A stretch of 64,000 nucleotides of DNA from Variovorax boronicumulans (GTDB lineage: Bacteria > Pseudomonadota > Gammaproteobacteria > Burkholderiales > Burkholderiaceae_C): NCBI RefSeq assembly GCF_029892485.1, contig NZ_JARXVG010000004.1, positions 62,001-126,000 on the forward strand. The letters run 5' to 3'. Below, in pieces: positions 1 through 64,000 of this stretch. A model generated the notes under the pieces. It was not told where the DNA came from, made no database searches, and saw only the letters and a list, made by a program, of their open reading frames with translations. Each line of letters begins with the position of its first letter. Position 1 is the first letter of the stretch. The translations under genes were made by a program, and so were the position numbers.

Positions 1-1404
1 CGCGAACAGGGCGGCAACGCGCTGCGCGCCCTCACCTACCGCCAGCGCGCCGGGCTGCTCGGTGCGATCGTCAAGGTGCTGCAGTCCAACCGCGATGCCT
101 ATTACGAAATCGCCACCGCGAACTCGGGCACGGTGAAGAACGATTCGGCCGTGGACATCGACGGCGCGATCTTCACGCTCGGCCAGTACGCCAAGTGGGG
201 CGATGCGCTCGGCGACGTGCGCGCGTTGCGCGATGGCGATGCGGCCAAGCTCGGCAAGGAGCCAGTATTCCTGTCGCAGCATCTGCAGGTGCCGACGCAC
301 GGCGTGGCGCTGTTCATCAACGCTTTCAACTTCCCTTCGTGGGGCCTGTGGGAAAAGGCCGCACCGGCATTGCTCTCGGGCGTGCCCGTGATCGTGAAGC
401 CCGCGACCGCAACCGCCTGGCTCACGCAGCGCATGGTGAAAGACGTGGTCGATGCGGGCGTGCTGCCCGCCGGCGCGCTCTCGGTCATCTGCGGCAGCTC
501 GGCCGGCTTGATGGACCAGCTGCAGCCCTTCGACGTGGTCTCGTTCACCGGCTCGGCCGAAACCGCAGCCGTGATCCGCTCGCACCCCGCCGTGGCCGCG
601 CGTTCGGTGCGGGCGAACATCGAGGCCGACAGCCTCAACAGCGCCCTGCTCCTGCCCGGCGCAGCACCTGGCAGCGAAGCGTTCAACCTGCTCGTGCGCG
701 AAGTGGTGCGCGAGATGACGGTCAAGTCGGGCCAGAAGTGCACCGCGATCCGCCGCATCCTGGTGCCAGCCGGGGTGTACGACGCCGCGGCCGAAGCCAT
801 CGGCGCCAAGCTCGCGGGCGTCACGGTCGGCAATCCGCGCAACGAGGGCGTGCGCATGGGTTCGCTCGTGAGCCGCGCGCAACTGAACGCCGTGCGCGAC
901 GGACTCGATGCGCTCGCCGCGCAGACCACCGTGCTGCACGACAGCCGCAACAAGCCGCTGATCGACGCCGACCCGGCCGTCGCCGCCTGCATCGGCCCGG
1001 TGCTGCTGGGCGCGCGCGATGCCGATGCGGCGCAGCGCGTGCATGACGTGGAGGTGTTCGGCCCGGTCGCCACGCTGCTGCCGTACCGCGACCTGGCGCA
1101 CGGCATCGCGCTGGCGCACCGTGGCCAGGGCTCGCTCGTGATGTCCTTGTATGGCAGCGACGACGCAGCGCTCGCGCAGGCCGCGCTCGCTGTCGCACCG
1201 AGCCACGGCCGCGTCCATGTGATCACGCCCGAGGTCACACAGGCCCACACCGGCCACGGCAACGTGATGCCGATGTCGATGCACGGCGGACCCGGCCGCG
1301 CGGGCGGCGGCGCCGAACTGGGCGGCCTGCGCGCGCTCGACTTCTATCACCGCAAGAGCGCGGTGCAGGCGAGCCCCCGCGTGCTCGCCGCCCTCGGCTT
1401 CTAG
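1..1404 (+). CDS. boxD: 3,4-dehydroadipyl-CoA semialdehyde dehydrogenase (BoxD-like), 5' truncated by window edge
   Basis: The frame is open from base 1, so the N-terminus lies outside the window and roughly 50-80 residues are probably missing. The protein belongs to the PaaZ/BoxD branch of the aldehyde dehydrogenases, which oxidise a CoA-bound semialdehyde with NADP+ in aerobic benzoyl-CoA degradation. Visible are FTGSAETA (cofactor-binding loop), the NIEADSLN segment and the catalytic-cysteine motif SGQKCTAIRR, with the Cys codon at 739-741. The C-terminal HGGPGRAGGGAELGG is typical of this branch. It is followed 27 bp later by a benzoate-CoA ligase and then by a transporter, which supports BoxD over PaaN/PaaZ. 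Other box genes (boxA, boxB, boxC, boxR) would be expected upstream, outside the window. Confidence 0.85.
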   Translation, partial: REQGGNALRALTYRQRAGLLGAIVKVLQSNRDAYYEIATANSGTVKNDSAVDIDGAIFTLGQYAKWGDALGDVRALRDGDAAKLGKEPVFLSQHLQVPTHGVALFINAFNFPSWGLWEKAAPALLSGVPVIVKPATATAWLTQRMVKDVVDAGVLPAGALSVICGSSAGLMDQLQPFDVVSFTGSAETAAVIRSHPAVAARSVRANIEADSLNSALLLPGAAPGSEAFNLLVREVVREMTVKSGQKCTAIRRILVPAGVYDAAAEAIGAKLAGVTVGNPRNEGVRMGSLVSRAQLNAVRDGLDALAAQTTVLHDSRNKPLIDADPAVAACIGPVLLGARDADAAQRVHDVEVFGPVATLLPYRDLAHGIALAHRGQGSLVMSLYGSDDAALAQAALAVAPSHGRVHVITPEVTQAHTGHGNVMPMSMHGGPGRAGGGAELGGLRALDFYHRKSAVQASPRVLAALGF

Positions 1405-1431
1405 AAGAACAGGCCCCAAGGAGACCCCACG

Positions 1432-2979
<1,548 letters not shown>

Positions 2980-2992
2980 CGCGCTCCTTGTC

Positions 2993-3110
2993 TTGCTCCC
3001 TCCCCTCCCGGGGGAGGGTTGGGGTGGGGGCATCGGCCTCCACGCACGCACAGCCTTCTCAAGCGCCGCAAGCCCCCATCCCAGCCTTCCCCCGGAAGGG
3101 GAAGGAGCAA
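2993..3110. repeat. Paired GC-rich hairpin repeat (family A, copy 1)
   Basis: Two inverted modules, at 2993-3030 and 3071-3110, lie between the benzoate-CoA ligase and the hydrolase. Each holds a C-rich/G-rich hairpin (CCCTCCCGGGGGAGGG in the left one) followed by a conserved GGTTGGGGTGGGG-type tail. The right module ends in AAGGAGCAA shortly before the next start codon. Related copies lie at 7095-7217, 47179-47220 and 50524-50652. Confidence 0.85.
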
Positions 3111-3127
3111 CAGCCGGGAGCAATGCA

Positions 3128-3937
3128 ATGAGCACACCCGACTTCGCCACCATCACCTGGCGCGGCCGCCCCGTGCGGATCGAGTGCGCGTGGATAGCCC
3201 CTGAGCGCACCGACGCCCCGCTCATCGTCTTCCTCCACGAAGGCCTCGGCTCCGTCGCCATGTGGAAAGATTTCCCCGCACAAGTCTGCGAAGCCGCCAA
3301 CGCCCGCGGCCTCGTGTTCTCGCGCCCCGCCTACGGCCGCTCCACGCCGCGCGAAGACAACGAAATCTGGGACGTCGACTTCATGCACCGCCAGGCGCGC
3401 GAGGTGCTGCCCGCCCTCATCGCCGCCCTGAATCTCGGCGATGAAAAGCCCTGGCTCTTCGGCCACAGCGACGGCGGCTCGATCTCGCTGCTCTACGCCT
3501 CGCGCTTCCCCGATCGCGTGGCGGGCCTTGTCGTGCTGGCGCCGCACATCTTCGTGGAAGACATCACCGTCGCGAACATCGAGCTGGCGCGCACCGCGTA
3601 CCTCTCGACCGATCTGCCGAAGAAGCTCGGCCGCTACCACGACAGCGCCGATTCCGCCTTCTGGGGCTGGAACCGCATCTGGCTGCATCCGCCCTTTCGC
3701 GACTGGAACATCGAGGCCGAACTCGATGCCATCCGCTGCCCGGTGCTCGCCATCCAGGGCATCGACGACGAGTACGGCACGCTCGCGCAGATCCGCGGCA
3801 TCGCGGCGCGCGTGAGCGGCAATTGCGAACTGGTGGAAATCCCTGAATGCGGGCATTCCCCACATCGCGATCAGCCGGAACGTGTCACCGTCGCTACCGC
3901 CGCTTTCATCACCAAAAACAGGAGACAGACACCATGA
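3128..3937 (+). CDS. Alpha/beta hydrolase of the benzoate cluster
   Basis: A soluble alpha/beta hydrolase of 269 residues. The nucleophile elbow GHSDGG, the acid region IQGIDDEYG and the terminal histidine in ECGHSPHRDQPE form the triad. An oxyanion-type HEGLGS segment lies near the N-terminus. ATG at 3128 was chosen because upstream in-frame codons run through the family A repeat. Its TGA overlaps the ATG of the binding-protein gene (ATGA), so the two are probably translationally coupled. Hydrolases in this position are common in box clusters and are thought to act as thioesterases or lactonases. The precise substrate is not visible here. Confidence 0.8.
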   Translation: MSTPDFATITWRGRPVRIECAWIAPERTDAPLIVFLHEGLGSVAMWKDFPAQVCEAANARGLVFSRPAYGRSTPREDNEIWDVDFMHRQAREVLPALIAALNLGDEKPWLFGHSDGGSISLLYASRFPDRVAGLVVLAPHIFVEDITVANIELARTAYLSTDLPKKLGRYHDSADSAFWGWNRIWLHPPFRDWNIEAELDAIRCPVLAIQGIDDEYGTLAQIRGIAARVSGNCELVEIPECGHSPHRDQPERVTVATAAFITKNRRQTP

Positions 3938-5109
3938 CGACCATCCGCAATGCGCGCCTCGCGCTCACCGCCATCGCCTTCGCCGCCCTAGCGACAGCCG
4001 CTGGCGCCCAGGGCACCGGCAAGCTCAAGGTCGGCCTCATGCTGCCCTACAGCGGCACCTACACCGCGCTGGGCGTGGCCATCGAGAACGGCTTCAAGCT
4101 CTACGTCGACGAACAGGGCGGCAAGCTCTCGGGCCGCGAGATCGAGTACTTCAAGGTGGACGACGAGTCCGATCCCGCCAAGGCGACCGACAACGTCAAC
4201 AAGCTCATCAAGCGCGACAACGTCGATGTGATCGTGGGCACCGTGCACTCCGGCGTTGCGATGGCCATGGCCAAGGCCGCCAAGGAAAGCGGCACCGTGC
4301 TGATCGTGCCGAACGCAGGCGCCGATGCGGTGACCGGCCCGATGTGCGCGCCCAACATCTTCCGCAGCTCGTTCAGCAACTGGCAGCCGGCCTTCGCGAT
4401 GGGCGAGGTCGCGGCCAAGCAGCAGGGCAAGAAGAAGGCAATGACCATCACCTGGAAGTACGCGGCCGGCGACGAGTCGGTCAACGGCTTCAAGGAAGGC
4501 TTCGAGAAGAACGGCGGCAAGGTCGACAAGCAGCTCACGCTGCCCTTCCCCAACGTGGAGTTCCAGGCACTGCTGACCGAGATCGCGGCGGCCAAGCCCG
4601 ATGCGGTGTATGCCTTCTTCGCGGGCGGCGGCGCGGTGAAGTTCGTCAAGGACTACCAGGCGGCGGGCCTGAACAAGACCATTCCGCTCTACGGCCCCGG
4701 CTTCCTGACCGACGGCACGCTCGATGCGCAAGGCGATGCCGCGCAGGGCATGCTGACCACGCTGCACTACGCGGACGGCCTGAACACCGCGCGCGACAAC
4801 GCATTCCGCGTGGCATACGCCAAGTCGTTCAAGCTGCAGCCCGACGTGTACGCGGTGCAGGGCTACGACGCGGCGCAGATGCTGGGCGTGGGCCTCGCCG
4901 CCGCCAAGGGCGACATCGGCAAGAAGGCCGAGTTCACCGCCGCCATCGAGAAGGCCAAGATCGACAGCCCACGCGGCACCTTCACCATGAGCAAGTCGCA
5001 CAACCCGGTGCAGGACATCTATCTGCGCAAGGTGGATGGCAAGGAGAACAAGCTGGTCAGCACCGCGATCAAGGGTCTCGCAGACCCGGCGCGCGGCTGC
5101 CGGATGTAA
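3934..5109 (+). CDS. ABC transporter periplasmic binding protein (probable benzoate uptake)
   Basis: A 391-residue type I periplasmic binding protein of the LivJ/LivK family. It has an N-terminal Sec signal peptide ending near ATAAGA-Q, followed by LKVGLMLPYSGTYTALG, the usual first strand and loop. The shadow frame upstream was discarded and ATG 3934, overlapping the hydrolase stop, was taken as start. It sits between benzoate-activating enzymes and four Liv-type membrane and ATPase genes, so an aromatic acid such as benzoate is the likely ligand. That is inference from position only. Confidence 0.85.
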   Translation: MTTIRNARLALTAIAFAALATAAGAQGTGKLKVGLMLPYSGTYTALGVAIENGFKLYVDEQGGKLSGREIEYFKVDDESDPAKATDNVNKLIKRDNVDVIVGTVHSGVAMAMAKAAKESGTVLIVPNAGADAVTGPMCAPNIFRSSFSNWQPAFAMGEVAAKQQGKKKAMTITWKYAAGDESVNGFKEGFEKNGGKVDKQLTLPFPNVEFQALLTEIAAAKPDAVYAFFAGGGAVKFVKDYQAAGLNKTIPLYGPGFLTDGTLDAQGDAAQGMLTTLHYADGLNTARDNAFRVAYAKSFKLQPDVYAVQGYDAAQMLGVGLAAAKGDIGKKAEFTAAIEKAKIDSPRGTFTMSKSHNPVQDIYLRKVDGKENKLVSTAIKGLADPARGCRM

Positions 5110-5157
5110 ACCCTTCTCCAGGCTCGCTTACCCGCATTCTTTCTCTCTCCTCATGAG

Positions 5158-5228
5158 CCGTTCGGGCTGAGCCTGTCGAAGCCGGTGCGCAATGCACGCA
5201 GGCCCTTCGACAGGCTCAGGGTGAACGG
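5158..5228. repeat. Dispersed palindromic repeat (family B)
   Basis: Two inverted arms, GGGCTGAGCCTGTCGAAGCC and GGCCCTTCGACAGGCTCAGG, separated by about 15 bases form a strong hairpin between the binding-protein and LivH genes. The CCTTCGACAGGCTCAGG core resembles a dispersed intergenic repeat I associate with Burkholderiales and other proteobacteria. It may act as an intra-operon RNA structure. Confidence 0.75.
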
Positions 5229-5255
5229 TGTGCGGATCAACTGGGATCTCCCACA

Positions 5256-6128
5256 GTGGATTTCGGAACCTTCCTCGTCCAGTGCCTGAACTCCGTTCAG
5301 TACGGACTGCTGCTTTTTCTGGTGGCCTCGGGCCTCACGCTGATCTTCGGGATCATGGGCGTGATCAACCTCGCGCACGGCAGCTTCTACATGATCGGCG
5401 CTTACATGGCGTTCGCGCTCGCGCCGCTGTTCGGCGACCAGTTCCTTCTGATGCTGGTGGCCGGCGTGGTGCTTGCGGCCATCTTCGGCTACCTGCTCGA
5501 ATGGGCGTTCTTCAGCTACCTCTACCAGCGTGACCACCTGCAGCAGGTGCTGATGACCTACGGGCTCATCCTGGTGTTCGAGGAACTGCGCTCCATCTTC
5601 GTGGGCAACGATGTGCACGGCGTGAAGGTGCCCGCTTGGCTGGACGGCAGCTTCGCGCTGGGGAACGTCATGAGCTACCCGTGGTACCGGCTCTTCGCCT
5701 CTGCCGCGTGCATCGTGCTCGCGGTCGGTCTGTACTGGGTGGTGAACCGCACGCGGCTGGGCATGATGATCCGCGCCGGCGCGAGCAACCGCGACATGGT
5801 GCGAGGGTTGGGCATCGACGTGAAGCGGCTCTACCGCATCGTGTTCGCGGCCGGCGTGGCGCTCGCTGCGCTGGCCGGGATGATCGCGGCGCCGATGTCC
5901 TCGGTGTATCCGAACATGGGCGCGAGCGTGCTCATCATCTGCTTCGTGCTGGTGGTGATCGGCGGCATCGGCTCGATCACCGGCGCGCTTCTGGCCTCGC
6001 TGCTGGTGGGTTTCGTCGACACCTTCGGCAAGGTGTTCTTCGCCGACCTGAGCGGCATCGGCATCTACCTGCTGATGGCCATCGTGCTGATATGGAAGCC
6101 CGAAGGGCTGATGGGGAGGCGGCCATGA
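5256..6128 (+). CDS. Branched-chain-type ABC permease LivH
   Basis: A 290-residue inner-membrane permease with about eight hydrophobic segments. Family-typical motifs are GLTLIFGIMGVINLAHG near residue 25 and the cytoplasmic-loop region RAGASNRDMVRGLGID. The start is GTG at 5256, the first good start after the family B hairpin. The stop overlaps the ATG of the LivM gene. It forms the translocation pore with LivM and belongs to the box-cluster importer. Confidence 0.85.
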   Translation: MDFGTFLVQCLNSVQYGLLLFLVASGLTLIFGIMGVINLAHGSFYMIGAYMAFALAPLFGDQFLLMLVAGVVLAAIFGYLLEWAFFSYLYQRDHLQQVLMTYGLILVFEELRSIFVGNDVHGVKVPAWLDGSFALGNVMSYPWYRLFASAACIVLAVGLYWVVNRTRLGMMIRAGASNRDMVRGLGIDVKRLYRIVFAAGVALAALAGMIAAPMSSVYPNMGASVLIICFVLVVIGGIGSITGALLASLLVGFVDTFGKVFFADLSGIGIYLLMAIVLIWKPEGLMGRRP

Positions 6129-7075
6129 AGAAGGGTGCATTCCTCGTGCCCGTGGCCTGCGCGGTGCTCATCGCCATCGCCGGCCCGTTGATGGGCAACT
6201 ACGCCTCCGACTTCATCGTGAAGGTGATGATCCTTTCGATCTTCGCGCTGAGCCTCGAACTGCTGGTCGGCATGACCGGCCTCGTGAGCCTGGGCCACGC
6301 GGCGTTCTACGGCATCGGCGCGTACGTGACGGTGCTCGCATCGGGCAGCGAGGGCGGCAACTTCGCACTGCTGCTGCCGATGGCCATGGGGGCGGCGGCG
6401 CTCTATGCGCTGTTCGTCGGCGCTTTGAGCCTGCGCACGCGCGGCGTGTACTTCATCATGGTCACGCTCGCGTTTGCGCAGATGGCCTTCTTCGTGTTCC
6501 ACGACACCAAGGTGGGCGGCGGCAGCGACGGCATCTACATGTATGTGCGACCGGCCCTCGGCGCGCTCGACCTGGAGAACCGCATGGTGCTGTTCTACGT
6601 GGTGCTCGCGTCGCTCGCGTTCACCTATGGGCTGCTCGCGCTGATCCGCCGCTCGCGCTTCGGCGCGGCGCTCGCGGGCATCCGGGTGAACGAACAGCGC
6701 ATGCGCGCGGCGGGGTTCCCGGTGTACGGCTACAAGCTCGCGGCCTTCGTGCTCGCGGGCGCGCTCGCGGGGCTCGCGGGCTTCTTGCTCGCCTCGCGCG
6801 ACGGCGTGGTCAACCCTGAACTGATGGCTTGGCACAACTCGGGCGAGGTTCTGCTGATGGTGATCCTGGGCGGTCTCGGCCATCTGCGCGGGGCGGTGAT
6901 CGGTGCCATTGCATTCACGCTGCTCAAGGAAATCTTCTCGACGCACGCGGTGATGGGGCCGCTCGCGGACCATTGGCAGCTCACGCTGGGCATCGCGATC
7001 ATCGTGTTCGTGGCGTGGTTGCCGAAGGGCTTGATCGGACTCGTGAAGCGCATCTCGCCGAAGGAGGCCGCATGA
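6125..7075 (+). CDS. Branched-chain-type ABC permease LivM
   Basis: A 316-residue hydrophobic permease. LELLVGMTGLVSLGHAAFYG near residue 40 and the loop containing SRFGAALAGIRVNEQRMRA are typical of LivM. The ATG at 6125 overlaps the TGA of LivH (ATGA). It is the second pore subunit of the same importer. The gene is followed by a 145-bp gap filled by a family A repeat before the ATPase genes. Confidence 0.85.
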   Translation: MKKGAFLVPVACAVLIAIAGPLMGNYASDFIVKVMILSIFALSLELLVGMTGLVSLGHAAFYGIGAYVTVLASGSEGGNFALLLPMAMGAAALYALFVGALSLRTRGVYFIMVTLAFAQMAFFVFHDTKVGGGSDGIYMYVRPALGALDLENRMVLFYVVLASLAFTYGLLALIRRSRFGAALAGIRVNEQRMRAAGFPVYGYKLAAFVLAGALAGLAGFLLASRDGVVNPELMAWHNSGEVLLMVILGGLGHLRGAVIGAIAFTLLKEIFSTHAVMGPLADHWQLTLGIAIIVFVAWLPKGLIGLVKRISPKEAA

Positions 7076-7094
7076 CTGCCCCCGAACTCGGGAG

Positions 7095-7217
7095 TTGTCC
7101 CCTCTCCCGCTTGCGGGAGAGGGTTAGGGTGAGGGCCGCGGGACTGTCCACCGACCCGCGCTTTCCACTGCCCAATGCCCTCACCCCAGCCCTCTCCCCA
7201 AGGGGAGAGGGAGCAAG
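7095..7217. repeat. Paired GC-rich hairpin repeat (family A, copy 2)
   Basis: Left module 7095-7134 contains CCTCTCCCGCTTGCGGGAGAGG followed by GTTAGGGTGAGGG; the right module 7179-7217 is its inverted counterpart, ending AGAGGGAGCAAG three bases before the LivG start codon. The right module therefore probably supplies the ribosome-binding purines of LivG. The element occupies almost the whole gap between LivM and LivG. Confidence 0.85.
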
Positions 7218-7220
7218 ACT

Positions 7221-7973
7221 ATGAACGCAACCGCTCTTCTTTCGGTAGCCGGCCTCACCCGCCGCTTCGGCGGCCTCACCGCAGTGAACGCCGTCACGCT
7301 CGACCTGCACATCGGCGAAGTGCACGCGGTGATCGGCACCAACGGCGCCGGCAAATCGACGCTCATCAACATGCTTTCTGGCGAGATCGAGGCTTCGGAA
7401 GGCCGCATCGCGCTGGACGGCATCGACATCACGCAGCGCGCGCAATCGAAGCGCGCACGCGACGGCGTGGGCCGCAGCTACCAGCGCACGACGATCTTTC
7501 CGGAGTTCAGCGTGCACGAGAACTGCCGGCTCGCCGCGCAGGCCGCGACCGCGCGGCCGTGGGCGATCTGGCAGGCGTCGCAACGCTGCACCACCAGCAA
7601 CGCTTCAGCCGATGCGGCGCTCGAAGCCGCAGGCCTTTCGAACGAGGCTTTGCGCATCGCCGGCACGCTGAGCCACGGCGCGCAGCGCCAGCTCGAAGTG
7701 GCCATGTGCCTCGCCACGAACCCGCGCGTGCTGCTGCTCGACGAGCCGCTCGCCGGCATGGGCGCCGAGGAAACCGACCGCATGCTCACGCTGCTCGCGC
7801 GGCTGAAGGCCACGCACGCGATCCTTCTGGTGGAGCACGACATGGACGCCGTCTTCCGCATCGCCGACCGCATCACGGTGATGGTGAACGGCACGGTCAT
7901 CGCCACCGGCGACCCGACCTCGATCCGCGAGAACCCGGAGGTGCGCACCGCCTATCTCGGAGAAGACCACTGA
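7221..7973 (+). CDS. Branched-chain-type ABC ATPase LivG
   Basis: A 250-residue ABC ATPase. Walker A is GTNGAGKST, a small variation from GPNGAGKTT. The signature is LSHGAQRQLEVA, with Ala and Gln where GEQ is more usual. Walker B is VLLLDEPLAGMG. The C-terminal EVRTAYLGE is typical of LivG. It is encoded one base upstream of LivF and belongs to the benzoate-cluster importer. The ribosome-binding purines appear to come from the preceding repeat. Confidence 0.85.
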   Translation: MNATALLSVAGLTRRFGGLTAVNAVTLDLHIGEVHAVIGTNGAGKSTLINMLSGEIEASEGRIALDGIDITQRAQSKRARDGVGRSYQRTTIFPEFSVHENCRLAAQAATARPWAIWQASQRCTTSNASADAALEAAGLSNEALRIAGTLSHGAQRQLEVAMCLATNPRVLLLDEPLAGMGAEETDRMLTLLARLKATHAILLVEHDMDAVFRIADRITVMVNGTVIATGDPTSIRENPEVRTAYLGEDH

Positions 7974-7974
7974 C

Positions 7975-8676
7975 ATGCTGATCGTCCGCGACCTCAACAC
8001 CTACTACGGCAACAGCCACATCCTGCGCGGCGTGCATGCCGGCATTCCGACAGCCACGTCAGTGGGCCTGCTCGGGCGCAACGGCATGGGCAAGACCACG
8101 CTGATCCGCAGCATGATGGGCTACGTGCGGCCCGCTTCCGGCGAAGTGCAGGTCGATGGCCGCACCGTCACCGGCTGGCCGCCCGAGAAGATGGCACGCT
8201 TGGGCATCGGCTACGTGCCCGAGGGCCGTGGCATCTTCCCGAACCTCTCGGTGCGCGAGAACCTTGTGATGAGCGAGCGAGCGGGCATCGACGGACAGCG
8301 CGCGTGGACCTTCGACCGCGTGATGGCGACCTTTCCGCGGCTGGCGGAGCGGCTCTCGCATGGCGGGCAGCAGCTCTCGGGCGGCGAGCAGCAGATGCTC
8401 TCGATCGGCCGCGCGCTGATGACCAACCCGCGCCTCCTCATCCTGGACGAAGCCACCGAAGGCCTCGCGCCGCTGATCGTCGCCGAGATCTGGCGCGTGA
8501 TCGGCGAGATCCGCAGCACCGGCATCGCCACGCTGATCGTGGACCGCGACTACCGCAAGGTGCTCGCGCACACCGATCTTGCGGTGGTGATGGAGAAGGG
8601 ACAGATCGTGCGGCATGGGGCGTCGGCCGATCTGCTGGCGGAGCCGCAGGCGCTGGAGGAGTTGCTGGGCGTGTAA
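7975..8676 (+). CDS. Branched-chain-type ABC ATPase LivF
   Basis: A 233-residue ABC ATPase and the last gene of the box/importer operon. Walker A is GRNGMGKTT, the signature is LSGGEQQML and Walker B is RLLILDEATEGLAP. The H-loop position reads VDRDYRK: the usual LivF sequence at this point is VEQN, so the canonical histidine is not obvious. The C-terminus PQALEELLGV is typical. It starts one base after LivG ends. Confidence 0.85.
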   Translation: MLIVRDLNTYYGNSHILRGVHAGIPTATSVGLLGRNGMGKTTLIRSMMGYVRPASGEVQVDGRTVTGWPPEKMARLGIGYVPEGRGIFPNLSVRENLVMSERAGIDGQRAWTFDRVMATFPRLAERLSHGGQQLSGGEQQMLSIGRALMTNPRLLILDEATEGLAPLIVAEIWRVIGEIRSTGIATLIVDRDYRKVLAHTDLAVVMEKGQIVRHGASADLLAEPQALEELLGV

Positions 8677-8679
8677 GGA

Positions 8680-9591
8680 TTACGCAGCCCGCTGCGCCAT
8701 CAGGAAATCGATGAACACCCGCATGCGCAGCGGCACATGCCGCCCGTCCGGGTACAGCAGCGTGTACGGCCGCGAGCGGCCCGCGAAGGGCTTGAGCACC
8801 TCGACGAGGGTGCCGTCGGCGATCTCTTTCTCCACCACGAAGCGGTAGGTCTGGAACAGACCGGCGCCGCTCCTTGCGAGCGTGACGCCACCGAGCACGT
8901 CGTCGGAGCAGCTGTAGGCGCTGTCAGCGAAAACCTCGCGGTCCTTGCCGTCTTCCTTGAAGAGCCACGAGATGCGACGGCCGCTGCTGGGCAGTTCGAA
9001 CTGGATGCACTCGTGCGCGGCCAGATCCTCGAGCGTGCGGGGCGTGCCGGCCGCCTTCAGGTACTTGCGCGTTGCGACAACGACGAGCGCTGCATCCTCC
9101 AGGTGCCGCGCGATCAGCGTGGAGTCGGGCTGGGCGCGCACGCGCACGGCCATGTCGTAGCCCTCTTCCACGAAATCGATGTTGCGGTTGCTCAGGTGCA
9201 CATGCAGCCGGATGTCGGGAAAGCGTTCGCGGAACGCCGGCAGCATCGGCAGGATGCGGTGGTGGCCGTAGGTGGTCGGCACGCTGATGCGCAGCGTGCC
9301 CGAAGGCTGCGCCTGCTGGCCCATCACTTCGCGCTCGGCCTCGGCAAGTTGCGCCAGTGCCTGGCGGCATTGCGCGAAGTAGGAACGGCCCGCGTCGGTG
9401 AGCCGCACGCTGCGCGTGGTGCGCACGAACAGGCGCAGGCCCAGCCGCTTCTCCAGGCGAGAGATCGAGCGGCTCACGGCTGCCGGCGTCACGCCCGCCG
9501 CAAGCGCTGCCGAAGTGAAGCCGCCCGTCTCCGCCGCGAGACAGAAGAGTTCGATGCTGCCGAGAAGGATGTCGCCGAACTGCCGCTGCAT
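8680..9591 (-). CDS. LysR-family transcriptional regulator
   Basis: A 303-residue LysR regulator. The N-terminal winged helix-turn-helix spans about residues 15-60 (FTSAALAAGVTPAAVSRSIS), followed by the linker helix and a LysR substrate-binding domain. It is transcribed divergently from the SDR gene with about 105 bp between starts, so it probably controls the SDR-tautomerase pair. Its 3' end abuts the end of the benzoate transporter operon on the other strand. Confidence 0.85.
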   Translation of the reverse strand: MQRQFGDILLGSIELFCLAAETGGFTSAALAAGVTPAAVSRSISRLEKRLGLRLFVRTTRSVRLTDAGRSYFAQCRQALAQLAEAEREVMGQQAQPSGTLRISVPTTYGHHRILPMLPAFRERFPDIRLHVHLSNRNIDFVEEGYDMAVRVRAQPDSTLIARHLEDAALVVVATRKYLKAAGTPRTLEDLAAHECIQFELPSSGRRISWLFKEDGKDREVFADSAYSCSDDVLGGVTLARSGAGLFQTYRFVVEKEIADGTLVEVLKPFAGRSRPYTLLYPDGRHVPLRMRVFIDFLMAQRAA

Positions 9592-9595
9592 GGAT

Positions 9596-9613
9596 TGATT
9601 ACCTCGCGTATCA
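9596..9613. promoter_or_regulatory. Candidate LysR box in the LysR/SDR intergenic region
   Basis: TGATTACCTCGCGTATCA is an imperfect dyad directly upstream of the LysR start, in the divergent promoter region, and has the general T-N11-A character of LysR sites. The symmetry is weak. Confidence 0.3.
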
Positions 9614-9696
9614 AGTGAAGTGCGATTCTAGTGATTTATCTATCGTCGTGTCATCAATACAGTTCTCGCCACGTCATCAACTTTTGGAGAACCGAC

Positions 9697-10437
9697 ATGC
9701 AAGACAGCACTTCATCCACCGTCGTCATCACTGGCGCCTCGAGCGGCATCGGCCTGGGCCTTGCGCAGGCGTACCTCGAACGCGGCTTCAACGTGGTCGC
9801 CGGTGCCCGCACCGACGAGCGGCTCGCCGCTGCCGCGAAGCAACTGGGCAACCCGGCGCGCTTTCTCGGCGTCGCGGGCGACATCGGACAGCGCGCAGCC
9901 GCAGAGCAGCTCATCGACCGCGCCGTGGAGCGCTTCGGCCATGTCGACGTGCTCATCAACAACGCGGGCATCTTCAACGCCAAGCCCTTCGTCGACTACA
10001 CCGAGGAAGAACTCGATCAATTGGTCGCCACCAACCTCAAGGGCTTCTTCTACGCCTCGCAGGCCGCCGCCAGGCACATGATCCCGCGCCGCAAGGGCCA
10101 CATCGTGAACATCACCGCGGGCATCGCGCTGCAGCCGAACCTGAAGGTGCCGGCCCTGGTGCCCGTTCTGGTCAAGGGAGGCATCAACGCCGCGACGCGC
10201 GCACTGGCGCTGGAACTCTCGCCGCACAACATCCAGGTGAATGCGGTGGCGCCCGGCATCGTCGACACGCCGATGCACCCGGCCGAGACGCACGGCTTTC
10301 TTAGCGGCCTGGCGCCCGCCGGCCGCATCGCGACCGTGCGCGAGATCACCGACGCGGTGCTCTACCTCACGGGCGCCGGCTTCACGTCGGGCGTGGTGCT
10401 GCCGGTGGACGGCGGCGCGAGCGCCGGCACCTGGTAA
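9697..10437 (+). CDS. Atypical short-chain dehydrogenase/reductase lacking the catalytic tyrosine
   Basis: A 246-residue SDR with the Rossmann glycine motif TGASSGIG (12-19), NNAG (88-91) and the structural Asn in NLKG (113). The catalytic YxxxK position reads PVLVK (156-160), so Tyr is replaced by Pro, and the usual Ser region reads NITAG. The C-terminal GVVLPVDGG is typical. ATG at 9697 has a GGAG 7 bases upstream; upstream in-frame codons lack one. It is followed by a tautomerase homologue and divergent from a LysR regulator. It may be a binding or regulatory protein, or a subfamily with altered chemistry. I cannot name a substrate. Confidence 0.8.
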   Translation: MQDSTSSTVVITGASSGIGLGLAQAYLERGFNVVAGARTDERLAAAAKQLGNPARFLGVAGDIGQRAAAEQLIDRAVERFGHVDVLINNAGIFNAKPFVDYTEEELDQLVATNLKGFFYASQAAARHMIPRRKGHIVNITAGIALQPNLKVPALVPVLVKGGINAATRALALELSPHNIQVNAVAPGIVDTPMHPAETHGFLSGLAPAGRIATVREITDAVLYLTGAGFTSGVVLPVDGGASAGTW

Positions 10438-10472
10438 TCGCCTCGTTCGTTCACACCACCAAGGAGCACACC

Positions 10473-10697
10473 ATGCCTTTCGTCAATCTGAAGATCACCC
10501 GCGACGGCGTCACGCGCGAGCAGAAGACCCAGGTCATCGCCGAGTTCACGGAAGTCCTCGAACGCGTGCTGAAGAAGCCGCCGGAGTGGACGCACATCGT
10601 GATCGAGGAGATCGATACGGATGACTGGGGGTTCGGGGGGGTGACGACCACGGAGTACAGGAAGCGCTTGGCGGAGCAGGCGAAGAAGCCGCAGTGA
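10473..10697 (+). CDS. 4-oxalocrotonate tautomerase family protein
   Basis: A 74-residue small tautomerase. Met1 is followed by Pro2, which becomes the catalytic N-terminal proline after Met removal (MPFVNLKIT). The beta-alpha-beta unit with HIVIEEI and the DDWGFGG segment matches the 4-OT family. AAGGAG lies 9 bases upstream. It sits 35 bp downstream of the SDR, probably in the same transcript under the divergent LysR. The actual enol/keto substrate is unknown. Confidence 0.8.
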   Translation: MPFVNLKITRDGVTREQKTQVIAEFTEVLERVLKKPPEWTHIVIEEIDTDDWGFGGVTTTEYRKRLAEQAKKPQ

Positions 10698-10715
10698 CGG
10701 CGCGCGGGCTGCGGC

Positions 10716-11429
10716 CTACTCGATAAACCGCCGCAGCCCTTCGAGATCGATCACCGTGATCCCCCCGTATTCGATCCGCAGAAACCCCGCGTCCTTCAAC
10801 CGGTTCAACGCCGCATTGCACCTTTGTCGCGACACGCCCGACAGATTCGCAATCTCTTCCTGCGAAGTCTGCAGATGCGTTTCGCTCCCCGGATGCAGCC
10901 ACGGGTGGAACAGCCCCGCGAGCGCGCGCGCCACCTGGCTGTCCGCATCGAGCAGCCGGTGCGCCGCGTAGTTGCCCATGAACCAGTGCAGCCGCTCGTT
11001 GATCTGCTGCAGCAGGAAATGATCGAAGCCGCGCTGCGTGCGGTGTAGCCATTCGAAGGTTTCCAGCGGCAACTGCGCCACGCGGCTGGGACGCAGCGCA
11101 ATGATGTCGGCCGAGCGCGGCATCGCGCGCAGCAGCGTGCCCTCGCCGAACCAGCTGCCGACCGAGAGGCCGCCGAAGGTCACCGAGCGGCCGTCGCTGG
11201 AAGTCATCGACCACTTGAGCAGGCCCTCGAGCGTGCCGTACCAGTGCAGCGGCGTGTCGCCGCGCCGGCACAGCGCGGCGCCGGCGGCCACGTCGACCTC
11301 GCGCATCTCGTCGAGCACGCGCTCGGCCGCTGCCGCGTCGAGCAGCGGAAACCAGGCAGAGCCTTGCAGCAGTTGCGGAATCGTCAGCGATGCCGCCTCG
11401 ATGGCCGGCTCCGCCTTCTTGGTGGGCAT
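10716..11429 (-). CDS. Crp/Fnr-family transcriptional regulator
   Basis: A 237-residue regulator with an N-terminal cyclic-nucleotide-binding-type beta-roll (about 20-140, including WFGEGTLLRAMPRSADI) and a C-terminal HTH (about 175-225, TSQEEIANLSGVSRQRCNAAL). No FNR cysteine cluster is seen. ATG at 11429 was chosen because AGGAG precedes it by about 11 bases; a longer frame to 11537 lacks a ribosome-binding site. It is divergent from the BKACE operon and is its likely regulator. Confidence 0.82.
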   Translation of the reverse strand: MPTKKAEPAIEAASLTIPQLLQGSAWFPLLDAAAAERVLDEMREVDVAAGAALCRRGDTPLHWYGTLEGLLKWSMTSSDGRSVTFGGLSVGSWFGEGTLLRAMPRSADIIALRPSRVAQLPLETFEWLHRTQRGFDHFLLQQINERLHWFMGNYAAHRLLDADSQVARALAGLFHPWLHPGSETHLQTSQEEIANLSGVSRQRCNAALNRLKDAGFLRIEYGGITVIDLEGLRRFIE

Positions 11430-11477
11430 GGAATGAAAGCTCCTGGAGGCCCGGGTGCGTAAACCCTGAGCCCAAAT

Positions 11478-11491
11478 GTCGTCGCGATGAC
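11478..11491. promoter_or_regulatory. Near-palindrome between the Crp/Fnr gene and the BKACE gene
   Basis: GTCGTCGCGATGAC is symmetrical except for one base pair and lies midway in the divergent promoter region. It could be the Crp/Fnr-family operator, although it does not match the E. coli CRP or FNR consensus. Confidence 0.3.
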
Positions 11492-11554
11492 TGAGTGTGC
11501 CTGCGCTCCCAAAAATAATAGCGCGCCCCTCATGCAAGACACCAGGAACACCCC

Positions 11555-12478
11555 ATGTCGTCCAAGCGCAAAGTGATCGTGACCATCGCCCCCACCGGCG
11601 GCATGGCGCACAAGTCGCAGAACCCGCATCTGCCCACCCAGCCCGCGGAGATCGCCGCCGACGTGCTGCGCTGCTGGAACGCCGGCGCGAGCGTGGTGGC
11701 GATTCATGCGCGCCGGCCCGACGACGGGGCGACCTGCAATGCCGAGGTGTACCGCGACATCAACAGCCGCATCCGCGCGGGCGGCTGCGACATCGTCATC
11801 AACAACTCCACCGGCGGCGGCGTGCACGGCGACATGGTCAAGCCGCTGGCCGGAGATCGCTGGGAGATCGCGTGGGAAGAGCGCATCAAGGGCATGGACG
11901 CCGGCGCCGAGATGTGCACGCTGGATGCGACCACGCTCAACCTGAGCTTCGAGGGCAAGCAGATCCTGATGGACACGCCCATTACCAAGAGCCGCGAGCT
12001 TGCCGCCGGCATGAAGGCGCGCGGCATCAAGCCCGAGTGGGAGGTGTTCAGCCCCACGCACATCCTGCAGGACACGGCCACGCTGATCGGCGAGGGGCAT
12101 GACGAGGAACCGTACTTCATCAACCTCGTGATGAACGTGCACCGCAACTTCCAGAACGCGATGCCGTACTCGCCGCGCTTCCTCCAGATGATGGTGGACA
12201 CCCTCCCCAAGGGCAGCATCTTCTGCGTGAGCGGCATCGGGCCCTCGCAGCTCGAAGCCAATGTGGCGGCGCTGCTGCTGGGCGGCCATGCGCGCGTGGG
12301 GCTTGAGGACAACCTCTACTTCCGCCAGGGCGAGCTGGCCACCAACGTGCAGCTCACCGAGCGCATCGTTCGCGTGATCCGCGAGCTGGACATGGAAGTG
12401 GCCACGCCCGCCGAGGCACGGCAGATGATGGGGCTGCCCCGCGTGGGCGGCCCGCGGCCAGAGTTCGCACTGGGCTGA
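11555..12478 (+). CDS. Beta-keto acid cleavage enzyme (BKACE, DUF849)
   Basis: A 307-residue BKACE-family TIM-barrel protein. The family condenses a beta-keto acid with acetyl-CoA to give acetoacetate and a new acyl-CoA; Kce and dehydrocarnitine cleavage enzymes are characterised members. N-terminal [10 protein letters not shown] and NNSTGGG (around 83-89), and GLEDNLY with Glu251, fit the family. The usual HxH metal motif reads AIHAR (49-53), so the first His is Ala and only His51 remains. It is the first gene of an operon with a binding protein and a carnitine-dehydrogenase-like protein, consistent with oxidation of a beta-hydroxy acid to a beta-keto acid followed by BKACE cleavage. Confidence 0.85.
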
Positions 12479-12515
12479 CCGTCGAACGAACCAATAACAA
12501 CGAGGAGACAAGACC

Positions 12516-13727
12516 ATGAACACACACATCCCGCGCACGGCCCTGGCCATCGCACTCGGCGCAGCATTTGCCACCGGTGCCTCGGCGCAGGTGTCGGACG
12601 ACACCATCCGCATCGGCTTCATCAGCGACATGTCGGGCATCTACCGCGACTACGACGGCCCGGCCGGCGCGGAAGCCATCCGCATGGCGATCGCCGACAT
12701 GGGCGGCGCCATCGACGGCAAGAAGATCGAGCTGGTCACGGCCGACCACCAGAACAAGCCCGACATCGCGGCCGCCAAGGCACGCGAATGGTTCGACGTG
12801 CAGAAAGTCGACATGCTGATCGCGGGCGTCAACTCGGGCGCGGCCATCGCCATGGCGGGCGTGGCGGCCGACAAGAAGAAGCCGTACTTCGTGGTCGGCT
12901 CGGGCGCATCGAGCCTCACCAACGAATACTGCTCGCCCTACACGGTGCACTACGCCTACGACACGGTGGCCATGGCGCGCGGCACCGCGAGCGCGGTGGT
13001 CAAGGCGGGCGGCAAAAGCTGGTACTTCGTGACCGCCGACTACGCCTTCGGCGCCGCGCTGCAGAGCGATGCGGCCAAGATCATCACCGCCAGCGGCGGC
13101 ACGGTCGCGGGCTCGGTGAAGCACCCGCTGGGCGCGAGCGATTTCTCGTCGTTCATGCTGCAGGCGCAAAGCTCCAAGGCGCAGGTGCTCGCGCTCGCCA
13201 ATGCGGGCGGCGACACGGTCAACGCCATCAAGTCGGCCGCCGAGTTCGGCATCAGCAAGAACATGAAGCTGGCCGGCATGATCATCACCATCAACGACGT
13301 GCACGCGCTGGGCCTGAAGAGTTCGCAGGGCATGTACCTCACCGACAGCTGGTACTGGAACCAGAGCCCCGAGGCGCGCACCTGGGCGCGGCGCTTCTTC
13401 GACAAGCACAAGCGCATGCCCTCTTCCTTCCATGCCGGCGACTACTCGGCCGCGCTGCAGTACCTGCAAGCAGTGAAGGCGGCCGGCAGCGACGATGCCG
13501 ACAAGGTGATGGCGCAACTGCGCAAGACGAAGTTCAATGACATGTTCGTCAAGGGCGGCTGGCTGCGCGACGATGGCCTCATGGTTCACGACATGCAGCT
13601 GATGCAGGTGAAGACGCCCGACGAGTCGAAAGAGCCGTGGGACTACTACAAGGTGGTCGAGCCCATCCGCGGCGAGGCCGCATGGACGACGAAGGCAGAG
13701 AGCCGCTGCGCGCGGTGGAAGTCATGA
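12516..13727 (+). CDS. Orphan ABC transporter periplasmic binding protein
   Basis: A 403-residue type I periplasmic binding protein of the Liv family. It has a signal peptide ending near ASAQ, then IRIGFISDMSGIYRDYDGPAG. GAGGAG-type purines precede the ATG. No permease or ATPase gene accompanies it, so it probably delivers its ligand to a Liv translocator encoded elsewhere, possibly one in this window. Its stop overlaps the ATG of the dehydrogenase (ATGA), tying it to the BKACE pathway; the ligand is probably that pathway's substrate. Confidence 0.85.
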   Translation: MNTHIPRTALAIALGAAFATGASAQVSDDTIRIGFISDMSGIYRDYDGPAGAEAIRMAIADMGGAIDGKKIELVTADHQNKPDIAAAKAREWFDVQKVDMLIAGVNSGAAIAMAGVAADKKKPYFVVGSGASSLTNEYCSPYTVHYAYDTVAMARGTASAVVKAGGKSWYFVTADYAFGAALQSDAAKIITASGGTVAGSVKHPLGASDFSSFMLQAQSSKAQVLALANAGGDTVNAIKSAAEFGISKNMKLAGMIITINDVHALGLKSSQGMYLTDSWYWNQSPEARTWARRFFDKHKRMPSSFHAGDYSAALQYLQAVKAAGSDDADKVMAQLRKTKFNDMFVKGGWLRDDGLMVHDMQLMQVKTPDESKEPWDYYKVVEPIRGEAAWTTKAESRCARWKS

Positions 13728-14674
13728 GCAATGCAATCGTGGATGTGAAGCGTGTCGCGGTCGTCGGCACCGGCGTGATCGGCGCGAGCTGGGCCGCGTA
13801 CTTTCTCGCGCACGGGCTCGACGTGAACGCGACCGATCCGTCGCCCGGTGCTGAGGGGCGGCTGCGCGATGCAGTGGCGCAGCACTGGCCGACACTGGAG
13901 CGCTTCGGCCTTGCCGAGGGTGCGTCGGTCGACCGGCTGCGCTTTCACGACAGCCTGGAAGACGCGGTATCGGTCGCCGACTTCGTGCAGGAGAACGGCC
14001 CCGAGCGCATGGACTTCAAGATCGACCTGTTCCGCCGCATGGACGCTGCCGCGCCGCCGGAGACCATCCTTGCGTCGAGTTCCTCGGGCCTCGCGATCAG
14101 CGGCGTGCAATCGGGCTGCGCGCATCCGCAGCGAGTGGTGCTGGGGCATCCGTTCAATCCGCCGCATCTGATTCCGCTGGTGGAGGTGATCGGCGGCGAG
14201 AAGACGTCGGCCGAGGTCATCGAACGCACGATGGCGTTCTATGCGGCCATCGGCAAGCGGCCGATCCAGGTGAAGCGCGAGGTCAAGGGCCACATCGCGA
14301 ACCGGCTGCAGGCTGCGCTGTGGCGCGAGGCCTTCCACCTCGTCAACGAAGGCGTGGCGAGCGTGGCGGACATCGACACCGCCATCGCGCACGGCCCCGG
14401 CCTGCGCTGGGCGGTGATGGGGCCGTTCATGAACCTGCATCTGTCGGGCGGCGCAGGCGGCATCGAACACGTGCTCGCGCACCTGGGCGGACCCATCGAG
14501 GATTGGTGGAAGGACCTGGGCGCACCGTCGATGACACCCGAGCTCAGGCAGAAGGTGACCGACGGCGTTGCCGAGGAACTGGGCACGCGCCGCACCGGCG
14601 ATCTCGAAGCGGCACGCGACACCCTGCTGTTACACCTGATTCGCGCGAAGGCCGATACCGGCAAGCTCGACTAG
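13724..14674 (+). CDS. 3-hydroxyacyl-CoA dehydrogenase family protein, L-carnitine dehydrogenase-like
   Basis: A 316-residue NAD-dependent dehydrogenase. The Rossmann motif GTGVIG is at 15-20. LGHPFNPPHLIPLVEV and the following C-terminal helical domain match L-carnitine dehydrogenase and L-gulonate 3-dehydrogenase relatives, which act on free beta-hydroxy acids. ATG at 13724 overlaps the TGA of the binding protein. Its pairing with a BKACE mirrors the cdhA/cdhC logic of bacterial carnitine breakdown, but no thioesterase (cdhB) is present and a feruloyl-CoA-synthase-type gene follows. The substrate is unassigned. Confidence 0.8.
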   Translation: MSNAIVDVKRVAVVGTGVIGASWAAYFLAHGLDVNATDPSPGAEGRLRDAVAQHWPTLERFGLAEGASVDRLRFHDSLEDAVSVADFVQENGPERMDFKIDLFRRMDAAAPPETILASSSSGLAISGVQSGCAHPQRVVLGHPFNPPHLIPLVEVIGGEKTSAEVIERTMAFYAAIGKRPIQVKREVKGHIANRLQAALWREAFHLVNEGVASVADIDTAIAHGPGLRWAVMGPFMNLHLSGGAGGIEHVLAHLGGPIEDWWKDLGAPSMTPELRQKVTDGVAEELGTRRTGDLEAARDTLLLHLIRAKADTGKLD

Positions 14675-14732
14675 ATGAGGCTTTGCTCTTTGATTCCTTG
14701 CCCTACGCGTTCGGGGTGCGAGCACGCCGACG

Positions 14733-14972
14733 GGGTACTTTGCTCCGCGAATGTCCCCCGCCCTTCGGGCTCCTCCTTGATTTCGCTGCGCAAGGCACCC
14801 CATCGGCGTGCTCGTCATGCGCAGCGGTCGTTGATCGGCCGCGCACCAGCAGCGTGTCCAGGTGCACAGGGCATCGGGTGCTCCCCGCAGCGAAATCAAG
14901 GAGGAGGCCGCAGGCCGGGGGACATTCGCGGAGGGGAGTACCCGGTGGCCTGTGCACACGCCCTGAACAAAA
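14733..14972. repeat. Large inverted repeat / MITE-like hairpin (family C, copy 1)
   Basis: This element fills most of the 313-bp gap between the dehydrogenase and feruloyl-CoA synthase genes, which holds no gene. Arms 14733-14800 and 14876-14943 are about 68 bases and largely complementary, sharing CCGCGAATGTCCCCC and CTCCTTGATTTCGCTGCG. The right half (about 14863-14958) is itself a hairpin with 25-bp arms beginning GTGCACAGGGC and ending GCCTGTGCAC. A near-identical copy of the right half lies at 27435-27576. Confidence 0.9.
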
Positions 14973-14987
14973 CTTCGGAATAGAGAA

Positions 14988-16796
14988 ATGACCGATTTCC
15001 TCCACGACGAAAACCTCATCGCCCCACCCCGCACGGTGCGCATCGACTTCGACGATGGCTCCTTCGCGCTGCGCTCGCCGCAGAAGCTGAAGCCCTATGC
15101 GCACTGCATCGGCGAATGGCTGGAGCGCTGGGCACATGAAACACCCGACGCACTGGCCTTCGCGGAGCGCGACGACAGCGGCGAAGGCTGGCGCAAGCTC
15201 GACTACCGCGCGCTGCGTCACGCCGTGGGCGCGGTGGCGCAAGGCCTTCTCGACCTGAAGCTGCCGCCGACCCAGCCCATCGTGATCCTCTCGGACAACG
15301 CGATCGACCACGCGGTGCTGATGTTCGCAGCGATGCACATCGGCCGCACCGCCTGCTCGCTGTCGAGCGCGTACTCGCGCATGGCGAAAGATCCGTCGCG
15401 GCTTCACGGCATGCTGAAGGCGCTCGGGCCTTCGCTGATCTACGCATCGGACGCCAAGGTGTATGGCGGCGCGCTTGCGGGCTGCGGCGTCGAGGCCGTC
15501 GCGGTGTTCAGCCGCAACGCCGATGCGCATCCGGGCGCGATGGCTTTCGACCGGTTGCTCGCGGCCAGCGAAACACCGGCCGTGATGGACGCCTTCGCAA
15601 CCATCCTCCCCGACACCCACGCCAAGTACCTGCTGACCTCGGGCTCGACCGGCAAGCCCAAGGTGGTGATCAACACGCACCGCATGCTGTGCGCCAACCA
15701 GCAGATGATGGCGCAGACCTGGCGCTTCCTCGCGCAGGAAAAGCCGGTGCTGGTCGACTGGCTTCCGTGGAGCCACACCTTCGGCGCGAACCACAACCTG
15801 CACATGGTGCTGTGCCACGGCGGCGCGCTCTACATCGACGAAGGCCGGCCCGCGCCGGGACTGATCGAGAAGACGGTGCGCAATCTGCGCGAGGTGAAGC
15901 CCACGCTGCTGTTCAACGTGCCGCGCGGCTTCGACATGCTGCTGCCCTTTCTCGAAGCCGACGACGCGCTCGCCACCGAAGTGTTCTCGCGGCTGCGGCT
16001 GGCCTTCTATGCGGCGGCGGCGCTGGCGCCCTCGACATGGCAACGCCTCGAAGCGGTGGCGCAGCGCGTGCGGCCCACGCGCCCGCTGTGGCTCACCACC
16101 TCATGGGGTGCGACCGAGACCTCGCCCGCCATCACCTCCGCGCACTGGAAGCTCGACGGCGCCGGCTGCATCGGCGCACCGCTGCCGGGGCTCGAGCTCA
16201 AGTTCGTGCCCAACGGGCAGAAGCTGGAGATGCGGGTCAAGGGTGTCTCGGTGTTCCCCGGCTACCGCGACGCGCCACGTGAAACCTCGGAAGCGTTCGA
16301 CGAGGAAGGCTATTACCGCATCGGCGATGCCGGCTTTCTCGCGAACGTTGCGGAGCCCGCGCACGGCGTGATCTTCAACGGCCGCGTGGCCGAAGACTTC
16401 AAGCTCTCGACCGGCACCTGGGTGTCGGTGGGCACGCTGCGCGTGAAGCTGGTGTCGATGCTCGCACCGCATGTGCAGGACGTGGTGCTCACCGGTCACG
16501 ACCGCGACGAGATCGGCATGCTGGTGTTCGCCAGTCCGCAGGGCGCATCGCTCTCGCCAGAAGCGCTGGCCGAGCGCATCGCCGGCGTGCTGCGTGCGCT
16601 GCGCGACGAAGGCGCGGGCTCCTCGCAATGCCCGGCGTGCGCGCTGGTACTCACCGAGCCGCCCAGCCTCGACGCGGGCGAGATCACCGACAAGGGCTAC
16701 ATCAACCAGCGCGCGGTGCTCACGCGCCGTGCAGCCGATGTGGCGCGGCTGCATGCGACGGATGGCGACCCTCAGGTGGTACGCCTGCGCAACTAG
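14988..16796 (+). CDS. fcs: Feruloyl-CoA synthase-like acyl-CoA synthetase
   Basis: A 602-residue AMP-forming ligase. LTSGSTGKPK (216-225) is the P-loop, TSWGATETSP the A5 motif, and the C-terminal AGEITDKGYINQRA matches feruloyl-CoA synthases, which activate hydroxycinnamates to CoA thioesters. It lies downstream of the BKACE cluster in the same orientation, separated by the family C repeat, so cotranscription is uncertain. No feruloyl-CoA hydratase-lyase adjoins it; the nearest crotonase is at 21884. Its true acid may therefore be a different aryl-propanoid. Confidence 0.82.
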   Translation: MTDFLHDENLIAPPRTVRIDFDDGSFALRSPQKLKPYAHCIGEWLERWAHETPDALAFAERDDSGEGWRKLDYRALRHAVGAVAQGLLDLKLPPTQPIVILSDNAIDHAVLMFAAMHIGRTACSLSSAYSRMAKDPSRLHGMLKALGPSLIYASDAKVYGGALAGCGVEAVAVFSRNADAHPGAMAFDRLLAASETPAVMDAFATILPDTHAKYLLTSGSTGKPKVVINTHRMLCANQQMMAQTWRFLAQEKPVLVDWLPWSHTFGANHNLHMVLCHGGALYIDEGRPAPGLIEKTVRNLREVKPTLLFNVPRGFDMLLPFLEADDALATEVFSRLRLAFYAAAALAPSTWQRLEAVAQRVRPTRPLWLTTSWGATETSPAITSAHWKLDGAGCIGAPLPGLELKFVPNGQKLEMRVKGVSVFPGYRDAPRETSEAFDEEGYYRIGDAGFLANVAEPAHGVIFNGRVAEDFKLSTGTWVSVGTLRVKLVSMLAPHVQDVVLTGHDRDEIGMLVFASPQGASLSPEALAERIAGVLRALRDEGAGSSQCPACALVLTEPPSLDAGEITDKGYINQRAVLTRRAADVARLHATDGDPQVVRLRN

Positions 16797-16804
16797 TCAG
16801 TCGA

Positions 16805-17722
16805 TCAGGACGGCTGCTCGAACAGCGCCAGCAGCGTGTCCTTGACCCACTGGTGCAGCGCCGAGGTCTCGTGCCGCTGGTGCCAGAACAGTTCGATGAT
16901 GCGCGGCGGCGCCTCCAGCGGCACCGGCACCATGCGCAGGCCCGCGAGGCGCGAGGGTTCGAACTTCTCCGACCATGGCAGCACCGCGAGCAGGTCGGAG
17001 CGGCGCACCGCCTCGTACGCTGCGCCGTAGTGGTTCACCGTCGCGACCAGGTTGCGCTGCAGCCCGCGGCTGCGCAGAAAGAGGTCGTAGGTCGGCGTGG
17101 TCTTGCCGACCAGGCTCACATCCACATGGCGCGCCGCCAGGAATTTCTTCAGCGGAATCCTGTCGGTGCGCGCCAGCGGATGCCCCGCACGCATGACGCA
17201 GACGAAATCGGGTGACCACAATGCCCTCGACTTGAGGAACGTGGGCCGCCGCACTTCCTCGTTGTAGACGCTGATCGCGAAGTCGGCCTTGTTGTCGGCC
17301 AGCACCGGGCCGAAATCGACCAGCGTGTTGGGAATGGCATGGACCTGCATCGACGGCGCGACCTTGCCGAGCCTGGCCGCCAACCGCGGCACCACGATGG
17401 ACGACACGTAGTCGGACATCGCGATGCTCACGCTCGCGGTGCTGCGCAGCGCATCGAAGCGCTCGACATCCATCGTTGCGCGGATCGCGTGCAGCGACTG
17501 GGACAGCGGCTCCCACAGGTCGATGGCGCGCCGGGTCGGGTTGACACCCGCGCCGCTGCGCACGAAGAGCGGATCGTCGAAGGTGTCGCGCAGCCGGCGC
17601 AGCGCATTGCTGACCGCGGGCTGCGTCAGCGACAGCTTGCTGGCTGCGCGCGTGACGTTGCCTTCGGTCATCAGGGCTTCGAACACCTTCAGCAGGTTGA
17701 GGTCGGCATTGCGGTAGTTCAT
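16805..17722 (-). CDS. LysR-family transcriptional regulator
   Basis: A 305-residue LysR regulator beginning MNYRNADLNLLKVFEAL, with the HTH near residues 18-45 (NVTRAASKLSLTQPAVSNAL) and the NodD/NahR-like segment DPLFVRSGAGVNPT. ATG 17722 was preferred to one at 17737 because GGTGGG precedes it and because of family alignment. It is divergent from the MFS-GAF-amidohydrolase operon, which it probably activates. Its 3' end nearly meets the feruloyl-CoA synthase end. Confidence 0.85.
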   Translation of the reverse strand: MNYRNADLNLLKVFEALMTEGNVTRAASKLSLTQPAVSNALRRLRDTFDDPLFVRSGAGVNPTRRAIDLWEPLSQSLHAIRATMDVERFDALRSTASVSIAMSDYVSSIVVPRLAARLGKVAPSMQVHAIPNTLVDFGPVLADNKADFAISVYNEEVRRPTFLKSRALWSPDFVCVMRAGHPLARTDRIPLKKFLAARHVDVSLVGKTTPTYDLFLRSRGLQRNLVATVNHYGAAYEAVRRSDLLAVLPWSEKFEPSRLAGLRMVPVPLEAPPRIIELFWHQRHETSALHQWVKDTLLALFEQPS

Positions 17723-17757
17723 CGTGCATCCCACCATTCACTGGGTCAATAAACACA

Positions 17758-17782
17758 ATCACGCATATAAATTTGCCGTGAT
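17758..17782. promoter_or_regulatory. Candidate LysR operator upstream of the MFS operon
   Basis: Perfect 6-bp arms ATCACG and CGTGAT flank a 13-bp AT-rich spacer (17764-17776) in the gap between the divergent LysR and MFS genes. Position and the AT-rich centre suit a LysR activator site overlapping the promoters. Confidence 0.45.
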
Positions 17783-17842
17783 ATCCCACCGATCCTACGA
17801 TCTGCCGCTTCACCCCACCCCACCTGAAGCTGAGGGATCCCC

Positions 17843-19210
17843 ATGACCATGCTGTCGGCGCGCATCGAGCGCCTGCCTTTCTCTGGTTTCCATCGGCGCC
17901 TGCTCCTCATGGGAGGGCTGGGCTACACCTTCGACGCGATGGACGCCGCGGTCATCGCCTTCGTGCTTCCCGTGCTGCGCACCGAATGGGGGCTCAGCAG
18001 CGTGCAGATCGGCGTGCTGGCCAGCGCGAACTTCATCGGCTTCTTCTTCGGCGCACTGGCCGCCGGCGCCTGCGGCGACCTGATCGGGCGGCGCAAGGTG
18101 ATGATGTCGGCGCTCGCGATCTATTGCGTGGCCTCGCTCTTCAGCGGCATGGTCAACGACTGGACGCTCTTCCTCGCGCTGCGCATCGTGGCCGGCTTCG
18201 GCGCCGGGGCCGAGAGCGCGATCATCGCGCCGTACCTTTCGGAGTTCGTGGCCCGGCGCTACCGCGGCACCTTCACCGGGGCCCTGGCGGGCTTCTTCTC
18301 GTTCGGCTTCGTCGCCGCGGCGCTGCTGGGCTACTTCATCGTGCCGGCGCATCCGCAGGGCTGGCGCATCGTCATCTTCATCACCGCGCTGCCCGTGGTG
18401 TTGCTGCTGTGGTGGCGCCGCGCGCTGCCCGAGTCGCCGCGCTGGCTCGAGAGCCAGGGGCGCGAGAACGAAGCGCTCGCGATCATGGACGCGATGGAGG
18501 ACAACCATGTGCGCAGCGGTCGCGCCCTGCCCGCGCTCAACGCCGAAGACCTCGCCGCCCCGCCGCCCAGCACCAGCCGCGGCAGCCTGCTGAAGAACTA
18601 CGCGACGCTCGTCTCCAGCAAGCTCATCCGCATCAGCACCATGACCTGGCTGATGTGGCTGTCGATCACCTTCAGCTACTACTCGTTCTTCACGTGGATT
18701 CCGAGCCTGCTGATCCAGAACGGCATGACGATCACCAAGAGCTTCGGCTATTCGCTGGTGATGTACATCGCGCAGATTCCCGGCTACTTTTCGGCCGCGT
18801 GGTTCAACGAACGCATCGGGCGGCAGGCCACCATCGTGAGCTACATGCTGCTGGGCGGGCTCTGCGCGCTGGGCCTCGCATTCACGCACAGCGACGCGCA
18901 GATCATGGTCGCGGGCGTGCTGCTGTCCTTCTTCATGAACGGGACATATGCGGGCGTCTACGCCTACACACCCGAGGTGTTTCCGACGCAGGTGCGCGCC
19001 ACGGGCTCGGGCCTGGCCTCGGCCATCGGGCGCATCGGCGGCATCACGGCGCCGATTTTGGTGGGCTTCATCTATCCGACGGCCGGCTTCGCGGGCGTGT
19101 TCGGCATGACGACGGCGGTGCTGCTGCTGGGCGCGGCAGCCGTCACGTTCATGGGCATTCCCACGCGCGGCCGCTCGCTCGAAGACATTGCGGCCGGCGA
19201 ACTTTCCTGA
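17843..19210 (+). CDS. MFS transporter
   Basis: A 455-residue major facilitator with about 12 membrane segments. The loop 2-3 motif GDLIGRRK, the DAMDAA segment in helix 1 and PESPRWL after helix 6 match the aromatic acid/sugar porter branches. It is the first gene of a three-gene operon with a GAF protein (15-bp gap) and an amidohydrolase, and probably imports the compound that the amidohydrolase hydrolyses. The start is ATG 17843. Confidence 0.85.
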   Translation: MTMLSARIERLPFSGFHRRLLLMGGLGYTFDAMDAAVIAFVLPVLRTEWGLSSVQIGVLASANFIGFFFGALAAGACGDLIGRRKVMMSALAIYCVASLFSGMVNDWTLFLALRIVAGFGAGAESAIIAPYLSEFVARRYRGTFTGALAGFFSFGFVAAALLGYFIVPAHPQGWRIVIFITALPVVLLLWWRRALPESPRWLESQGRENEALAIMDAMEDNHVRSGRALPALNAEDLAAPPPSTSRGSLLKNYATLVSSKLIRISTMTWLMWLSITFSYYSFFTWIPSLLIQNGMTITKSFGYSLVMYIAQIPGYFSAAWFNERIGRQATIVSYMLLGGLCALGLAFTHSDAQIMVAGVLLSFFMNGTYAGVYAYTPEVFPTQVRATGSGLASAIGRIGGITAPILVGFIYPTAGFAGVFGMTTAVLLLGAAAVTFMGIPTRGRSLEDIAAGELS

Positions 19211-19225
19211 CGACCTCCGACAACC

Positions 19226-19735
19226 ATGCAGCCAAACTCTCTCGAAGATTCTCTTTCGGCCGTGGCGCTCGCCCACGCCGACACCACCCAGCCGCACGCC
19301 ACCTTCGATGCCATCGACAAGGCGGTCGCATCGACCATCGGCCACCGGCTCTTCACCATCCTGGTCCATCACCGCGAGGCGCGTGAATCGGAGCGCGTGT
19401 ACACCAACATGCGCGAGGCCTACCCAGTGGGCGGGCGCAAGCCCATCACCGATTCGCCGTGGATGCAGCAGGTGATGCAGCGGGGCCTGCCCTACATCGG
19501 CCGCAACGCCGAGGACCTGCGCGACGTGTTCTACGACCACGAACTCATCGTGTCGCTGGGCTGCCGCAGCGTGCTGAACATTCCGCTGCGCTGGCAGGGC
19601 GAGACGCTCGGCACGCTCAACATGCTGCACGAGGAGAACTGGTATGGCGACGGCCACGTCGAGCTCGCGCGGGTGTTCGCGCAACTGGCGGTGCCGGCCG
19701 TGATGGCACAACAGACCAAGGAATCCATCGCATGA
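19226..19735 (+). CDS. Stand-alone GAF-domain protein
   Basis: A 169-residue protein made almost entirely of one GAF domain (about 30-160), including LFTILVHH, GCRSVLNIPL and GTLNMLHEENWY. No DNA-binding, kinase or cyclase domain is attached. Its ATGA overlap with the amidohydrolase gene couples the two. It may sense the pathway ligand, act as an accessory subunit or be a small enzyme. I do not recognise a named function. Confidence 0.8.
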   Translation: MQPNSLEDSLSAVALAHADTTQPHATFDAIDKAVASTIGHRLFTILVHHREARESERVYTNMREAYPVGGRKPITDSPWMQQVMQRGLPYIGRNAEDLRDVFYDHELIVSLGCRSVLNIPLRWQGETLGTLNMLHEENWYGDGHVELARVFAQLAVPAVMAQQTKESIA

Positions 19736-20979
19736 CGAACACGGTCCTTTTCAAGAACGCGAACCTGCTCGATCCGCTGCGCGGCGAACTGCTCGAAGGC
19801 CACGACATCCTGGTCGAAGGCGGCGTGGTCCGCGAGGTCTCCGACAAGCCGCTGCAAAGCAAGGCCGCGCGCGTCATCGACGTGAAGGGCAAGACGGTGA
19901 TGCCCGGCCTCATCGACCTGCACGTGCATGTGATCGCGGTGGAGCTGAATCTCTCGCGCCAAGTCCACATGCCCAACGTGCTCATCACGCTGCGCAGCGT
20001 GCCCATGCTGCGCGGCATGCTGCGCCGCGGGTTCACCACGGTGCGCGACGCGGGCGGTGCGGGGTACGCGTTCAAGCAGGCGGTGGACTCCGGCCTCGCG
20101 CAGGGGCCGCGCCTCTTCGTCTCGGGCCGTGCGCTGAGCCAGACGGGCGGGCACGGCGACATGCGCGGGCGCTCCGACTTCCTCGACCCAGCCGCGACCT
20201 GCTCGACCTGCGTGCGGGTCGGTGCGCTCGCGCGCGTGGTCGACGGCGTCGACGCGGTGCGCCGCGCTGTGCGCGAAGAGCTGCAGATGGGCGCGGACCA
20301 GATCAAGATCATGGCCTCCGGCGGCGTGGCCTCGCCAACCGATCCGGTGGGCGCCTTCGGCTACAGCGAGGACGAGATCCGCGCCATCGTGGAAGAAGCC
20401 TCGGGGCGCGGCACCTACGTGATGGCACACGCCTACACCGCCGCGGCCATCGCGCGCGCGGTGCGCTGCGGCGTGCGCACCATCGAGCACGGCAACCTCG
20501 TGGACGCGCCCACGGCCGCGCTGATGGCGGAGCTGGGCGCCTATGCAGTGCCTACGCTGGTCACCTACGACGCGCTGGCCAACGAGGGCGAGAGCTTTGG
20601 CCTCCCCAAGGAAAGCGTGGCCAAGGTGGCCGACGTGCGCGAGGCGGGCCTGCGCTCGCTGGAGATCTACAGGAAGGCCGGCGTGAAGATGGGTTTCGGC
20701 TCCGACCTGCTGGGCGAATCGCAACGCCTGCAGAGCGACGAGTTCCGCCTGCGCGCCGAGGTGCTGTCGCCGGCCGAGGCCATCGCGAGCGCCACCGTGG
20801 TCGGTGCCGAGGTGCTGGGCATGCCGGATCGCCTCGGTCGCCTCGTGCCGGGTGCGCTCGCCGACATCCTCGTGGTCGACGGCAATCCGCTGCGCGATGT
20901 CGAATGCCTGCTGGGACAGGGCGAGCGCATTCCGCTGGTCATGAAGGAAGGCGTGGTCCAGTTCGACGAGTTGGGCTGA
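19732..20979 (+). CDS. Amidohydrolase (imidazolonepropionase/Xaa-Pro peptidase-like)
   Basis: A 415-residue metal-dependent amidohydrolase. The first metal-binding HxH is DLHVHV (His64, His66); the bridging lysine is in QIKIMASGG; histidines lie in VMAHAYT and IEHGNL, and the catalytic Asp in GFGSDLLG. The C-terminal LVPGALADILVVDGNPL returns to the beta-sandwich. This branch includes enzymes cleaving acyl-amino acids, dipeptides and cyclic amides. Substrate inference from the MFS and GAF neighbours is not possible beyond an imported amide-like compound. Confidence 0.83.
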   Translation: MTNTVLFKNANLLDPLRGELLEGHDILVEGGVVREVSDKPLQSKAARVIDVKGKTVMPGLIDLHVHVIAVELNLSRQVHMPNVLITLRSVPMLRGMLRRGFTTVRDAGGAGYAFKQAVDSGLAQGPRLFVSGRALSQTGGHGDMRGRSDFLDPAATCSTCVRVGALARVVDGVDAVRRAVREELQMGADQIKIMASGGVASPTDPVGAFGYSEDEIRAIVEEASGRGTYVMAHAYTAAAIARAVRCGVRTIEHGNLVDAPTAALMAELGAYAVPTLVTYDALANEGESFGLPKESVAKVADVREAGLRSLEIYRKAGVKMGFGSDLLGESQRLQSDEFRLRAEVLSPAEAIASATVVGAEVLGMPDRLGRLVPGALADILVVDGNPLRDVECLLGQGERIPLVMKEGVVQFDELG

Positions 20980-20997
20980 AGCTCCCGGCCGCGGCGG

Positions 20998-21804
20998 TCA
21001 GGCCTGCGCGAACCACTCGCGCCACAGCTTGCGCGCCTTGTCCTGGTAGCGACGCGTCACGGCCTGCAGCGCGGCGCGCGGTTCCGGCGACATGAGCTCG
21101 GCCGGCAGCAGCGGATCGCGGATGAGGTGCGCGATGACAGCGCGCCCCAACAGCAGCGATTCGCGCACGGCCGCTTCGAGCGGCAGCTTGTCCAGCCGCT
21201 TCTCGCTGCGCTCGATGCCGGCCTGCAGGCGCTGGTAGCCGGCCGCCAGCGTGCGCACGTTCCACAGCTTGCGCGCAGCCGCCTGCGTGGTTTCGTCCAT
21301 GTCGGCGAGGCGGAACACCAGCGCCTTCGAGGACAGGCCCCGGCCCTGCAGCTGTTCGCGCTCGGCTGCCAGCCCGCCCCGGAGGTTGTCGGGCCGGATG
21401 TGCAGGCCGGTCTGCAGCGGGGCAAAGCCGCGCAGCGACAGCGCCAGGCCATGGTGGCGCCAGGCCGTCTTGTCCGAACGCGGCACGCCGGCGTCGTGCA
21501 CAGCGAGCCAGTCGTTGCGCCACGCGACAGCCTGTGCGCCGCGCTGCCGCCAGCCGTCGACCGCGCGAGACAGCGCCGGCCCCGCGCGGTTGAGCGCATA
21601 GCTGCCGCGCTCGCTGCGTTCGATCTTGCCGTCGCTCGCGAGCCGCGTGAGACCCACGCGCAGCGTCGATTCGCCGATGCCCATCAGGGCGCCGGCGCGG
21701 CACAGCGACTGCGCACTCAACATGCCGCTGTGGGCGACGAGCAGGTCGAGGATCAGTTCCGGTGCGCTCGGAATGGCGACCTGGACATTGCATATTTTTT
21801 CCAC
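20998..21804 (-). CDS. PaaX-family transcriptional repressor
   Basis: A 268-residue protein with an N-terminal winged helix (about 12-75, LRVGLTRLASDGKIERSERG) and the PaaX central and C-terminal domains, including DPLLPAELMSP, a family hallmark. The start appears to be GTG at 21804. PaaX proteins repress by binding palindromic operators and are released by aryl-CoA thioesters such as phenylacetyl-CoA. It is divergent from an enoyl-CoA hydratase gene, its likely target. Confidence 0.82.
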   Translation of the reverse strand: MEKICNVQVAIPSAPELILDLLVAHSGMLSAQSLCRAGALMGIGESTLRVGLTRLASDGKIERSERGSYALNRAGPALSRAVDGWRQRGAQAVAWRNDWLAVHDAGVPRSDKTAWRHHGLALSLRGFAPLQTGLHIRPDNLRGGLAAEREQLQGRGLSSKALVFRLADMDETTQAAARKLWNVRTLAAGYQRLQAGIERSEKRLDKLPLEAAVRESLLLGRAVIAHLIRDPLLPAELMSPEPRAALQAVTRRYQDKARKLWREWFAQA

Positions 21805-21818
21805 GTTTGCACATCGGA

Positions 21819-21828
21819 GAAATATTTC
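21819..21828. promoter_or_regulatory. AT-rich palindrome between PaaX-like and crotonase genes
   Basis: GAAATATTTC is a perfect 10-bp palindrome in the 79-bp divergent promoter region. It could overlap a promoter or serve as repressor site; the short length makes chance plausible. Confidence 0.3.
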
Positions 21829-21883
21829 CTACGATGGACCAGAGCTGTTGAGTAAGTAATTTTGCCTCCAGGGGAATGCATCC

Positions 21884-22666
21884 ATGACCATGGAATACGT
21901 GACCTATGACACGGATCGGGCGGTCTGCACCCTCACGCTGAACCGCCCGGACAAGCGCAATGCCGTCAACGGCGTGGTGGCTGCCGAGCTGCGCGAAGCC
22001 TTCGAGCGCTTCGAGACCGACGATGCGTTGCGCGTGGCGATCCTCACGGGTGCGGGCGGCCACTTCTGCGCCGGCGCCGACCTGGGGGCCGTCGGCAACC
22101 CGGACGAGCGCAACGAACTCGACCCCGAAGGCGGCGGCAGCGGGCCGATGGGACCGACGCGCATGGCGCTGTCCAAGCCGCTCATCGCGGCGGTGAACGG
22201 CTACGCGGTCGCGGGCGGCCTCGAACTCGCGCTGCTCGCCGACCTGCGCGTGGCAGACGACGACGCGGTCTTCGGCGTGTTCTGTCGCCGCTGGGGCGTG
22301 CCGCTGATCGACGGCGGTACGGTGCGATTGCCGCGCATTGTGGGCATGGGGCGCGCGCTGGACATGATCCTGACCGGGCGGCCCGTCTCCGCGACCGAGG
22401 CGCTGGCGATGGGCCTGGTCAACCGCGTCACGCCGCCGGGCGGCGCGCTCGCCACGGCGCGAGAGCTGGCCCTGCAGATCGCCGCGTTCCCGCAGCAATG
22501 CATGCTCACCGACCGCCGCTCCGCCTACGAACAGTGGGACATGCCGCTGGCCGACGCCCTTCGACGCGAAGGCGCGCAGGGCGTGCCGATCGTCCTTGCC
22601 GAAGGCGAAGCCGGTGCCGCACGCTTTGCCGGCGGCGCGGGGCGGCACGGCACCTTCAAGGGCTGA
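21884..22666 (+). CDS. Enoyl-CoA hydratase/isomerase (crotonase family)
   Basis: A 260-residue crotonase. AGGHFCAGADL forms the oxyanion-hole strand, and AVAGGLELALLADL carries the first catalytic Glu position. At the second position LIDGGTVRL has Asp where the consensus is often Glu or Ala, so hydratase activity is not assured. The gene is monocistronic and divergent from a PaaX-like regulator, suggesting control by an aryl- or acyl-CoA. It ends two bases before the end of the convergent MocR gene. Confidence 0.83.
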   Translation: MTMEYVTYDTDRAVCTLTLNRPDKRNAVNGVVAAELREAFERFETDDALRVAILTGAGGHFCAGADLGAVGNPDERNELDPEGGGSGPMGPTRMALSKPLIAAVNGYAVAGGLELALLADLRVADDDAVFGVFCRRWGVPLIDGGTVRLPRIVGMGRALDMILTGRPVSATEALAMGLVNRVTPPGGALATARELALQIAAFPQQCMLTDRRSAYEQWDMPLADALRREGAQGVPIVLAEGEAGAARFAGGAGRHGTFKG

Positions 22667-22667
22667 T

Positions 22668-24050
22668 TCAGGCGCGCCGTCGCAGCGCGGTGCGCAGCGC
22701 CTTCGCAAAGCGCGGATCGGCCATGGCGCCGACGTTGAAGCGCGACCAGCGCGAGACCTGCGTCGAATCGACGCTGAAGATGCGCCCCGGCGCCATCACG
22801 ATCTTGCGCGGCAGCAGTTCCTTAGCGAACGCCAGCGAATCGGCCACGCCGGGCAGCGCCGCCCAGATGTAGAGCGACTGCGGCGTGCGCGCGAAGACCT
22901 CCGCATCGACCGAATCGAACAGCTGCAGCGCCTTGCGCGTCGCTTCGCCAAGGCGCGTCTGCAAACGATTCAGGTGGCGCTGGTAGTGGCCTTCGCTCAG
23001 GATCACGTCGACCGTGCGCTCGCTGTACTCCGAGCTGCTCACGTGGATCAGCGCCTTCAGGTCGGCGAGGTCGCTCGCGAGGTCTGCACCGCAGGCGATG
23101 AAGCCCACGCGCAGCGCCGCCGAGAACGACTTCGAGAAGCTGCCGATGTAGATGGTGCGCTCCAGCTGGTCGAGCGCCGAGAGCCGCGGCAATGCGGTCG
23201 GCTTGAAGTCGGCCAGCGGATCGTTCTCCACGATCAAGAGGTTGTATTTCTGCGCGAGCTGCAGCACGCGGAAGGCCTTGGCCGGCGAGATGTCGGAGCC
23301 CGTGGGGTTGTGCGCGAGCGACTGCGTGAAAAAGAGGCGCGGCCGCTCGGCGATGAGCAGCTGCTCCAGCACATCGAGGTCGGGCCCGTCCGCCAGGCGC
23401 GGCACGGCTAGCATCTGCGCGCCCGCGAGCTTGAGCTTGCCGAAGAGCGGGTAGTAGCCCGGGTCGTCGACCAGCACCTTGCCGCCGGGCGGCACGAAGT
23501 AGCGGATGACGATGTCCATCGCCTCGTTGGCGCCGTGCGTGAGCACGATCTGCCGGGGCTCCGCGCCGATGCCGAAGTCCGCGAGCTTGCGCACCAGGTG
23601 ATCGCGCAGCGGCGCATAGCCGAAGCGGCTGCCATAGCGGAACAGCGCACCGAGCCCCGTGCGGACGACCTTGGGGTGGTATTTGTCCAGCCGCACGTCG
23701 GCCAGCCACTCGACCGGCGGAAAGCCATCGCCCACCGCGACCGCATCGGGCTGCGTCTTGAGCTGCTCCCGCATGAGCCACACGATGTCCATCGCGCGGC
23801 CCAGGCTCCCCGCGTCTTCCTCGGGCGGCTTGGGGCTGGATTGCGCGAGCACGAAATAGCCCGAACCGCGCCGCGGCTCGACCAGGCCCCGCGACACCAG
23901 CAACTCGAACGCAGCCACCACGGTGTTCTTGGCATAGCCGTGCAATTGCGCCAGTTCGCGCAGCGACGGCAGCTTGTCGCCGGCCTTGTAGGCGCCGCTC
24001 GCGATCTGGCGCGCGAGGGTGTCGGCGAGCGAATCGGCGATCGTGGTCAT
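22668..24050 (-). CDS. MocR-type regulator (GntR HTH fused to aminotransferase-like domain)
   Basis: A 460-residue protein. Residues about 1-75 form a GntR winged helix (KLPSLRELAQLHGYAKNTVV), followed by a linker and a fold-type I aminotransferase domain with the PLP lysine in GSFSKSF and NPTG in LAHNPTGSD. ATG at 24050 was chosen over longer frames because the GntR domain begins there. It is divergent from the HMG-CoA reductase operon and probably regulates it. PLP-dependent ligand sensing is inferred from the family. Confidence 0.85.
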   Translation of the reverse strand: MTTIADSLADTLARQIASGAYKAGDKLPSLRELAQLHGYAKNTVVAAFELLVSRGLVEPRRGSGYFVLAQSSPKPPEEDAGSLGRAMDIVWLMREQLKTQPDAVAVGDGFPPVEWLADVRLDKYHPKVVRTGLGALFRYGSRFGYAPLRDHLVRKLADFGIGAEPRQIVLTHGANEAMDIVIRYFVPPGGKVLVDDPGYYPLFGKLKLAGAQMLAVPRLADGPDLDVLEQLLIAERPRLFFTQSLAHNPTGSDISPAKAFRVLQLAQKYNLLIVENDPLADFKPTALPRLSALDQLERTIYIGSFSKSFSAALRVGFIACGADLASDLADLKALIHVSSSEYSERTVDVILSEGHYQRHLNRLQTRLGEATRKALQLFDSVDAEVFARTPQSLYIWAALPGVADSLAFAKELLPRKIVMAPGRIFSVDSTQVSRWSRFNVGAMADPRFAKALRTALRRRA

Positions 24051-24089
24051 GGGCCGAGACTTTGACACAGCGGGCCGCTTCGGCGCACC

Positions 24090-24118
24090 ACTGTCCGCAC
24101 TGTCCCGCCAAACTGTGC
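24090..24118. promoter_or_regulatory. Direct repeats in the MocR/HMG-CoA reductase promoter region
   Basis: ACTGTCC occurs at 24090-24096 and 24099-24105, and ACTGTGC at 24112-24118. MocR regulators commonly bind direct repeats in the divergent promoter of their target, so this cluster is the best operator candidate. Confidence 0.45.
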
Positions 24119-24187
24119 CTTCCGCTGGCGGTACAGCCGGCCTAAATTGCCTGCTCCCGAATTCATCCTCCGAAGAGACAAGCAACG

Positions 24188-25474
24188 ATGGTCGCCGACT
24201 CCCGCATTCCCAATTTCCGAGCCCTCACGCCTGCGCAGCGCTTCGCCCATATCGCACAGGCCGCATCGCTCACCGACGACGAGGTGGCCCTGCTCGCCCA
24301 GCCCGGCGCGCTGAGCGTGGACCGCGCCAACGGCATGGTCGAGAACGTGATCGGCACCTTCGAGCTGCCGCTGGGCGTGGCCGGCAACTTCACCGTGAAC
24401 GGACGCGACTACCTCGTGCCGATGGCGGTGGAAGAACCCTCGGTGGTCGCCGCTGCATCGTTCATGGCCAAGCTGGCGCGCGAAGGCGGTGGCTTCGAGG
24501 CATCGAGCACCGGGCCGCTGATGCGCGCGCAGGTGCAGGTGATCGGCATCACCGACCCCTACGGCGCGCGGCTCGCATTGCTGCGTGCGCGCGACGAGAT
24601 CCTCGCCGTGGCGAACAGCCGCGACAAGGTGCTGATCGATCTCGGCGGCGGCTGCCGCGACATCGAGGTGCATGTGTTCGGCGACACGCCGCGCGGCGCG
24701 ATGGTGGTGATGCACCTGATCGTCGACGTGCGCGATGCGATGGGCGCGAACACCGTCAACACCATGGCCGAGGCGGTGTCGCCGCTGGTCGAGAAGCTCA
24801 CGGGCGGCACGGTGCGCCTGCGCATCCTGTCGAACCTGGCGGACCTGCGGCTGGCGCGTGCGCGCGTGCGGCTTGCGCCGGCCGTGCTGGCCACGCGCGA
24901 GCGCAGCGGCGAGGAAGTGGTCGAGGGCGTGATCGATGCCTACACCTTCGCGGCCATCGATCCCTACCGTGCGGCGACGCACAACAAGGGCATCATGAAC
25001 GGCGTCGATCCGGTGATCGTCGCGACCGGCAACGACTGGCGCGCGGTGGAAGCCGGGGCGCATGCCTATGCCTGCCGCAGCGGGCGCTACACATCGCTCA
25101 CCACCTGGGAGAAGGACACGACGGGCGCGCTCGTCGGCACCATCGAGATGCCGATGCCGGTGGGGCTCGTCGGCGGTGCCACCAAGACGCATCCGCTCGC
25201 GCGGCTCGCACTGAAGATCCTCGACGTGAAGTCCGCGCAGGAGCTCGGCGAAGTCGCCGTGGCCGTCGGCCTCGCGCAGAACCTGGGCGCCTTGCGCGCG
25301 CTCGCCACCGAAGGCATCCAGCGCGGCCACATGGCACTGCACGCCCGCAACATCGCGCTGGTCGCGGGCGCCACGGGCGACGAGATCGACAGCATCGCCA
25401 AACAGATGGCCGCCGAGCACGACGTGCGCACCGACCGCGCGGTGGCGCTGCTCGAAGCGCTGCGCAAGAAGTAA
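24188..25474 (+). CDS. mvaA: Class II hydroxymethylglutaryl-CoA reductase, degradative type
   Basis: A 428-residue class II HMG-CoA reductase. All four catalytic residues of the Pseudomonas mevalonii enzyme are at the same numbers: Glu83 ([10 protein letters not shown]), Lys267 (HNKGIMNG), Asp283 ([10 protein letters not shown]) and His381 ([10 protein letters not shown]). The cofactor motif DAMGAN is at 183-188 and ENVIGTF at 52-58. In organisms without a mevalonate biosynthetic need this enzyme oxidises mevalonate to HMG-CoA with NAD+. No HMG-CoA lyase lies in the window. The transporter genes that follow and the divergent MocR regulator make a mevalonate uptake and use operon the best reading. 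Confidence 0.93.
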
Positions 25475-25568
25475 GCAACGCGGGGGAGTTCCCGCACAAC
25501 GGACCGCGGCCGATACCGCGGCGGCCATGGAAGTGGCCGTCACATAACCATAGACGGAGACATCACAA

Positions 25569-26021
25569 ATGAACGCAGACAGTGCAACGCCCGCGCGGTG
25601 GCGACTGGTGGAGATATGGGGCGACACGGCCGACCTGGGGCACCTCGCGTGGTCCATCGTCATCGGCGTCGCCGTGAGCCTCACGGGTTACCTCGTGGCC
25701 AGCCGCGTACTCGCAAGCGCCGTGAGCACGCCCGAACTGGCGCGCGCCTACGCCATGCTCGCGGGCCTCGGCGGCTGCGTCGTCTCTGGCCTGATCTGCG
25801 CCAAGCTCTTCGCACCGAAGCGCGAAGTGGTCGAGGGCACCGACCCCGATCCGCGCTGGCGCGAAGAGGTGCTGGCCGAACTGGCCGGCGAGCACGGCGA
25901 CCTGGGCTCAGTCAACGACCTGCCGCCCTCGGTGGTGCGCGAGATGAAGGAGCTGGAGATCTACGACCTGTTCGCGTCGTACAAGCCCCGCGCCAGGAAC
26001 ACCGAAGGAGCCGCACTGTGA
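25569..26021 (+). CDS. Small membrane subunit of a TctAB-like transporter
   Basis: A 150-residue protein with two hydrophobic segments (about 25-48 and 62-82) and a charged C-terminal half. It has no recognised domain. Its stop overlaps the GTG start of the large permease, and size and position fit a TctB-like small subunit of the tripartite tricarboxylate transporter class. The gap before it (25475-25568) holds two short GC-rich hairpins and a GACGGAGA-type ribosome-binding region, nothing else. Confidence 0.6.
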   Translation: MNADSATPARWRLVEIWGDTADLGHLAWSIVIGVAVSLTGYLVASRVLASAVSTPELARAYAMLAGLGGCVVSGLICAKLFAPKREVVEGTDPDPRWREEVLAELAGEHGDLGSVNDLPPSVVREMKELEIYDLFASYKPRARNTEGAAL

Positions 26022-27406
26022 TCGAAGCCGCGCTCCTCAACCAGATCCTCATCGCCACGGGCATGGGCCTCGTGGGCGCCATCGTGTTTGCGGCCATCGG
26101 CCTCGTCTCGGGCACCGACGAAACCACCACGCTCGCCCCGCTCACGCTGCTGGTGGTGCTGCTCGGCGTGCCGCCCGAAGGCGTGTTCACCTTCTTCCTG
26201 GCCGCCGCCGTGGCCAAGCACATGACGCACGCGGTGCCCACCGCGCTCCTGGGCATTCCGGGCGACACCATGGCCACGCCGCTGCTGCAAGACGCGAACG
26301 TGCTGCGCAACCTGGGCGTGCCGCACATCGCGCTGCGCAAGATGGTGTCGGGCGCGATCATCGCGGCCTTCATCGCGGTGCCGCTGGCCGTGCTGTTCGC
26401 GGTGCTGCTGGCGCCCTATGGCGCGGCCATCACCAAGGCGGCGCCGTGGATCTTCGTGGTGGCGGCCGTGGCCATCGCCTACTTCTCGAGCGGGCGCTGG
26501 GCGTCGGTGGCCACGCTGGTGCCGTTCGTGATGGTGATCGTGGCGCTGCAGGCGCTCACCGGCAAGTATGGCGTGAAGCTCAGCATCAGCTACTTCCTGG
26601 GCATTGCCATCGGCCCGCTGGTGGCGGACCTGTTCTCGGTGATCTCGCCCGCGGCACGTGCGCGCATGAAGCGCGACAAGGTCCGCACCTTCTCGCTCGC
26701 GCCCGACGTGAAGGGATGGACGGGCTACTTCCCGAACCCCTTCAAGGTGCTCGACCGCACGCAGGTGAAGTGGACCTTCGCGACCGCCGCGATCTCCAGC
26801 GCCACCTTCGTGTTCAGCCCGGTCGCGATGACCGTGGTGCTGGGCGAACTGGTCGGCTCGCGCATCAAGCACGCGTACCACCGCCTCACCACCACGCTGG
26901 CCGCGCGCAACGGTGTGACCGAGGCCACCTACATCGCCGAGGCGCTGATCCCGCTGATCGCCATCGGCCTGCCGCTGAGCCCGGTGGCCGCCGGCCCGGC
27001 CGCGCCGCTCTTCAATGCGCCACCGGTGTTCACCATCGACTCGGCCACGGGCCAGACCCACAACCTGCACAACCTGCTGAACCACTGGGAGTTCCTGGGC
27101 TACGGCATGCTGGCGGTGGTGCTCGCGGCGCTGGTGGCCTATCCGTTCACCATGAACTTCGCGCGCCGCGCGGCGCTGTTCGTCTCGCGCAAGGTGAGCC
27201 ACGAGGCGATCATCGCCACCTTCGTCGGGCTGATCGTGGTGATCAGCGTGTGGGAAGGGCAACTGCTTGGATTGCTGGTGATCCTCACGATGGGCCTGCT
27301 CGGCGGGCTGCTGTCGCGCGCCATCGGGTTCAACACCGGGGTGCAGTTCATGGGGTACTACACGGCGGTGTTGACGGTGCCGGCAGCGATCAAGGCGTTT
27401 TCGTAG
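26018..27406 (+). CDS. TctA-like tripartite tricarboxylate transporter permease (candidate mevalonate importer)
   Basis: A 462-residue integral membrane protein with about 10-12 hydrophobic segments. LLGIPGDTMATPLL near residue 80 corresponds to the conserved PGTP-type motif of TctA permeases, and a related GLPLSPVAAGPAAPL motif appears in the second half, as in the two-repeat TctA fold. The start is GTG 26018 with AAGGAG 7 bases upstream, overlapping the small subunit's stop. No TctC binding protein is present. Coexpression with HMG-CoA reductase suggests mevalonate or a related hydroxy acid as substrate; this is inference. Confidence 0.72.
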   Translation: MIEAALLNQILIATGMGLVGAIVFAAIGLVSGTDETTTLAPLTLLVVLLGVPPEGVFTFFLAAAVAKHMTHAVPTALLGIPGDTMATPLLQDANVLRNLGVPHIALRKMVSGAIIAAFIAVPLAVLFAVLLAPYGAAITKAAPWIFVVAAVAIAYFSSGRWASVATLVPFVMVIVALQALTGKYGVKLSISYFLGIAIGPLVADLFSVISPAARARMKRDKVRTFSLAPDVKGWTGYFPNPFKVLDRTQVKWTFATAAISSATFVFSPVAMTVVLGELVGSRIKHAYHRLTTTLAARNGVTEATYIAEALIPLIAIGLPLSPVAAGPAAPLFNAPPVFTIDSATGQTHNLHNLLNHWEFLGYGMLAVVLAALVAYPFTMNFARRAALFVSRKVSHEAIIATFVGLIVVISVWEGQLLGLLVILTMGLLGGLLSRAIGFNTGVQFMGYYTAVLTVPAAIKAFS

Positions 27407-27434
27407 GTCTGGATTGTTCATGGCGGCGAGCACT

Positions 27435-27576
27435 GGTTGATCGGCCGATAACCAGCAGCGCTTCCAAGTGCGCAGGGCATCGGGTGCTCCCCGCAGCGAA
27501 ATCAAGGAGGAGGCCGCAGGCCGGGGGACATTCGCGGAGGGGAGTACCCGGTGCCCTGTGCACCCACCCTGAACAA
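27435..27576. repeat. MITE-like hairpin repeat (family C, copy 2)
   Basis: This is a near-identical copy of the right half of the element at 14733-14972, including CAGCGAAATCAAGGAGGAGG and GGGGGACATTCGCGGAGG. Its outer arms run from 27467 and back from 27565. It fills the 190-bp gap between the TctA-like gene and the ABC exporter. Similarity also extends upstream over GTTGATCGGCC, so both copies share more than the hairpin. Confidence 0.9.
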
Positions 27577-27596
27577 CAGCGCCGCATACTGACGCA

Positions 27597-29405
27597 ATGC
27601 ACATCCTCTGGACCTACCTGAGGCCGCACGCGCGCCTCGCACTGCTCGCCCTGCTGCTGGCGGGCATCAGCCAAGTTTTGGCGCTGGTCGACCCGATCAT
27701 CTTCGGCAAGATCATCGACCAGTACGCCATCCACCGCGACGGCAAGACCGAGGAAGAACTGGTCTCCGGCGTGCTGCGCCTGCTGGCGCTCGCCGTCGCA
27801 TTGGCCATCGCATCGCGGCTCGCGAAAGCGCTGCAGGAATACATCACGCGGCTGGTGGTGCAGAAGTTCGGCACGCAGATCTTCAACGACGGCCTGCGCC
27901 AGGTGCTGCGCCTGAAGTTTCCCGAGTTCGAGGACCTGCGCAGCGGCGAGACGCTCTCGATGCTGCAGAAGGTGCGCGCGGACAGCGAGCGCTTCATCAA
28001 CGCCTTCATCAACACCGCGTTCGCGGCCATCGTGGGCATCGGGTTTCTGGTCTGGTACGCGGTGACCAAGCACTGGCTGCTGGTGCCGGTGTTCCTCATC
28101 GGCGTGCTGGTGCTGGGCGGGCTTACCGGATTGCTGAGCCGCGAGATCAAGAGCCAGCAGCGCTCGATCACGCGCGAGACGAACCGCAACTCGGGCTTCA
28201 TCACCGAGTCGCTGCGCAACATCGAGCTCATCAAGAGCCTGGGGCTGACCTTTCCCGAGATACGGCGGCTGCAGGCGCAGACCACGCGCATCTTCGCGCT
28301 GGAGATGCAGAAGGTGAAGCGCATCCGGCTCTTGTCTTTTCTGCAAGGCACGACGCTAAGCCTCTTGAAACTGGCGGTGCTGTTCGCGCTCTTGTGGCTG
28401 ATCTTTCGCGACGTGCTGAGCACGGGCGAGCTGATCGCGATGCAGTTCATCTCGGTCGCGATCTTTGCGCCGCTGCAGGAGCTGGGCAACATCATCGTGG
28501 CGTACCGCGAGGCCGAGGCGTCGCTCCTGAACTTCGAGGCGCTGATGCAGAAACCGATCGAGCGGCGGCCCGAGTCGCCGATCAGCATCGGGCCGGTCAC
28601 GCACCTGCGCTTTGCGGACGTGAGCTTTCGCCACAAGGGCGCGACGGAGAACGCGCTGGACGATGTGTCGTTCGAGGCGGGGCTCGGCGACACCATTGCT
28701 TTCGTCGGGCCTTCGGGCTCGGGCAAGTCGACGCTCGTGAAGCTGCTGGTGGGCCTGTACACGCCCGCGAGCGGCGAGGTGTTCTACAACGACATCTCCA
28801 CGCGCGACCTGCGCTACAACCAGGCGCGCCGGCAGATCGGCTTCGTGACGCAGGAGACGCATCTCTTCGCGGGCACGATCCGAGAGAACCTGCAGCTCGT
28901 GAAGCCCGATGCGACGGACGAAGAGATCCTCGAAGCCATGCGGCAGGCCTCGTGCGCGTACCTGGCCGAGAAGTCGCCCGAGGGGCTGGACACGCCCATC
29001 GGCGAGCGCGGCATGAAGCTCTCTGGCGGCGAGAAGCAGCGGCTGTCGATCGCGCGGGCGCTGGTGCGGGAGCCGCGCCTCCTGATCTTCGACGAGGCCA
29101 CCTCAGCGCTCGACTCGCTCACCGAAGAACAGATCACCGCCACGGTGCGCGAGATCTCGGCGCGCAGCACGCAGATCACCATCCTCATCGCGCACCGGCT
29201 CTCGACGATCATGCATGCGGGCACGATCCACGTGCTGGAGAAAGGCCGCATCGTGGAGAGCGGCACGCATGCGGCGCTGCTCGAAGGCAAGGGGTTGTAC
29301 TACGCGATGTGGCGTCAGCAGATCGGCGAGCGGCCGGTGCCGCGCGTGCAGGACGCCGAGCCCGTTGCCCTTGCCGAACCGCCCGGCGAGGCCGAGTCCG
29401 CCTGA
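27597..29405 (+). CDS. ABC exporter, fused permease-ATPase
   Basis: A 602-residue half-transporter with an N-terminal six-helix membrane domain (about 1-310) and a C-terminal ATPase. Walker A is GPSGSGKST, the signature LSGGEKQRLS, Walker B LLIFDEATSALD and the H-loop IAHRLST. It resembles MsbA/lipid-and-drug exporters and would act as a dimer. It stands alone after a family C repeat, so substrate cannot be judged from neighbours. Confidence 0.85.
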   Translation: MHILWTYLRPHARLALLALLLAGISQVLALVDPIIFGKIIDQYAIHRDGKTEEELVSGVLRLLALAVALAIASRLAKALQEYITRLVVQKFGTQIFNDGLRQVLRLKFPEFEDLRSGETLSMLQKVRADSERFINAFINTAFAAIVGIGFLVWYAVTKHWLLVPVFLIGVLVLGGLTGLLSREIKSQQRSITRETNRNSGFITESLRNIELIKSLGLTFPEIRRLQAQTTRIFALEMQKVKRIRLLSFLQGTTLSLLKLAVLFALLWLIFRDVLSTGELIAMQFISVAIFAPLQELGNIIVAYREAEASLLNFEALMQKPIERRPESPISIGPVTHLRFADVSFRHKGATENALDDVSFEAGLGDTIAFVGPSGSGKSTLVKLLVGLYTPASGEVFYNDISTRDLRYNQARRQIGFVTQETHLFAGTIRENLQLVKPDATDEEILEAMRQASCAYLAEKSPEGLDTPIGERGMKLSGGEKQRLSIARALVREPRLLIFDEATSALDSLTEEQITATVREISARSTQITILIAHRLSTIMHAGTIHVLEKGRIVESGTHAALLEGKGLYYAMWRQQIGERPVPRVQDAEPVALAEPPGEAESA

Positions 29406-29414
29406 CGCACAGCG

Positions 29415-30758
29415 TCAGCGCTGCGATGCCGGCGGCCCGGACGATTTCGGCGGCTTCGGCGCCGGCTTCTTCTCGGGCTCGCCGCCGCCGAACATCTTTT
29501 CCACCTGCTGCCCAATGCGCGCACCGATGGCGGTGCCCACGCCCGGCAGCACCGCGCTGCCCACAGCCGCGCCTGCGAGCGCGCCACCGGTCAGCGACAC
29601 CTCGGGGTCGCTCACGGTGCCGCCGATCTTCAGCGGCACGCCGACCACGCCGTCGACCAGATCCACCGCGATGTCGCCTTCCATCTTGCGATTGAAGAGC
29701 CGCAGGTTGCCGCTCGCGGTGAGCACGCCGGAGCGCGCCTTGAGGTTGGTGTAGCGCATCACGGTGCCGTCCTCGGTGCCCTGGGTGTCGAGCGTGCCGG
29801 TGAGTTCGTCCAGCGGCGTGGTGCCGCCGCGGCTGATGCCGACGGTGCTCACGGCCTTGACGATGTCCAGCTTGGTGAGCGTGGCGGGCTTGACGGTGAA
29901 GGTGGTGCGGGTGTGCAACGCGCGCATGAACTCGCCCACTTCCCCGGCTTCGACCGTGAGCGTGGTGTGGCCCGAGACCTTGCCGGCCACCGACGCGCGG
30001 CGGTCGAAGGCCTGCACCAGCCCCTGGATATCCACCTCGCGCGGATCGAGTTCGGCCGAGATGCGAAGCTTGCCGCCGGCCGGCATCTCGAACACGGTGA
30101 CACCGTTCCACGTGCCGCCGCCCACGTCGATGCGGGTGCGCCAGCGGTCCTGCCCGGCTTCGCGGTCCAGCCGCAGGCGGGCCGGTGGCGACGCACCGGC
30201 GCGCTCCACGCGGGCCTGGCGCGGACGCCAACCCGTGTCGAAGGCGATCTCGCCGTCGTAGCCGAGCGCGATGTCGCGCCGGTCGATCCACACCACGTCG
30301 CGCCACCGCAGCTGTTCCAGCGGAATGGCCGCCAGCGTCCAGGGCGCGGGCAGCGCAATGACGTTGCGGCCCTCCTGCGGCTTGGGGCCCTTGCCGCGGA
30401 AGGCGCGCACCGACTCGCGCGGCAGCACCAGGCTTTGGATCTCCAGCTCGTCCACGGCAATGACGCGGTGCAGCAGCTCCGGGAGCTTGAGTTGCGCCGA
30501 GACGCGGCGCAGGGTGATCGGACGCGGCTGGTCGGTGGCGATGTCCGAGAGCACGAGCACCGGGGTCGGCAGCAGCGCCCAGTGGGCGCCGCCGACCTTG
30601 AGACCGACGCCGAAGCGCTGTTCGAATGCCTCGGAAATGCGCACGGCCACCTGCTCGTCGCTGGGCAGGCGCGAGCTCACGAACAGCACCAGCGCGCCGG
30701 CGCCCAGCAACAGAGCTGCGGCAATGCCGAGGAGCCAACGTCGAACGGGATGCTTCAT
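29415..30758 (-). CDS. AsmA-like family protein
   Basis: A 447-residue envelope protein with an N-terminal membrane anchor (about 8-28) followed by a long beta-rich periplasmic region. VAVDLVDGVVGVPLKIGGTV near the C-terminus resembles the AsmA C-terminal module, followed by a Gly/Ala-rich helical hairpin and a Pro/Lys-rich tail. AsmA-like proteins are implicated in phospholipid transport to the outer membrane. It converges on the ABC exporter gene with a 9-bp gap. Confidence 0.75.
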   Translation of the reverse strand: MKHPVRRWLLGIAAALLLGAGALVLFVSSRLPSDEQVAVRISEAFEQRFGVGLKVGGAHWALLPTPVLVLSDIATDQPRPITLRRVSAQLKLPELLHRVIAVDELEIQSLVLPRESVRAFRGKGPKPQEGRNVIALPAPWTLAAIPLEQLRWRDVVWIDRRDIALGYDGEIAFDTGWRPRQARVERAGASPPARLRLDREAGQDRWRTRIDVGGGTWNGVTVFEMPAGGKLRISAELDPREVDIQGLVQAFDRRASVAGKVSGHTTLTVEAGEVGEFMRALHTRTTFTVKPATLTKLDIVKAVSTVGISRGGTTPLDELTGTLDTQGTEDGTVMRYTNLKARSGVLTASGNLRLFNRKMEGDIAVDLVDGVVGVPLKIGGTVSDPEVSLTGGALAGAAVGSAVLPGVGTAIGARIGQQVEKMFGGGEPEKKPAPKPPKSSGPPASQR

Positions 30759-30844
30759 CGGCCCAAGTTAGCACGCAAAGGCGACTGCGGTTGTCAGCCG
30801 CCGTCGCTATAGTTTCCCGAACCCCCTGTACCGGAGACAAACGA

Positions 30845-31267
30845 ATGCGTATCTGGAAGAAAGACATCTCGGTCGAAGAACTGACCCGCAACCACGTCGG
30901 CACGGCCGTGTCCACGCTGGGCATGGAGTTCCTGGAGGTGGGCGACGACTTCATCCGCGCCCGCGTGCCGGTCGACGAACGCACCCGCCAGCCCTACGGG
31001 ATCCTGCACGGCGGCGTGTCGGTGGTGCTGGCCGAGACGCTGGGCTCCTGCGGCGCGCACTACTCGGCCCCCGAAGGCGATCGCGCCGTGGGCCTGGACA
31101 TCAACGCGAACCACATCCGCTCGGTCACCAGCGGCTGGGTCATCGGCACCGCGCGGCCGGTGCACCGGGGGCGCAGCACGCAGGTATGGCAGATCGACCT
31201 GACGAACGAGGCCGGCGAGCTGACCTGCGTGTCGCGGATCACGATGGCGGTACTGCAGCCGCGCTGA
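30845..31267 (+). CDS. Hotdog-fold acyl-CoA thioesterase (MenI/PaaI type)
   Basis: A 140-residue hotdog protein. GILHGGVSVVLAETLGS (52-68) carries the typical HGG turn and the catalytic Glu64, as in MenI/YdiI and PaaI thioesterases. ATG 30845 follows GGAGACAAACGA. It is a single gene between the divergent AsmA-like gene and an NCS2 permease. The exact thioester is unknown. Confidence 0.82.
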   Translation: MRIWKKDISVEELTRNHVGTAVSTLGMEFLEVGDDFIRARVPVDERTRQPYGILHGGVSVVLAETLGSCGAHYSAPEGDRAVGLDINANHIRSVTSGWVIGTARPVHRGRSTQVWQIDLTNEAGELTCVSRITMAVLQPR

Positions 31268-31376
31268 GCGGCGCGCGGCGGGCCGGATGCCTGCCGTTCC
31301 TTCTTCTCTGGCGGGTGTTCAGTGCGGGGTTCATCGACCACAATCACGCCCCATCGACAACAAGAGGAGACAAGAC

Positions 31377-32663
31377 ATGTTCAAGTGGACAGAAAGACCC
31401 GCGTCCGCGCTGGCCAACGGCGCGGTCATCGGCCCCGACGAGCGGCTGCCCTGGCTGCAGACCGGCGCGATGGGCATCCAGCACGTGATCGCGATGTTCG
31501 GCGCCACGGTGCTGGCGCCGATCCTCATGGGCTTCAGCCCCAACATCGCGATCCTGATGAGCGGCATCGGCACGCTGATCTTCTATTTCGTCACCGGCGG
31601 CAAGGTGCCCAGCTACCTGGGCTCGAGCTTCGCGTTCATCGGCGTGGTGATCGCGGCCAGCGGCTATGCGGGCAAGGGGCCGAACGCCAACATCGCGGTG
31701 GCGCTGGGCGGCATCGTGGCCTGCGGGGTGGTCTACATCCTCATCGGGGCGCTGGTGCAGGCCATCGGCACGGGCTGGATCGAGCGCTTCATGCCGCCCG
31801 TGGTCACGGGCGCCGTGGTGGCGGTGATCGGGCTCAACCTGGCGGCCGTGCCGATCAAGAACATGGCGGCCAGCAATTTCGATTCGTGGATGCAGGCCGT
31901 GACCTTCCTCTGTGTGGGGCTGGTGGCGGTGTTCGCGCGGGGCATGCTGCAGCGCCTTCTGATCCTGGTCGGGCTGATCCTGGCCACGGTCGTCTATGCG
32001 GTGCTCACGAACATCCTGGGCATGGGCAAGCCGGTGGACCTGAGCGGCATCGCCAACGCGGCCTGGTTCGGCCTGCCGACCTTCACCACGCCGGTGTTCA
32101 CCGCCAACGCAATGCTGCTGATCGCGCCCGTGGCAATCATCCTCGTGGCGGAAAACCTCGGCCACCTGAAGGCGGTGACGGCCATGACCGGCCGCAACCT
32201 CGACCCCTACATGGGCCGCGCCTTCATCGGCGACGGCATCGCCACGGTGGTGAGCGGCGCAGCAGGCGGCACGGGCGTGACCACCTATGCCGAGAACATC
32301 GGCGTGATGGCGGCCACGCGCATCTACTCGACGGCGGTGTTCGTGGTGGCGGCCGTCATTGCGCTGGTGCTGGGCTTCAGCCCCAAGTTCGGCGCGCTGA
32401 TCCAGGCGATTCCGCTGCCGGTGATGGGCGGCGTGAGCATCGTGGTGTTCGGGCTGATCGCCATCGCGGGCGCCAAGATCTGGGTCGACAACAAGGTCGA
32501 CTTCTCGCAGAACAAGAACCTGATCGTGGCGGCGATCACGCTGATCATCGGCACGGGCGACTTCACGCTGAAGTTCGGCGACTTCGCGCTGGGCGGCATC
32601 GGGACTGCGACTTTCGGGGCGATCATCCTCTACGCACTGCTGGGCAGATCGCGCAACGCCTGA
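31377..32663 (+). CDS. NCS2 family nucleobase permease (uracil/xanthine type)
   Basis: A 428-residue permease with about 12-14 hydrophobic segments. AENLGHLKAV and GGTGVTTYAENIGVMA are the NCS2 substrate-site motifs, closest in style to the UraA/RutG uracil group. AGGAGACAAGAC precedes ATG 31377. No nucleobase catabolic genes adjoin it, so it is probably a housekeeping salvage importer. Confidence 0.88.
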   Translation: MFKWTERPASALANGAVIGPDERLPWLQTGAMGIQHVIAMFGATVLAPILMGFSPNIAILMSGIGTLIFYFVTGGKVPSYLGSSFAFIGVVIAASGYAGKGPNANIAVALGGIVACGVVYILIGALVQAIGTGWIERFMPPVVTGAVVAVIGLNLAAVPIKNMAASNFDSWMQAVTFLCVGLVAVFARGMLQRLLILVGLILATVVYAVLTNILGMGKPVDLSGIANAAWFGLPTFTTPVFTANAMLLIAPVAIILVAENLGHLKAVTAMTGRNLDPYMGRAFIGDGIATVVSGAAGGTGVTTYAENIGVMAATRIYSTAVFVVAAVIALVLGFSPKFGALIQAIPLPVMGGVSIVVFGLIAIAGAKIWVDNKVDFSQNKNLIVAAITLIIGTGDFTLKFGDFALGGIGTATFGAIILYALLGRSRNA

Positions 32664-32784
32664 GCTTTCGAAAGTGAAACGTCGTGCAAGAAGTGTTGTC
32701 CAGAGCGGTTGAAGACAGGGCCGGTCACCGGCCGGAAGCCCGCGCCCGTTAGACTCCAACGCTTTTCGCACCGACGTTTTCCCA

Positions 32785-33558
32785 ATGGCCGATGTCTCCG
32801 CCGCGCGCACCAAGGCGGTTTTCGAATTCAAGAGCGCCACGCTGCCGCTGATCGCAGTGATCCTCAAGACGTCCAACCTGGACGTGCTGGCCGAGGCGCT
32901 CGACGCCCAGTTGGCCGACTCGCCCGATTTCTTCGAGCAGGAGCCGGTGGTGATCGACCTCTCGCAGCTGCCCGAGCACGACGAGGAAGGCGAAGCCACC
33001 GCCCAGCTGGACTTTGCGGCCCTGCGCAGCCTGCTGGCGCGCCACCAGACCCAGCCGATTGCGGTGCGCGGCGGCAATGCCGCCCAGAACGCCGCGGCGC
33101 GCGAGGCCGGCCTTTCGGTGGCTGCCATGCCCGCAGCGCCCGCGCCCCGGGCCCCCGCCCCGCCGGCCGAGGCCCCGGCCGCGACGCAAGCCCCCCAGAT
33201 CGTGCGCGAAGTGCCGGTGCCGGCCAACGGCACCCTGTTGATCGACAAGCCGCTGCGCTCGGGCCAGCAGGTCTACGCCCGAGGCGGCGACGTGGTGGTG
33301 ACGGCCGTGGTCAGCTTCGGCGCCGAAGTCATCGCCGACGGCAACGTGCATGTGTACGCGCCGCTGCGCGGCAAGGCGATTGCGGGCGCGCGCGGCAACA
33401 CCGAGGCGCGCATCTTCTCGACCTGCATGGAAGCGCAGCTCGTGGCCATCGCCGGCATCTACCGCACCAACGAGGTGCCGCTGCCGGATGCGGTGCTGGG
33501 CAAGTCGGCGCAAGTGCGCCTCGACGGCAAAAAGCTAGTGATCGACGCGATCCCCTGA
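32785..33558 (+). CDS. minC: Septum site-determining protein MinC
   Basis: A 257-residue inhibitor of FtsZ assembly. The N-terminal domain (about 1-105) is followed by a Pro/Ala-rich linker (about 115-140) and the beta-helical C-terminal domain with GDVVVTAVVSFGAEVIADGN and the MinD-contact region RGNTEARIFSTCMEAQ. It is the first gene of minCDE; the upstream gap (32664-32784) contains a GGCCGGTCACCGGCC dyad but no clear terminator. Confidence 0.95.
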   Translation: MADVSAARTKAVFEFKSATLPLIAVILKTSNLDVLAEALDAQLADSPDFFEQEPVVIDLSQLPEHDEEGEATAQLDFAALRSLLARHQTQPIAVRGGNAAQNAAAREAGLSVAAMPAAPAPRAPAPPAEAPAATQAPQIVREVPVPANGTLLIDKPLRSGQQVYARGGDVVVTAVVSFGAEVIADGNVHVYAPLRGKAIAGARGNTEARIFSTCMEAQLVAIAGIYRTNEVPLPDAVLGKSAQVRLDGKKLVIDAIP

Positions 33559-33610
33559 CGGACGCGGCGCTCTGAAACCAACAACAGAATCGAAACAAGA
33601 AGGAATGGCC

Positions 33611-34426
33611 ATGGCCAAAATTGTGGTGGTGACCTCAGGCAAGGGTGGCGTCGGCAAGACGACCACGAGCGCCAGCTTCGCATCGGGCCTCGCGCTTGCG
33701 GGCAAGAAAACGGCCGTGATCGACTTCGACGTGGGCCTGCGCAATCTCGATCTGATCATGGGCTGCGAACGCCGCGTGGTGTATGACCTCATCAACGTGA
33801 TCCAGGGCGAGGCCAACCTGAGCCAGGCGCTCATCAAGGACAAGCAGTGCGACAACCTGTTCGTGCTGGCGGCCTCGCAGACGCGCGACAAGGAAGCGCT
33901 CACGCAGGAAGGCGTCGAGAAGATCCTCAGCGACCTGGCCGGGATGGACTTCGAATACATCATCTGCGACTCGCCCGCCGGCATCGAGACCGGCGCGATG
34001 ATGGCGATGCACTTCGCCGACGAGGCGCTGGTGGTGACCAACCCCGAGGTCTCCTCGGTGCGCGACTCGGACCGCATCCTGGGCATGCTCAGCAGCAAGA
34101 CCAAGCGGGCCAAGGACGGCAGCGAGCCGATCAAGGAGCACCTCTTGATCACCCGCTACAACCCGAACCGGGTGGCGGGCGGCCAGATGCTTTCGCTGGA
34201 AGACATCCAGGACATCCTGCGCATCAAGCTCATCGGCGTGATTCCCGAGTCGGAAAGCGTGCTGCATGCCTCGAACCAGGGCGTGCCCGCGATCCACGAC
34301 AAGGACACCGATGTGGCGCAGGCCTACAGCGACGTGGTGGCGCGGTTTCTCGGTGAAGAGAAGCCGATGCGCTTCGTCGACGCCGAGAAGCCGGGCTTCT
34401 TCAAGCGGATCTTCGGAGGCAAGTAG
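33611..34426 (+). CDS. minD: Septum site-determining ATPase MinD
   Basis: A 271-residue deviant-Walker ATPase with [10 protein letters not shown] (9-18), FDVGLRNLD and the switch segment [11 protein letters not shown]. The C-terminal membrane-targeting helix is [12 protein letters not shown] 33611 was chosen because AAGGA ends immediately before the alternative ATG at 33605, leaving no spacer. MinD recruits MinC to the membrane and oscillates with MinE. Confidence 0.96.
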
Positions 34427-34428
34427 GC

Positions 34429-34701
34429 ATGTCGTTTCTCTCGTTCCTGCTTGGCGAGAAGAAGAAGACTGCGAGCGTTGCGAAAGAGCGCCTGCAGATC
34501 ATCCTCGCGCACGAGCGCTCCAGCCTCAGCGGCAAGAAGCGCCCCGACTATCTGCCCGAACTCCAGCGCGAGCTGGTGGCGGTGATTTCCAAGTACGTGT
34601 CGATCAATCCCGACGACATCAAGGTGCACCTGGAAACCCAGGACAACCTCGAAGTGCTCGACATCAAGATCGAGCTGCCCGACCCTGCGCCTGCGCGGTA
34701 G
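34429..34701 (+). CDS. minE: Cell division topological specificity factor MinE
   Basis: A 90-residue MinE. The N-terminal [19 protein letters not shown] is the membrane and anti-MinCD segment, and [11 protein letters not shown] is the MinD-contact helix. It starts 2 bases after minD. The final 38 bases overlap the 3' end of the convergent rhodanese gene. Confidence 0.95.
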
Positions 34702-36313
34702 GAAAGAAACGAAAGCGCACCGACGGGTCTTGCAGCACCCGCTCGGCCAGCGCCCGCTCCCAGGCAAGGTAGTCGGCCCAGGCCGCATCGCGGCGCGGGC
34801 CGAACACGCGCATGACCGAGCCCCAGTCGTCGTCGAAAGGGGTGAGGAGCTGGGCCGGGACGAACGCAGTCGACAGCGGCCGTCCTGACGCCTTCCAGGC
34901 CTCGGTTCCACCCTGGAGCCAGGTGAACACCGCCCCCGATCCCGGCCAGCGCTGTTGCGCATCGCGCGCGACGCGGCGTGCGGCCGCGCCGTCGGGCGAG
35001 GTGAAGACCAGCGTGCGGCCCGTCGCGGCGTGCGAGGCCAGCGGACCCAGCGAAGCCGGCAGCATGTAGAGCGCGCCGGGCAGGTGGCCGCGTTCGTAGT
35101 CGAGGCTGGCGCCGACGTCGATCACCGTGACCGCGCCGTTCCTGCGCAGTTGCGCCAGTGCTTCGGGGTCCAGGGGTGGAGGTGCACTCGTCACCGTCGT
35201 TGCGGGCGCTGGCGGGACCTGTTCCGGCGACAGGGCGCCGTCGTACACAAATACCTCGGCCTGGTTGAGCTGCGTGAGCCAGAAGCTCGTGACCGCCGCG
35301 CGCAGGCGATGCGCCGGATCGTCGATCAGCACGATGCGGGCGCCACGCGTGCCCACGAGGTTCTCGAAATGCATGAACAACTGCCCGCCGGGCACCTGCT
35401 GCACCGTCGTGTCCGCGAAGGCCGTATCCGCGGTGGGACGCACATCGAAGATGTAGAGCGTGCGCGTGTCGTCGGTGCGCCAGCTGGCGAGTTGCGCGGC
35501 ATCGGCCACAGGAAGGGCGAAGCGCTCGAGCAGTTCGTCGGCGATGCGGCGCAGGACCTCGGGTGATTCCGGCGGCAATTCGTCCCCGGGTTCGGCGTTC
35601 TGCACCGTCGGTGCGCCTTGCAGGCCCCAGGCCATCACGCCGTCCTCCACGAACACTGCATCGGGCGCACGGCCCAGCAGCCGCAGCGTGGTGGCGCCGA
35701 TGATGCCGCGCGTGCGGCTGAAGCAGTTGATCGCCCAGACATGCTCCGCATCGCGAGACTCGAAGCGCTGTAGCGCGAGCTCGGTGCCGGCATGGCTGCG
35801 CGCGCCGGGCAGCGAAAGAAACTCGAATTCCGCGCGTGGCCGGGCATCGACCAGCGTGGTCGGCAGGCCTTCGCGCTGGCGTGCGCGCAGGGCGTCGATG
35901 GGAAGGGATGGTGTGCCGTAGTGCAGGCGTGCACGGTCGCCGAAGGCCTTGACCAGCGTGCCGTAGCCGTCGATGGCGGGCAGGCCCTCGCTCACCCATC
36001 GTTGAAGGCCGCCGTCAAGCGTGCGCACGTCCGTGTAGCCCAGGCGCGCGAGCAAGGCTGACGCGGCCTGCGCGGCACCGTCGGGCGCGTTGTAGTCGTC
36101 GTAGAGCACCACGTATGTGGAGCGCCGGGGCACCAGCGCGCCGATCGTCAGTTCGAGCCCGCTGAGCGGCGCGTTGCGCGCGAGGTTGGGATGGCGCTGC
36201 ACGAACCAGCGGGTTTCGCGCACATCGAGCAGTGAGAGTTCGGCCACGGGCTCGGCCAGCAGCAGGGCCTGCAGCTCGATGGGGGCAATGGGTTTCCTCG
36301 GCGTCCAGCTCAT
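34664..36313 (-). CDS. Multi-domain rhodanese (sulfurtransferase) protein
   Basis: A 549-residue protein built of about four rhodanese-like domains (about 10-115, 135-235, 270-385, 400-490). Each shows the LLDVR/LVDARPR/IFDVRP/VIDVG strand. Only domain 2 has an active-site cysteine (Cys197, NCFSRTRG); the corresponding loops of domains 1, 3 and 4 read [16 protein letters not shown] and [11 protein letters not shown] 36313 begins [13 protein letters not shown]; an upstream extension looks non-coding. It overlaps minE at its 3' end and is divergent from a desaturase gene. The sulfur acceptor is unknown. Confidence 0.8.
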
Positions 36314-36421
36314 GTCAGGGCACGGCGAGAAAAGGGGAAACGGGTGGTCATGAGGACGGCGAGGGTACGGCGCAGCGAAGCCGTCGAGCGTAGGCCGCAG
36401 CGGGCCGGCACGGAAACGAAA

Positions 36422-36445
36422 TTTCGCATCCATCCTTATGCGAAA
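36422..36445. promoter_or_regulatory. Inverted repeat between rhodanese and desaturase genes
   Basis: Perfect 8-bp arms TTTCGCAT and ATGCGAAA with an 8-bp spacer lie in the 191-bp divergent promoter region, about 60 bases before the desaturase start. This looks like a dimeric regulator site. No regulator gene adjoins it. Confidence 0.5.
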
Positions 36446-36504
36446 AACGCGCATGCAGACGGCTTCTTCATACCTAGGATCGCAGTCCTTTGAGTCGTCC
36501 GCCC

Positions 36505-37455
36505 ATGACATCGACTGCCCAACCATCCACCGCACCGACGCGCGCCCCGTCCGGCACGCGCCGCCCGCATTGGTGGTGGCACTACGAGGCGCCGACGCTG
36601 CTGCTCGCCGCCGCGCTGTACATCGCCTGGGCGGCGTTGCTGTGGTGGCATGCCGCGCTGCCGGGGTGGGCGCTGTTCCTGTTGGGCGCCTTTCTGGCGC
36701 AGCTGCATTCGTCGCTGCAGCACGAGAGCATCCACGCGATGCGCCACCTGCCGAAGTGGCTGCGCCATGCGGTGGTGTGGCCGCCGCTCAACCTGTGGCT
36801 GCCGTACCCGTTCTACAACCGCGGGCACAGTTCGCACCACGTCAATTTCCACCTCACGCATCCGGAACGCGACAACGAGAGCGCCTACCACTCGGCGCCC
36901 GCATGGGCGGGCTACGGACCGGTCTGGCGGTGGATCTACATGGCGAACCAGACGATCGCGTTCCGCGTCGTGCTGGGGCCTTTCCTGTGGCTGTGGAAGC
37001 TGGCGCATTTCGAATCCGCACAGCTGCTGTCGGGCAACTTCTCGCGGCTGCCGACCTGGGGCTGGCATGTGCTGAGCGTGGCCCCGGTGCTGTACTACGT
37101 GACGGTGATCTGCGGCATGGGGATCGGCGAGTACCTGCTGTACTTCGTCTATCCCGGGCTGATGCTGGGCTCGCTGCGCACCTTCACCGAGCACCGCTGG
37201 GCCGATACGCCGCACGAGCGCGTGGCCATCGTCGAGTCGAACCTGGTTTTCGGGCTGCTGTACCTGTTCAACAACCTGCACCACGTGCACCACCGCGCGC
37301 CGACGATGCCGTGGTACGAGATCCCGGTGTACTTCCGGCGGCACCGCGCGGAGGTGCTGGCTGCGAACGGCAATTTCTACTACCGGGGCTACGGCGAGAT
37401 CGTCAGGCGGCACCTGTTCAGGCCGGTGTTCACGCCGGTGCATCCGACGTGGTAG
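36505..37455 (+). CDS. Membrane fatty acid desaturase/hydroxylase
   Basis: A 316-residue di-iron membrane protein. Histidine clusters are HSSLQHESIH (68-77), RGHSSHHVNFHLTH (107-119) and NNLHHVHH near residue 260, the three-box pattern of the desaturase/hydroxylase superfamily. Hydrophobic helices flank them. ATG 36505 was preferred to TTG 36490; neither has a strong ribosome-binding site. It could equally be a carotenoid or alkane hydroxylase-type member. Its last 26 bases overlap the convergent WG-repeat gene. Confidence 0.82.
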   Translation: MTSTAQPSTAPTRAPSGTRRPHWWWHYEAPTLLLAAALYIAWAALLWWHAALPGWALFLLGAFLAQLHSSLQHESIHAMRHLPKWLRHAVVWPPLNLWLPYPFYNRGHSSHHVNFHLTHPERDNESAYHSAPAWAGYGPVWRWIYMANQTIAFRVVLGPFLWLWKLAHFESAQLLSGNFSRLPTWGWHVLSVAPVLYYVTVICGMGIGEYLLYFVYPGLMLGSLRTFTEHRWADTPHERVAIVESNLVFGLLYLFNNLHHVHHRAPTMPWYEIPVYFRRHRAEVLAANGNFYYRGYGEIVRRHLFRPVFTPVHPTW

Positions 37456-40366
37456 CGGGCAGCGCCAGCAGGCGTTGTGTCCACTCCCGGGCCTTGTCCT
37501 CGTCGAAGAGCGGGCTGTCGGGGTCACCGTAGAAGGTCTGCGCCAGAACCTCCATGCAGGCGCGCTGGCTCTCCAGGTTCTCCTCGCAGTCGTCGAGCGC
37601 GGCACCGGCGAGCAGCCAGCGCTCGGCGGCGGCAGCGTCTTCCGGCGCGCCCTGGCCTCGAAAGCGCATCCAGCCCAGTTCGTAGCAGGCCCAGCCCTGT
37701 TCGCGCTGGGTGCTGTCCTCCGCCACCTTCTGCCGCGCGTAGAGGGCTTCGGCATACAGGACGTTCACTTCCGCTTCTCCGTGGCCCTGTTCAGCCAGCG
37801 CCCCTGCATGCAGGCACAGCGTGCGGCCGAGCTGCATCGTGGCGCTGGTGTCGCCGGCTTCGTGGCCACGGCGGAAGTAGCCGATCGCGCGCGCGAGGTC
37901 GGGCTCCCCGGGTTCGCCGAGCTTGTGCGCCAGACCTAGGTTGTAGAGCGCCATCGTGTTGTTCTTCTCGGCGGCCAGTTCGTAGTGCCGCACGCCGCCT
38001 TCCAGGTCGCGCTCGCCACCCTCGCCTTCGCACAGCATGTAGCCGAGCTGGGCCTGCGTGGCGGCGTCGTCCGCGCCGCCATGGGCGATGGCGTGCAGCA
38101 GCCACGCGCGCCCCAGAGGGGCGTCGGCGCCGAGGCCCGCGGTGTCCCAGCGCAGCATCTTCGAGAGCTCGCACATCGCCACGGGCAGGCCGTCGGGTGA
38201 CGCGGTCGAGGGGGCGTCGCCGGGCGCGCGCACGCCGGCGGCGCGCGCCATCCAGCGCAGGGCTTCGCGCGGGTCGGCCTCGACGCCCTCGCCGTCGCGC
38301 AGATGGCGGGCCAGCTCGTAGGCGGCCTGCAGGTCGCCGGCGGCATGGCGCGCCGCCATGCGCTCGGCATGCGGCTGCTCGCGGCCGTCGGCATGCAGCC
38401 AGACGTACAGGCCGGTGTCGTTGCGCACAGCCTTCACCGGCTCGCCGGCGCCCCAGCGCTTGCACAGCTCCGAGCGGACCACCGCGGCAAGCCAGCCGTC
38501 CGAGACCGACACCGCGGTGGAGATCCACGGATAGGCCTGCGGGTGCAGCACGGCGCCATCGGCGCGCAGGACACCCACGGCGAGTTGTCCCTTCTCGACC
38601 TTCGCGCCGCGCGGCGCCGGATCGGCGACCAGCCAGCCGATGTCCTGCGTGCCCCAGGCCAGCGGCTGGAGCGTGCGATGTCGGCAAGGCACCAGCTCGC
38701 GGCCGGCGGCCACGTCGTAGATGCCGCGCAGCCACGGCGCGTTCTTCGCCGTGCGCCCGCCCTTGGACGCCACGCGCACCAGGTCGCGCCGGACCATGGC
38801 GTGGGCGCGCTCCTGGCCGCTCAGAGGTTCCAGGGTCTCGAACCGGCCGTAGTCGAAGGGCACGAGCACTCGGCCCTGCCCATCGATCAGACCGCACAGG
38901 CCGTCGGCCCGCTCCACGGCAAAGCGCTTCGGCCGGGTCTCGGCGCTGCGCTCGTTCGCCGGATCGTTGTCTTCGCTCGTCAGGAACTCGATGGGGTATT
39001 CCTCGAGCAGGTCGACCTGCTCGTAGATCGGCTCGATCACGACACGGCCTTGCGCATCGAGCAACCCGCTCTTGCCGTCGCGCATAGCTTCGAAGGCCTC
39101 CCAGTCGTGGCGCCACTGAAGGCTGTCGAAAGCCGGCGGCACGGCCCAGTCGCCGCCAGCGCGCACCAGCCCCCAGCCGCCCTCGTCGCCGCGCACGGGG
39201 GCGAGGCCGAAGGGCGTGAAGTCTTCAGCCTCTTCGAATTGCGGCGCAATGGCCCATTGGCCCTGCAGGTCGATGTACCCGATGCGCTCGCCCACGCGGG
39301 CGCGCACCCAGCCTTCGACAAAGCTCCAGACCTCGTCGACCGAGGGCGCCAGCAGCCAGCTGCCGTCGGCGCGCAGCAGGCCGATGTGGTCGCCGACCAG
39401 GGCCGTGGCGATGTCGTCCTCGAAGGCCCAGGCCTCGTCGAGCTGCGGTTCGAGCAGCACGCGCGGCGCTTCGGCGTCGGCGAGCAGCAGGCCGGAGCGC
39501 TCGCCCTGCGAGATCCAGAGCAGGCGCCGATCGCTCCCGCCGGCGTCGCGGATGTCGTCCCACGCAGGCTCGACCACGGTGGTGCGATGGCTGGTGCCGT
39601 CGTCGTCGTGCGCGATGCGCATCACGCCCCAGCGGCCGTCGACCTCGAAACGCCAGAGTTCGCCGCCCAGGTGGTTGTCCCAGTCGGGGCGCTCATGGCC
39701 GTCTTCGTCGTCGTCTTCTTCCGGCTCGAAATCGGCAAAGCGCTCGTCGCGCGGCGCCTCGTAGCCGTCGAAATACGGATGCGACAGGCCGCCGAAGCCG
39801 AACTGCCAGGCCCATGATTCCCAGTCCGCGAAGCGCTTGATGCCGAGCGCCACGTCCACGCCCGGGTGGTTGCCGCTGTCGATGCAGCGCCGCACCTCGG
39901 TCCATCGCTCGTTGCACTCGCGGCGGTTGCGTTCGATGAAGCCCTCGCCTTCGGCGTCGCCACCCATCCAGGACAGCTCGTCGAGGTTGGCGGAAAACCG
40001 CGGCGCGCTGTCGGCCGGCAGCTCGTCGATCAGCTCGGCCAGGTGCAGGGCCAGCGCCTCGAACTGCAGCGCGATCTGCGGCAGCGTGTGCAGCATCGGA
40101 TGCCGTTCCACGAAGGCGTGCAGCTGCCGGATGCGCGCAAGCGCGGCATGCGCATCGCTGGCGAGGTTGTCGGTTCCAGCGTCTCCGAAGACGCGCTGGT
40201 GGTCGATGGCGTCGCTGGCCGCGCCGTCGGCCAGCAGGAGCTGCCAGAGCACGGGGAAGTTGTTGTTGGCTTCGGCGATTTCGTTGGCCGATGCCTCTTC
40301 GCTGTCAGCGCCATCGCCGACGTCGGAAAGACGGTGTTCGAGATAGAGCCAGGAACGATTGCCCAT
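37430..40366 (-). CDS. Large WG-repeat and SEL1-repeat protein
   Basis: A 978-residue protein without a signal peptide. Residues about 1-230 form an alpha-helical domain with an acidic stretch (EPEEDDDEDGHE). About 235-620 contain WG-type beta repeats (RWGVMRIA, GWGLVRAGGDWAVPP, GLLDAQGRVVIEP, GLIDGQGRVLVPFDYG). About 680-950 contain SEL1/TPR-like repeats (AALYELARHLRDG-type, LGYMLCEGEGGERD, ALYNLGLAHKLGE, YELGWMRFRGQG). Both repeat classes mediate protein binding. The function is unknown; it overlaps the desaturase end by 26 bp. Confidence 0.75.
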   Translation of the reverse strand: MGNRSWLYLEHRLSDVGDGADSEEASANEIAEANNNFPVLWQLLLADGAASDAIDHQRVFGDAGTDNLASDAHAALARIRQLHAFVERHPMLHTLPQIALQFEALALHLAELIDELPADSAPRFSANLDELSWMGGDAEGEGFIERNRRECNERWTEVRRCIDSGNHPGVDVALGIKRFADWESWAWQFGFGGLSHPYFDGYEAPRDERFADFEPEEDDDEDGHERPDWDNHLGGELWRFEVDGRWGVMRIAHDDDGTSHRTTVVEPAWDDIRDAGGSDRRLLWISQGERSGLLLADAEAPRVLLEPQLDEAWAFEDDIATALVGDHIGLLRADGSWLLAPSVDEVWSFVEGWVRARVGERIGYIDLQGQWAIAPQFEEAEDFTPFGLAPVRGDEGGWGLVRAGGDWAVPPAFDSLQWRHDWEAFEAMRDGKSGLLDAQGRVVIEPIYEQVDLLEEYPIEFLTSEDNDPANERSAETRPKRFAVERADGLCGLIDGQGRVLVPFDYGRFETLEPLSGQERAHAMVRRDLVRVASKGGRTAKNAPWLRGIYDVAAGRELVPCRHRTLQPLAWGTQDIGWLVADPAPRGAKVEKGQLAVGVLRADGAVLHPQAYPWISTAVSVSDGWLAAVVRSELCKRWGAGEPVKAVRNDTGLYVWLHADGREQPHAERMAARHAAGDLQAAYELARHLRDGEGVEADPREALRWMARAAGVRAPGDAPSTASPDGLPVAMCELSKMLRWDTAGLGADAPLGRAWLLHAIAHGGADDAATQAQLGYMLCEGEGGERDLEGGVRHYELAAEKNNTMALYNLGLAHKLGEPGEPDLARAIGYFRRGHEAGDTSATMQLGRTLCLHAGALAEQGHGEAEVNVLYAEALYARQKVAEDSTQREQGWACYELGWMRFRGQGAPEDAAAAERWLLAGAALDDCEENLESQRACMEVLAQTFYGDPDSPLFDEDKAREWTQRLLALPATTSDAPA

Positions 40367-40438
40367 GTGTGGTCGGTGCGTGTGTCGTCCATGACGAAGG
40401 CCATGGGTAGCGCCCAGTTTAGAGGCGCCTTTTCACGC

Positions 40439-41347
40439 TCACATGACCGCGGAAGGCTGCACCAGGAATTGCGTGACCTGTGCAAGCACGGTCTCTTCCT
40501 TGAGGATGCGGCGGTGGCCCCAGCCCTGCGTGGCGACGAGCTGCGCGTGGGGAATCGCATCGCGATAAGCCTCGCCATCGGCAAAGCGGTTCACGCGGTC
40601 CTCGCGGTCATGAACGATCAGCGCCGGCTGCGCGATGCGCGGGCCGGCGAGCGCGGGTTCGAACTGCGGCATCAGCACGCCTTCGCGCGCCTCGAACATC
40701 CGCTGCATCGCGGCGCGCGTCTGCTCGCTGAGGCCGAAGGCATGCGCGAAGTAGCGCGTGTATTCGCGTGGCGAAGCGGGCGGTGCGAGCAGCACGATGC
40801 GCTCGGCCGGCAGCCCGCGCCCTGCGGCGTAGGCAAGCGCATTGGCCCCCAGCGAATGCGCGACCACGGCGCGCAACGCACGGCCGTCCGCGGCGAGCCG
40901 GGCGGTAACGTAATCGATGGCGCGCGCGAACTGCGCGCCGTTGGTAGCCATGCCTTCGCTGCGGCCGTGCGCCGGCAGCTCGAGCAGCACCGGCCGAAGC
41001 CCCGCCGCAGCCAACGCCTGCGCAAGCGGCAGCATCTGGCCCGCATGCCCGCCCCAGCCATGCACCAGCAGCACGAGCGGCGCGGATTCGGCCCCCGAGT
41101 CCTGCGCCGCCAGGTGGTAGATGCCGACGCTCGCATCCTCGAAGGACCAGGCCTCGTGGCGCCAGTCGGCACCGGGGTGCTGGCCGCGGTACAGCCACTT
41201 GGGCGGCAGCGGCGTGCCGAACACCCGATAGGCCGCGCGCACGCCCAGCGCGGGCCAGAGGCGTTGCGATGCGCCGAGGCCGAAGCGCATCGCGCGCATC
41301 AGCCGGCTGGCGCCGTAGTAGGTCGTGGGGGCGGAAGTGCTCGTCAT
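40439..41347 (-). CDS. Alpha/beta hydrolase in a TetR-controlled operon
   Basis: A 302-residue hydrolase. VHGWGGHAGQ is the oxyanion region, VAHSLGANA the nucleophile elbow, VHDREDRVN the acid region and GWGHRRIL the catalytic histidine. AGGAG stands upstream of ATG 41347. It follows a 37-codon membrane peptide gene by 20 bp, and both lie downstream of an operator matching that of the adjacent TetR gene. It is probably an esterase or acyl hydrolase; the substrate is unknown. Confidence 0.8.
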   Translation of the reverse strand: MTSTSAPTTYYGASRLMRAMRFGLGASQRLWPALGVRAAYRVFGTPLPPKWLYRGQHPGADWRHEAWSFEDASVGIYHLAAQDSGAESAPLVLLVHGWGGHAGQMLPLAQALAAAGLRPVLLELPAHGRSEGMATNGAQFARAIDYVTARLAADGRALRAVVAHSLGANALAYAAGRGLPAERIVLLAPPASPREYTRYFAHAFGLSEQTRAAMQRMFEAREGVLMPQFEPALAGPRIAQPALIVHDREDRVNRFADGEAYRDAIPHAQLVATQGWGHRRILKEETVLAQVTQFLVQPSAVM

Positions 41348-41367
41348 TTGCAGGGACTCCTGGCGGC

Positions 41368-41481
41368 TCAGTACCAGACCCAGTCCCGGTTGCTGCGGGG
41401 CAGGCTGCGAAGCGTGTCGCGGGCGGCTTCGACGCCAAGGGCGACGGCATAGATGGCAAGGCAAAGGGCAATGATCAGCAT
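41368..41481 (-). CDS. 37-residue membrane peptide
   Basis: A short gene encoding a peptide that begins MLIIALCLAIYAVALGVEAA, a single transmembrane helix, followed by an Arg-containing stretch and ending in SNRDWVWY. AGGAG lies about 8 bases upstream of ATG 41481. The operator-like palindrome 41499-41514 lies just upstream of the ribosome-binding site. Good translation signals, codon use and its position as first gene of the hydrolase operon support a real gene. No function is known to me. Confidence 0.65.
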   Translation of the reverse strand: MLIIALCLAIYAVALGVEAARDTLRSLPRSNRDWVWY

Positions 41482-41498
41482 GACGCTTCTCCTATTTA

Positions 41499-41514
41499 TC
41501 GCACGACTGTGCGA
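41499..41514. promoter_or_regulatory. Putative TetR operator 1 (hydrolase operon)
   Basis: TCGCACGACTGTGCGA is a palindrome with 6-bp arms around a GACT centre, upstream of the 37-codon gene. The same sequence recurs, inverted, at the TetR promoter (42172-42187). Confidence 0.7.
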
Positions 41515-41558
41515 AATTCTGACAAAGAAAGATGAGGCAAATCCACCTGCCCGATGGC

Positions 41559-42161
41559 TCAGGCGAGGTAACTGGAAAGGAGCCGCTGCCAGGTCTGCGT
41601 AGCCCTGTCGGCGGTGTGCGGGTCGCGCAGGAAACGCGCGTCGTGCAGCTGGTTCATCATGATTCCGTTGATCTCGCTGACCAGCTGTGCGGGTTCGGTG
41701 TCGGCCTTAAGTTCGCCGGCCTCGATGGCGAGCGTCACGGTGCGGCGCAGGGCCGCGCGCCAGCGCGTGATCTCCTCGAGGAGCACATCGCGCAGCTCGC
41801 CTTCGCGGTCGTCGAACTCGAAGGCGCCGGCCACGTAGAGGCAGCCGGTCCGGGCCTCGACGTCGCGGGTGCGGGCGATCCAGCGGGCCACGATGTCGTT
41901 CAGGCGCGCGAGGCCCTTGGGCTTCTGCATGGCCGGCACGAATACATCGGCCAGGAAGCCACGGCCGTACTCTTCGATGACTGCCTTCTGCAGCGCCTCG
42001 CGCGAACCCACGCGGGAAAACACGCCGCTTTTGGAGAGCCCCAGGCGGCTCGCGATGACCTGCAACGAGATCGCTTCCAGGCCTTCGGCCAGCGCGAGGT
42101 CCAGCGCGGCGCCGACGATGGCGGCGCGGGTGAGTTCGCTTTTCTGGGTCTTGGCGTCCAT
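41559..42161 (-). CDS. TetR-family transcriptional repressor
   Basis: A 200-residue TetR regulator with the N-terminal HTH at about 32-57 (VIASRLGLSKSGVFSRVGSR) and a helical ligand-binding domain. It is transcribed in the same direction as, and directly upstream of, the small peptide and hydrolase genes. Palindromes of matching sequence lie before its own start and before the peptide gene, suggesting autorepression and control of the hydrolase operon. The ligand is unknown. Confidence 0.87.
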   Translation of the reverse strand: MDAKTQKSELTRAAIVGAALDLALAEGLEAISLQVIASRLGLSKSGVFSRVGSREALQKAVIEEYGRGFLADVFVPAMQKPKGLARLNDIVARWIARTRDVEARTGCLYVAGAFEFDDREGELRDVLLEEITRWRAALRRTVTLAIEAGELKADTEPAQLVSEINGIMMNQLHDARFLRDPHTADRATQTWQRLLSSYLA

Positions 42162-42171
42162 GCCGCAACTT

Positions 42172-42187
42172 TAGCACAGTCGTGCGA
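42172..42187. promoter_or_regulatory. Putative TetR operator 2 (autoregulation)
   Basis: TAGCACAGTCGTGCGA lies 11 bases before the TetR start codon. Its reverse complement shares 15 of 16 positions with operator 1 (TCGCACGACTGTGC common to both). Confidence 0.7.
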
Positions 42188-42330
42188 AATCACAAGCGCA
42201 AGGCAAAAGCATGACGTATAGATGTTTTGCTCATGTGAAACCAACAAACGCATCGTTCCCTGCATAAGCGCTTCTGCAGAGAATCGCCGGTCGGGCCCAC
42301 TCCGGGGTCCGGATGACACCTCGGCGCCAG

Positions 42331-43275
42331 ATGAACTTCCAACAACTGCGCTCGGTACGCGAGGCCGTTCGTTGCGGCTTCAACCTGACCGAAGTCGCTC
42401 ACACCCTTCACACCTCGCAGCCCGGCGTGAGCCGGCAGATCCGCGAACTCGAGGAGGAGCTCGGCATCGAGCTCTTCGTGCGCGCCGGCAAGCGGCTCAC
42501 GGGCCTCACCGAGCCGGGCGGCCACGTGCTGCCGATCATCGAGCGCATGCTGCTGGAGAGCAGCAACCTGCGGCATGCGGGGCAGGAGTTCGTCGCGCAG
42601 CAAAGCGGGCTGCTCTCCATTGCGGCCACGCACTCGCAGGCGCGCTATGCGATGCCGGTGGCCGTGCAGGAATTTCGCGCGCAGTTCCCGAACGTGAAAC
42701 TGCACCTGCACCAGGGCTCGCCCAAGCAGATCGCGCAGATGCTGATCGACGGCGAGGCCGACGTGGGCATCGCCACCGAGGCGCTGGGCGACTACCCGCA
42801 ACTGGTCGCCCTGCCCTGCTACCGCTGGACGCATTCGGTGATCGTGCCGCCGGGCCATCCGCTGCTGGACGCACCACTGTCGCTGGAGGCGCTCACGCGC
42901 TATCCGCTGATCACCTACGACACGGGCTTCACCGGCCGATCGCGCATCGACGAAGCATTCGAGGCGCGCGGGCTGCAGCCCAACATCGTGCTCGCCGCGA
43001 TGGATGCCGACGTGATCAAGACCTACGTGACCCTGGGCCTTGGCGTAGGCATCGTGGCCGGCGTGGCCTATGAGGCGGAGCGCGACACGCAGCTGCGCGC
43101 GATCGATGCGGGGCGCCTGTTCGGCATCAACCTCACCAAGCTCGCGGTGCGCCGCGGCAACTATCTGCGCAAGTACGTCTATGCCTTCATCGAGTCATTC
43201 GCGCCGACCCTGACGCGTGCCATCGTCGAGAAGGCGCTGGGGGACGAGGTCAAGGCGTCCCACTACGAAATCTAG
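42331..43275 (+). CDS. CysB-type LysR regulator
   Basis: A 314-residue LysR protein of the CysB/Cbl branch, starting MNFQQLRSVREAVRCGFNLT, with the HTH at about 20-45 (VAHTLHTSQPGVSRQI). Segments YPLITYDTGFTGR and VIKTYVTLGLGVGIVA match the sulfate/N-acetylserine-binding domain of CysB. ATG 42331 was chosen by family alignment over ATG 42313. It stands alone, so its targets (sulfur assimilation or sulfonate use) are presumably elsewhere; the rhodanese gene is the only nearby sulfur-linked gene. Confidence 0.85.
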   Translation: MNFQQLRSVREAVRCGFNLTEVAHTLHTSQPGVSRQIRELEEELGIELFVRAGKRLTGLTEPGGHVLPIIERMLLESSNLRHAGQEFVAQQSGLLSIAATHSQARYAMPVAVQEFRAQFPNVKLHLHQGSPKQIAQMLIDGEADVGIATEALGDYPQLVALPCYRWTHSVIVPPGHPLLDAPLSLEALTRYPLITYDTGFTGRSRIDEAFEARGLQPNIVLAAMDADVIKTYVTLGLGVGIVAGVAYEAERDTQLRAIDAGRLFGINLTKLAVRRGNYLRKYVYAFIESFAPTLTRAIVEKALGDEVKASHYEI

Positions 43276-43399
43276 CCCCGCCGCGAGTGCTGTTGCGTGG
43301 CGGGTACTGCGAAAACGGCAGGGCTCAAAAGAAAGCGTACGGCTTCACACAAGGGGCGTACATTCGGGTTAATTCCTTGGCTTCCGGAACGGATCAGCA

Positions 43400-43663
43400 A
43401 TGGCATCGACCCCGCAGCAGCAGCAACAGCAAATCAGGGCCGCCCAGAAGGCGGCCGATGCGGCGGAGCGACGAGAACGGTTGAAACGTGCGCTGCCCGC
43501 CACGGTGGAACTCCTGCAGAGCCGCCAGGCCGACCGCATCGACGACAACGACATCGAGGCGTATGTGGGCCTCAACTGGCTCGAGTGGCACGGCGGCGGC
43601 CTTCGCCTCACCATCACCGGGCGCAACGTATGCGCCCAGTCGGCGTCCACCGCGCTGGCCTGA
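43400..43663 (+). CDS. Hypothetical protein with Gln/Ala-rich N-terminus
   Basis: An 87-residue protein beginning with a Gln run and an alpha-helical charged segment (AADAAERRERLKRALPA), followed by a compact region ending RLTITGRNVCAQ. It has no recognised domain. A clear factor-independent terminator follows 17 bases after its stop, which supports it as a real transcription unit. The 124-bp gap upstream shows no strong promoter consensus. Confidence 0.6.
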   Translation: MASTPQQQQQQIRAAQKAADAAERRERLKRALPATVELLQSRQADRIDDNDIEAYVGLNWLEWHGGGLRLTITGRNVCAQSASTALA

Positions 43664-43680
43664 CAAACACCAGACAAAGA

Positions 43681-43710
43681 AAAGCCGCCACAGCAACCTG
43701 TGGCGGCTTT
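43681..43710 (+). terminator. Rho-independent terminator
   Basis: AAAGCCGCCACAG-CAAC-CTGTGGCGGCTTT is a perfect 13-bp stem with a 4-base loop between the convergent hypothetical and RcnB-like genes. Symmetry and flanking A and T runs allow it to act in both directions. Confidence 0.9.
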
Positions 43711-43732
43711 CACATGAGGCCGGGCGAACGGC

Positions 43733-44185
43733 TTACTGGCCCGCGATGATCTGCGCGATCAGGCCGGTGGCAATGGCGGCGAGCACGTAGTCACCACCCA
43801 CGCCGACCCATTGATACCCACGGGGCGGCGGCTGCAGGCGATAGGCACGGTAGTCGTTCACCACGTAGTTGCGGCCCCGGTACTCGGCCGGCACACGGCC
43901 ACCACGGCGCCATTCGGCATGCGGCTGCGGGAAGCCACGGCGATCGAACTGGCGGCCATCGCGGAAGTCCTGGTTGCCGCGGTAGTCGCGGTGCGGACCG
44001 CGGCGATCGAAATGGCGGTCTCCCCGATCGTTGTCGTGCCGTTGTTCGGCACGCCCGTTGCGATCGTCACGCCCGTCGCCGGGCCGTCCGTCGAAGCGGC
44101 GGTCTTGCGCGAAGGCGCTTCCCGCTGCCATGCACATCGCGAGCGCCGCAGCAGCGACGGCCATGCTCTTCGAATTGATGTTCAT
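43733..44185 (-). CDS. RcnB-like periplasmic protein
   Basis: A 150-residue exported protein with a signal peptide ending near SAFAQ, a mature N-terminal half very rich in Arg, Asp, His and Gly, and the C-terminal RcnB region NYVVNDYRAYRLQPPPRGYQ followed by a hydrophobic end. ATG 44185 has AAGGAG 6 bases upstream. RcnB proteins affect nickel and cobalt homeostasis in E. coli; the role here is unproven. The terminator at 43681-43710 lies downstream. Confidence 0.8.
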   Translation of the reverse strand: MNINSKSMAVAAAALAMCMAAGSAFAQDRRFDGRPGDGRDDRNGRAEQRHDNDRGDRHFDRRGPHRDYRGNQDFRDGRQFDRRGFPQPHAEWRRGGRVPAEYRGRNYVVNDYRAYRLQPPPRGYQWVGVGGDYVLAAIATGLIAQIIAGQ

Positions 44186-44309
44186 CTGGAACTCCTTCAT
44201 GCGTTGATGACGAGTTCATTGTGTGCCGCGGTTGTGTCTGCCCGGCGCACTTCAGGTCGCCGTCAGGTGAAATCAGGTAAGCGCTGGTATCGGGGCGGCG
44301 CGTTGTCCT

Positions 44310-44900
44310 TCACCGCGGCGCGTAGCGGTTGACCACGACGCCGCATTCGTAGCCAGTCGACCCGAGCAGACGCAATGCGTGCCCCTTGCGCTGGTCGTGA
44401 AACACCGAGCGCCCCGCGCCCACGGCGGTGGGATTGACGAAGAACTGGAACTCGTCGACCAGCCCCTCGGTCACGAGCGACGACGCGAACCCGACACCCC
44501 CGATGACGAGGATGTCCTTGCCCTCCTGCCGCTTGAGCGCATTCACCTCTTCGGCCAGGCCACCGCTCGCGATGACGGTGCGCTCCCAGCGCGAAGCCTT
44601 GAGCTTGTCGGTGAGCACGACCTTCTGCGCATCGGCCACCTTCTGCGCGAAAGCGAACTGCGTGTTGGCCGGATAGTTCTTCGCGGCGCGGCCCCAGTGC
44701 TCGAGGTAGCCCTCTTCCACGATCTTGCGGCTCAGCAGGATGGTGTCGACGCCCTCGAAGACCTGGTTGAAGAACGTCTTCAGCTTGTCGTCCCAGGCCC
44801 AGCGGTCGCCCCAACCCCAGACCTGCCAGTCGAGGCTGCCATTGGCCGGCGAGACATAGCCATCGACGGACATCTGCATCTGCAATATGAGCTTTCGCAT
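44310..44900 (-). CDS. Dihydrofolate reductase-like (RibD C-terminal) family protein
   Basis: A 196-residue protein of the RibD-C/DHFR-like superfamily. MRKLILQMQMSVDGYVSP is the typical first strand and substrate loop, ILVIGGVGFASSLV the NADPH-binding glycine loop and VDEFQFFVNPTAVGAG the late core strand. It is divergent from an HxlR regulator, with direct repeats in between. Members are often stress-induced reductases of unknown substrate; it is not expected to replace FolA. Confidence 0.82.
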   Translation of the reverse strand: MRKLILQMQMSVDGYVSPANGSLDWQVWGWGDRWAWDDKLKTFFNQVFEGVDTILLSRKIVEEGYLEHWGRAAKNYPANTQFAFAQKVADAQKVVLTDKLKASRWERTVIASGGLAEEVNALKRQEGKDILVIGGVGFASSLVTEGLVDEFQFFVNPTAVGAGRSVFHDQRKGHALRLLGSTGYECGVVVNRYAPR

Positions 44901-44939
44901 GGTGCTTCTCCTGAGTGCCGGTCTGGACAACTGCTCTTG

Positions 44940-44990
44940 AAATGCAAGCAGTCTCCAGTGTCCGAAAACCGATGCGAAAATGCAAGCAGT
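44940..44990. promoter_or_regulatory. Direct repeats in the DHFR-like/HxlR promoter region
   Basis: AAATGCAAGCAGT occurs twice, at 44940-44952 and 44978-44990, with a centre-to-centre distance of 38 bp. Each copy also lies in an imperfect dyad (TGCAAGCAGTTTTGCA around the second). These are good candidates for HxlR binding. Confidence 0.6.
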
Positions 44991-45013
44991 TTTGCAAACA
45001 CACCGAAGCCCCG

Positions 45014-45445
45014 ATGGCCACCCAACAGAAATCGCTCTGCCCGATCAACCTCGCGCTTGAAGTCTTCGGCGATCGCTGGAGCCTGTTGATCGTTCGCGAC
45101 ATGATGTTTGCCGGCAAGCGGCATTTCAGAGAGTTCCTGCAGTCCGAGGAAGGCATCTCCTCGAACATCCTGACCGAGCGCCTGGGCAAGCTCGTCGAGC
45201 ACGGCGTGCTCAGCAAGACCGACGACCCGACGCACAAGCAGAAGGCCATCTACAGCCTCACGCCGATGGGCATCGACCTGCTGCCGGTGGTGACGCAGAT
45301 CGGCATCTGGGGGCGCAAGTACGCACCGGTCACCAAGCAGAGCGGCGCGCCCGCGGCGGCGCTCGAAAAAGGCGGGCCGGCACTGCAAAAGAAGATGCAG
45401 GCCGAACTTCGCAAGGCGCATCTGGGCCGCGGCGCGGCGACTTGA
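45014..45445 (+). CDS. HxlR-family transcriptional regulator
   Basis: A 143-residue winged-helix regulator. CPINLALEVFGDRWSLLIVRD is split here as the Cys near residue 9 and the FGDRWSLL helix; EGISSNILTERLGKLVEHG is the recognition region and the wing contains HKQKAIYSLTPMG. ATG 45014 fits the family start; an upstream extension to 44915 would cover the repeats. The N-terminal Cys matches the redox-sensing Cys of some HxlR proteins. It probably controls the divergent DHFR-like gene. Confidence 0.85.
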   Translation: MATQQKSLCPINLALEVFGDRWSLLIVRDMMFAGKRHFREFLQSEEGISSNILTERLGKLVEHGVLSKTDDPTHKQKAIYSLTPMGIDLLPVVTQIGIWGRKYAPVTKQSGAPAAALEKGGPALQKKMQAELRKAHLGRGAAT

Positions 45446-45479
45446 GCGCCGGGAGACGCTGCGGCGGAAAGACCTGCCG

Positions 45480-46370
45480 TCAGCCTCCGACCACGCTATT
45501 GACCGGGTCGTTGCGCGCGCCGTGCTTCACCTGAAGATCGAGCGGCGGCAGGTCGAGTTCGATCAGCGCGCCATGCGTGCCCGCCAGGTCGAGCACGCCG
45601 GTGGACTTCGGCTCGTCGGTGTGCAGAACCACCGCGTAGGGCCCTTCGCCGCGCGCCACCAGCCGCTGCGAAAGCGCATCGCCGCCATGCTTCTCGACGG
45701 CGGCGCTCTCGCGAGGCGACGACAGCACCAGCACGCTGCCGCCCAGCGCAATGACCGCCACGCGCACATGGCTGCCGGGCACGGCCACGGGTTCGCCGAT
45801 GTGCGTGGCGGCATCGTCGGACACCGTGCCCAGCAGCGCGCGGTAGCGGGCGAGCGTGGCGTCCAGGTCGCGCACCGCGACCGCGAGGCTTGCCACGCCG
45901 AGCGTGCCGTTGGCATGCACGCGCACCCCGCCCTCGGGCACGCGCAGGTGGCGCGGCGTGAGATCGCCGCACAGGAAGGGCAAGTCGGCCGAAGGCGCGC
46001 GCGCCGTCTGCCAGCGCAGGCGCTCGCCGTCGGGGCGCACACGGCCGCCATCGAGCGGGCCCTCGAGCACGAGCCCGCGCGCTTTCGCATCGGCCACGGT
46101 GATGGCTGTATCGCGCGGCAGCAGAGCGAAATCGACGATGCCTTCGCCGTGGCGTTGCAGCAATTGCCACCAGCGCTCCGATGGCGACGGCTCGCGCCAT
46201 GCGATCAGTTCGAAGTAGCTGCCGTCTTCGAACACCACCAGCGCGTTGTGCGTGGCGCGGCCCGGATGGTCGCCGCCGCGCACCACGTGAAAGCCCAGCG
46301 CGCCGTAGTCGGCGATGGTGCGTTCGAGGTCGTGCACCGCGATCACGATGTGGTCGAGTTTCAATGCCAT
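45480..46370 (-). CDS. VOC-family (glyoxalase-like) protein
   Basis: A 296-residue protein with an N-terminal glyoxalase-like domain (LDHIVIAVHDLERT, about 5-160) and a second VOC-type half (about 165-290). HIVIAV and FELIAW supply typical metal-site positions. GGGAGAA precedes ATG 46370. It is the last gene of the minus-strand Liv-OsmC operon, 30 bp after LivF. The reaction is unknown; operon placement suggests action on the imported substrate. Confidence 0.75.
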   Translation of the reverse strand: MALKLDHIVIAVHDLERTIADYGALGFHVVRGGDHPGRATHNALVVFEDGSYFELIAWREPSPSERWWQLLQRHGEGIVDFALLPRDTAITVADAKARGLVLEGPLDGGRVRPDGERLRWQTARAPSADLPFLCGDLTPRHLRVPEGGVRVHANGTLGVASLAVAVRDLDATLARYRALLGTVSDDAATHIGEPVAVPGSHVRVAVIALGGSVLVLSSPRESAAVEKHGGDALSQRLVARGEGPYAVVLHTDEPKSTGVLDLAGTHGALIELDLPPLDLQVKHGARNDPVNSVVGG

Positions 46371-46400
46371 GGTGGGTTCTCCCTGTGTGCGTTCGTTCAT

Positions 46401-47242
<842 letters not shown>

Positions 47243-47246
<4 letters not shown>

Positions 47247-48100
47247 GCGGGCACCGCCTCTGCCTGCTGCGCCTGCGTCTCGCCGACATGGCGATGGCCG
47301 AGGTACGCCTCGATCACCGCGGGGTCGTTGCGCACGTCGTCGGGCAATCCTTCGGCGATCTTGCGGCCATCGTCGAGTACGGCCACGCGGTCCGACAGCT
47401 GCATCACGAGGTCCAGCTTGTGCTCGATCAGCAGGATGGTCTGGCCGCGCGACTTGAGGCCGCGAATGATCTCCAGCATCTCCGCGGTCTCGCTTTCGTT
47501 CATGCCGGCCGTGGGCTCGTCGAGCAGCAGCAGGCGCGGCCTGAGCGCGAGCGCGCGTGCGATCTCGACGCGGCGGCGGTTCGCGTACGAAAGGCTGTAC
47601 GCGGGATGGTCGATGCGCGGCGCGAGCCGTTCGCCGAAGAGCGCGATGATCTCGAGCGCGTCCTTGCGCAGCGCTTCTTCCTCGCGCCGCACGGCGGAAG
47701 GCTGTAGCAGCGCGAGCGCCAGCTCGGCCAGCGCGCCCAGGCCCGGCACGCCGCCGACACGCGGTTTCACGGCGCGCAGCCGCGTGTGTGCGCCGACCAA
47801 TACGTTGTCGAGCACCGAGAGGTTCGCGAACACCCGGCCATGCTGGAAGGTGCGCGCGAGGCCGCGTTGCGCGAGCTGCTCTGCCGGCAATCCGGTGATG
47901 TCTTGCCCATCGAAAATCACCTGCCCCGCATCGGGCCGGTCCAGGCCCGTCACGAGGTTGAAGAGCGTGGTTTTCCCCGCCCCGTTCGGCCCGATCACGC
48001 TGAGCAGTTCGCCCTCGCCCACCTGCAGGTCGACCGCGTTCACCGCGGTCAGCCCGCCGAAGCGGCGCGTGATGCCGCGGATCTCAAGCAGCGATGGCAT
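47243..48100 (-). CDS. Branched-chain-type ABC ATPase LivG
   Basis: A 285-residue ABC ATPase. Walker A is GPNGAGKTT, the signature SYANRRRVEIA and Walker B LLLLDEPTAGMN. The H-loop is IEHKLD and PAVIEAYLGH is the LivG C-terminus. ATG 48100 (MPSLLEIRGI) was chosen over 48121. Its start overlaps the OsmC stop by 17 bases and its stop overlaps the LivF start, so all three are coupled. Confidence 0.87.
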
Positions 48101-48662
48101 CGCCCGCTTCCTGCGGCGCATTCGCCGCTTCTGCCTTCGAGTTGATGAGCTTCACCTCGGCGCGAATCGTCTGCGGGTTGCGCAGCAGGTTGAGGATCGG
48201 GCAGTTGCGCTCCACCGCTTCGAACAGCGCGTCGATCTCTTCGCGGCTCGCGGGCGAATCGATGTGGACCGTGTAGCCGATCTCGTGCGGCCAGATCGGC
48301 GTCTTCTCGTGGCCGGGTTTGCCGCCGCGCGGATCGATGAGGCCGGTCACTTCGACCTCGAGGCTTTCGAGCGGCACCTGGCGCTCGGCCGCCTGGATCA
48401 GGAAGATGTGCGTGACGCAGGTGCCGAGCACGCCCAGCTGCAGCTCCGGCGAACTGGGCCCCAGGTTATAGCCCGCGAAATCGGACGGACTGTCGCTGAT
48501 GACCTGGTGCTCGCGGATGCGCAGGCGCCGCACGCCGCTGCGGCCCTCGGCCTTCACGCTGGCCTTGAGTTGCACAGGCTGTGCGGTGCCCGCTTCGACG
48601 GCGGCATTGCGTGCCAGCACGGCGGCGCGTTTCTCGGCGAGGTAGTCGTTGAGGTGGCTCAT
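48084..48662 (-). CDS. OsmC/Ohr-family protein
   Basis: A 192-residue OsmC-fold protein with the two family cysteines, Cys82 (VLGTCVTH) and Cys154 (ERNCPILNLL), suited to peroxide or thiol chemistry. It lies between the fused Liv permease and LivG genes, and the tight overlap with LivG shows it is part of the transport operon. OsmC proteins reduce organic hydroperoxides; here it could detoxify a by-product or act on the imported compound. Insertion into a Liv operon is unusual. Confidence 0.8.
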   Translation of the reverse strand: MSHLNDYLAEKRAAVLARNAAVEAGTAQPVQLKASVKAEGRSGVRRLRIREHQVISDSPSDFAGYNLGPSSPELQLGVLGTCVTHIFLIQAAERQVPLESLEVEVTGLIDPRGGKPGHEKTPIWPHEIGYTVHIDSPASREEIDALFEAVERNCPILNLLRNPQTIRAEVKLINSKAEAANAPQEAGDAIAA

Positions 48663-48679
48663 GGTGTGTGGTTCTTTCT

Positions 48680-50509
48680 TCAGACAGTGCCCAGCAGACC
48701 CTGCGGGCGGAATCGGATGAGAAGCAGCAACGCGACGCCGTAGATCAGCATCCGGTACTCGGCCGTCACGCGGAACAGCTCGGGGAGGCTCACGAGCGCG
48801 ACTGCACCCAGCAGTGCGCCGCTGATGTTCCCCAGGCCCCCCAGGATCACCATCGTGAGCGCGAGGATCGATATCTGCGAGCCGAAGGTCTCGTGGTTGA
48901 TGTACGAATACATGTGCGCGGTGAAGGCACCGCTCACGCCGGCCGCGAAGCCGCCGAAGCCGAAGGCCAGCGCCTTGTAGCGGTCGGGGCTCACGCCGTA
49001 GGCGCGCGCAGCCACCTCGTCTTCGCGCACCGCGCGGAAGGTGCGGCCCAGGTGCGAGCGCAACAGGCGCCACTGCAGCAAGGCCAGCAGCACCATCGCG
49101 CCGAACGAGGCCCAGTAGATCGCCTCGTTCGACGACGCATCGCGGCCGAACAGCGAGAGCGGAGGAATGCCCGAGACGCCGATGGGCCCGCGCGTGAGGC
49201 TCTCCCAGTTGAGGATGGTGAGCGCCACGATCTCGCCGATGCCCAGCGTGGCGATCGACACGTAGTGCCCGCGCAACCGGAACGCCGGGAAGATCAATGC
49301 GGTGCCGATCAGCGAAGTGAGGATGCCCGCGAGCACGATGCCCGTGCCGACCGGCAGGTGAAGGTCGAGCACCAGCAGCGACGACGCATACGCACCGATG
49401 GCCAGCAACCCCGCATGGCCGAGCGAGATCTGCCCGATGGTTCCGGCCACCAGCGTGAGGCTCAGCGCCAATGCGCCGTACAGCCACGCATTGGTGAGCG
49501 TCTGCAGCAGGTACGGCGATGGATCGAAGAACGGCAACGCGACCGCTGCGGCAAAGAGCGCGAGCAGCAACCGTCGCGGCACATGCCACGGCTTGCTCGG
49601 CGCGATGAAGGTGCCGGTGAGCGGCTCGGGCGGCAGCGCGCGCTTGCGTCCGAAGAGCCCGTTCGGCTTCCACACCAGGATGACCAGCAGCAACGCGAAG
49701 GCGAAGAGGTTGCGATACGGCGTGCCGAGGATCGCCACGCCATAGCTCTCGATCAGCCCCAGCAGCAGGCTGCCGACGATGGCGCCCGGCACATTGCCCA
49801 CGCCGCCGACCACCGTGGCCACCACGCCCTTGAGCGTCGCCTGGAAACTCATCGCCGGACTGATGTTGTTGTAGTACATGCCCACCAGCAGGCCCGAGAG
49901 CCCGCCCAGCGCGGCGGCGATGGCGAACACCGTCTGGTTCACGCGGTCGACGTCGACGCCCATCTGCTGCGCCGCATCGCGGTCCTGCGCGGTGGCGCGC
50001 ACGGCCCAGCCGAGTTTCGTGAAACGCAGGAAGAGGAACAGCACCGCCGCGCTCGCGATGCCGATGCCCGCGATCAAGAGGTCGAGCGCGCCGATGGTGC
50101 CGGTGCCGATCTTGAGGCGCCAGTCGGGCAGCTGCGTGGGCAGCGAGCGCGGGTCGGGGCTGAAGACCAGCTGCACGAGGATGTCGAGCACAAAGCTGAT
50201 GCCGATGGTGGCCAGCAGCGGCGCGATGCGCGCGGCCCCCTGCAGCGGTCGAAGCCCCACGCGTTCGATCAGCATGCCGAGCGCACCCGACCCCAGCACC
50301 ACCAGCGCGATGGTCACCGGCAGCGGCGTGTGCAGGTAGGTGATGCTGGCCCAGCCGATGTACGCGCCCACGGTGTAGACCGAGCCGTGCGCGAAGTTGA
50401 TCAGGTGCGAGACGCCGAAGATCAGCGCGAGCCCGACCGCCAGCAACGCATAGATGTTGCCGATGATCAGGCCGTTGACCGTGTAGTCGAAGAACGAGGT
50501 GAAGCTCAT
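48680..50509 (-). CDS. Fused LivH-LivM ABC permease
   Basis: A 609-residue permease. Residues about 1-290 are LivH-like ([17 protein letters not shown]; loop [17 protein letters not shown]) and about 325-609 are LivM-like ([20 protein letters not shown]; loop [15 protein letters not shown]). Each half has about eight hydrophobic segments. ATG 50509 was chosen because upstream in-frame codons run through the family A repeat. A single polypeptide thus supplies both pore halves, unlike the separate LivH and LivM at 5256-7075. Confidence 0.87.
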
Positions 50510-50523
50510 GAGGTGCTGCCTGC

Positions 50524-50652
50524 CTTGCTCCCTCTCCCGCTTGCGGGAGAGGGTTGGGGTGAGGGTGCGGCGGCGATTGCGAAGGCCAGTTGTTCGTCGA
50601 AGGCCCAATCCCTCACCCTGGCCCTCTCCCGCAAGCGGGAGAGGGAACAACG
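50524..50652. repeat. Paired GC-rich hairpin repeat (family A, copy 4)
   Basis: Hairpins 50530-50553 (CCCTCTCCCGCTTGCGGGAG core) and 50622-50645 (CCCTCTCCCGCAAGCGGGAG core) face each other with GGTTGGGGTGAGGG and CCCTCACCCTGG tails. The pair fills the gap between the binding-protein and fused-permease genes. It is the copy most similar to 7095-7217. Confidence 0.9.
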
Positions 50653-50663
50653 CGGGAGGCCAC

Positions 50664-51845
50664 TCATTTCGAAGACGCCACAGCCGCCTTCTCGTCGATC
50701 TGCGCCCACTTGCCGTCCTTCACCACCAGGTTCACGCTCTTCACGCCGATCACGCGGCGCGTCTGCGCGTCGAAGCTGGCCTTGCCGAAGATGACGCTGG
50801 GCACGTCCTTGATCTTGTAGAACGCATCGCGCACGGCCTTGCGGTCGGCCTTCGGGCCAGCCTGGCGCAGCGCGGCGGCTGCGTACACCACGGCGTCGTA
50901 GGCATAGGCGTTGAAGGCGTCGGGTTCCTTGCTGTACTTGGTACGGAAGCTCTTCACGAACTCCTGCACCTCGGCGCGCGGCTCCTCGGGGAAGAAGGCG
51001 GTGTTGGTGTGGATGCCATTCACGGCCGCGCCGCCGAGCTCGATGAACTTCGGCGAATACACGGAACCCACCGCCGCGATCGGCTGCTTCAGTCCCACGC
51101 TGCGCACCTGGCCGGCGATGAGCGCACCGTCGGGGTAGTAGGAGATCAGCACCAGTCCGTCGGGGTTGGCGTCGCGCACGCGCACCAGCGTCGAGCGGAA
51201 GTCTTTCTCATCGGGCTGGTAGCCCTCGGCGATGGCGAGCTGCGCGCCGCGTTCCTGCGCGGCCTTCACGAGCACATCCTTGCTGGTGCGGCCCCAGTCG
51301 GTGTTGAGGTAGAGCACCGCGATGCGCTTGAAGCCCAGCGTCTTCACCGCGAGGTCGGCAAGCAGCGGCTGCGCATCGGCCTGGCTGATCGACGGGCTCC
51401 AGATGTAGTCGCCGCCCTTGGTGAAGTCGGGATGCGAATTGGTGAAACCCAGTTGCACCAGCCCCGCTCGCTGGTAGATCGGCGAGGCGGCCATCGAGGC
51501 GGGGCTCGAGAAATCGCCGAGCTCGATGAGCACGCGCTTGTCGTTCACCAGCTTCTGCGCGATGGCCACCGACTGGCGTGGATCGCTCTGGCTGTCCTCG
51601 AAGTTGTAGGCGAGCGGCCGGCCGTGGATGCCGCCCTGCGCATTGATGTGGTCGAGCGCAAGGTCGAAGCCCGCCTTCCACTGCGCACCGTACTGCGCGT
51701 TCTGCCCGGTGAGCGGGCCGCTCACGCCGAACCACACCGGCTCGCCGGTGGCCGGCGCAGCAAGCGCTGCGAAGGGCGTCGCCAGGAGCACGGCGGAGAG
51801 TGCGACCACATGGCGCAGGAAGCGATGGCGATTGAGCAGCGGCAT
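50664..51845 (-). CDS. ABC transporter periplasmic binding protein of the second Liv operon
   Basis: A 393-residue type I binding protein with a signal peptide ending near AALAA and mature start [19 protein letters not shown]. It is the first gene of the minus-strand operon SBP-LivHM-OsmC-LivG-LivF-VOC. ATG 51845 was taken because the signal peptide begins there; upstream codons are non-coding in character. The ligand is unknown; OsmC and VOC partners argue against ordinary amino-acid uptake. Confidence 0.85.
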
Positions 51846-52004
51846 GGTGTTGTACCCCGGTGATGAAAGAGCGTGCAGGGCAACGATTCTTCGCCGCGTC
51901 CCCTGACCGGGGAACGAACAAAAACGGGGAGGCTTATGCGCTTTCCGAGCAAGCGAGGGGTCAATGCCGGCGGGCGCGCCGCCCGCGTTTAAGCTGCGCG
52001 CTCC

Positions 52005-52642
52005 ATGAAACGACGACACCTCCTCCAACTGATGTGCGGCGTGCCCGCCGCGGTCGCGCTGGCTGCCTGCGGCAAGCGCAAGCCTTCCGCCGCCGCGCTG
52101 AAATCCGATGCTCGCGTGCTGGCGATCGGCGACAGCCTCACCTTCGGCTACGGCGCGCCGCCCGACGCTTCATGGCCCGTGAAGCTGGGCGAGATCACCG
52201 GCTGGCAGATCGAGAACGCGGGTGTCAACGGCGATACCTCGGCCGGCGCGTTGCAGCGCCTGCCGTCGCTGCTGGCGGCGGGCAGCTACGACGCGATCCT
52301 GATCGGCATCGGCGGCAACGACATGCTGCGCGGCGTGTCGGCATCGGCCACGCGCGACAACATCGCGACGCTCGTGAGCCAGGCGCGCGAACACACGCCG
52401 TATGTGGCGCTGCTGGCGACGCCGCGCCCGACGCGATGCGCGCGGTCGTTGGCTCGCTCAGCGATGCGCCCTTCTACGAGGAGGTCGCTAAGTCGGGGCA
52501 GGCGCTGCTCGTGGCCAATGTGTATTCGGGCGTGCTGTCGGATGCGTCGCTGCGCTCGGACCGCATCCACGCCAATGCACAGGGCTACGCGAAGGTCGCG
52601 CAGCAGCTGGCGGACCAGTTCAAGGCTGCGGGCTGGCGTTGA
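52005..52642 (+). pseudogene. Arylesterase/TesA-type GDSL hydrolase with a frameshift
   Basis: The reading frame from ATG 52005 gives a lipoprotein-like start (MKRRHLLQLMCGV, then LAAC) and GDSLTFGYG, NAGVNGDTSAG and IGGNDML of the TesA/arylesterase family. Near 52427-52430 homology moves to another frame, which continues MRAVVGSLSDAPFYEEVA and ends with DRIHANAQGYAKVAQQ and its catalytic Asp/His. Loss of one C in the CGCGCCCG run explains this. Either the gene is recently inactivated or the assembly has a one-base error. All catalytic residues are otherwise intact. Confidence 0.8.
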
Positions 52643-52660
52643 GGCCCAGGCGGCAAGCCG

Positions 52661-53011
52661 TCAGGGCGCGCTGCCCTGCGGCCCCACAGGCGGCGGCGCG
52701 GCACGTCCGCTGGAGCCGGGCGCGAGCTTGCGGCCGAAGGCCTCGCCAACGTTGCGCACCGGCCGGCTGGCGCGGGCCGACACGTTGTTCACGCCGCGCC
52801 GCGTGGCGCTGTCGGCGCGGTCGATGCCACGGCCTGCGGCGTTGGTGCCGCGCTGCACGCCGCTCACCACCTTGCTGTCGCGCGGCGGCGCCTTGAGCGT
52901 GTGGGCGCGCTGTGCCTTGGGCGGGTTGTCGGCGCTCTGCGCGTGAACCGCGGCAGTGGGCAGCAGGAGGAGCGCTGCTGCAAGCGCAAAGGTGTGCGTG
53001 GGCATCTTCAT
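52661..53011 (-). CDS. Exported hypothetical protein
   Basis: A 116-residue protein with a clear signal peptide (about 1-25, ending VHAQ) and a basic, Gly/Arg/Asn-rich mature part (RGTNAAGRGIDRADSATRRG), followed by a Pro-rich tail. Its ATG overlaps the stop of the adenosyltransferase gene (ATGA), so they are probably cotranscribed. I do not recognise a domain. Confidence 0.6.
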   Translation of the reverse strand: MKMPTHTFALAAALLLLPTAAVHAQSADNPPKAQRAHTLKAPPRDSKVVSGVQRGTNAAGRGIDRADSATRRGVNNVSARASRPVRNVGEAFGRKLAPGSSGRAAPPPVGPQGSAP

Positions 53012-53604
53012 GACGGGCTTCCTTCTTGGTCGTTGGCATCGGCGGCTGCGGCACGCGCCATGCGCTCGCTCTTCCAGTACACGTCGTCGCCGCCGTCCAT
53101 GCGGTTGAGCACACGCGCGAGCACGAAGAGCAGGTCACTGAGCCGATTGAGGTACTGGCGCAATGCGTCGTTGAGTTCCGCGGTGGCACCGAGCGCCACC
53201 ACTGCGCGCTCGGCCCGCCGCGCCACGGTGCGGCACACGTGCGCGAGCGAGGCGGCGCGCGTGCCGGCCGGCAGGATGAATTCGGCCAGGCGCGGCAAGG
53301 CGGCGTTGTGGTCGGCCAGCGCGTTGTCCAGCTGCAGCAGCGCCTCGGGCTTGAGCAGCGTGAAACCCGGCATCGAGAGTTCGCCGCCCAGGTTGAAGAG
53401 CTGGTGCTGCACGTCGACCAGCAGCTCGCGCACGGCCTCGGGCATGGGCTCGCAGAGCAGCACGCCGATCTGCGAATTGAGCTCGTCCACGTCGCCCATC
53501 GCATGCACGCGCAGATGGTCCTTGGGCACGCGGGTGTTGTCGCCGAGGCCGGTGGTGCCGTCGTCGCCGGTGCGGGTGGCGATCTGGGAAAGTCGGTTGC
53601 CCAT
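53008..53604 (-). CDS. PduO-type cob(I)yrinic acid a,c-diamide adenosyltransferase
   Basis: A 198-residue ATP:cob(I)alamin adenosyltransferase. RTGDDGTTGL (11-20) is the ATP-binding N-terminus, GDVDELNS (37-44) follows, and VCRTVARRAER with NRLSDLLFVLAR forms the conserved helices. It converts reduced corrinoid to adenosylcobalamin. It is flanked by DinB-like and hypothetical genes on the same strand; no other B12 genes are nearby. Confidence 0.9.
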   Translation of the reverse strand: MGNRLSQIATRTGDDGTTGLGDNTRVPKDHLRVHAMGDVDELNSQIGVLLCEPMPEAVRELLVDVQHQLFNLGGELSMPGFTLLKPEALLQLDNALADHNAALPRLAEFILPAGTRAASLAHVCRTVARRAERAVVALGATAELNDALRQYLNRLSDLLFVLARVLNRMDGGDDVYWKSERMARAAAADANDQEGSPS

Positions 53605-53620
53605 GGGCGCTCCTGTTTGT

Positions 53621-54124
53621 TTATGCCGCAACGGTCGATGCGTCGATCTTGCCGGCCAGCCATTGCAGGCCTGCAAGATGCTGCTGGTCGTGGCTGCAGA
53701 GGTAGTGGACGAGGCTGCGCATCGTGAGCGGGCCGTAGCCCTCGAACACGGCCGTGCGCGCGAGTTGCGCATCGGTGAGCGACGAGACGATCTCCATCGT
53801 CTGCACGCGTGCGAGGCGGAAATCGGCCAGCACCTGCTTCGCGTCGGCAGCGCCGTAGTTGCGCTCGATGGCGAGCGGTTCACTGTCGATCGAGGCCAGC
53901 GTCGGGCGGCTCTCGGCGAGCGTGCGCCGAAAGCGCACGTGGTAGCCCTCGATCTCGATGTCCCGCACATGGCACAGCTGCTCGATGGCGGTGAAGGCCT
54001 CGCTGGGCACACCCTCCCACGAAGGCGGCGCCCAGTGCCTGAAAGCCTCGGGAATGGCCGCGTAGTGGGCCTCCAGTTGCGAGGGGAAGGCCGCGAGGGC
54101 ACTGAGGGTCGTGGGGTTCATCAT
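53621..54124 (-). CDS. DinB-family protein
   Basis: A 167-residue four-helix-bundle protein. LCHVRDIE and the C-terminal HDQQHLAGLQ provide the metal-binding histidines of the DinB/YfiT-like thiol-transferase superfamily. Starts at 54124 or 54121 are equivalent. It precedes the adenosyltransferase gene by 16 bp. The substrate thiol, if any, is unknown. Confidence 0.75.
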   Translation of the reverse strand: MMNPTTLSALAAFPSQLEAHYAAIPEAFRHWAPPSWEGVPSEAFTAIEQLCHVRDIEIEGYHVRFRRTLAESRPTLASIDSEPLAIERNYGAADAKQVLADFRLARVQTMEIVSSLTDAQLARTAVFEGYGPLTMRSLVHYLCSHDQQHLAGLQWLAGKIDASTVAA

Positions 54125-54195
54125 TTTTTCCGAAGCGCATTATGGTGCTCGCTCCGTAAAATGGCCGATCCCCCTCACCCGTCAGGAGACTCCCG

Positions 54196-55620
54196 ATGAA
54201 CGCCCCCACCCAAACCTCGCACCTGATGCCGGCGCTTCATCTGCGCGACGTCCCCGCCAGCCTGATCGACGGGCTGAAGGCGCGCTTCGGCGCCAACTGT
54301 TCCACGGCGATGGCGGTGCGCACCCAGCACGGGCGCGACGAATCCTCGTTCGATGCGCCGCCGCCCTCGGCCGTGGTGTTCGCCGAGAGCACGCAGGATG
54401 TGGCCGATGCGGTCAAGCTCGCAGGCGAGCACAGCGTGCCGGTCATTCCCTTCGGCGTCGGCTCCTCGCTCGAAGGCCACCTGCTGGCGGTGCAGGGCGG
54501 CATCAGCATCGACGTGTCGCGCATGAACAAGGTGCTGTCGATCAACGCCGACGACCTCACGGTGACGGTGCAGCCGGGCGTCACGCGCAAGCAGCTCAAC
54601 GAAGAGATCAAGAGCACGGGCCTGTTCTTTCCCATCGACCCGGGCGCGGACGCCTCCATCGGCGGCATGACGGCCACGCGAGCGAGCGGCACGAACGCGG
54701 TGCGCTACGGCACGATGCGCGAGAACGTGCTGGCGCTCGAAGTGGTGACGGCTGCGGGTGAAGTCATCCGCACCGGCACGCGCGCGAAGAAGTCGTCCGC
54801 AGGCTACGACCTCACGCGCCTGATGGTGGGCAGCGAGGGCACGCTGGGCGTGGTCACCGAAGTCACGCTGCGCATCTACCCGCTGCCTGAGGCCGTGTCG
54901 GCCGCGATCTGCTCGTTCCCGAGCATCGAGGCCGCGGTGCGCACCACCATCGAGACGATCCAGCTCGGCGTGCCGATCGCGCGCGTGGAACTGATCGACG
55001 TGAACACGGTGCGCATGGTGAACGCCTACGCCAAGCTGAACCTGCGCGAAGAGCCGATGCTGCTGATGGAATTCCACGGCTCGCCGGCCGGCGTGAAGGA
55101 ACAGGCCGAGACGGTGCAGGAGCTCGCGAGCGGCCACGGCGGCAATGCCTTCGAATGGGCCAGCACGCCGGAAGAACGCACGCGGCTGTGGACCGCGCGG
55201 CACAACAGCTACTTTGCGGCGGTGCAGTCGCGCCCGGGCTGCCGCGTGATTTCCACCGACACCTGCGTGCCGATCTCGCGCCTGGCCGATTGCCTGCTCG
55301 ATTCGGTGGCCGAGGCGGATGCGAGCGGCATCCCCTACTTCCTCGTCGGCCACGTGGGCGACGGCAATTTCCACTTCGGCTACCTGCTCGACCCGAACAT
55401 TCCCGAAGAGCGCGTGAAAGCCGAAGAACTCAACCACAAGCTGGTGACGCGCGCGCTGGCGCTCGAAGGCACCTGCACCGGCGAGCACGGCGTGGGGCTG
55501 CACAAGATGGACTTCCTGGTGACCGAGGCAGGCGTCGGCGCGATCGACATGATGCGTACGATCAAGCGCGCGCTCGATCCGAAGAACATCATGAATCCGG
55601 GGAAGATCTTCAGCCTCTGA
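54196..55620 (+). CDS. FAD-linked oxidase, D-lactate/glycolate dehydrogenase type
   Basis: A 474-residue flavoprotein with an N-terminal PCMH-type FAD domain (about 55-235: IPFGVGSSLEGH, FFPIDPGADASIGGM, MVGSEGTLGVVTEV) and a C-terminal oxidase domain ending TGEHGVGLHKM and ALDPKNIMNPGKIF. VGHVGDGNFHFG supplies catalytic histidines. This fits D-lactate dehydrogenase (cytochrome) or GlcD. AGGAG precedes the ATG. It is monocistronic, with a terminator 20 bases after the stop. Confidence 0.87.
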   Translation: MNAPTQTSHLMPALHLRDVPASLIDGLKARFGANCSTAMAVRTQHGRDESSFDAPPPSAVVFAESTQDVADAVKLAGEHSVPVIPFGVGSSLEGHLLAVQGGISIDVSRMNKVLSINADDLTVTVQPGVTRKQLNEEIKSTGLFFPIDPGADASIGGMTATRASGTNAVRYGTMRENVLALEVVTAAGEVIRTGTRAKKSSAGYDLTRLMVGSEGTLGVVTEVTLRIYPLPEAVSAAICSFPSIEAAVRTTIETIQLGVPIARVELIDVNTVRMVNAYAKLNLREEPMLLMEFHGSPAGVKEQAETVQELASGHGGNAFEWASTPEERTRLWTARHNSYFAAVQSRPGCRVISTDTCVPISRLADCLLDSVAEADASGIPYFLVGHVGDGNFHFGYLLDPNIPEERVKAEELNHKLVTRALALEGTCTGEHGVGLHKMDFLVTEAGVGAIDMMRTIKRALDPKNIMNPGKIFSL

Positions 55621-55639
55621 TTCGTCTGCGTCACATGCA

Positions 55640-55676
55640 AAAAAGCCCGGCGGCTCGCGAGAGCGCCGGGCTTTTT
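55640..55676 (+). terminator. Rho-independent terminator
   Basis: AAAAAGCCCGGCG and GCGCCGGGCTTTTT form a strong GC stem with flanking A and T tracts, just after the FAD oxidase and before the convergent CsgG-like gene. It can serve both. Confidence 0.9.
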
Positions 55677-55698
55677 CGTGGCGCGAAGGCCAGCGTTT

Positions 55699-56592
55699 TT
55701 ACTTGCGGCGACGTGCCGGTGCCTGCTCCGGCGGCACGTAGGTTTGCGAAGGCGCCGCACCGCCGTCCACGCCGAGTCGGCCGCCACCGCCGAGGCCCTG
55801 GCCGCGCACGGTCTGCGCCTTGTAGTTGCGCAGCGACCGGACCATCTGGTTGAAGGCGTCCATGAACGCGGCGGCAATCACCTTGCCCTGTGCCGTGTTG
55901 GTGTAGCCACCCAGGCCACCGGCGCCGCTGCGGCCGGCCAGGCCGCCAAAGGCGCCGAAGTCGGTCTTGGAGGCGCTGCCTTCGGAGGCCGCGACCTGCA
56001 CGCCCGAGCGGTTGTCGATGAGGGTCAGCAGCGCGCTGGCTTCCTTGGTCTGCAGGCTGCCACCGACGGCTGCGAGCGCACGGCCACGGCCGCCACCCAC
56101 GAGGCCGCCGAGGGCACCGCCGATGCCGCCGGCATCGCTGTTGCTGAACACGATCTCGGGCGACAGGCCGTAGTCGGATGCGACCATCTGGCCGCGGCCG
56201 AAATTGCTGCCGCCACGCATTTCCCCCGACTGCTGCAGCGCGCGTTCGCGCGTCATGGCGTTCATGCCAGCTGCGCCGCGTTCGACCACGACGAAGCAGT
56301 TCGACTGCTGCACCAGCAAACGCAACAGGTTTGCAGTAGGCGGCAGGCGATATTCGCCGGTGAGGATGGTGTACCAGCCCGAGTTGACGTTCTCGATCAG
56401 CGAGACCGTGCCGAGCGGCGATTCGCAGCGCTCGAGCTGGCTGCTCTCGCCGGCGGTGGACGAACCGGCGGCGCTGCCGGTGGCCATGGTTTTGGCCGAC
56501 TGGCTGCCCATCTGCATGTCGGTGGTCGCGCAGCCGGTGAGGAGAAGGGCACCCACGGCGATGGCCGCGAGCGGGAATTTGGTGAACGTCAT
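55699..56592 (-). CDS. CsgG/HfaB-type outer-membrane lipoprotein
   Basis: A 297-residue protein with a lipobox LLLTGC (Cys21). LVQQSNCFVVVERG, MTRERALQQSGEM and the later LTLIDNRSGVQVAASEG match the CsgG fold, which forms secretion pores or acts in penicillin-binding-protein-regulating lipoprotein systems. A Gly-rich loop (about 155-175) and a Pro/Arg-rich tail are present. No curli genes accompany it. It follows parB on the minus strand after about 110 bp. Confidence 0.78.
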   Translation of the reverse strand: MTFTKFPLAAIAVGALLLTGCATTDMQMGSQSAKTMATGSAAGSSTAGESSQLERCESPLGTVSLIENVNSGWYTILTGEYRLPPTANLLRLLVQQSNCFVVVERGAAGMNAMTRERALQQSGEMRGGSNFGRGQMVASDYGLSPEIVFSNSDAGGIGGALGGLVGGGRGRALAAVGGSLQTKEASALLTLIDNRSGVQVAASEGSASKTDFGAFGGLAGRSGAGGLGGYTNTAQGKVIAAAFMDAFNQMVRSLRNYKAQTVRGQGLGGGGRLGVDGGAAPSQTYVPPEQAPARRRK

Positions 56593-56701
56593 GACAGGAC
56601 TCCCTCTGTTTTCAGATCTGGGGTGGAAAAACCAGCGGTCGAGGATACGCGCAAAGGATTACAGGAATCAATCGAACGAATGACCCATGCCGATTTCAAA
56701 A

Positions 56702-57643
56702 CTAGGCCGTTCGACGGATGCGCTCGATCAATCCGTTGAGCGCTTCGATGGAGCCGAAATGGATCGCCAGTTCGCCGCTTTCGCCGCGCTTCGTGCGCTT
56801 CTTGATCCGCACCTCGACCTCGGCGGTGAGCAGGTCGGCCAGCTCTTCTTCCACGCGCTGCAGGTCGCGCGACTTCTCGCCGGCGTTGCCGCGGCGGGAT
56901 GGCGTGAGGGTGAATTCGGCCGCCAGCTTCTTCACCAGCGCCTCGGCTTCGCGCACCGACATCTTCTTGGCGGCGATCTGGTTGGCCGCCGTGATCTGCG
57001 TGCCGCGGTCCAGTGAGAGCAACGCACGGGCGTGGCCCATGTCGATGTCGCCGGCCATCAGCATCAGCTGCGCGGGTTCGGCCAGGTTCAGCAGGCGCAA
57101 CAGATTGCTGGCCGCGCTGCGCGAGCGGCCCACGGCCTGCGCCGCCATTTCGTGAGTGAGCCCAAACTCGGCGACCAGGCGTTGCAGGCCTTGGGCCTCT
57201 TCGAGCGGATTGAGGTCTTCGCGCTGGATGTTCTCGATCAGCGACATGGCCGCCGCGGCCTCGTTGGGCACGTCGCGCACCAGCACCGGCACGCTGTCCA
57301 GGCCCGCGAGCTTGGCGGCACGAAAGCGCCGTTCGCCCGCGATGATTTCGTACTCGGCGTTCTTGGCGGCGGCCGATTCGGCATCGAGCCGGCGCACCAG
57401 GATCGGCTGCATGATGCCCTGCACCTTGATGCTCTCGGCCAGCTCGTAGAGCGCGCCCTCGTCCATGCGCGTGCGCGGCTGGTACACGCCGGCCACCATC
57501 TGGTCGAGCATCAGCGTGGTCGGGTTCGGCGGCGCGCCGCCCTCTTCCGTGCCGGCACCGTTGTGATCGGCGGCAGGCGCGGCCGTCGGGCCGAGCAGCG
57601 CTTCGAGTCCGCGGCCGAGGCCCTTGGGTTTCTTGGTCGCCAT
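56702..57643 (-). CDS. parB: Chromosome partitioning protein ParB
   Basis: A 313-residue ParB CTPase. KGLGRGLEALLG starts the protein, GERRFRAAKLAG (103-114) is the CTP-binding/arginine patch and the HTH is LTHEMAAQAVGRSRSAASNLL. The C-terminal domain dimerises. ATG 57643 shares one base with the hydrolase stop (TGATG). It binds parS; two such sites lie 2.3 and 3.4 kb upstream inside rsmG and mnmG. Confidence 0.95.
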   Translation of the reverse strand: MATKKPKGLGRGLEALLGPTAAPAADHNGAGTEEGGAPPNPTTLMLDQMVAGVYQPRTRMDEGALYELAESIKVQGIMQPILVRRLDAESAAAKNAEYEIIAGERRFRAAKLAGLDSVPVLVRDVPNEAAAAMSLIENIQREDLNPLEEAQGLQRLVAEFGLTHEMAAQAVGRSRSAASNLLRLLNLAEPAQLMLMAGDIDMGHARALLSLDRGTQITAANQIAAKKMSVREAEALVKKLAAEFTLTPSRRGNAGEKSRDLQRVEEELADLLTAEVEVRIKKRTKRGESGELAIHFGSIEALNGLIERIRRTA

Positions 57644-58188
57644 CAGTTCTTGTCTTTCGAAATGTCGTTCAGGAGTTGCCGGCCTTCGGGCCAGTCGCCC
57701 AGGCCGGATTCGGCGTTCAGGTGACCGCCCTTGCCGGCATCGACGAAGCGTGCGCCCCAGTCGCTGGCCAGTTGCTGCGAGCGCGAGGCCTCGCAATACG
57801 GGTCGTCGTTGGCGGCGATGAGCACCGCCGGGAACGGCAGCGGCTGCCGCACGATCGGCGCCCAGCCGGGAATCAGTTGCCGCAGATCGTCGCGCTCCAG
57901 GTCGCCTGGCGCCACCAGCAATGCGCCGCGCACCCTGTGCGTGTTGCGCGAATGCGCGGCCCAGGCGGCGACGAGGATGCAGCCAAGGCTGTGCGCGGCA
58001 AAGGCCACCGGACCGGGAGCCGCCAGCACTTCTTCCTCGAGCCGTGCGGACCAGTCGCCGCGCAGCGGGCGCATCCATTCGTGCTGCTCGACGCGGCGAT
58101 CGCCATGGATCGACTCCCAGAGGGTCTGCCAATGGCCGGGGCCGCTGTTCTGCCAACCCGGCAACAGCAGGATGCGGGAAACTGTCAT
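57643..58188 (-). CDS. RBBP9/YdeN-family serine hydrolase between parA and parB
   Basis: A 181-residue alpha/beta hydrolase. LLPGWQNSGPGHWQ is the family N-terminus, AAHSLGCILV the nucleophile elbow, ANDDPYC the acid region and GKGGHLN the histidine. It lies 42 bp after parA and overlaps parB by one base, so it is inserted in the parAB operon. No link with segregation is known to me. Confidence 0.85.
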   Translation of the reverse strand: MTVSRILLLPGWQNSGPGHWQTLWESIHGDRRVEQHEWMRPLRGDWSARLEEEVLAAPGPVAFAAHSLGCILVAAWAAHSRNTHRVRGALLVAPGDLERDDLRQLIPGWAPIVRQPLPFPAVLIAANDDPYCEASRSQQLASDWGARFVDAGKGGHLNAESGLGDWPEGRQLLNDISKDKN

Positions 58189-58190
58189 TT

Positions 58191-58207
58191 GCTACGAACT
58201 TGATAGC
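58191..58207. repeat. Short GCTA/TAGC dyad
   Basis: GCTACGAACTTGATAGC lies directly before the hydrolase start in the parA-hydrolase gap. It resembles TGCTATCTATTTAATAGCA at 62647-62665; both may belong to a small AT-rich dispersed motif. Confidence 0.35.
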
Positions 58208-58230
58208 GCCGTGCCGATTCGGGGCGGGCG

Positions 58231-59145
58231 TCAGAGGCTTTTTTCGGGGGTGGAGTCGGAGGCGGGCGCGGGCGCGAGCACATCCTCGGGAACGGCCAGG
58301 TCCGGCGCGATGCGCTCGACCGGCGCAATCGGCGGTGCGACGGCGCCGGAAGCGAATGCGCTCGCAGGCGGCAGCTTCTCGACCAGCTCCTGCGCAAAGG
58401 CAACGAATGCCTGGCTGCCCCGGGCGGCCGGATCGAACACCACGCCCGGCAGCCCGTAGCTCGGCGCCTCGGCCAGCCGCACGTTGCGCGGGATCACCGT
58501 ATCGAACACCTTGTCGCCGAAGTGGGACTTGAGCTGCTCGCTCACCTGCTGCTGCAGCGTGATGCGCGGATCGAACATCACGCGCAGCAGGCCGATGATC
58601 TGCAGGTTCTTGTTGAGATTGGCGTGCACCTGCTTGATGGTGTTGACCAGGTCGGTCAGCCCTTCGAGCGCGAAGTACTCGCACTGCATCGGCACGATCA
58701 CGCCATGGGCGGCGCACAGGCCGTTGAGCGTGAGCAGGCTCAGGCTCGGCGGGCAATCGATCAGCACGAAGTCGTATTCGGCACCGACGGCCGCCAATGC
58801 GGTGCGCAGGCGCTTTTCGCGGCGGTCGAGTGCGACCATTTCCACTTCTGCGCCGGCCAGTTCGCGGTTGGCACCCAGCACGTCGTAGCTGCAGCCGCCT
58901 TCGATCAGCTTGTCCGACTTGACGCGCGCCTCGGCCACCGAGGCCGATTCGAGCAGCACGTCGTACACCGTCAACTCCAGCTCGCGCTTGTCGATGCCCG
59001 AACCCATGGTCGCATTGCCTTGGGGATCGAGGTCGATCATCAGCACGCGCTGCCCCACCTTGGCCAAGCCTGCGGCAAGGTTGACGGTGGTGGTGGTCTT
59101 GCCGACGCCGCCCTTTTGGTTGGCAATACAGAAAATCTTGGCCAT
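58231..59145 (-). CDS. parA: Chromosome partitioning ATPase ParA
   Basis: A 304-residue Soj/ParA ATPase with the deviant Walker A KGGVGKTT (11-18), IDLDPQGNAT and the Walker B-type IDCPPSLSLLTLN. The last 50 residues are a Pro/Ala-rich extension beyond the usual ~255-residue core. It drives ParB-parS movement. LysE precedes it by 18 bp and a hydrolase follows before parB. Confidence 0.95.
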   Translation of the reverse strand: MAKIFCIANQKGGVGKTTTTVNLAAGLAKVGQRVLMIDLDPQGNATMGSGIDKRELELTVYDVLLESASVAEARVKSDKLIEGGCSYDVLGANRELAGAEVEMVALDRREKRLRTALAAVGAEYDFVLIDCPPSLSLLTLNGLCAAHGVIVPMQCEYFALEGLTDLVNTIKQVHANLNKNLQIIGLLRVMFDPRITLQQQVSEQLKSHFGDKVFDTVIPRNVRLAEAPSYGLPGVVFDPAARGSQAFVAFAQELVEKLPPASAFASGAVAPPIAPVERIAPDLAVPEDVLAPAPASDSTPEKSL

Positions 59146-59163
59146 GTCAGTTCAGGGGATCGG

Positions 59164-59778
59164 TCAGCGCGAAATCGCGAGCTTGATGCCGAAGGCGATC
59201 AGGAAAACGCCAGCCAGCTTTTCGAGCGTGTCGGAGATGCGACGGTTGGCACGGATGCGCTCGGCGAGAAAGTGCGTGAGCAGCGTCGAGGTCAGGCCGT
59301 AGATGAAGGTCAGCGCAGCGATCGTCACCGCCATCGCACCGAAGGTGATCACCCCTTGATGCCGCGCCGGATCGACGAACAGCGGGAAGAACGCCATATA
59401 GAACACGATGGCCTTCGGGTTCAGCAGGGTGATCGTGAAGGCCTGACGGAAGAAATGCCTCGGCTTGATGTTGAGGATGGGCGCCGAGCCGGGCTTGGCG
59501 AGCAGCATCTTGATGCCGAGCCACGCCAGATACGCCGCACCCAGCCATTGCACCGCCTTGAAAGCCGTCGGGTAAGCAGCCAGAACTGCCGACACACCAG
59601 CCACCGCAGCCCACAACAGGCATTGGTCGCCAGCGATCAGGCCTGCCGTCGCTGCCAGTCCACCGCGGATTCCGCCTTTGCTGGTCGAGGTGATCAGCGC
59701 CAGGTTGCCCGGGCCGGGAATCAGGAGGAACAGGATGATGGCGACGACAAATGCGCCGTAGTCAGCGATGCCAAACAT
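59164..59778 (-). CDS. LysE/RhtB-family amino acid exporter
   Basis: A 204-residue membrane protein with about six hydrophobic segments. FLLIPGPGNLALITSTSKGG is the LysE/RhtB N-terminal signature and LNPKAIVFYMAFFPLFVD the central one. ATG 59778 begins MFGIADYGAF; upstream codons to 59805 are less likely. It lies between rsmG and parA in the same orientation. Confidence 0.87.
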   Translation of the reverse strand: MFGIADYGAFVVAIILFLLIPGPGNLALITSTSKGGIRGGLAATAGLIAGDQCLLWAAVAGVSAVLAAYPTAFKAVQWLGAAYLAWLGIKMLLAKPGSAPILNIKPRHFFRQAFTITLLNPKAIVFYMAFFPLFVDPARHQGVITFGAMAVTIAALTFIYGLTSTLLTHFLAERIRANRRISDTLEKLAGVFLIAFGIKLAISR

Positions 59779-59853
59779 GGAATTTGCCTCGAAGAAGAGA
59801 GCCAAGGAGAGGCGTCGAGTCTAAGCGAGGCCGGCGCGCGGAGGGCCGTTCGG

Positions 59854-59873
59854 CCGCCGGCTTTTGCCGGCGG
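59854..59873 (-). other. Perfect hairpin between rsmG and lysE
   Basis: CCGCCGGC-TTTT-GCCGGCGG forms an 8-bp stem with a 4-base loop. It lies downstream of rsmG on the minus strand but lacks a following U-tract, so it may attenuate transcription or protect a 3' end rather than act as a classic terminator. Confidence 0.5.
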
Positions 59874-59900
59874 TGCCGTATCTTTTACGGGATCAGGCCG

Positions 59901-60545
59901 TCACTGAACCGCTTCTTTGCGCGCCCAGACGATGCAGCGCTCGGCATCGAGGCCCGGGACTGTCAGTTGTTCCACGTGAAACACAGCGACGCCGGAAGGC
60001 AGCGCAGCGAGTTCGGCGGCGGGCATCTTGCCTTTCATGGCGAGCCATACGCCGTCCGCTGCCAGCAAGTGCTTCGAGCCGTTGAAGAAATCCGGCAGCG
60101 AAGCGAAGGCCCGCGAGCTGATGACGTCGTAGCTGCCTTCCAGCAGTTCGACCCGCGCATGCAGCCCGCGGAGGTTGGGCAACTCCAACTCGACTGCCAC
60201 TTGCTGGACAAAGGCCGCCTTCTTGGCAACGGCGTCCAGGCAACTCACGTCGATGTCCGGGCGCATGATCGCGATGATCACACCTGGCAATCCAGCACCC
60301 GAACCCACGTCCAACAGCCTGCCCTGCTCTGGGTACTGACGCTTCAACGGCGAGATGACGGCAAGACTGTCCAGCAGATGGTGCGTCATCACGCCAGCCG
60401 GATCGCGCACCGCGGTGAGGTTGTAGACCTTGTTCCACTTGAGCATCAGCGTGCGGTAGGCCAGCAGTTGCTCGCCTTGGCGGTCGGACAAGCTAACGCC
60501 CAGTGCGGCTGCGCCTTCGCGCAGCGTGTCGATCGGCGCGCTCAT
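59901..60545 (-). CDS. rsmG: 16S rRNA (guanine(527)-N7)-methyltransferase RsmG
   Basis: A 214-residue methyltransferase. [13 protein letters not shown] and [12 protein letters not shown] (77-88, the SAM site) are diagnostic, as is SSRAFASL. It methylates N7 of G527 in 16S rRNA. Its ATG overlaps the mnmG stop (ATGA). A near-consensus parS site at 59968-59983 is embedded near its 3' end, where it encodes the VFHVEQ segment. Confidence 0.95.
59968..59983. promoter_or_regulatory. parS: parS site (one mismatch) inside rsmG
   Basis: TGTTCCACGTGAAACA differs by one base from the bacterial parS consensus TGTTTCACGTGAAACA. ParB spreading from here and from 61052 would load the segregation complex next to parAB. 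Confidence 0.85.
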
Positions 60546-62500
60546 TCGGCCGACTGCGGCTCGGTGGCAGCTTCCGTCGCGGCGTCTCGGGCGAAGGCTT
60601 TGTGCCCGCCCTTGCGCAGATGGATCATCAAGAGCGAGATGGCTGCGGGCGTCACCCCTGAGATGCGCGAAGCCAGCCCCAAGGTTTCGGGCCGGTGCTT
60701 GTCCAGCTTCTGGCGCACTTCAAAACTCAACGCCTTGACCTGCCCGTAGTCGAAGTCGGCCGGCAGGCGCAGGTTTTCGAAATGGGCGGCGCGTTCTACT
60801 TCGTCGTGCTGACGCTCGATGTAGCCGGAGTACTTGGCCGAGATCTCGATCTGCTCGATCTCGGTTTCGGTCAGAGCGGAGGCCGCACTGTACTTTCCGC
60901 CATCCAGCGACATCAGCGTTTCGTAGTTCACATCGGGCCGGCGCAGCAGGTCGGCCAAGTTGTATTCATGCTCGATCGCCTTGCCCAGAACGCGCTCCGA
61001 CTCGGCCGCCGGCAAGTTGCGCGGATTCACCCAGATCGACTTGAGCCGCTCTGTTTCACGTGAAACAGCATCACGCTTTCGGCTGAAAGCATCCCAGCGC
61101 GCATCGTCGACCAAGCCCAGCTTGCGCCCTGCCTCGGTCAGGCGCATGTCGGCGTTGTCCTCGCGCAGCTGCAGCCGGAACTCGGCGCGGCTGGTAAACA
61201 TGCGGTACGGCTCGGTCACACCCTTGGTGATCAGGTCGTCGACCAGCACGCCCAGGTAGGCTTCGTCGCGGCGCGGCAGCCAGGCATCCTCGCCGCGGCA
61301 TTGCAGCGCGGCGTTGATGCCGGCGAACAAGCCTTGAGCCGCCGCCTCTTCGTAGCCGGTCGTGCCGTTGATCTGTCCGGCAAAGAACAAGCCCTTGACC
61401 GAGCGTGTCTCGAAGCTGCTCCTGAGTTCGCGCGGATCGAAGTAGTCGTACTCGATCGCGTAGCCTGGCCGCAGGATGTGCGCGTTCTCCAGCCCCGGCA
61501 TCGAGCGCACCAGCTGGTATTGAATGTCGAACGGCAGACTGGTCGAGATCCCGTTCGGGTAGTACTCGTTGGTCGTCAGGCCTTCGGGCTCGAGAAAGAT
61601 CTGGTGGCTTTCCTTGTCGGCAAAGCGGTTGATCTTGTCTTCGACGCTCGGGCAATAGCGCGGACCGACGCCGTCGATCTTCCCGGTGAACATCGGGCTG
61701 CGGTCGAAGCCGGAGCGAATGATGTCGTGCGTGCGCGCATTCGTGTGCGTGATCCAGCAAGCCATCTGGCGCGGATGCATGTCGGCGCGGCCCATGAAGC
61801 TGAACACCGGCATCGGCCCTGCCCCGCCGGGCATGCCGTCACCGGGCTGCTCGGTGCACTTTGAAAAGTCGATGCTGCGACCGTCCAGCCGCGGCGGCGT
61901 GCCGGTCTTGAGCCGCCCTTGCGGCAACTTCAGCTCTTTCAAGCGCGCCGACAGGCTGATCGCCGGCGGGTCGCCGGCACGTCCGGCCTGGTAGTTGTCG
62001 AGACCGACATGGATGCGGCCATCAAGGAAAGTGCCCGCAGTCAGCACCACGGTGCGTGCGCGGAAAGCAATGCCCACCTGCGTGACGGCGCCGACCACGC
62101 GATCGCCCTCCACCATCAGGTCGTCGACCGCTTGCTGGAACAGGCTCAGGTTCGGCTGGTTTTCCAGGCGATGGCGGATCGAGGCCTTATACAGCACGCG
62201 GTCGGCCTGGGCGCGGGTCGCGCGCACGGCCGGCCCCTTGCTCGAATTGAGAATCCGGAACTGGATGCCGGCTTCGTCGGTGGCAATCGCCATCGCACCG
62301 CCGAGTGCATCCACCTCTTTCACCAGGTGCCCCTTGCCGATGCCGCCGATCGACGGGTTGCAGCTCATCTGCCCCAGGGTCTCGATGTTGTGGGAGAGCA
62401 GCAGCGTCTTGGCGCCCATGCGCGCGGCGGCGAGCGCGGCTTCGGTGCCGGCATGGCCACCGCCGACGACGATCACATCGAATTCTTCGGGGTACAGCAT
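60542..62500 (-). CDS. mnmG: tRNA uridine-5-carboxymethylaminomethyl modification enzyme MnmG
   Basis: A 652-residue FAD protein (GidA). [16 protein letters not shown] (12-27) is the FAD motif, [14 protein letters not shown] the conserved catalytic-cysteine region and [11 protein letters not shown] the core. With MnmE it installs cmnm5 at U34 of tRNAs. It is followed by rsmG with a 4-base overlap. A perfect parS lies within the coding region (61052-61067), encoding the AVSRETE segment. The upstream gap 62501-62676 holds an AT-rich dyad. Confidence 0.96.
61052..61067. promoter_or_regulatory. parS: Perfect parS site inside mnmG
   Basis: TGTTTCACGTGAAACA is an exact 16-bp match to the bacterial parS consensus, embedded in the mnmG reading frame without a stop. 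Confidence 0.95.
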
Positions 62501-62646
62501 TTGAAAGAGGGGCGCACTACTGAGACGCGTGCGCTGCGCAAAGGGGGCACCGATTTTAATCGGCGATGCCGCTTTGCGCCCGTTGTGTGGGCAAGCTGGA
62601 GGCCGATGCCAAATAGTCCAACAGTGCCCGTGGATGCTGGACGGAA

Positions 62647-62665
62647 TGCTATCTATTTAATAGCA
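62647..62665. repeat. AT-rich dyad upstream of mnmG
   Basis: TGCTATCTATTTAATAGCA has perfect 6-bp arms around a 7-base centre. It lies between the mnmG start and the transglutaminase stop and could mark a promoter or a small dispersed repeat. Confidence 0.4.
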
Positions 62666-62676
62666 AACTATTGTTG

Positions 62677-63564
62677 TCAGGCGGTCGTTTCCGCGAGTTG
62701 CGTCACCGGCACGGGCTTCTCGATGCCAACCAGGGCGCCGCTGGGCGCAGGCGGAGCGGGTGGCGCAACGCTTTCGTCCTGCAGCTCGCGCACCACCAAT
62801 TTCTTGTCCGTCATGCGCACCGCGCCGAAGATCGTGCAGAAGGCCACGTCCTTGGCATCGCGCCCCGTGCCCACGCGCACCAGCCGGTCGACCGGCGCCA
62901 TGCGCGTCGGATCGAACAGCACCCACTGCCCGCCGAGCCAGGCTTCGAACACGGCGTGGAAGTCTTGCGGCGGCTCGTCGAACCACACGTAGCCCACCAC
63001 CAGCCGCGCCGGAATGTTCAGCGCGCGGCAGAAGGTGATGCCCAGGTGCGCGAAGTCGCGGCACACGCCCGCGCGTTCCACGAACACTTCGCGTGCGGTG
63101 GTGGTCGAGTTGGTGCTGCCGGGCTCGTAGGCAATGCTTTCGTGGATCCAGTCGACGATGGCCTGCACACGACCGATGCCCGGCGGCAGTTCGCCGAAGA
63201 GCTGCTGCGCGCAGCGCGACATCAGGTCCGACTCGCAGTAGCGCGTCGGCATCATGTAGTGCAGCACCTCGTCGGGCACTTCGCTGACCGGCACCTCGCG
63301 CAGATCCGCAGGCACATGGACATGCGAGCGCTGCACCGTCGCCTTGTAGCCGATCTTCAGCGGCCCCGGCTTCGCGTCGAAGCGGATGAAGCGATTGCCG
63401 CTGCCCTCGTCGCAGAACACCTGCATCTCGGTCGGCGGCTCGATGGTCAGCGTCTCGTCCACCACGGCCTGCGCACCGGAGCGTGCCGCCTCGATGTTGA
63501 GCAGCATGTGCGCGGGCGCCGTCACTTCGTAGTCGAGTTGCGCGTCGATATGGGAGATGTGCAT
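62677..63564 (-). CDS. Transglutaminase-like cysteine protease family protein
   Basis: A 295-residue protein with the transglutaminase-like triad: Cys168 (RAGVCRDFAH), His203 (DFHAVFEAW) and Asp218 (LFDPTR). An N-terminal beta-rich domain (about 1-110) precedes it, as in bacterial YebA-type proteins. The C-terminus is Pro-rich. It ends the minus-strand group DUF1328-small peptide-transglutaminase. Activity may be protease or amidase. Confidence 0.83.
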   Translation of the reverse strand: MHISHIDAQLDYEVTAPAHMLLNIEAARSGAQAVVDETLTIEPPTEMQVFCDEGSGNRFIRFDAKPGPLKIGYKATVQRSHVHVPADLREVPVSEVPDEVLHYMMPTRYCESDLMSRCAQQLFGELPPGIGRVQAIVDWIHESIAYEPGSTNSTTTAREVFVERAGVCRDFAHLGITFCRALNIPARLVVGYVWFDEPPQDFHAVFEAWLGGQWVLFDPTRMAPVDRLVRVGTGRDAKDVAFCTIFGAVRMTDKKLVVRELQDESVAPPAPPAPSGALVGIEKPVPVTQLAETTA

Positions 63565-63575
63565 GGGGAATTTCT

Positions 63576-63722
63576 TCAGGCCCGTCGTCGCCGCGAGCGG
63601 TGTTCAGGCAATTGCCAGTGCGCCTGCGTCACGAGCAGCACCCGCATCACGCGGTGCGCGGGGCTCTGCAACAGCGTGTCGAGCGACCGCGCCTGCGGCC
63701 ACTTCGTCTTCAGACGCTGCAT
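63576..63722 (-). CDS. Possible 48-residue basic peptide
   Basis: A short frame starting ATG 63722, sharing one base with the stop of the DUF1328 gene (TGATG), and ending 11 bases before the transglutaminase start. It encodes [14 protein letters not shown] and ends in an Arg-rich tail. Coupled position supports translation, but there is no recognised domain and codon evidence is limited. Confidence 0.35.
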   Translation of the reverse strand: MQRLKTKWPQARSLDTLLQSPAHRVMRVLLVTQAHWQLPEHRSRRRRA

Positions 63723-63907
63723 CAGTCCAGCGCCTTCTTCACCGCGCCCACGCCCAGGGCCGCGAGCACCACGAACAGCACAGCCAGCACGAGGAACAGG
63801 CCGAACAGCAGCTTGGCAATACCGGCCGCTCCCGCAGCCACGCCGCCGAAGCCGAGCAAGCCCGCCACCAGGGAAATGACCGCAAAAATGATCGCGTACT
63901 TCAACAT
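63722..63907 (-). CDS. DUF1328 (YtjA) small membrane protein
   Basis: A 61-residue protein with two transmembrane segments starting [20 protein letters not shown], the DUF1328 signature, and ending [18 protein letters not shown] precedes ATG 63907. Relatives are often stress-induced. The remaining bases to 64000 show no gene that I can support. Confidence 0.87.
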
Positions 63908-64000
63908 CCGAAACTCCTTGCAGCAGGCCTCGCCCACCGTGCGGGGGAGCATAAAAAGGGCCCGTCATCCGCCTGATAGTCACGAGCCCCAAGCGGCCGT

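Follow-up and report, generated by a model that had tools for sequence, protein, structure and literature searches.

Paired palindromic operators and a conserved 37-codon peptide gene in a candidate TetR regulon of Variovorax

Two matching palindromic sites, one ahead of the gene of a TetR-family regulator and the other ahead of genes for a 37-residue peptide and an alpha/beta hydrolase, were found in a window of 64 kb (the whole stretch of DNA that was analyzed) from a 6.67 Mb genome whose closest orthologues, by TetR identity, are from Variovorax. The compact TetR regulon that the original prediction had drawn from these sites was strongly supported by phylogenetic footprinting, in that both sites were present beside 80/80 TetR orthologues (the best 80 of 146 found) and had a near-invariant core. 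We assign a probability of about 0.75 to the whole reading, in which an autoregulated TetR repressor controls a peptide-hydrolase operon, with an acyl-type inducer, a hydrolase of esters or thioesters, and a peptide that resides in the membrane. The sites, their conservation and placement, the selection on the peptide frame, the hydrolase family and the gene order are the sequence-based parts of this reading.

Locus layout and the operator pair

All three genes are on the minus strand. In the order of transcription, operator 2 (TAGCACAGTCGTGCGA; 42172-42187), a palindrome by sequence that recurs in relatives, comes first and is separated by 10 nt from the ATG of the TetR gene (41559-42161; 200 aa, recognized as an ORF and by Pfam, with a TetR_C_13 C-terminal domain). 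Operator 1 (TCGCACGACTGTGCGA; 41499-41514), which carries 12/12 of the fixed positions, is located 44 nt past the TetR stop and 17 nt ahead of the peptide ATG. The peptide gene (41368-41481; 37 aa, one hydrophobic segment, MLIIALCLAIYAVALGVEAARDTLRSLPRSNRDWVWY; recognized as an ORF and by conservation) ends 20 nt before the ATG of the hydrolase gene (40439-41347; 302 aa, recognized as an ORF, by Pfam, by its predicted fold and by invariant residues). Both palindromes are binding candidates, with no strand assigned. As a whole, the candidate unit spans 40439-42187, with the hydrolase at one end and site 2 at the other, which is more than the span described at first.

Two neighbors flank this unit. 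A CysB-family LysR regulator gene (42331-43275, plus strand; NCBIfam PRK12684, 467 bits) is divergent from TetR, and was rejected as a member of the unit because it was present in only 26/80 orthologous loci. On the same strand as the hydrolase, 72 nt 3′ of it, is a gene for a 978-aa protein with WG and Sel1 repeats (37430-40366, minus strand), which was found in only 3/80 of these loci.

Palindromes had been predicted ahead of both the peptide gene and the TetR gene, and both were located there. The 15-of-16-base match between them in opposite orientation was likewise reproduced (11/16 in direct orientation), but is partly luck, because the spacer across relatives mostly obeys no more than R-N-N-Y, and within a given locus its sequence is usually not shared by both sites. 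Within the window, the 12 fixed positions were matched 12/12 once and at ≥11/12 three times, one of which was elsewhere (25810). An order-1 Markov control (100 windows) gave a mean of 0.70 places at ≥11/12, and 0/100 windows had two such places within 700 bp. Looser searches gave counts at chance level and were dropped as evidence: a very loose palindrome (≤3 mismatches) occurred at 69 places in the window versus 90 expected, showing no enrichment, and TNGCACNNNNGTGCNA occurred at six places genome-wide, the same count as its reversed control. Exact matches to TNGCACRGTCGTGCNA, with the spacer taken from both sites, were confined to this pair in the entire genome. Across the genome, places with ≤2 mismatches numbered 39 versus 18 for the reversed control; beside a near-match on contig C14 of the same genome, no related gene was recognized.

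The gene-proximal half of operator 2 overlaps a −10-like TGCTAAA on the minus strand that is kept in relatives. A scan of 41340-42340 returned no consensus sigma-70 promoter at either site, so that we can only infer a TetR promoter at operator 2. Terminator-like matches near the two sites were at about chance (2 versus 1.0 expected).

Conservation of the sites and of the peptide gene

The 80 orthologous loci (the best 80 of 146 TetR relatives in public genomes, 72-99% identity) came from genera that include Variovorax, Polaromonas, Acidovorax, Hydrogenophaga, Curvibacter, Rhodoferax, Ramlibacter, and Xenophilus. A match of ≥10/12 was seen in 80/80 upstream and 80/80 downstream windows, versus 0.6% (upstream) and 1.5% (downstream) of random windows of equal size from the same loci; this comparison across orthologous loci is the decisive control for the candidate site pair. 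Upstream sites started 26-35 bp ahead of the TetR start, and downstream sites 24-222 bp past the end of the TetR match, in all of these best 80 loci. Across them, GCAC and GTGC were nearly invariant and were preceded by TTT in nearly all, with the outer flanks varying more. The conserved TGCTAAA was under the right half of the upstream site, and the downstream site was the more perfect palindrome, a contrast that would be expected if TetR repressed its own gene moderately and the operon more tightly. A survey of the genus (37 genomes, including the source genome) recovered a close TetR orthologue (74-100% identity) in 24 and only a paralogue of 41-47% identity in 13, such that the system is patchy in the genus.

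In 73 of the best 80 loci, the downstream site was followed by the peptide gene, always with an ATG start, and 58 of these 73 ORFs were exactly 37 codons long. The peptides have one membrane segment and a P-x-x-N-x-D tail, and the pattern [LIV]P-x-x-N-x-[DE]-[WMF]-[VIF]-[WFY]-[YF] ends 71 of the 73. Among the five closest peptide sequences, pS was 0.139 and pN 0.010 (ratio 0.07), and among 31 Variovorax sequences pS was 0.409 and pN 0.194; across all 1543 pairs with pS < 0.7 the ratio was weak, at 0.65. The two other reading frames had no such excess of pS, and third codon positions were the most variable. Constraint was stronger on the tail (pN 0.09) than on the hydrophobic segment (pN 0.28). 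This purifying selection on the frame, together with its recurrence across loci, bears out the small gene that had been predicted, and the 37-codon ORF, although easily overlooked, is very likely a real gene.

Pfam and NCBIfam scans of the peptide and its relatives gave no significant match; one sequence of the family had a weak FeoB_associated match (E 0.18, 12.5 bits versus 27). The plasmid collection contained no match to the peptide. Literature searches on the tail strings, and on the combined features of this locus, found no paper. Judged by these literature searches and family scans alone, the peptide family appears undescribed. Basic residues are present in the C-terminal 20 residues of the peptide and absent at residues 2-4, a placement of charge that suggests a cytoplasmic tail.

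The regulator, the hydrolase and their relatives

The TetR protein matched TetR_C_13 (106.7 bits versus 27), and its helix-turn-helix matched TetR_N at 22.1 bits, under the cut-off of 24 (E 1.3e-4). Its model aligned with the nearest solved structure, 2hyj from Streptomyces coelicolor, over 191 residues (Z 23.3, rmsd 2.2); to our knowledge, no function is known for 2hyj. In a tree of 63 TetR proteins (rooted for drawing only), 44 operator-linked TetRs were on one side of a branch with 100/100 support, which split them from the paralogues that precede an acyl-CoA dehydrogenase and with which they did not group. Of 14 such paralogues, 13 clustered (98/80) and one (L036) branched apart; GAACGAYCGTTC sites were present at three of these paralogues. 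At L121:3414-4109 a TetR paralogue of 43% identity precedes an acyl-CoA dehydrogenase gene, with GAACGACCGTTC ahead of the paralogue gene. It and the other acyl-CoA-dehydrogenase-linked paralogues may be FadP, the TetR-type regulator that, according to PMC5343134, controls fatty acid degradation in Ralstonia, Burkholderia, and Comamonadaceae.

The hydrolase was recovered in 77 of the best 80 loci (partial in L120), and in the other three (L046, L090, and L097) the contig stops short of its position. It has an Abhydrolase_1 domain (50.2 bits versus a cut-off of 25.8) and a predicted alpha/beta hydrolase fold (mean pLDDT 93.7). S165, D250, and H278, invariant among 37 aligned hydrolases, would be its catalytic nucleophile, acid and histidine. 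The model resembles esterases and lipases, with the phospholipase PlaF (6i8w) as its top match by E-value. However, 1716 PDB structures matched at E ≤ 0.001 and share the fold, so that the matches are informative for class and do not fix the substrate. By sequence, the nearest solved relatives were monoacylglycerol lipases, weakly (E 2e-5). For the window hydrolase, hydropathy gave no strong membrane segment (best N-terminal Kyte-Doolittle 19-residue mean 0.55).

Farther out, five genomes of the class have TetRs of 26-40% identity adjoining hydrolase relatives of 23-36% identity, and half-sites of mixed type (for example, GAACGACCGTGC) ahead of these distant TetRs; this adjacency suggests that the TetR-hydrolase pairing is old. 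No such peptide was seen in the gap between TetR and hydrolase at three of these distant loci (L253, L254, and L258).

We surveyed 150 genomes of the same family and inspected 40 regions around sites. The pattern TTNGCACRNNYGTGCNA was present in 67/150 genomes, and pairs of sites 624-735 bp apart in at least 21/150. The peptide profile matched in 28/150 genomes at E ≤ 0.01; in 16 of these E was ≤ 2e-6, and the weaker matches were counted only where the locus was inspected. A TetR relative (50-78% identity) was present in 22 of the 40 regions, of which 14 had both sites by pattern, 18 a tail-bearing ORF behind the site, and 21 the hydrolase; one locus (L215; TetR 72%) had both sites and the peptide, with no hydrolase match in its 5-kb region. 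Among the 18 regions in which TetR was absent, six had sites preceding an orthologous acyl-CoA dehydrogenase and 12 had no match to the query proteins.

At the six, a GCACG-NN-CGTGC site is located a few tens of bases 5′ of the acyl-CoA dehydrogenase gene (L209, L225, L226, L227, L229, and L230), the products being orthologous (392 aa in L229; 80-87% identity for the other five). In the source genome, a near-match site likewise precedes an acyl-CoA dehydrogenase orthologue of 81% identity (L008; contig 12, ~221622-221639). Either this TetR has a further target here, or the sites belong to a different regulator that recognizes a similar sequence. The latter is likely since, among the matches listed, each of the six genomes had one exact site and no pair, and on this ground we left them out of the regulon.

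In a second family of the order, the site TTTCGCACRNNYGTGCGA was found in 7/97 genomes, and all seven loci had a TetR of 51-57% identity and a short tail-bearing ORF behind the site. The G770 ORF is short and lacks any clear hydrophobic segment; that of G738 has a longer C-terminus; and the upstream sites of G043 and G736 are one base off the spacer rule. The hydrolase was present in only two of the seven (G736 and G769), leaving five with TetR, sites and peptide (one atypical) and no hydrolase; in G043, G764, and G738 the next clear gene runs the other way. Behind the peptide ORF, at the place of the hydrolase, G770 has a thiolase gene (L273:2145-3326) and G775 a DsbA-like gene (L274:1694-2299). 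Conversely, in all five Hydrogenophaga and in two Variovorax loci of the best 80, the site is directly ahead of the hydrolase and the peptide is absent. Therefore, peptide and hydrolase are separable. The proposed link among TetR, peptide and hydrolase held in that sites and gene order recur, but not as a fixed trio.

Profile searches extended the tail family further. Across the class (274 genomes, E ≤ 0.01), profile A1 matched four genomes, namely the source genome and three with weak partial matches, which were taken as chance and not as peptide homologues. Across the order, profile A5 matched 5/300 genomes at E ≤ 0.001 (the source genome, G424, G043, and two of a third family). Profile A6 matched 8/97 genomes of the second family, comprising six of the seven site-bearing genomes (G775 was missed), G792, which has a TetR of 54% identity and no such ORF among those listed, and G783, at whose locus nothing related was seen. 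In the third family, which is probably Burkholderia-like, A6 matched 17/200 genomes at E ≤ 0.001. An NmrA-like gene was present in 13 of these 17 loci at E < 1e-40, with only a short end piece in two more, and TetR was found in 0/17. ORFs were listed for 14 of the 17; seven had the exact AIPDSNDDF near their end and the rest variants, and most had a longer N-terminus than the window peptide. AIPDSNDDF-like ORFs were noted beside the NmrA-like NAD(P)-binding gene at L279, L280, L283-L287, L289, L292-L295, and L297, the last having no AIPDSNDDF-like ORF among those listed; at L280 and L283 the ORF begins right behind the TGA that ends the NmrA-like gene. Homology of these ORFs to the window peptide is plausible, but the comparison covers just about 35 residues.

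Proposed regulation and its alternatives

We propose that a TetR dimer would bind two operators of 16-20 bp (TTTCGCAC-R-N-N-Y-GTGCGA or -GTGCTAAA), one over TetR's own promoter and the other just 5′ of a bicistronic peptide-hydrolase unit, and that expression of both units would be low while TetR is bound. TetR would be released by an inducer, for which a hydrophobic acyl compound (fatty acid, acyl-CoA or similar) is the most likely candidate, and the hydrolase would then cleave an ester or thioester of the inducer's class of molecule. The peptide would insert into the inner membrane, its P-x-x-N-x-D tail facing the cytoplasm, and would have an accessory or regulatory role as a small membrane protein without being an obligatory partner for the hydrolase. 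Our inferences concern repression, the inducer, the substrate, and the topology and function of the peptide.

The acyl-type inducer is proposed mainly on kinship with TetRs of acyl metabolism, and the acyl ligand is perhaps indicated by relatives, specifically the 43% paralogue before an acyl-CoA dehydrogenase and the lipase/esterase-like hydrolase model. The conserved Cys107 would be equally suited to an electrophile sensor, and Gly106-Cys107 (counted from the start Met) is invariant in 15 aligned TetRs. It is possible, albeit doubtful, that this TetR senses electrophiles or oxidants via that cysteine and that the hydrolase serves to detoxify reactive esters. NemR relies on a cysteine of this type, and both NemR (4yze) and the Rhodobacter TetR 3bru were among the structural matches. 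However, these matches reflect a common fold, and the same Gly-Cys occurs in the acyl-CoA-dehydrogenase-linked paralogue, with a Gly-Cys also in 2hyj, so that the pair is family-wide.

The peptide might anchor the hydrolase to the membrane or serve as its regulatory subunit, the two forming a pair like a split PlaF; this is rather unlikely, and would be compatible with the regulatory part of the preferred reading, the control by TetR. In most of the 80 loci, peptide and hydrolase are neighbors behind a single operator, PlaF is the best Foldseek match of a hydrolase that itself has no strong membrane segment by hydropathy, and PlaF is described as a single-pass membrane protein (PMC9132575). 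Against such a pairing, TetR, sites and peptide occur without the hydrolase in 5/7 second-family loci and in L215, and the hydrolase occurs without the peptide in the Hydrogenophaga and Variovorax loci above. Being short and hydrophobic, with one membrane segment right behind an operator, the peptide might instead be a membrane-damaging, toxin-like product silenced by TetR. We consider this improbable, given that the tail, not the hydrophobic segment, is the most conserved part and that an enzyme gene comes next in most loci. Type I toxin peptides, as a class, are toxic when expressed and are silenced by an antisense RNA. The short spacing to the hydrolase start would also suit tuning of hydrolase translation by the ORF, as a leader peptide or an upstream ORF, yet selection acts at the amino-acid level and the ORF persists without the hydrolase, which makes this explanation highly improbable.

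Compared with known systems, this TetR regulon is of an ordinary type. It shares fold, domain and the placement of sites before its own gene and before an adjacent operon with local TetR_C_13 regulators, of which 2hyj is the nearest, and differs from them in operator class (TTTCGCAC-RNNY-GTGCGA) and target genes. FadP, as described in PMC5343134, is the same kind of regulator from the same lineages; relative to the paralogues taken here as putative FadP, the TetRs studied here are on a separate branch, have GCAC instead of GAAC half-sites, and are beside a hydrolase and a peptide. PlaF, a membrane phospholipase A1 of Pseudomonas aeruginosa, has the alpha/beta hydrolase fold in common with the window hydrolase, at 19% identity (TM-score 0.56, rmsd 10.4), but has its own membrane helix (PMC9132575), unlike the latter, which lacks a strong one. 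What merits follow-up is the peptide family and the fact that it occurs independently of the hydrolase.

Small single-pass bacterial membrane proteins have fewer than 50 residues and one hydrophobic segment, and are encoded in operons. The peptide is like them, and differs in belonging to a P-x-x-N-x-D tail family that has no significant Pfam or NCBIfam match. The enzymes seen in loci with tails of this type were an alpha/beta hydrolase, a thiolase-like, a DsbA-like, and an NmrA-like protein. Tentatively, the tail could mark widespread, undescribed tiny single-pass membrane proteins that serve or recruit different cytoplasmic enzymes under lineage-specific control, of which the TetR sites would be one form. 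Because each of the two genes persists in loci that lack the other, peptide function is testable alone. For a soil genus, the candidate operators mark out a regulon sharply enough to be tested, and their conservation and that of the ORF speak for the reality of a 37-codon gene that has no significant match in two reference libraries. If the tails from other lineages are truly homologous, they would constitute an overlooked family of small proteins adjoining metabolic enzymes.
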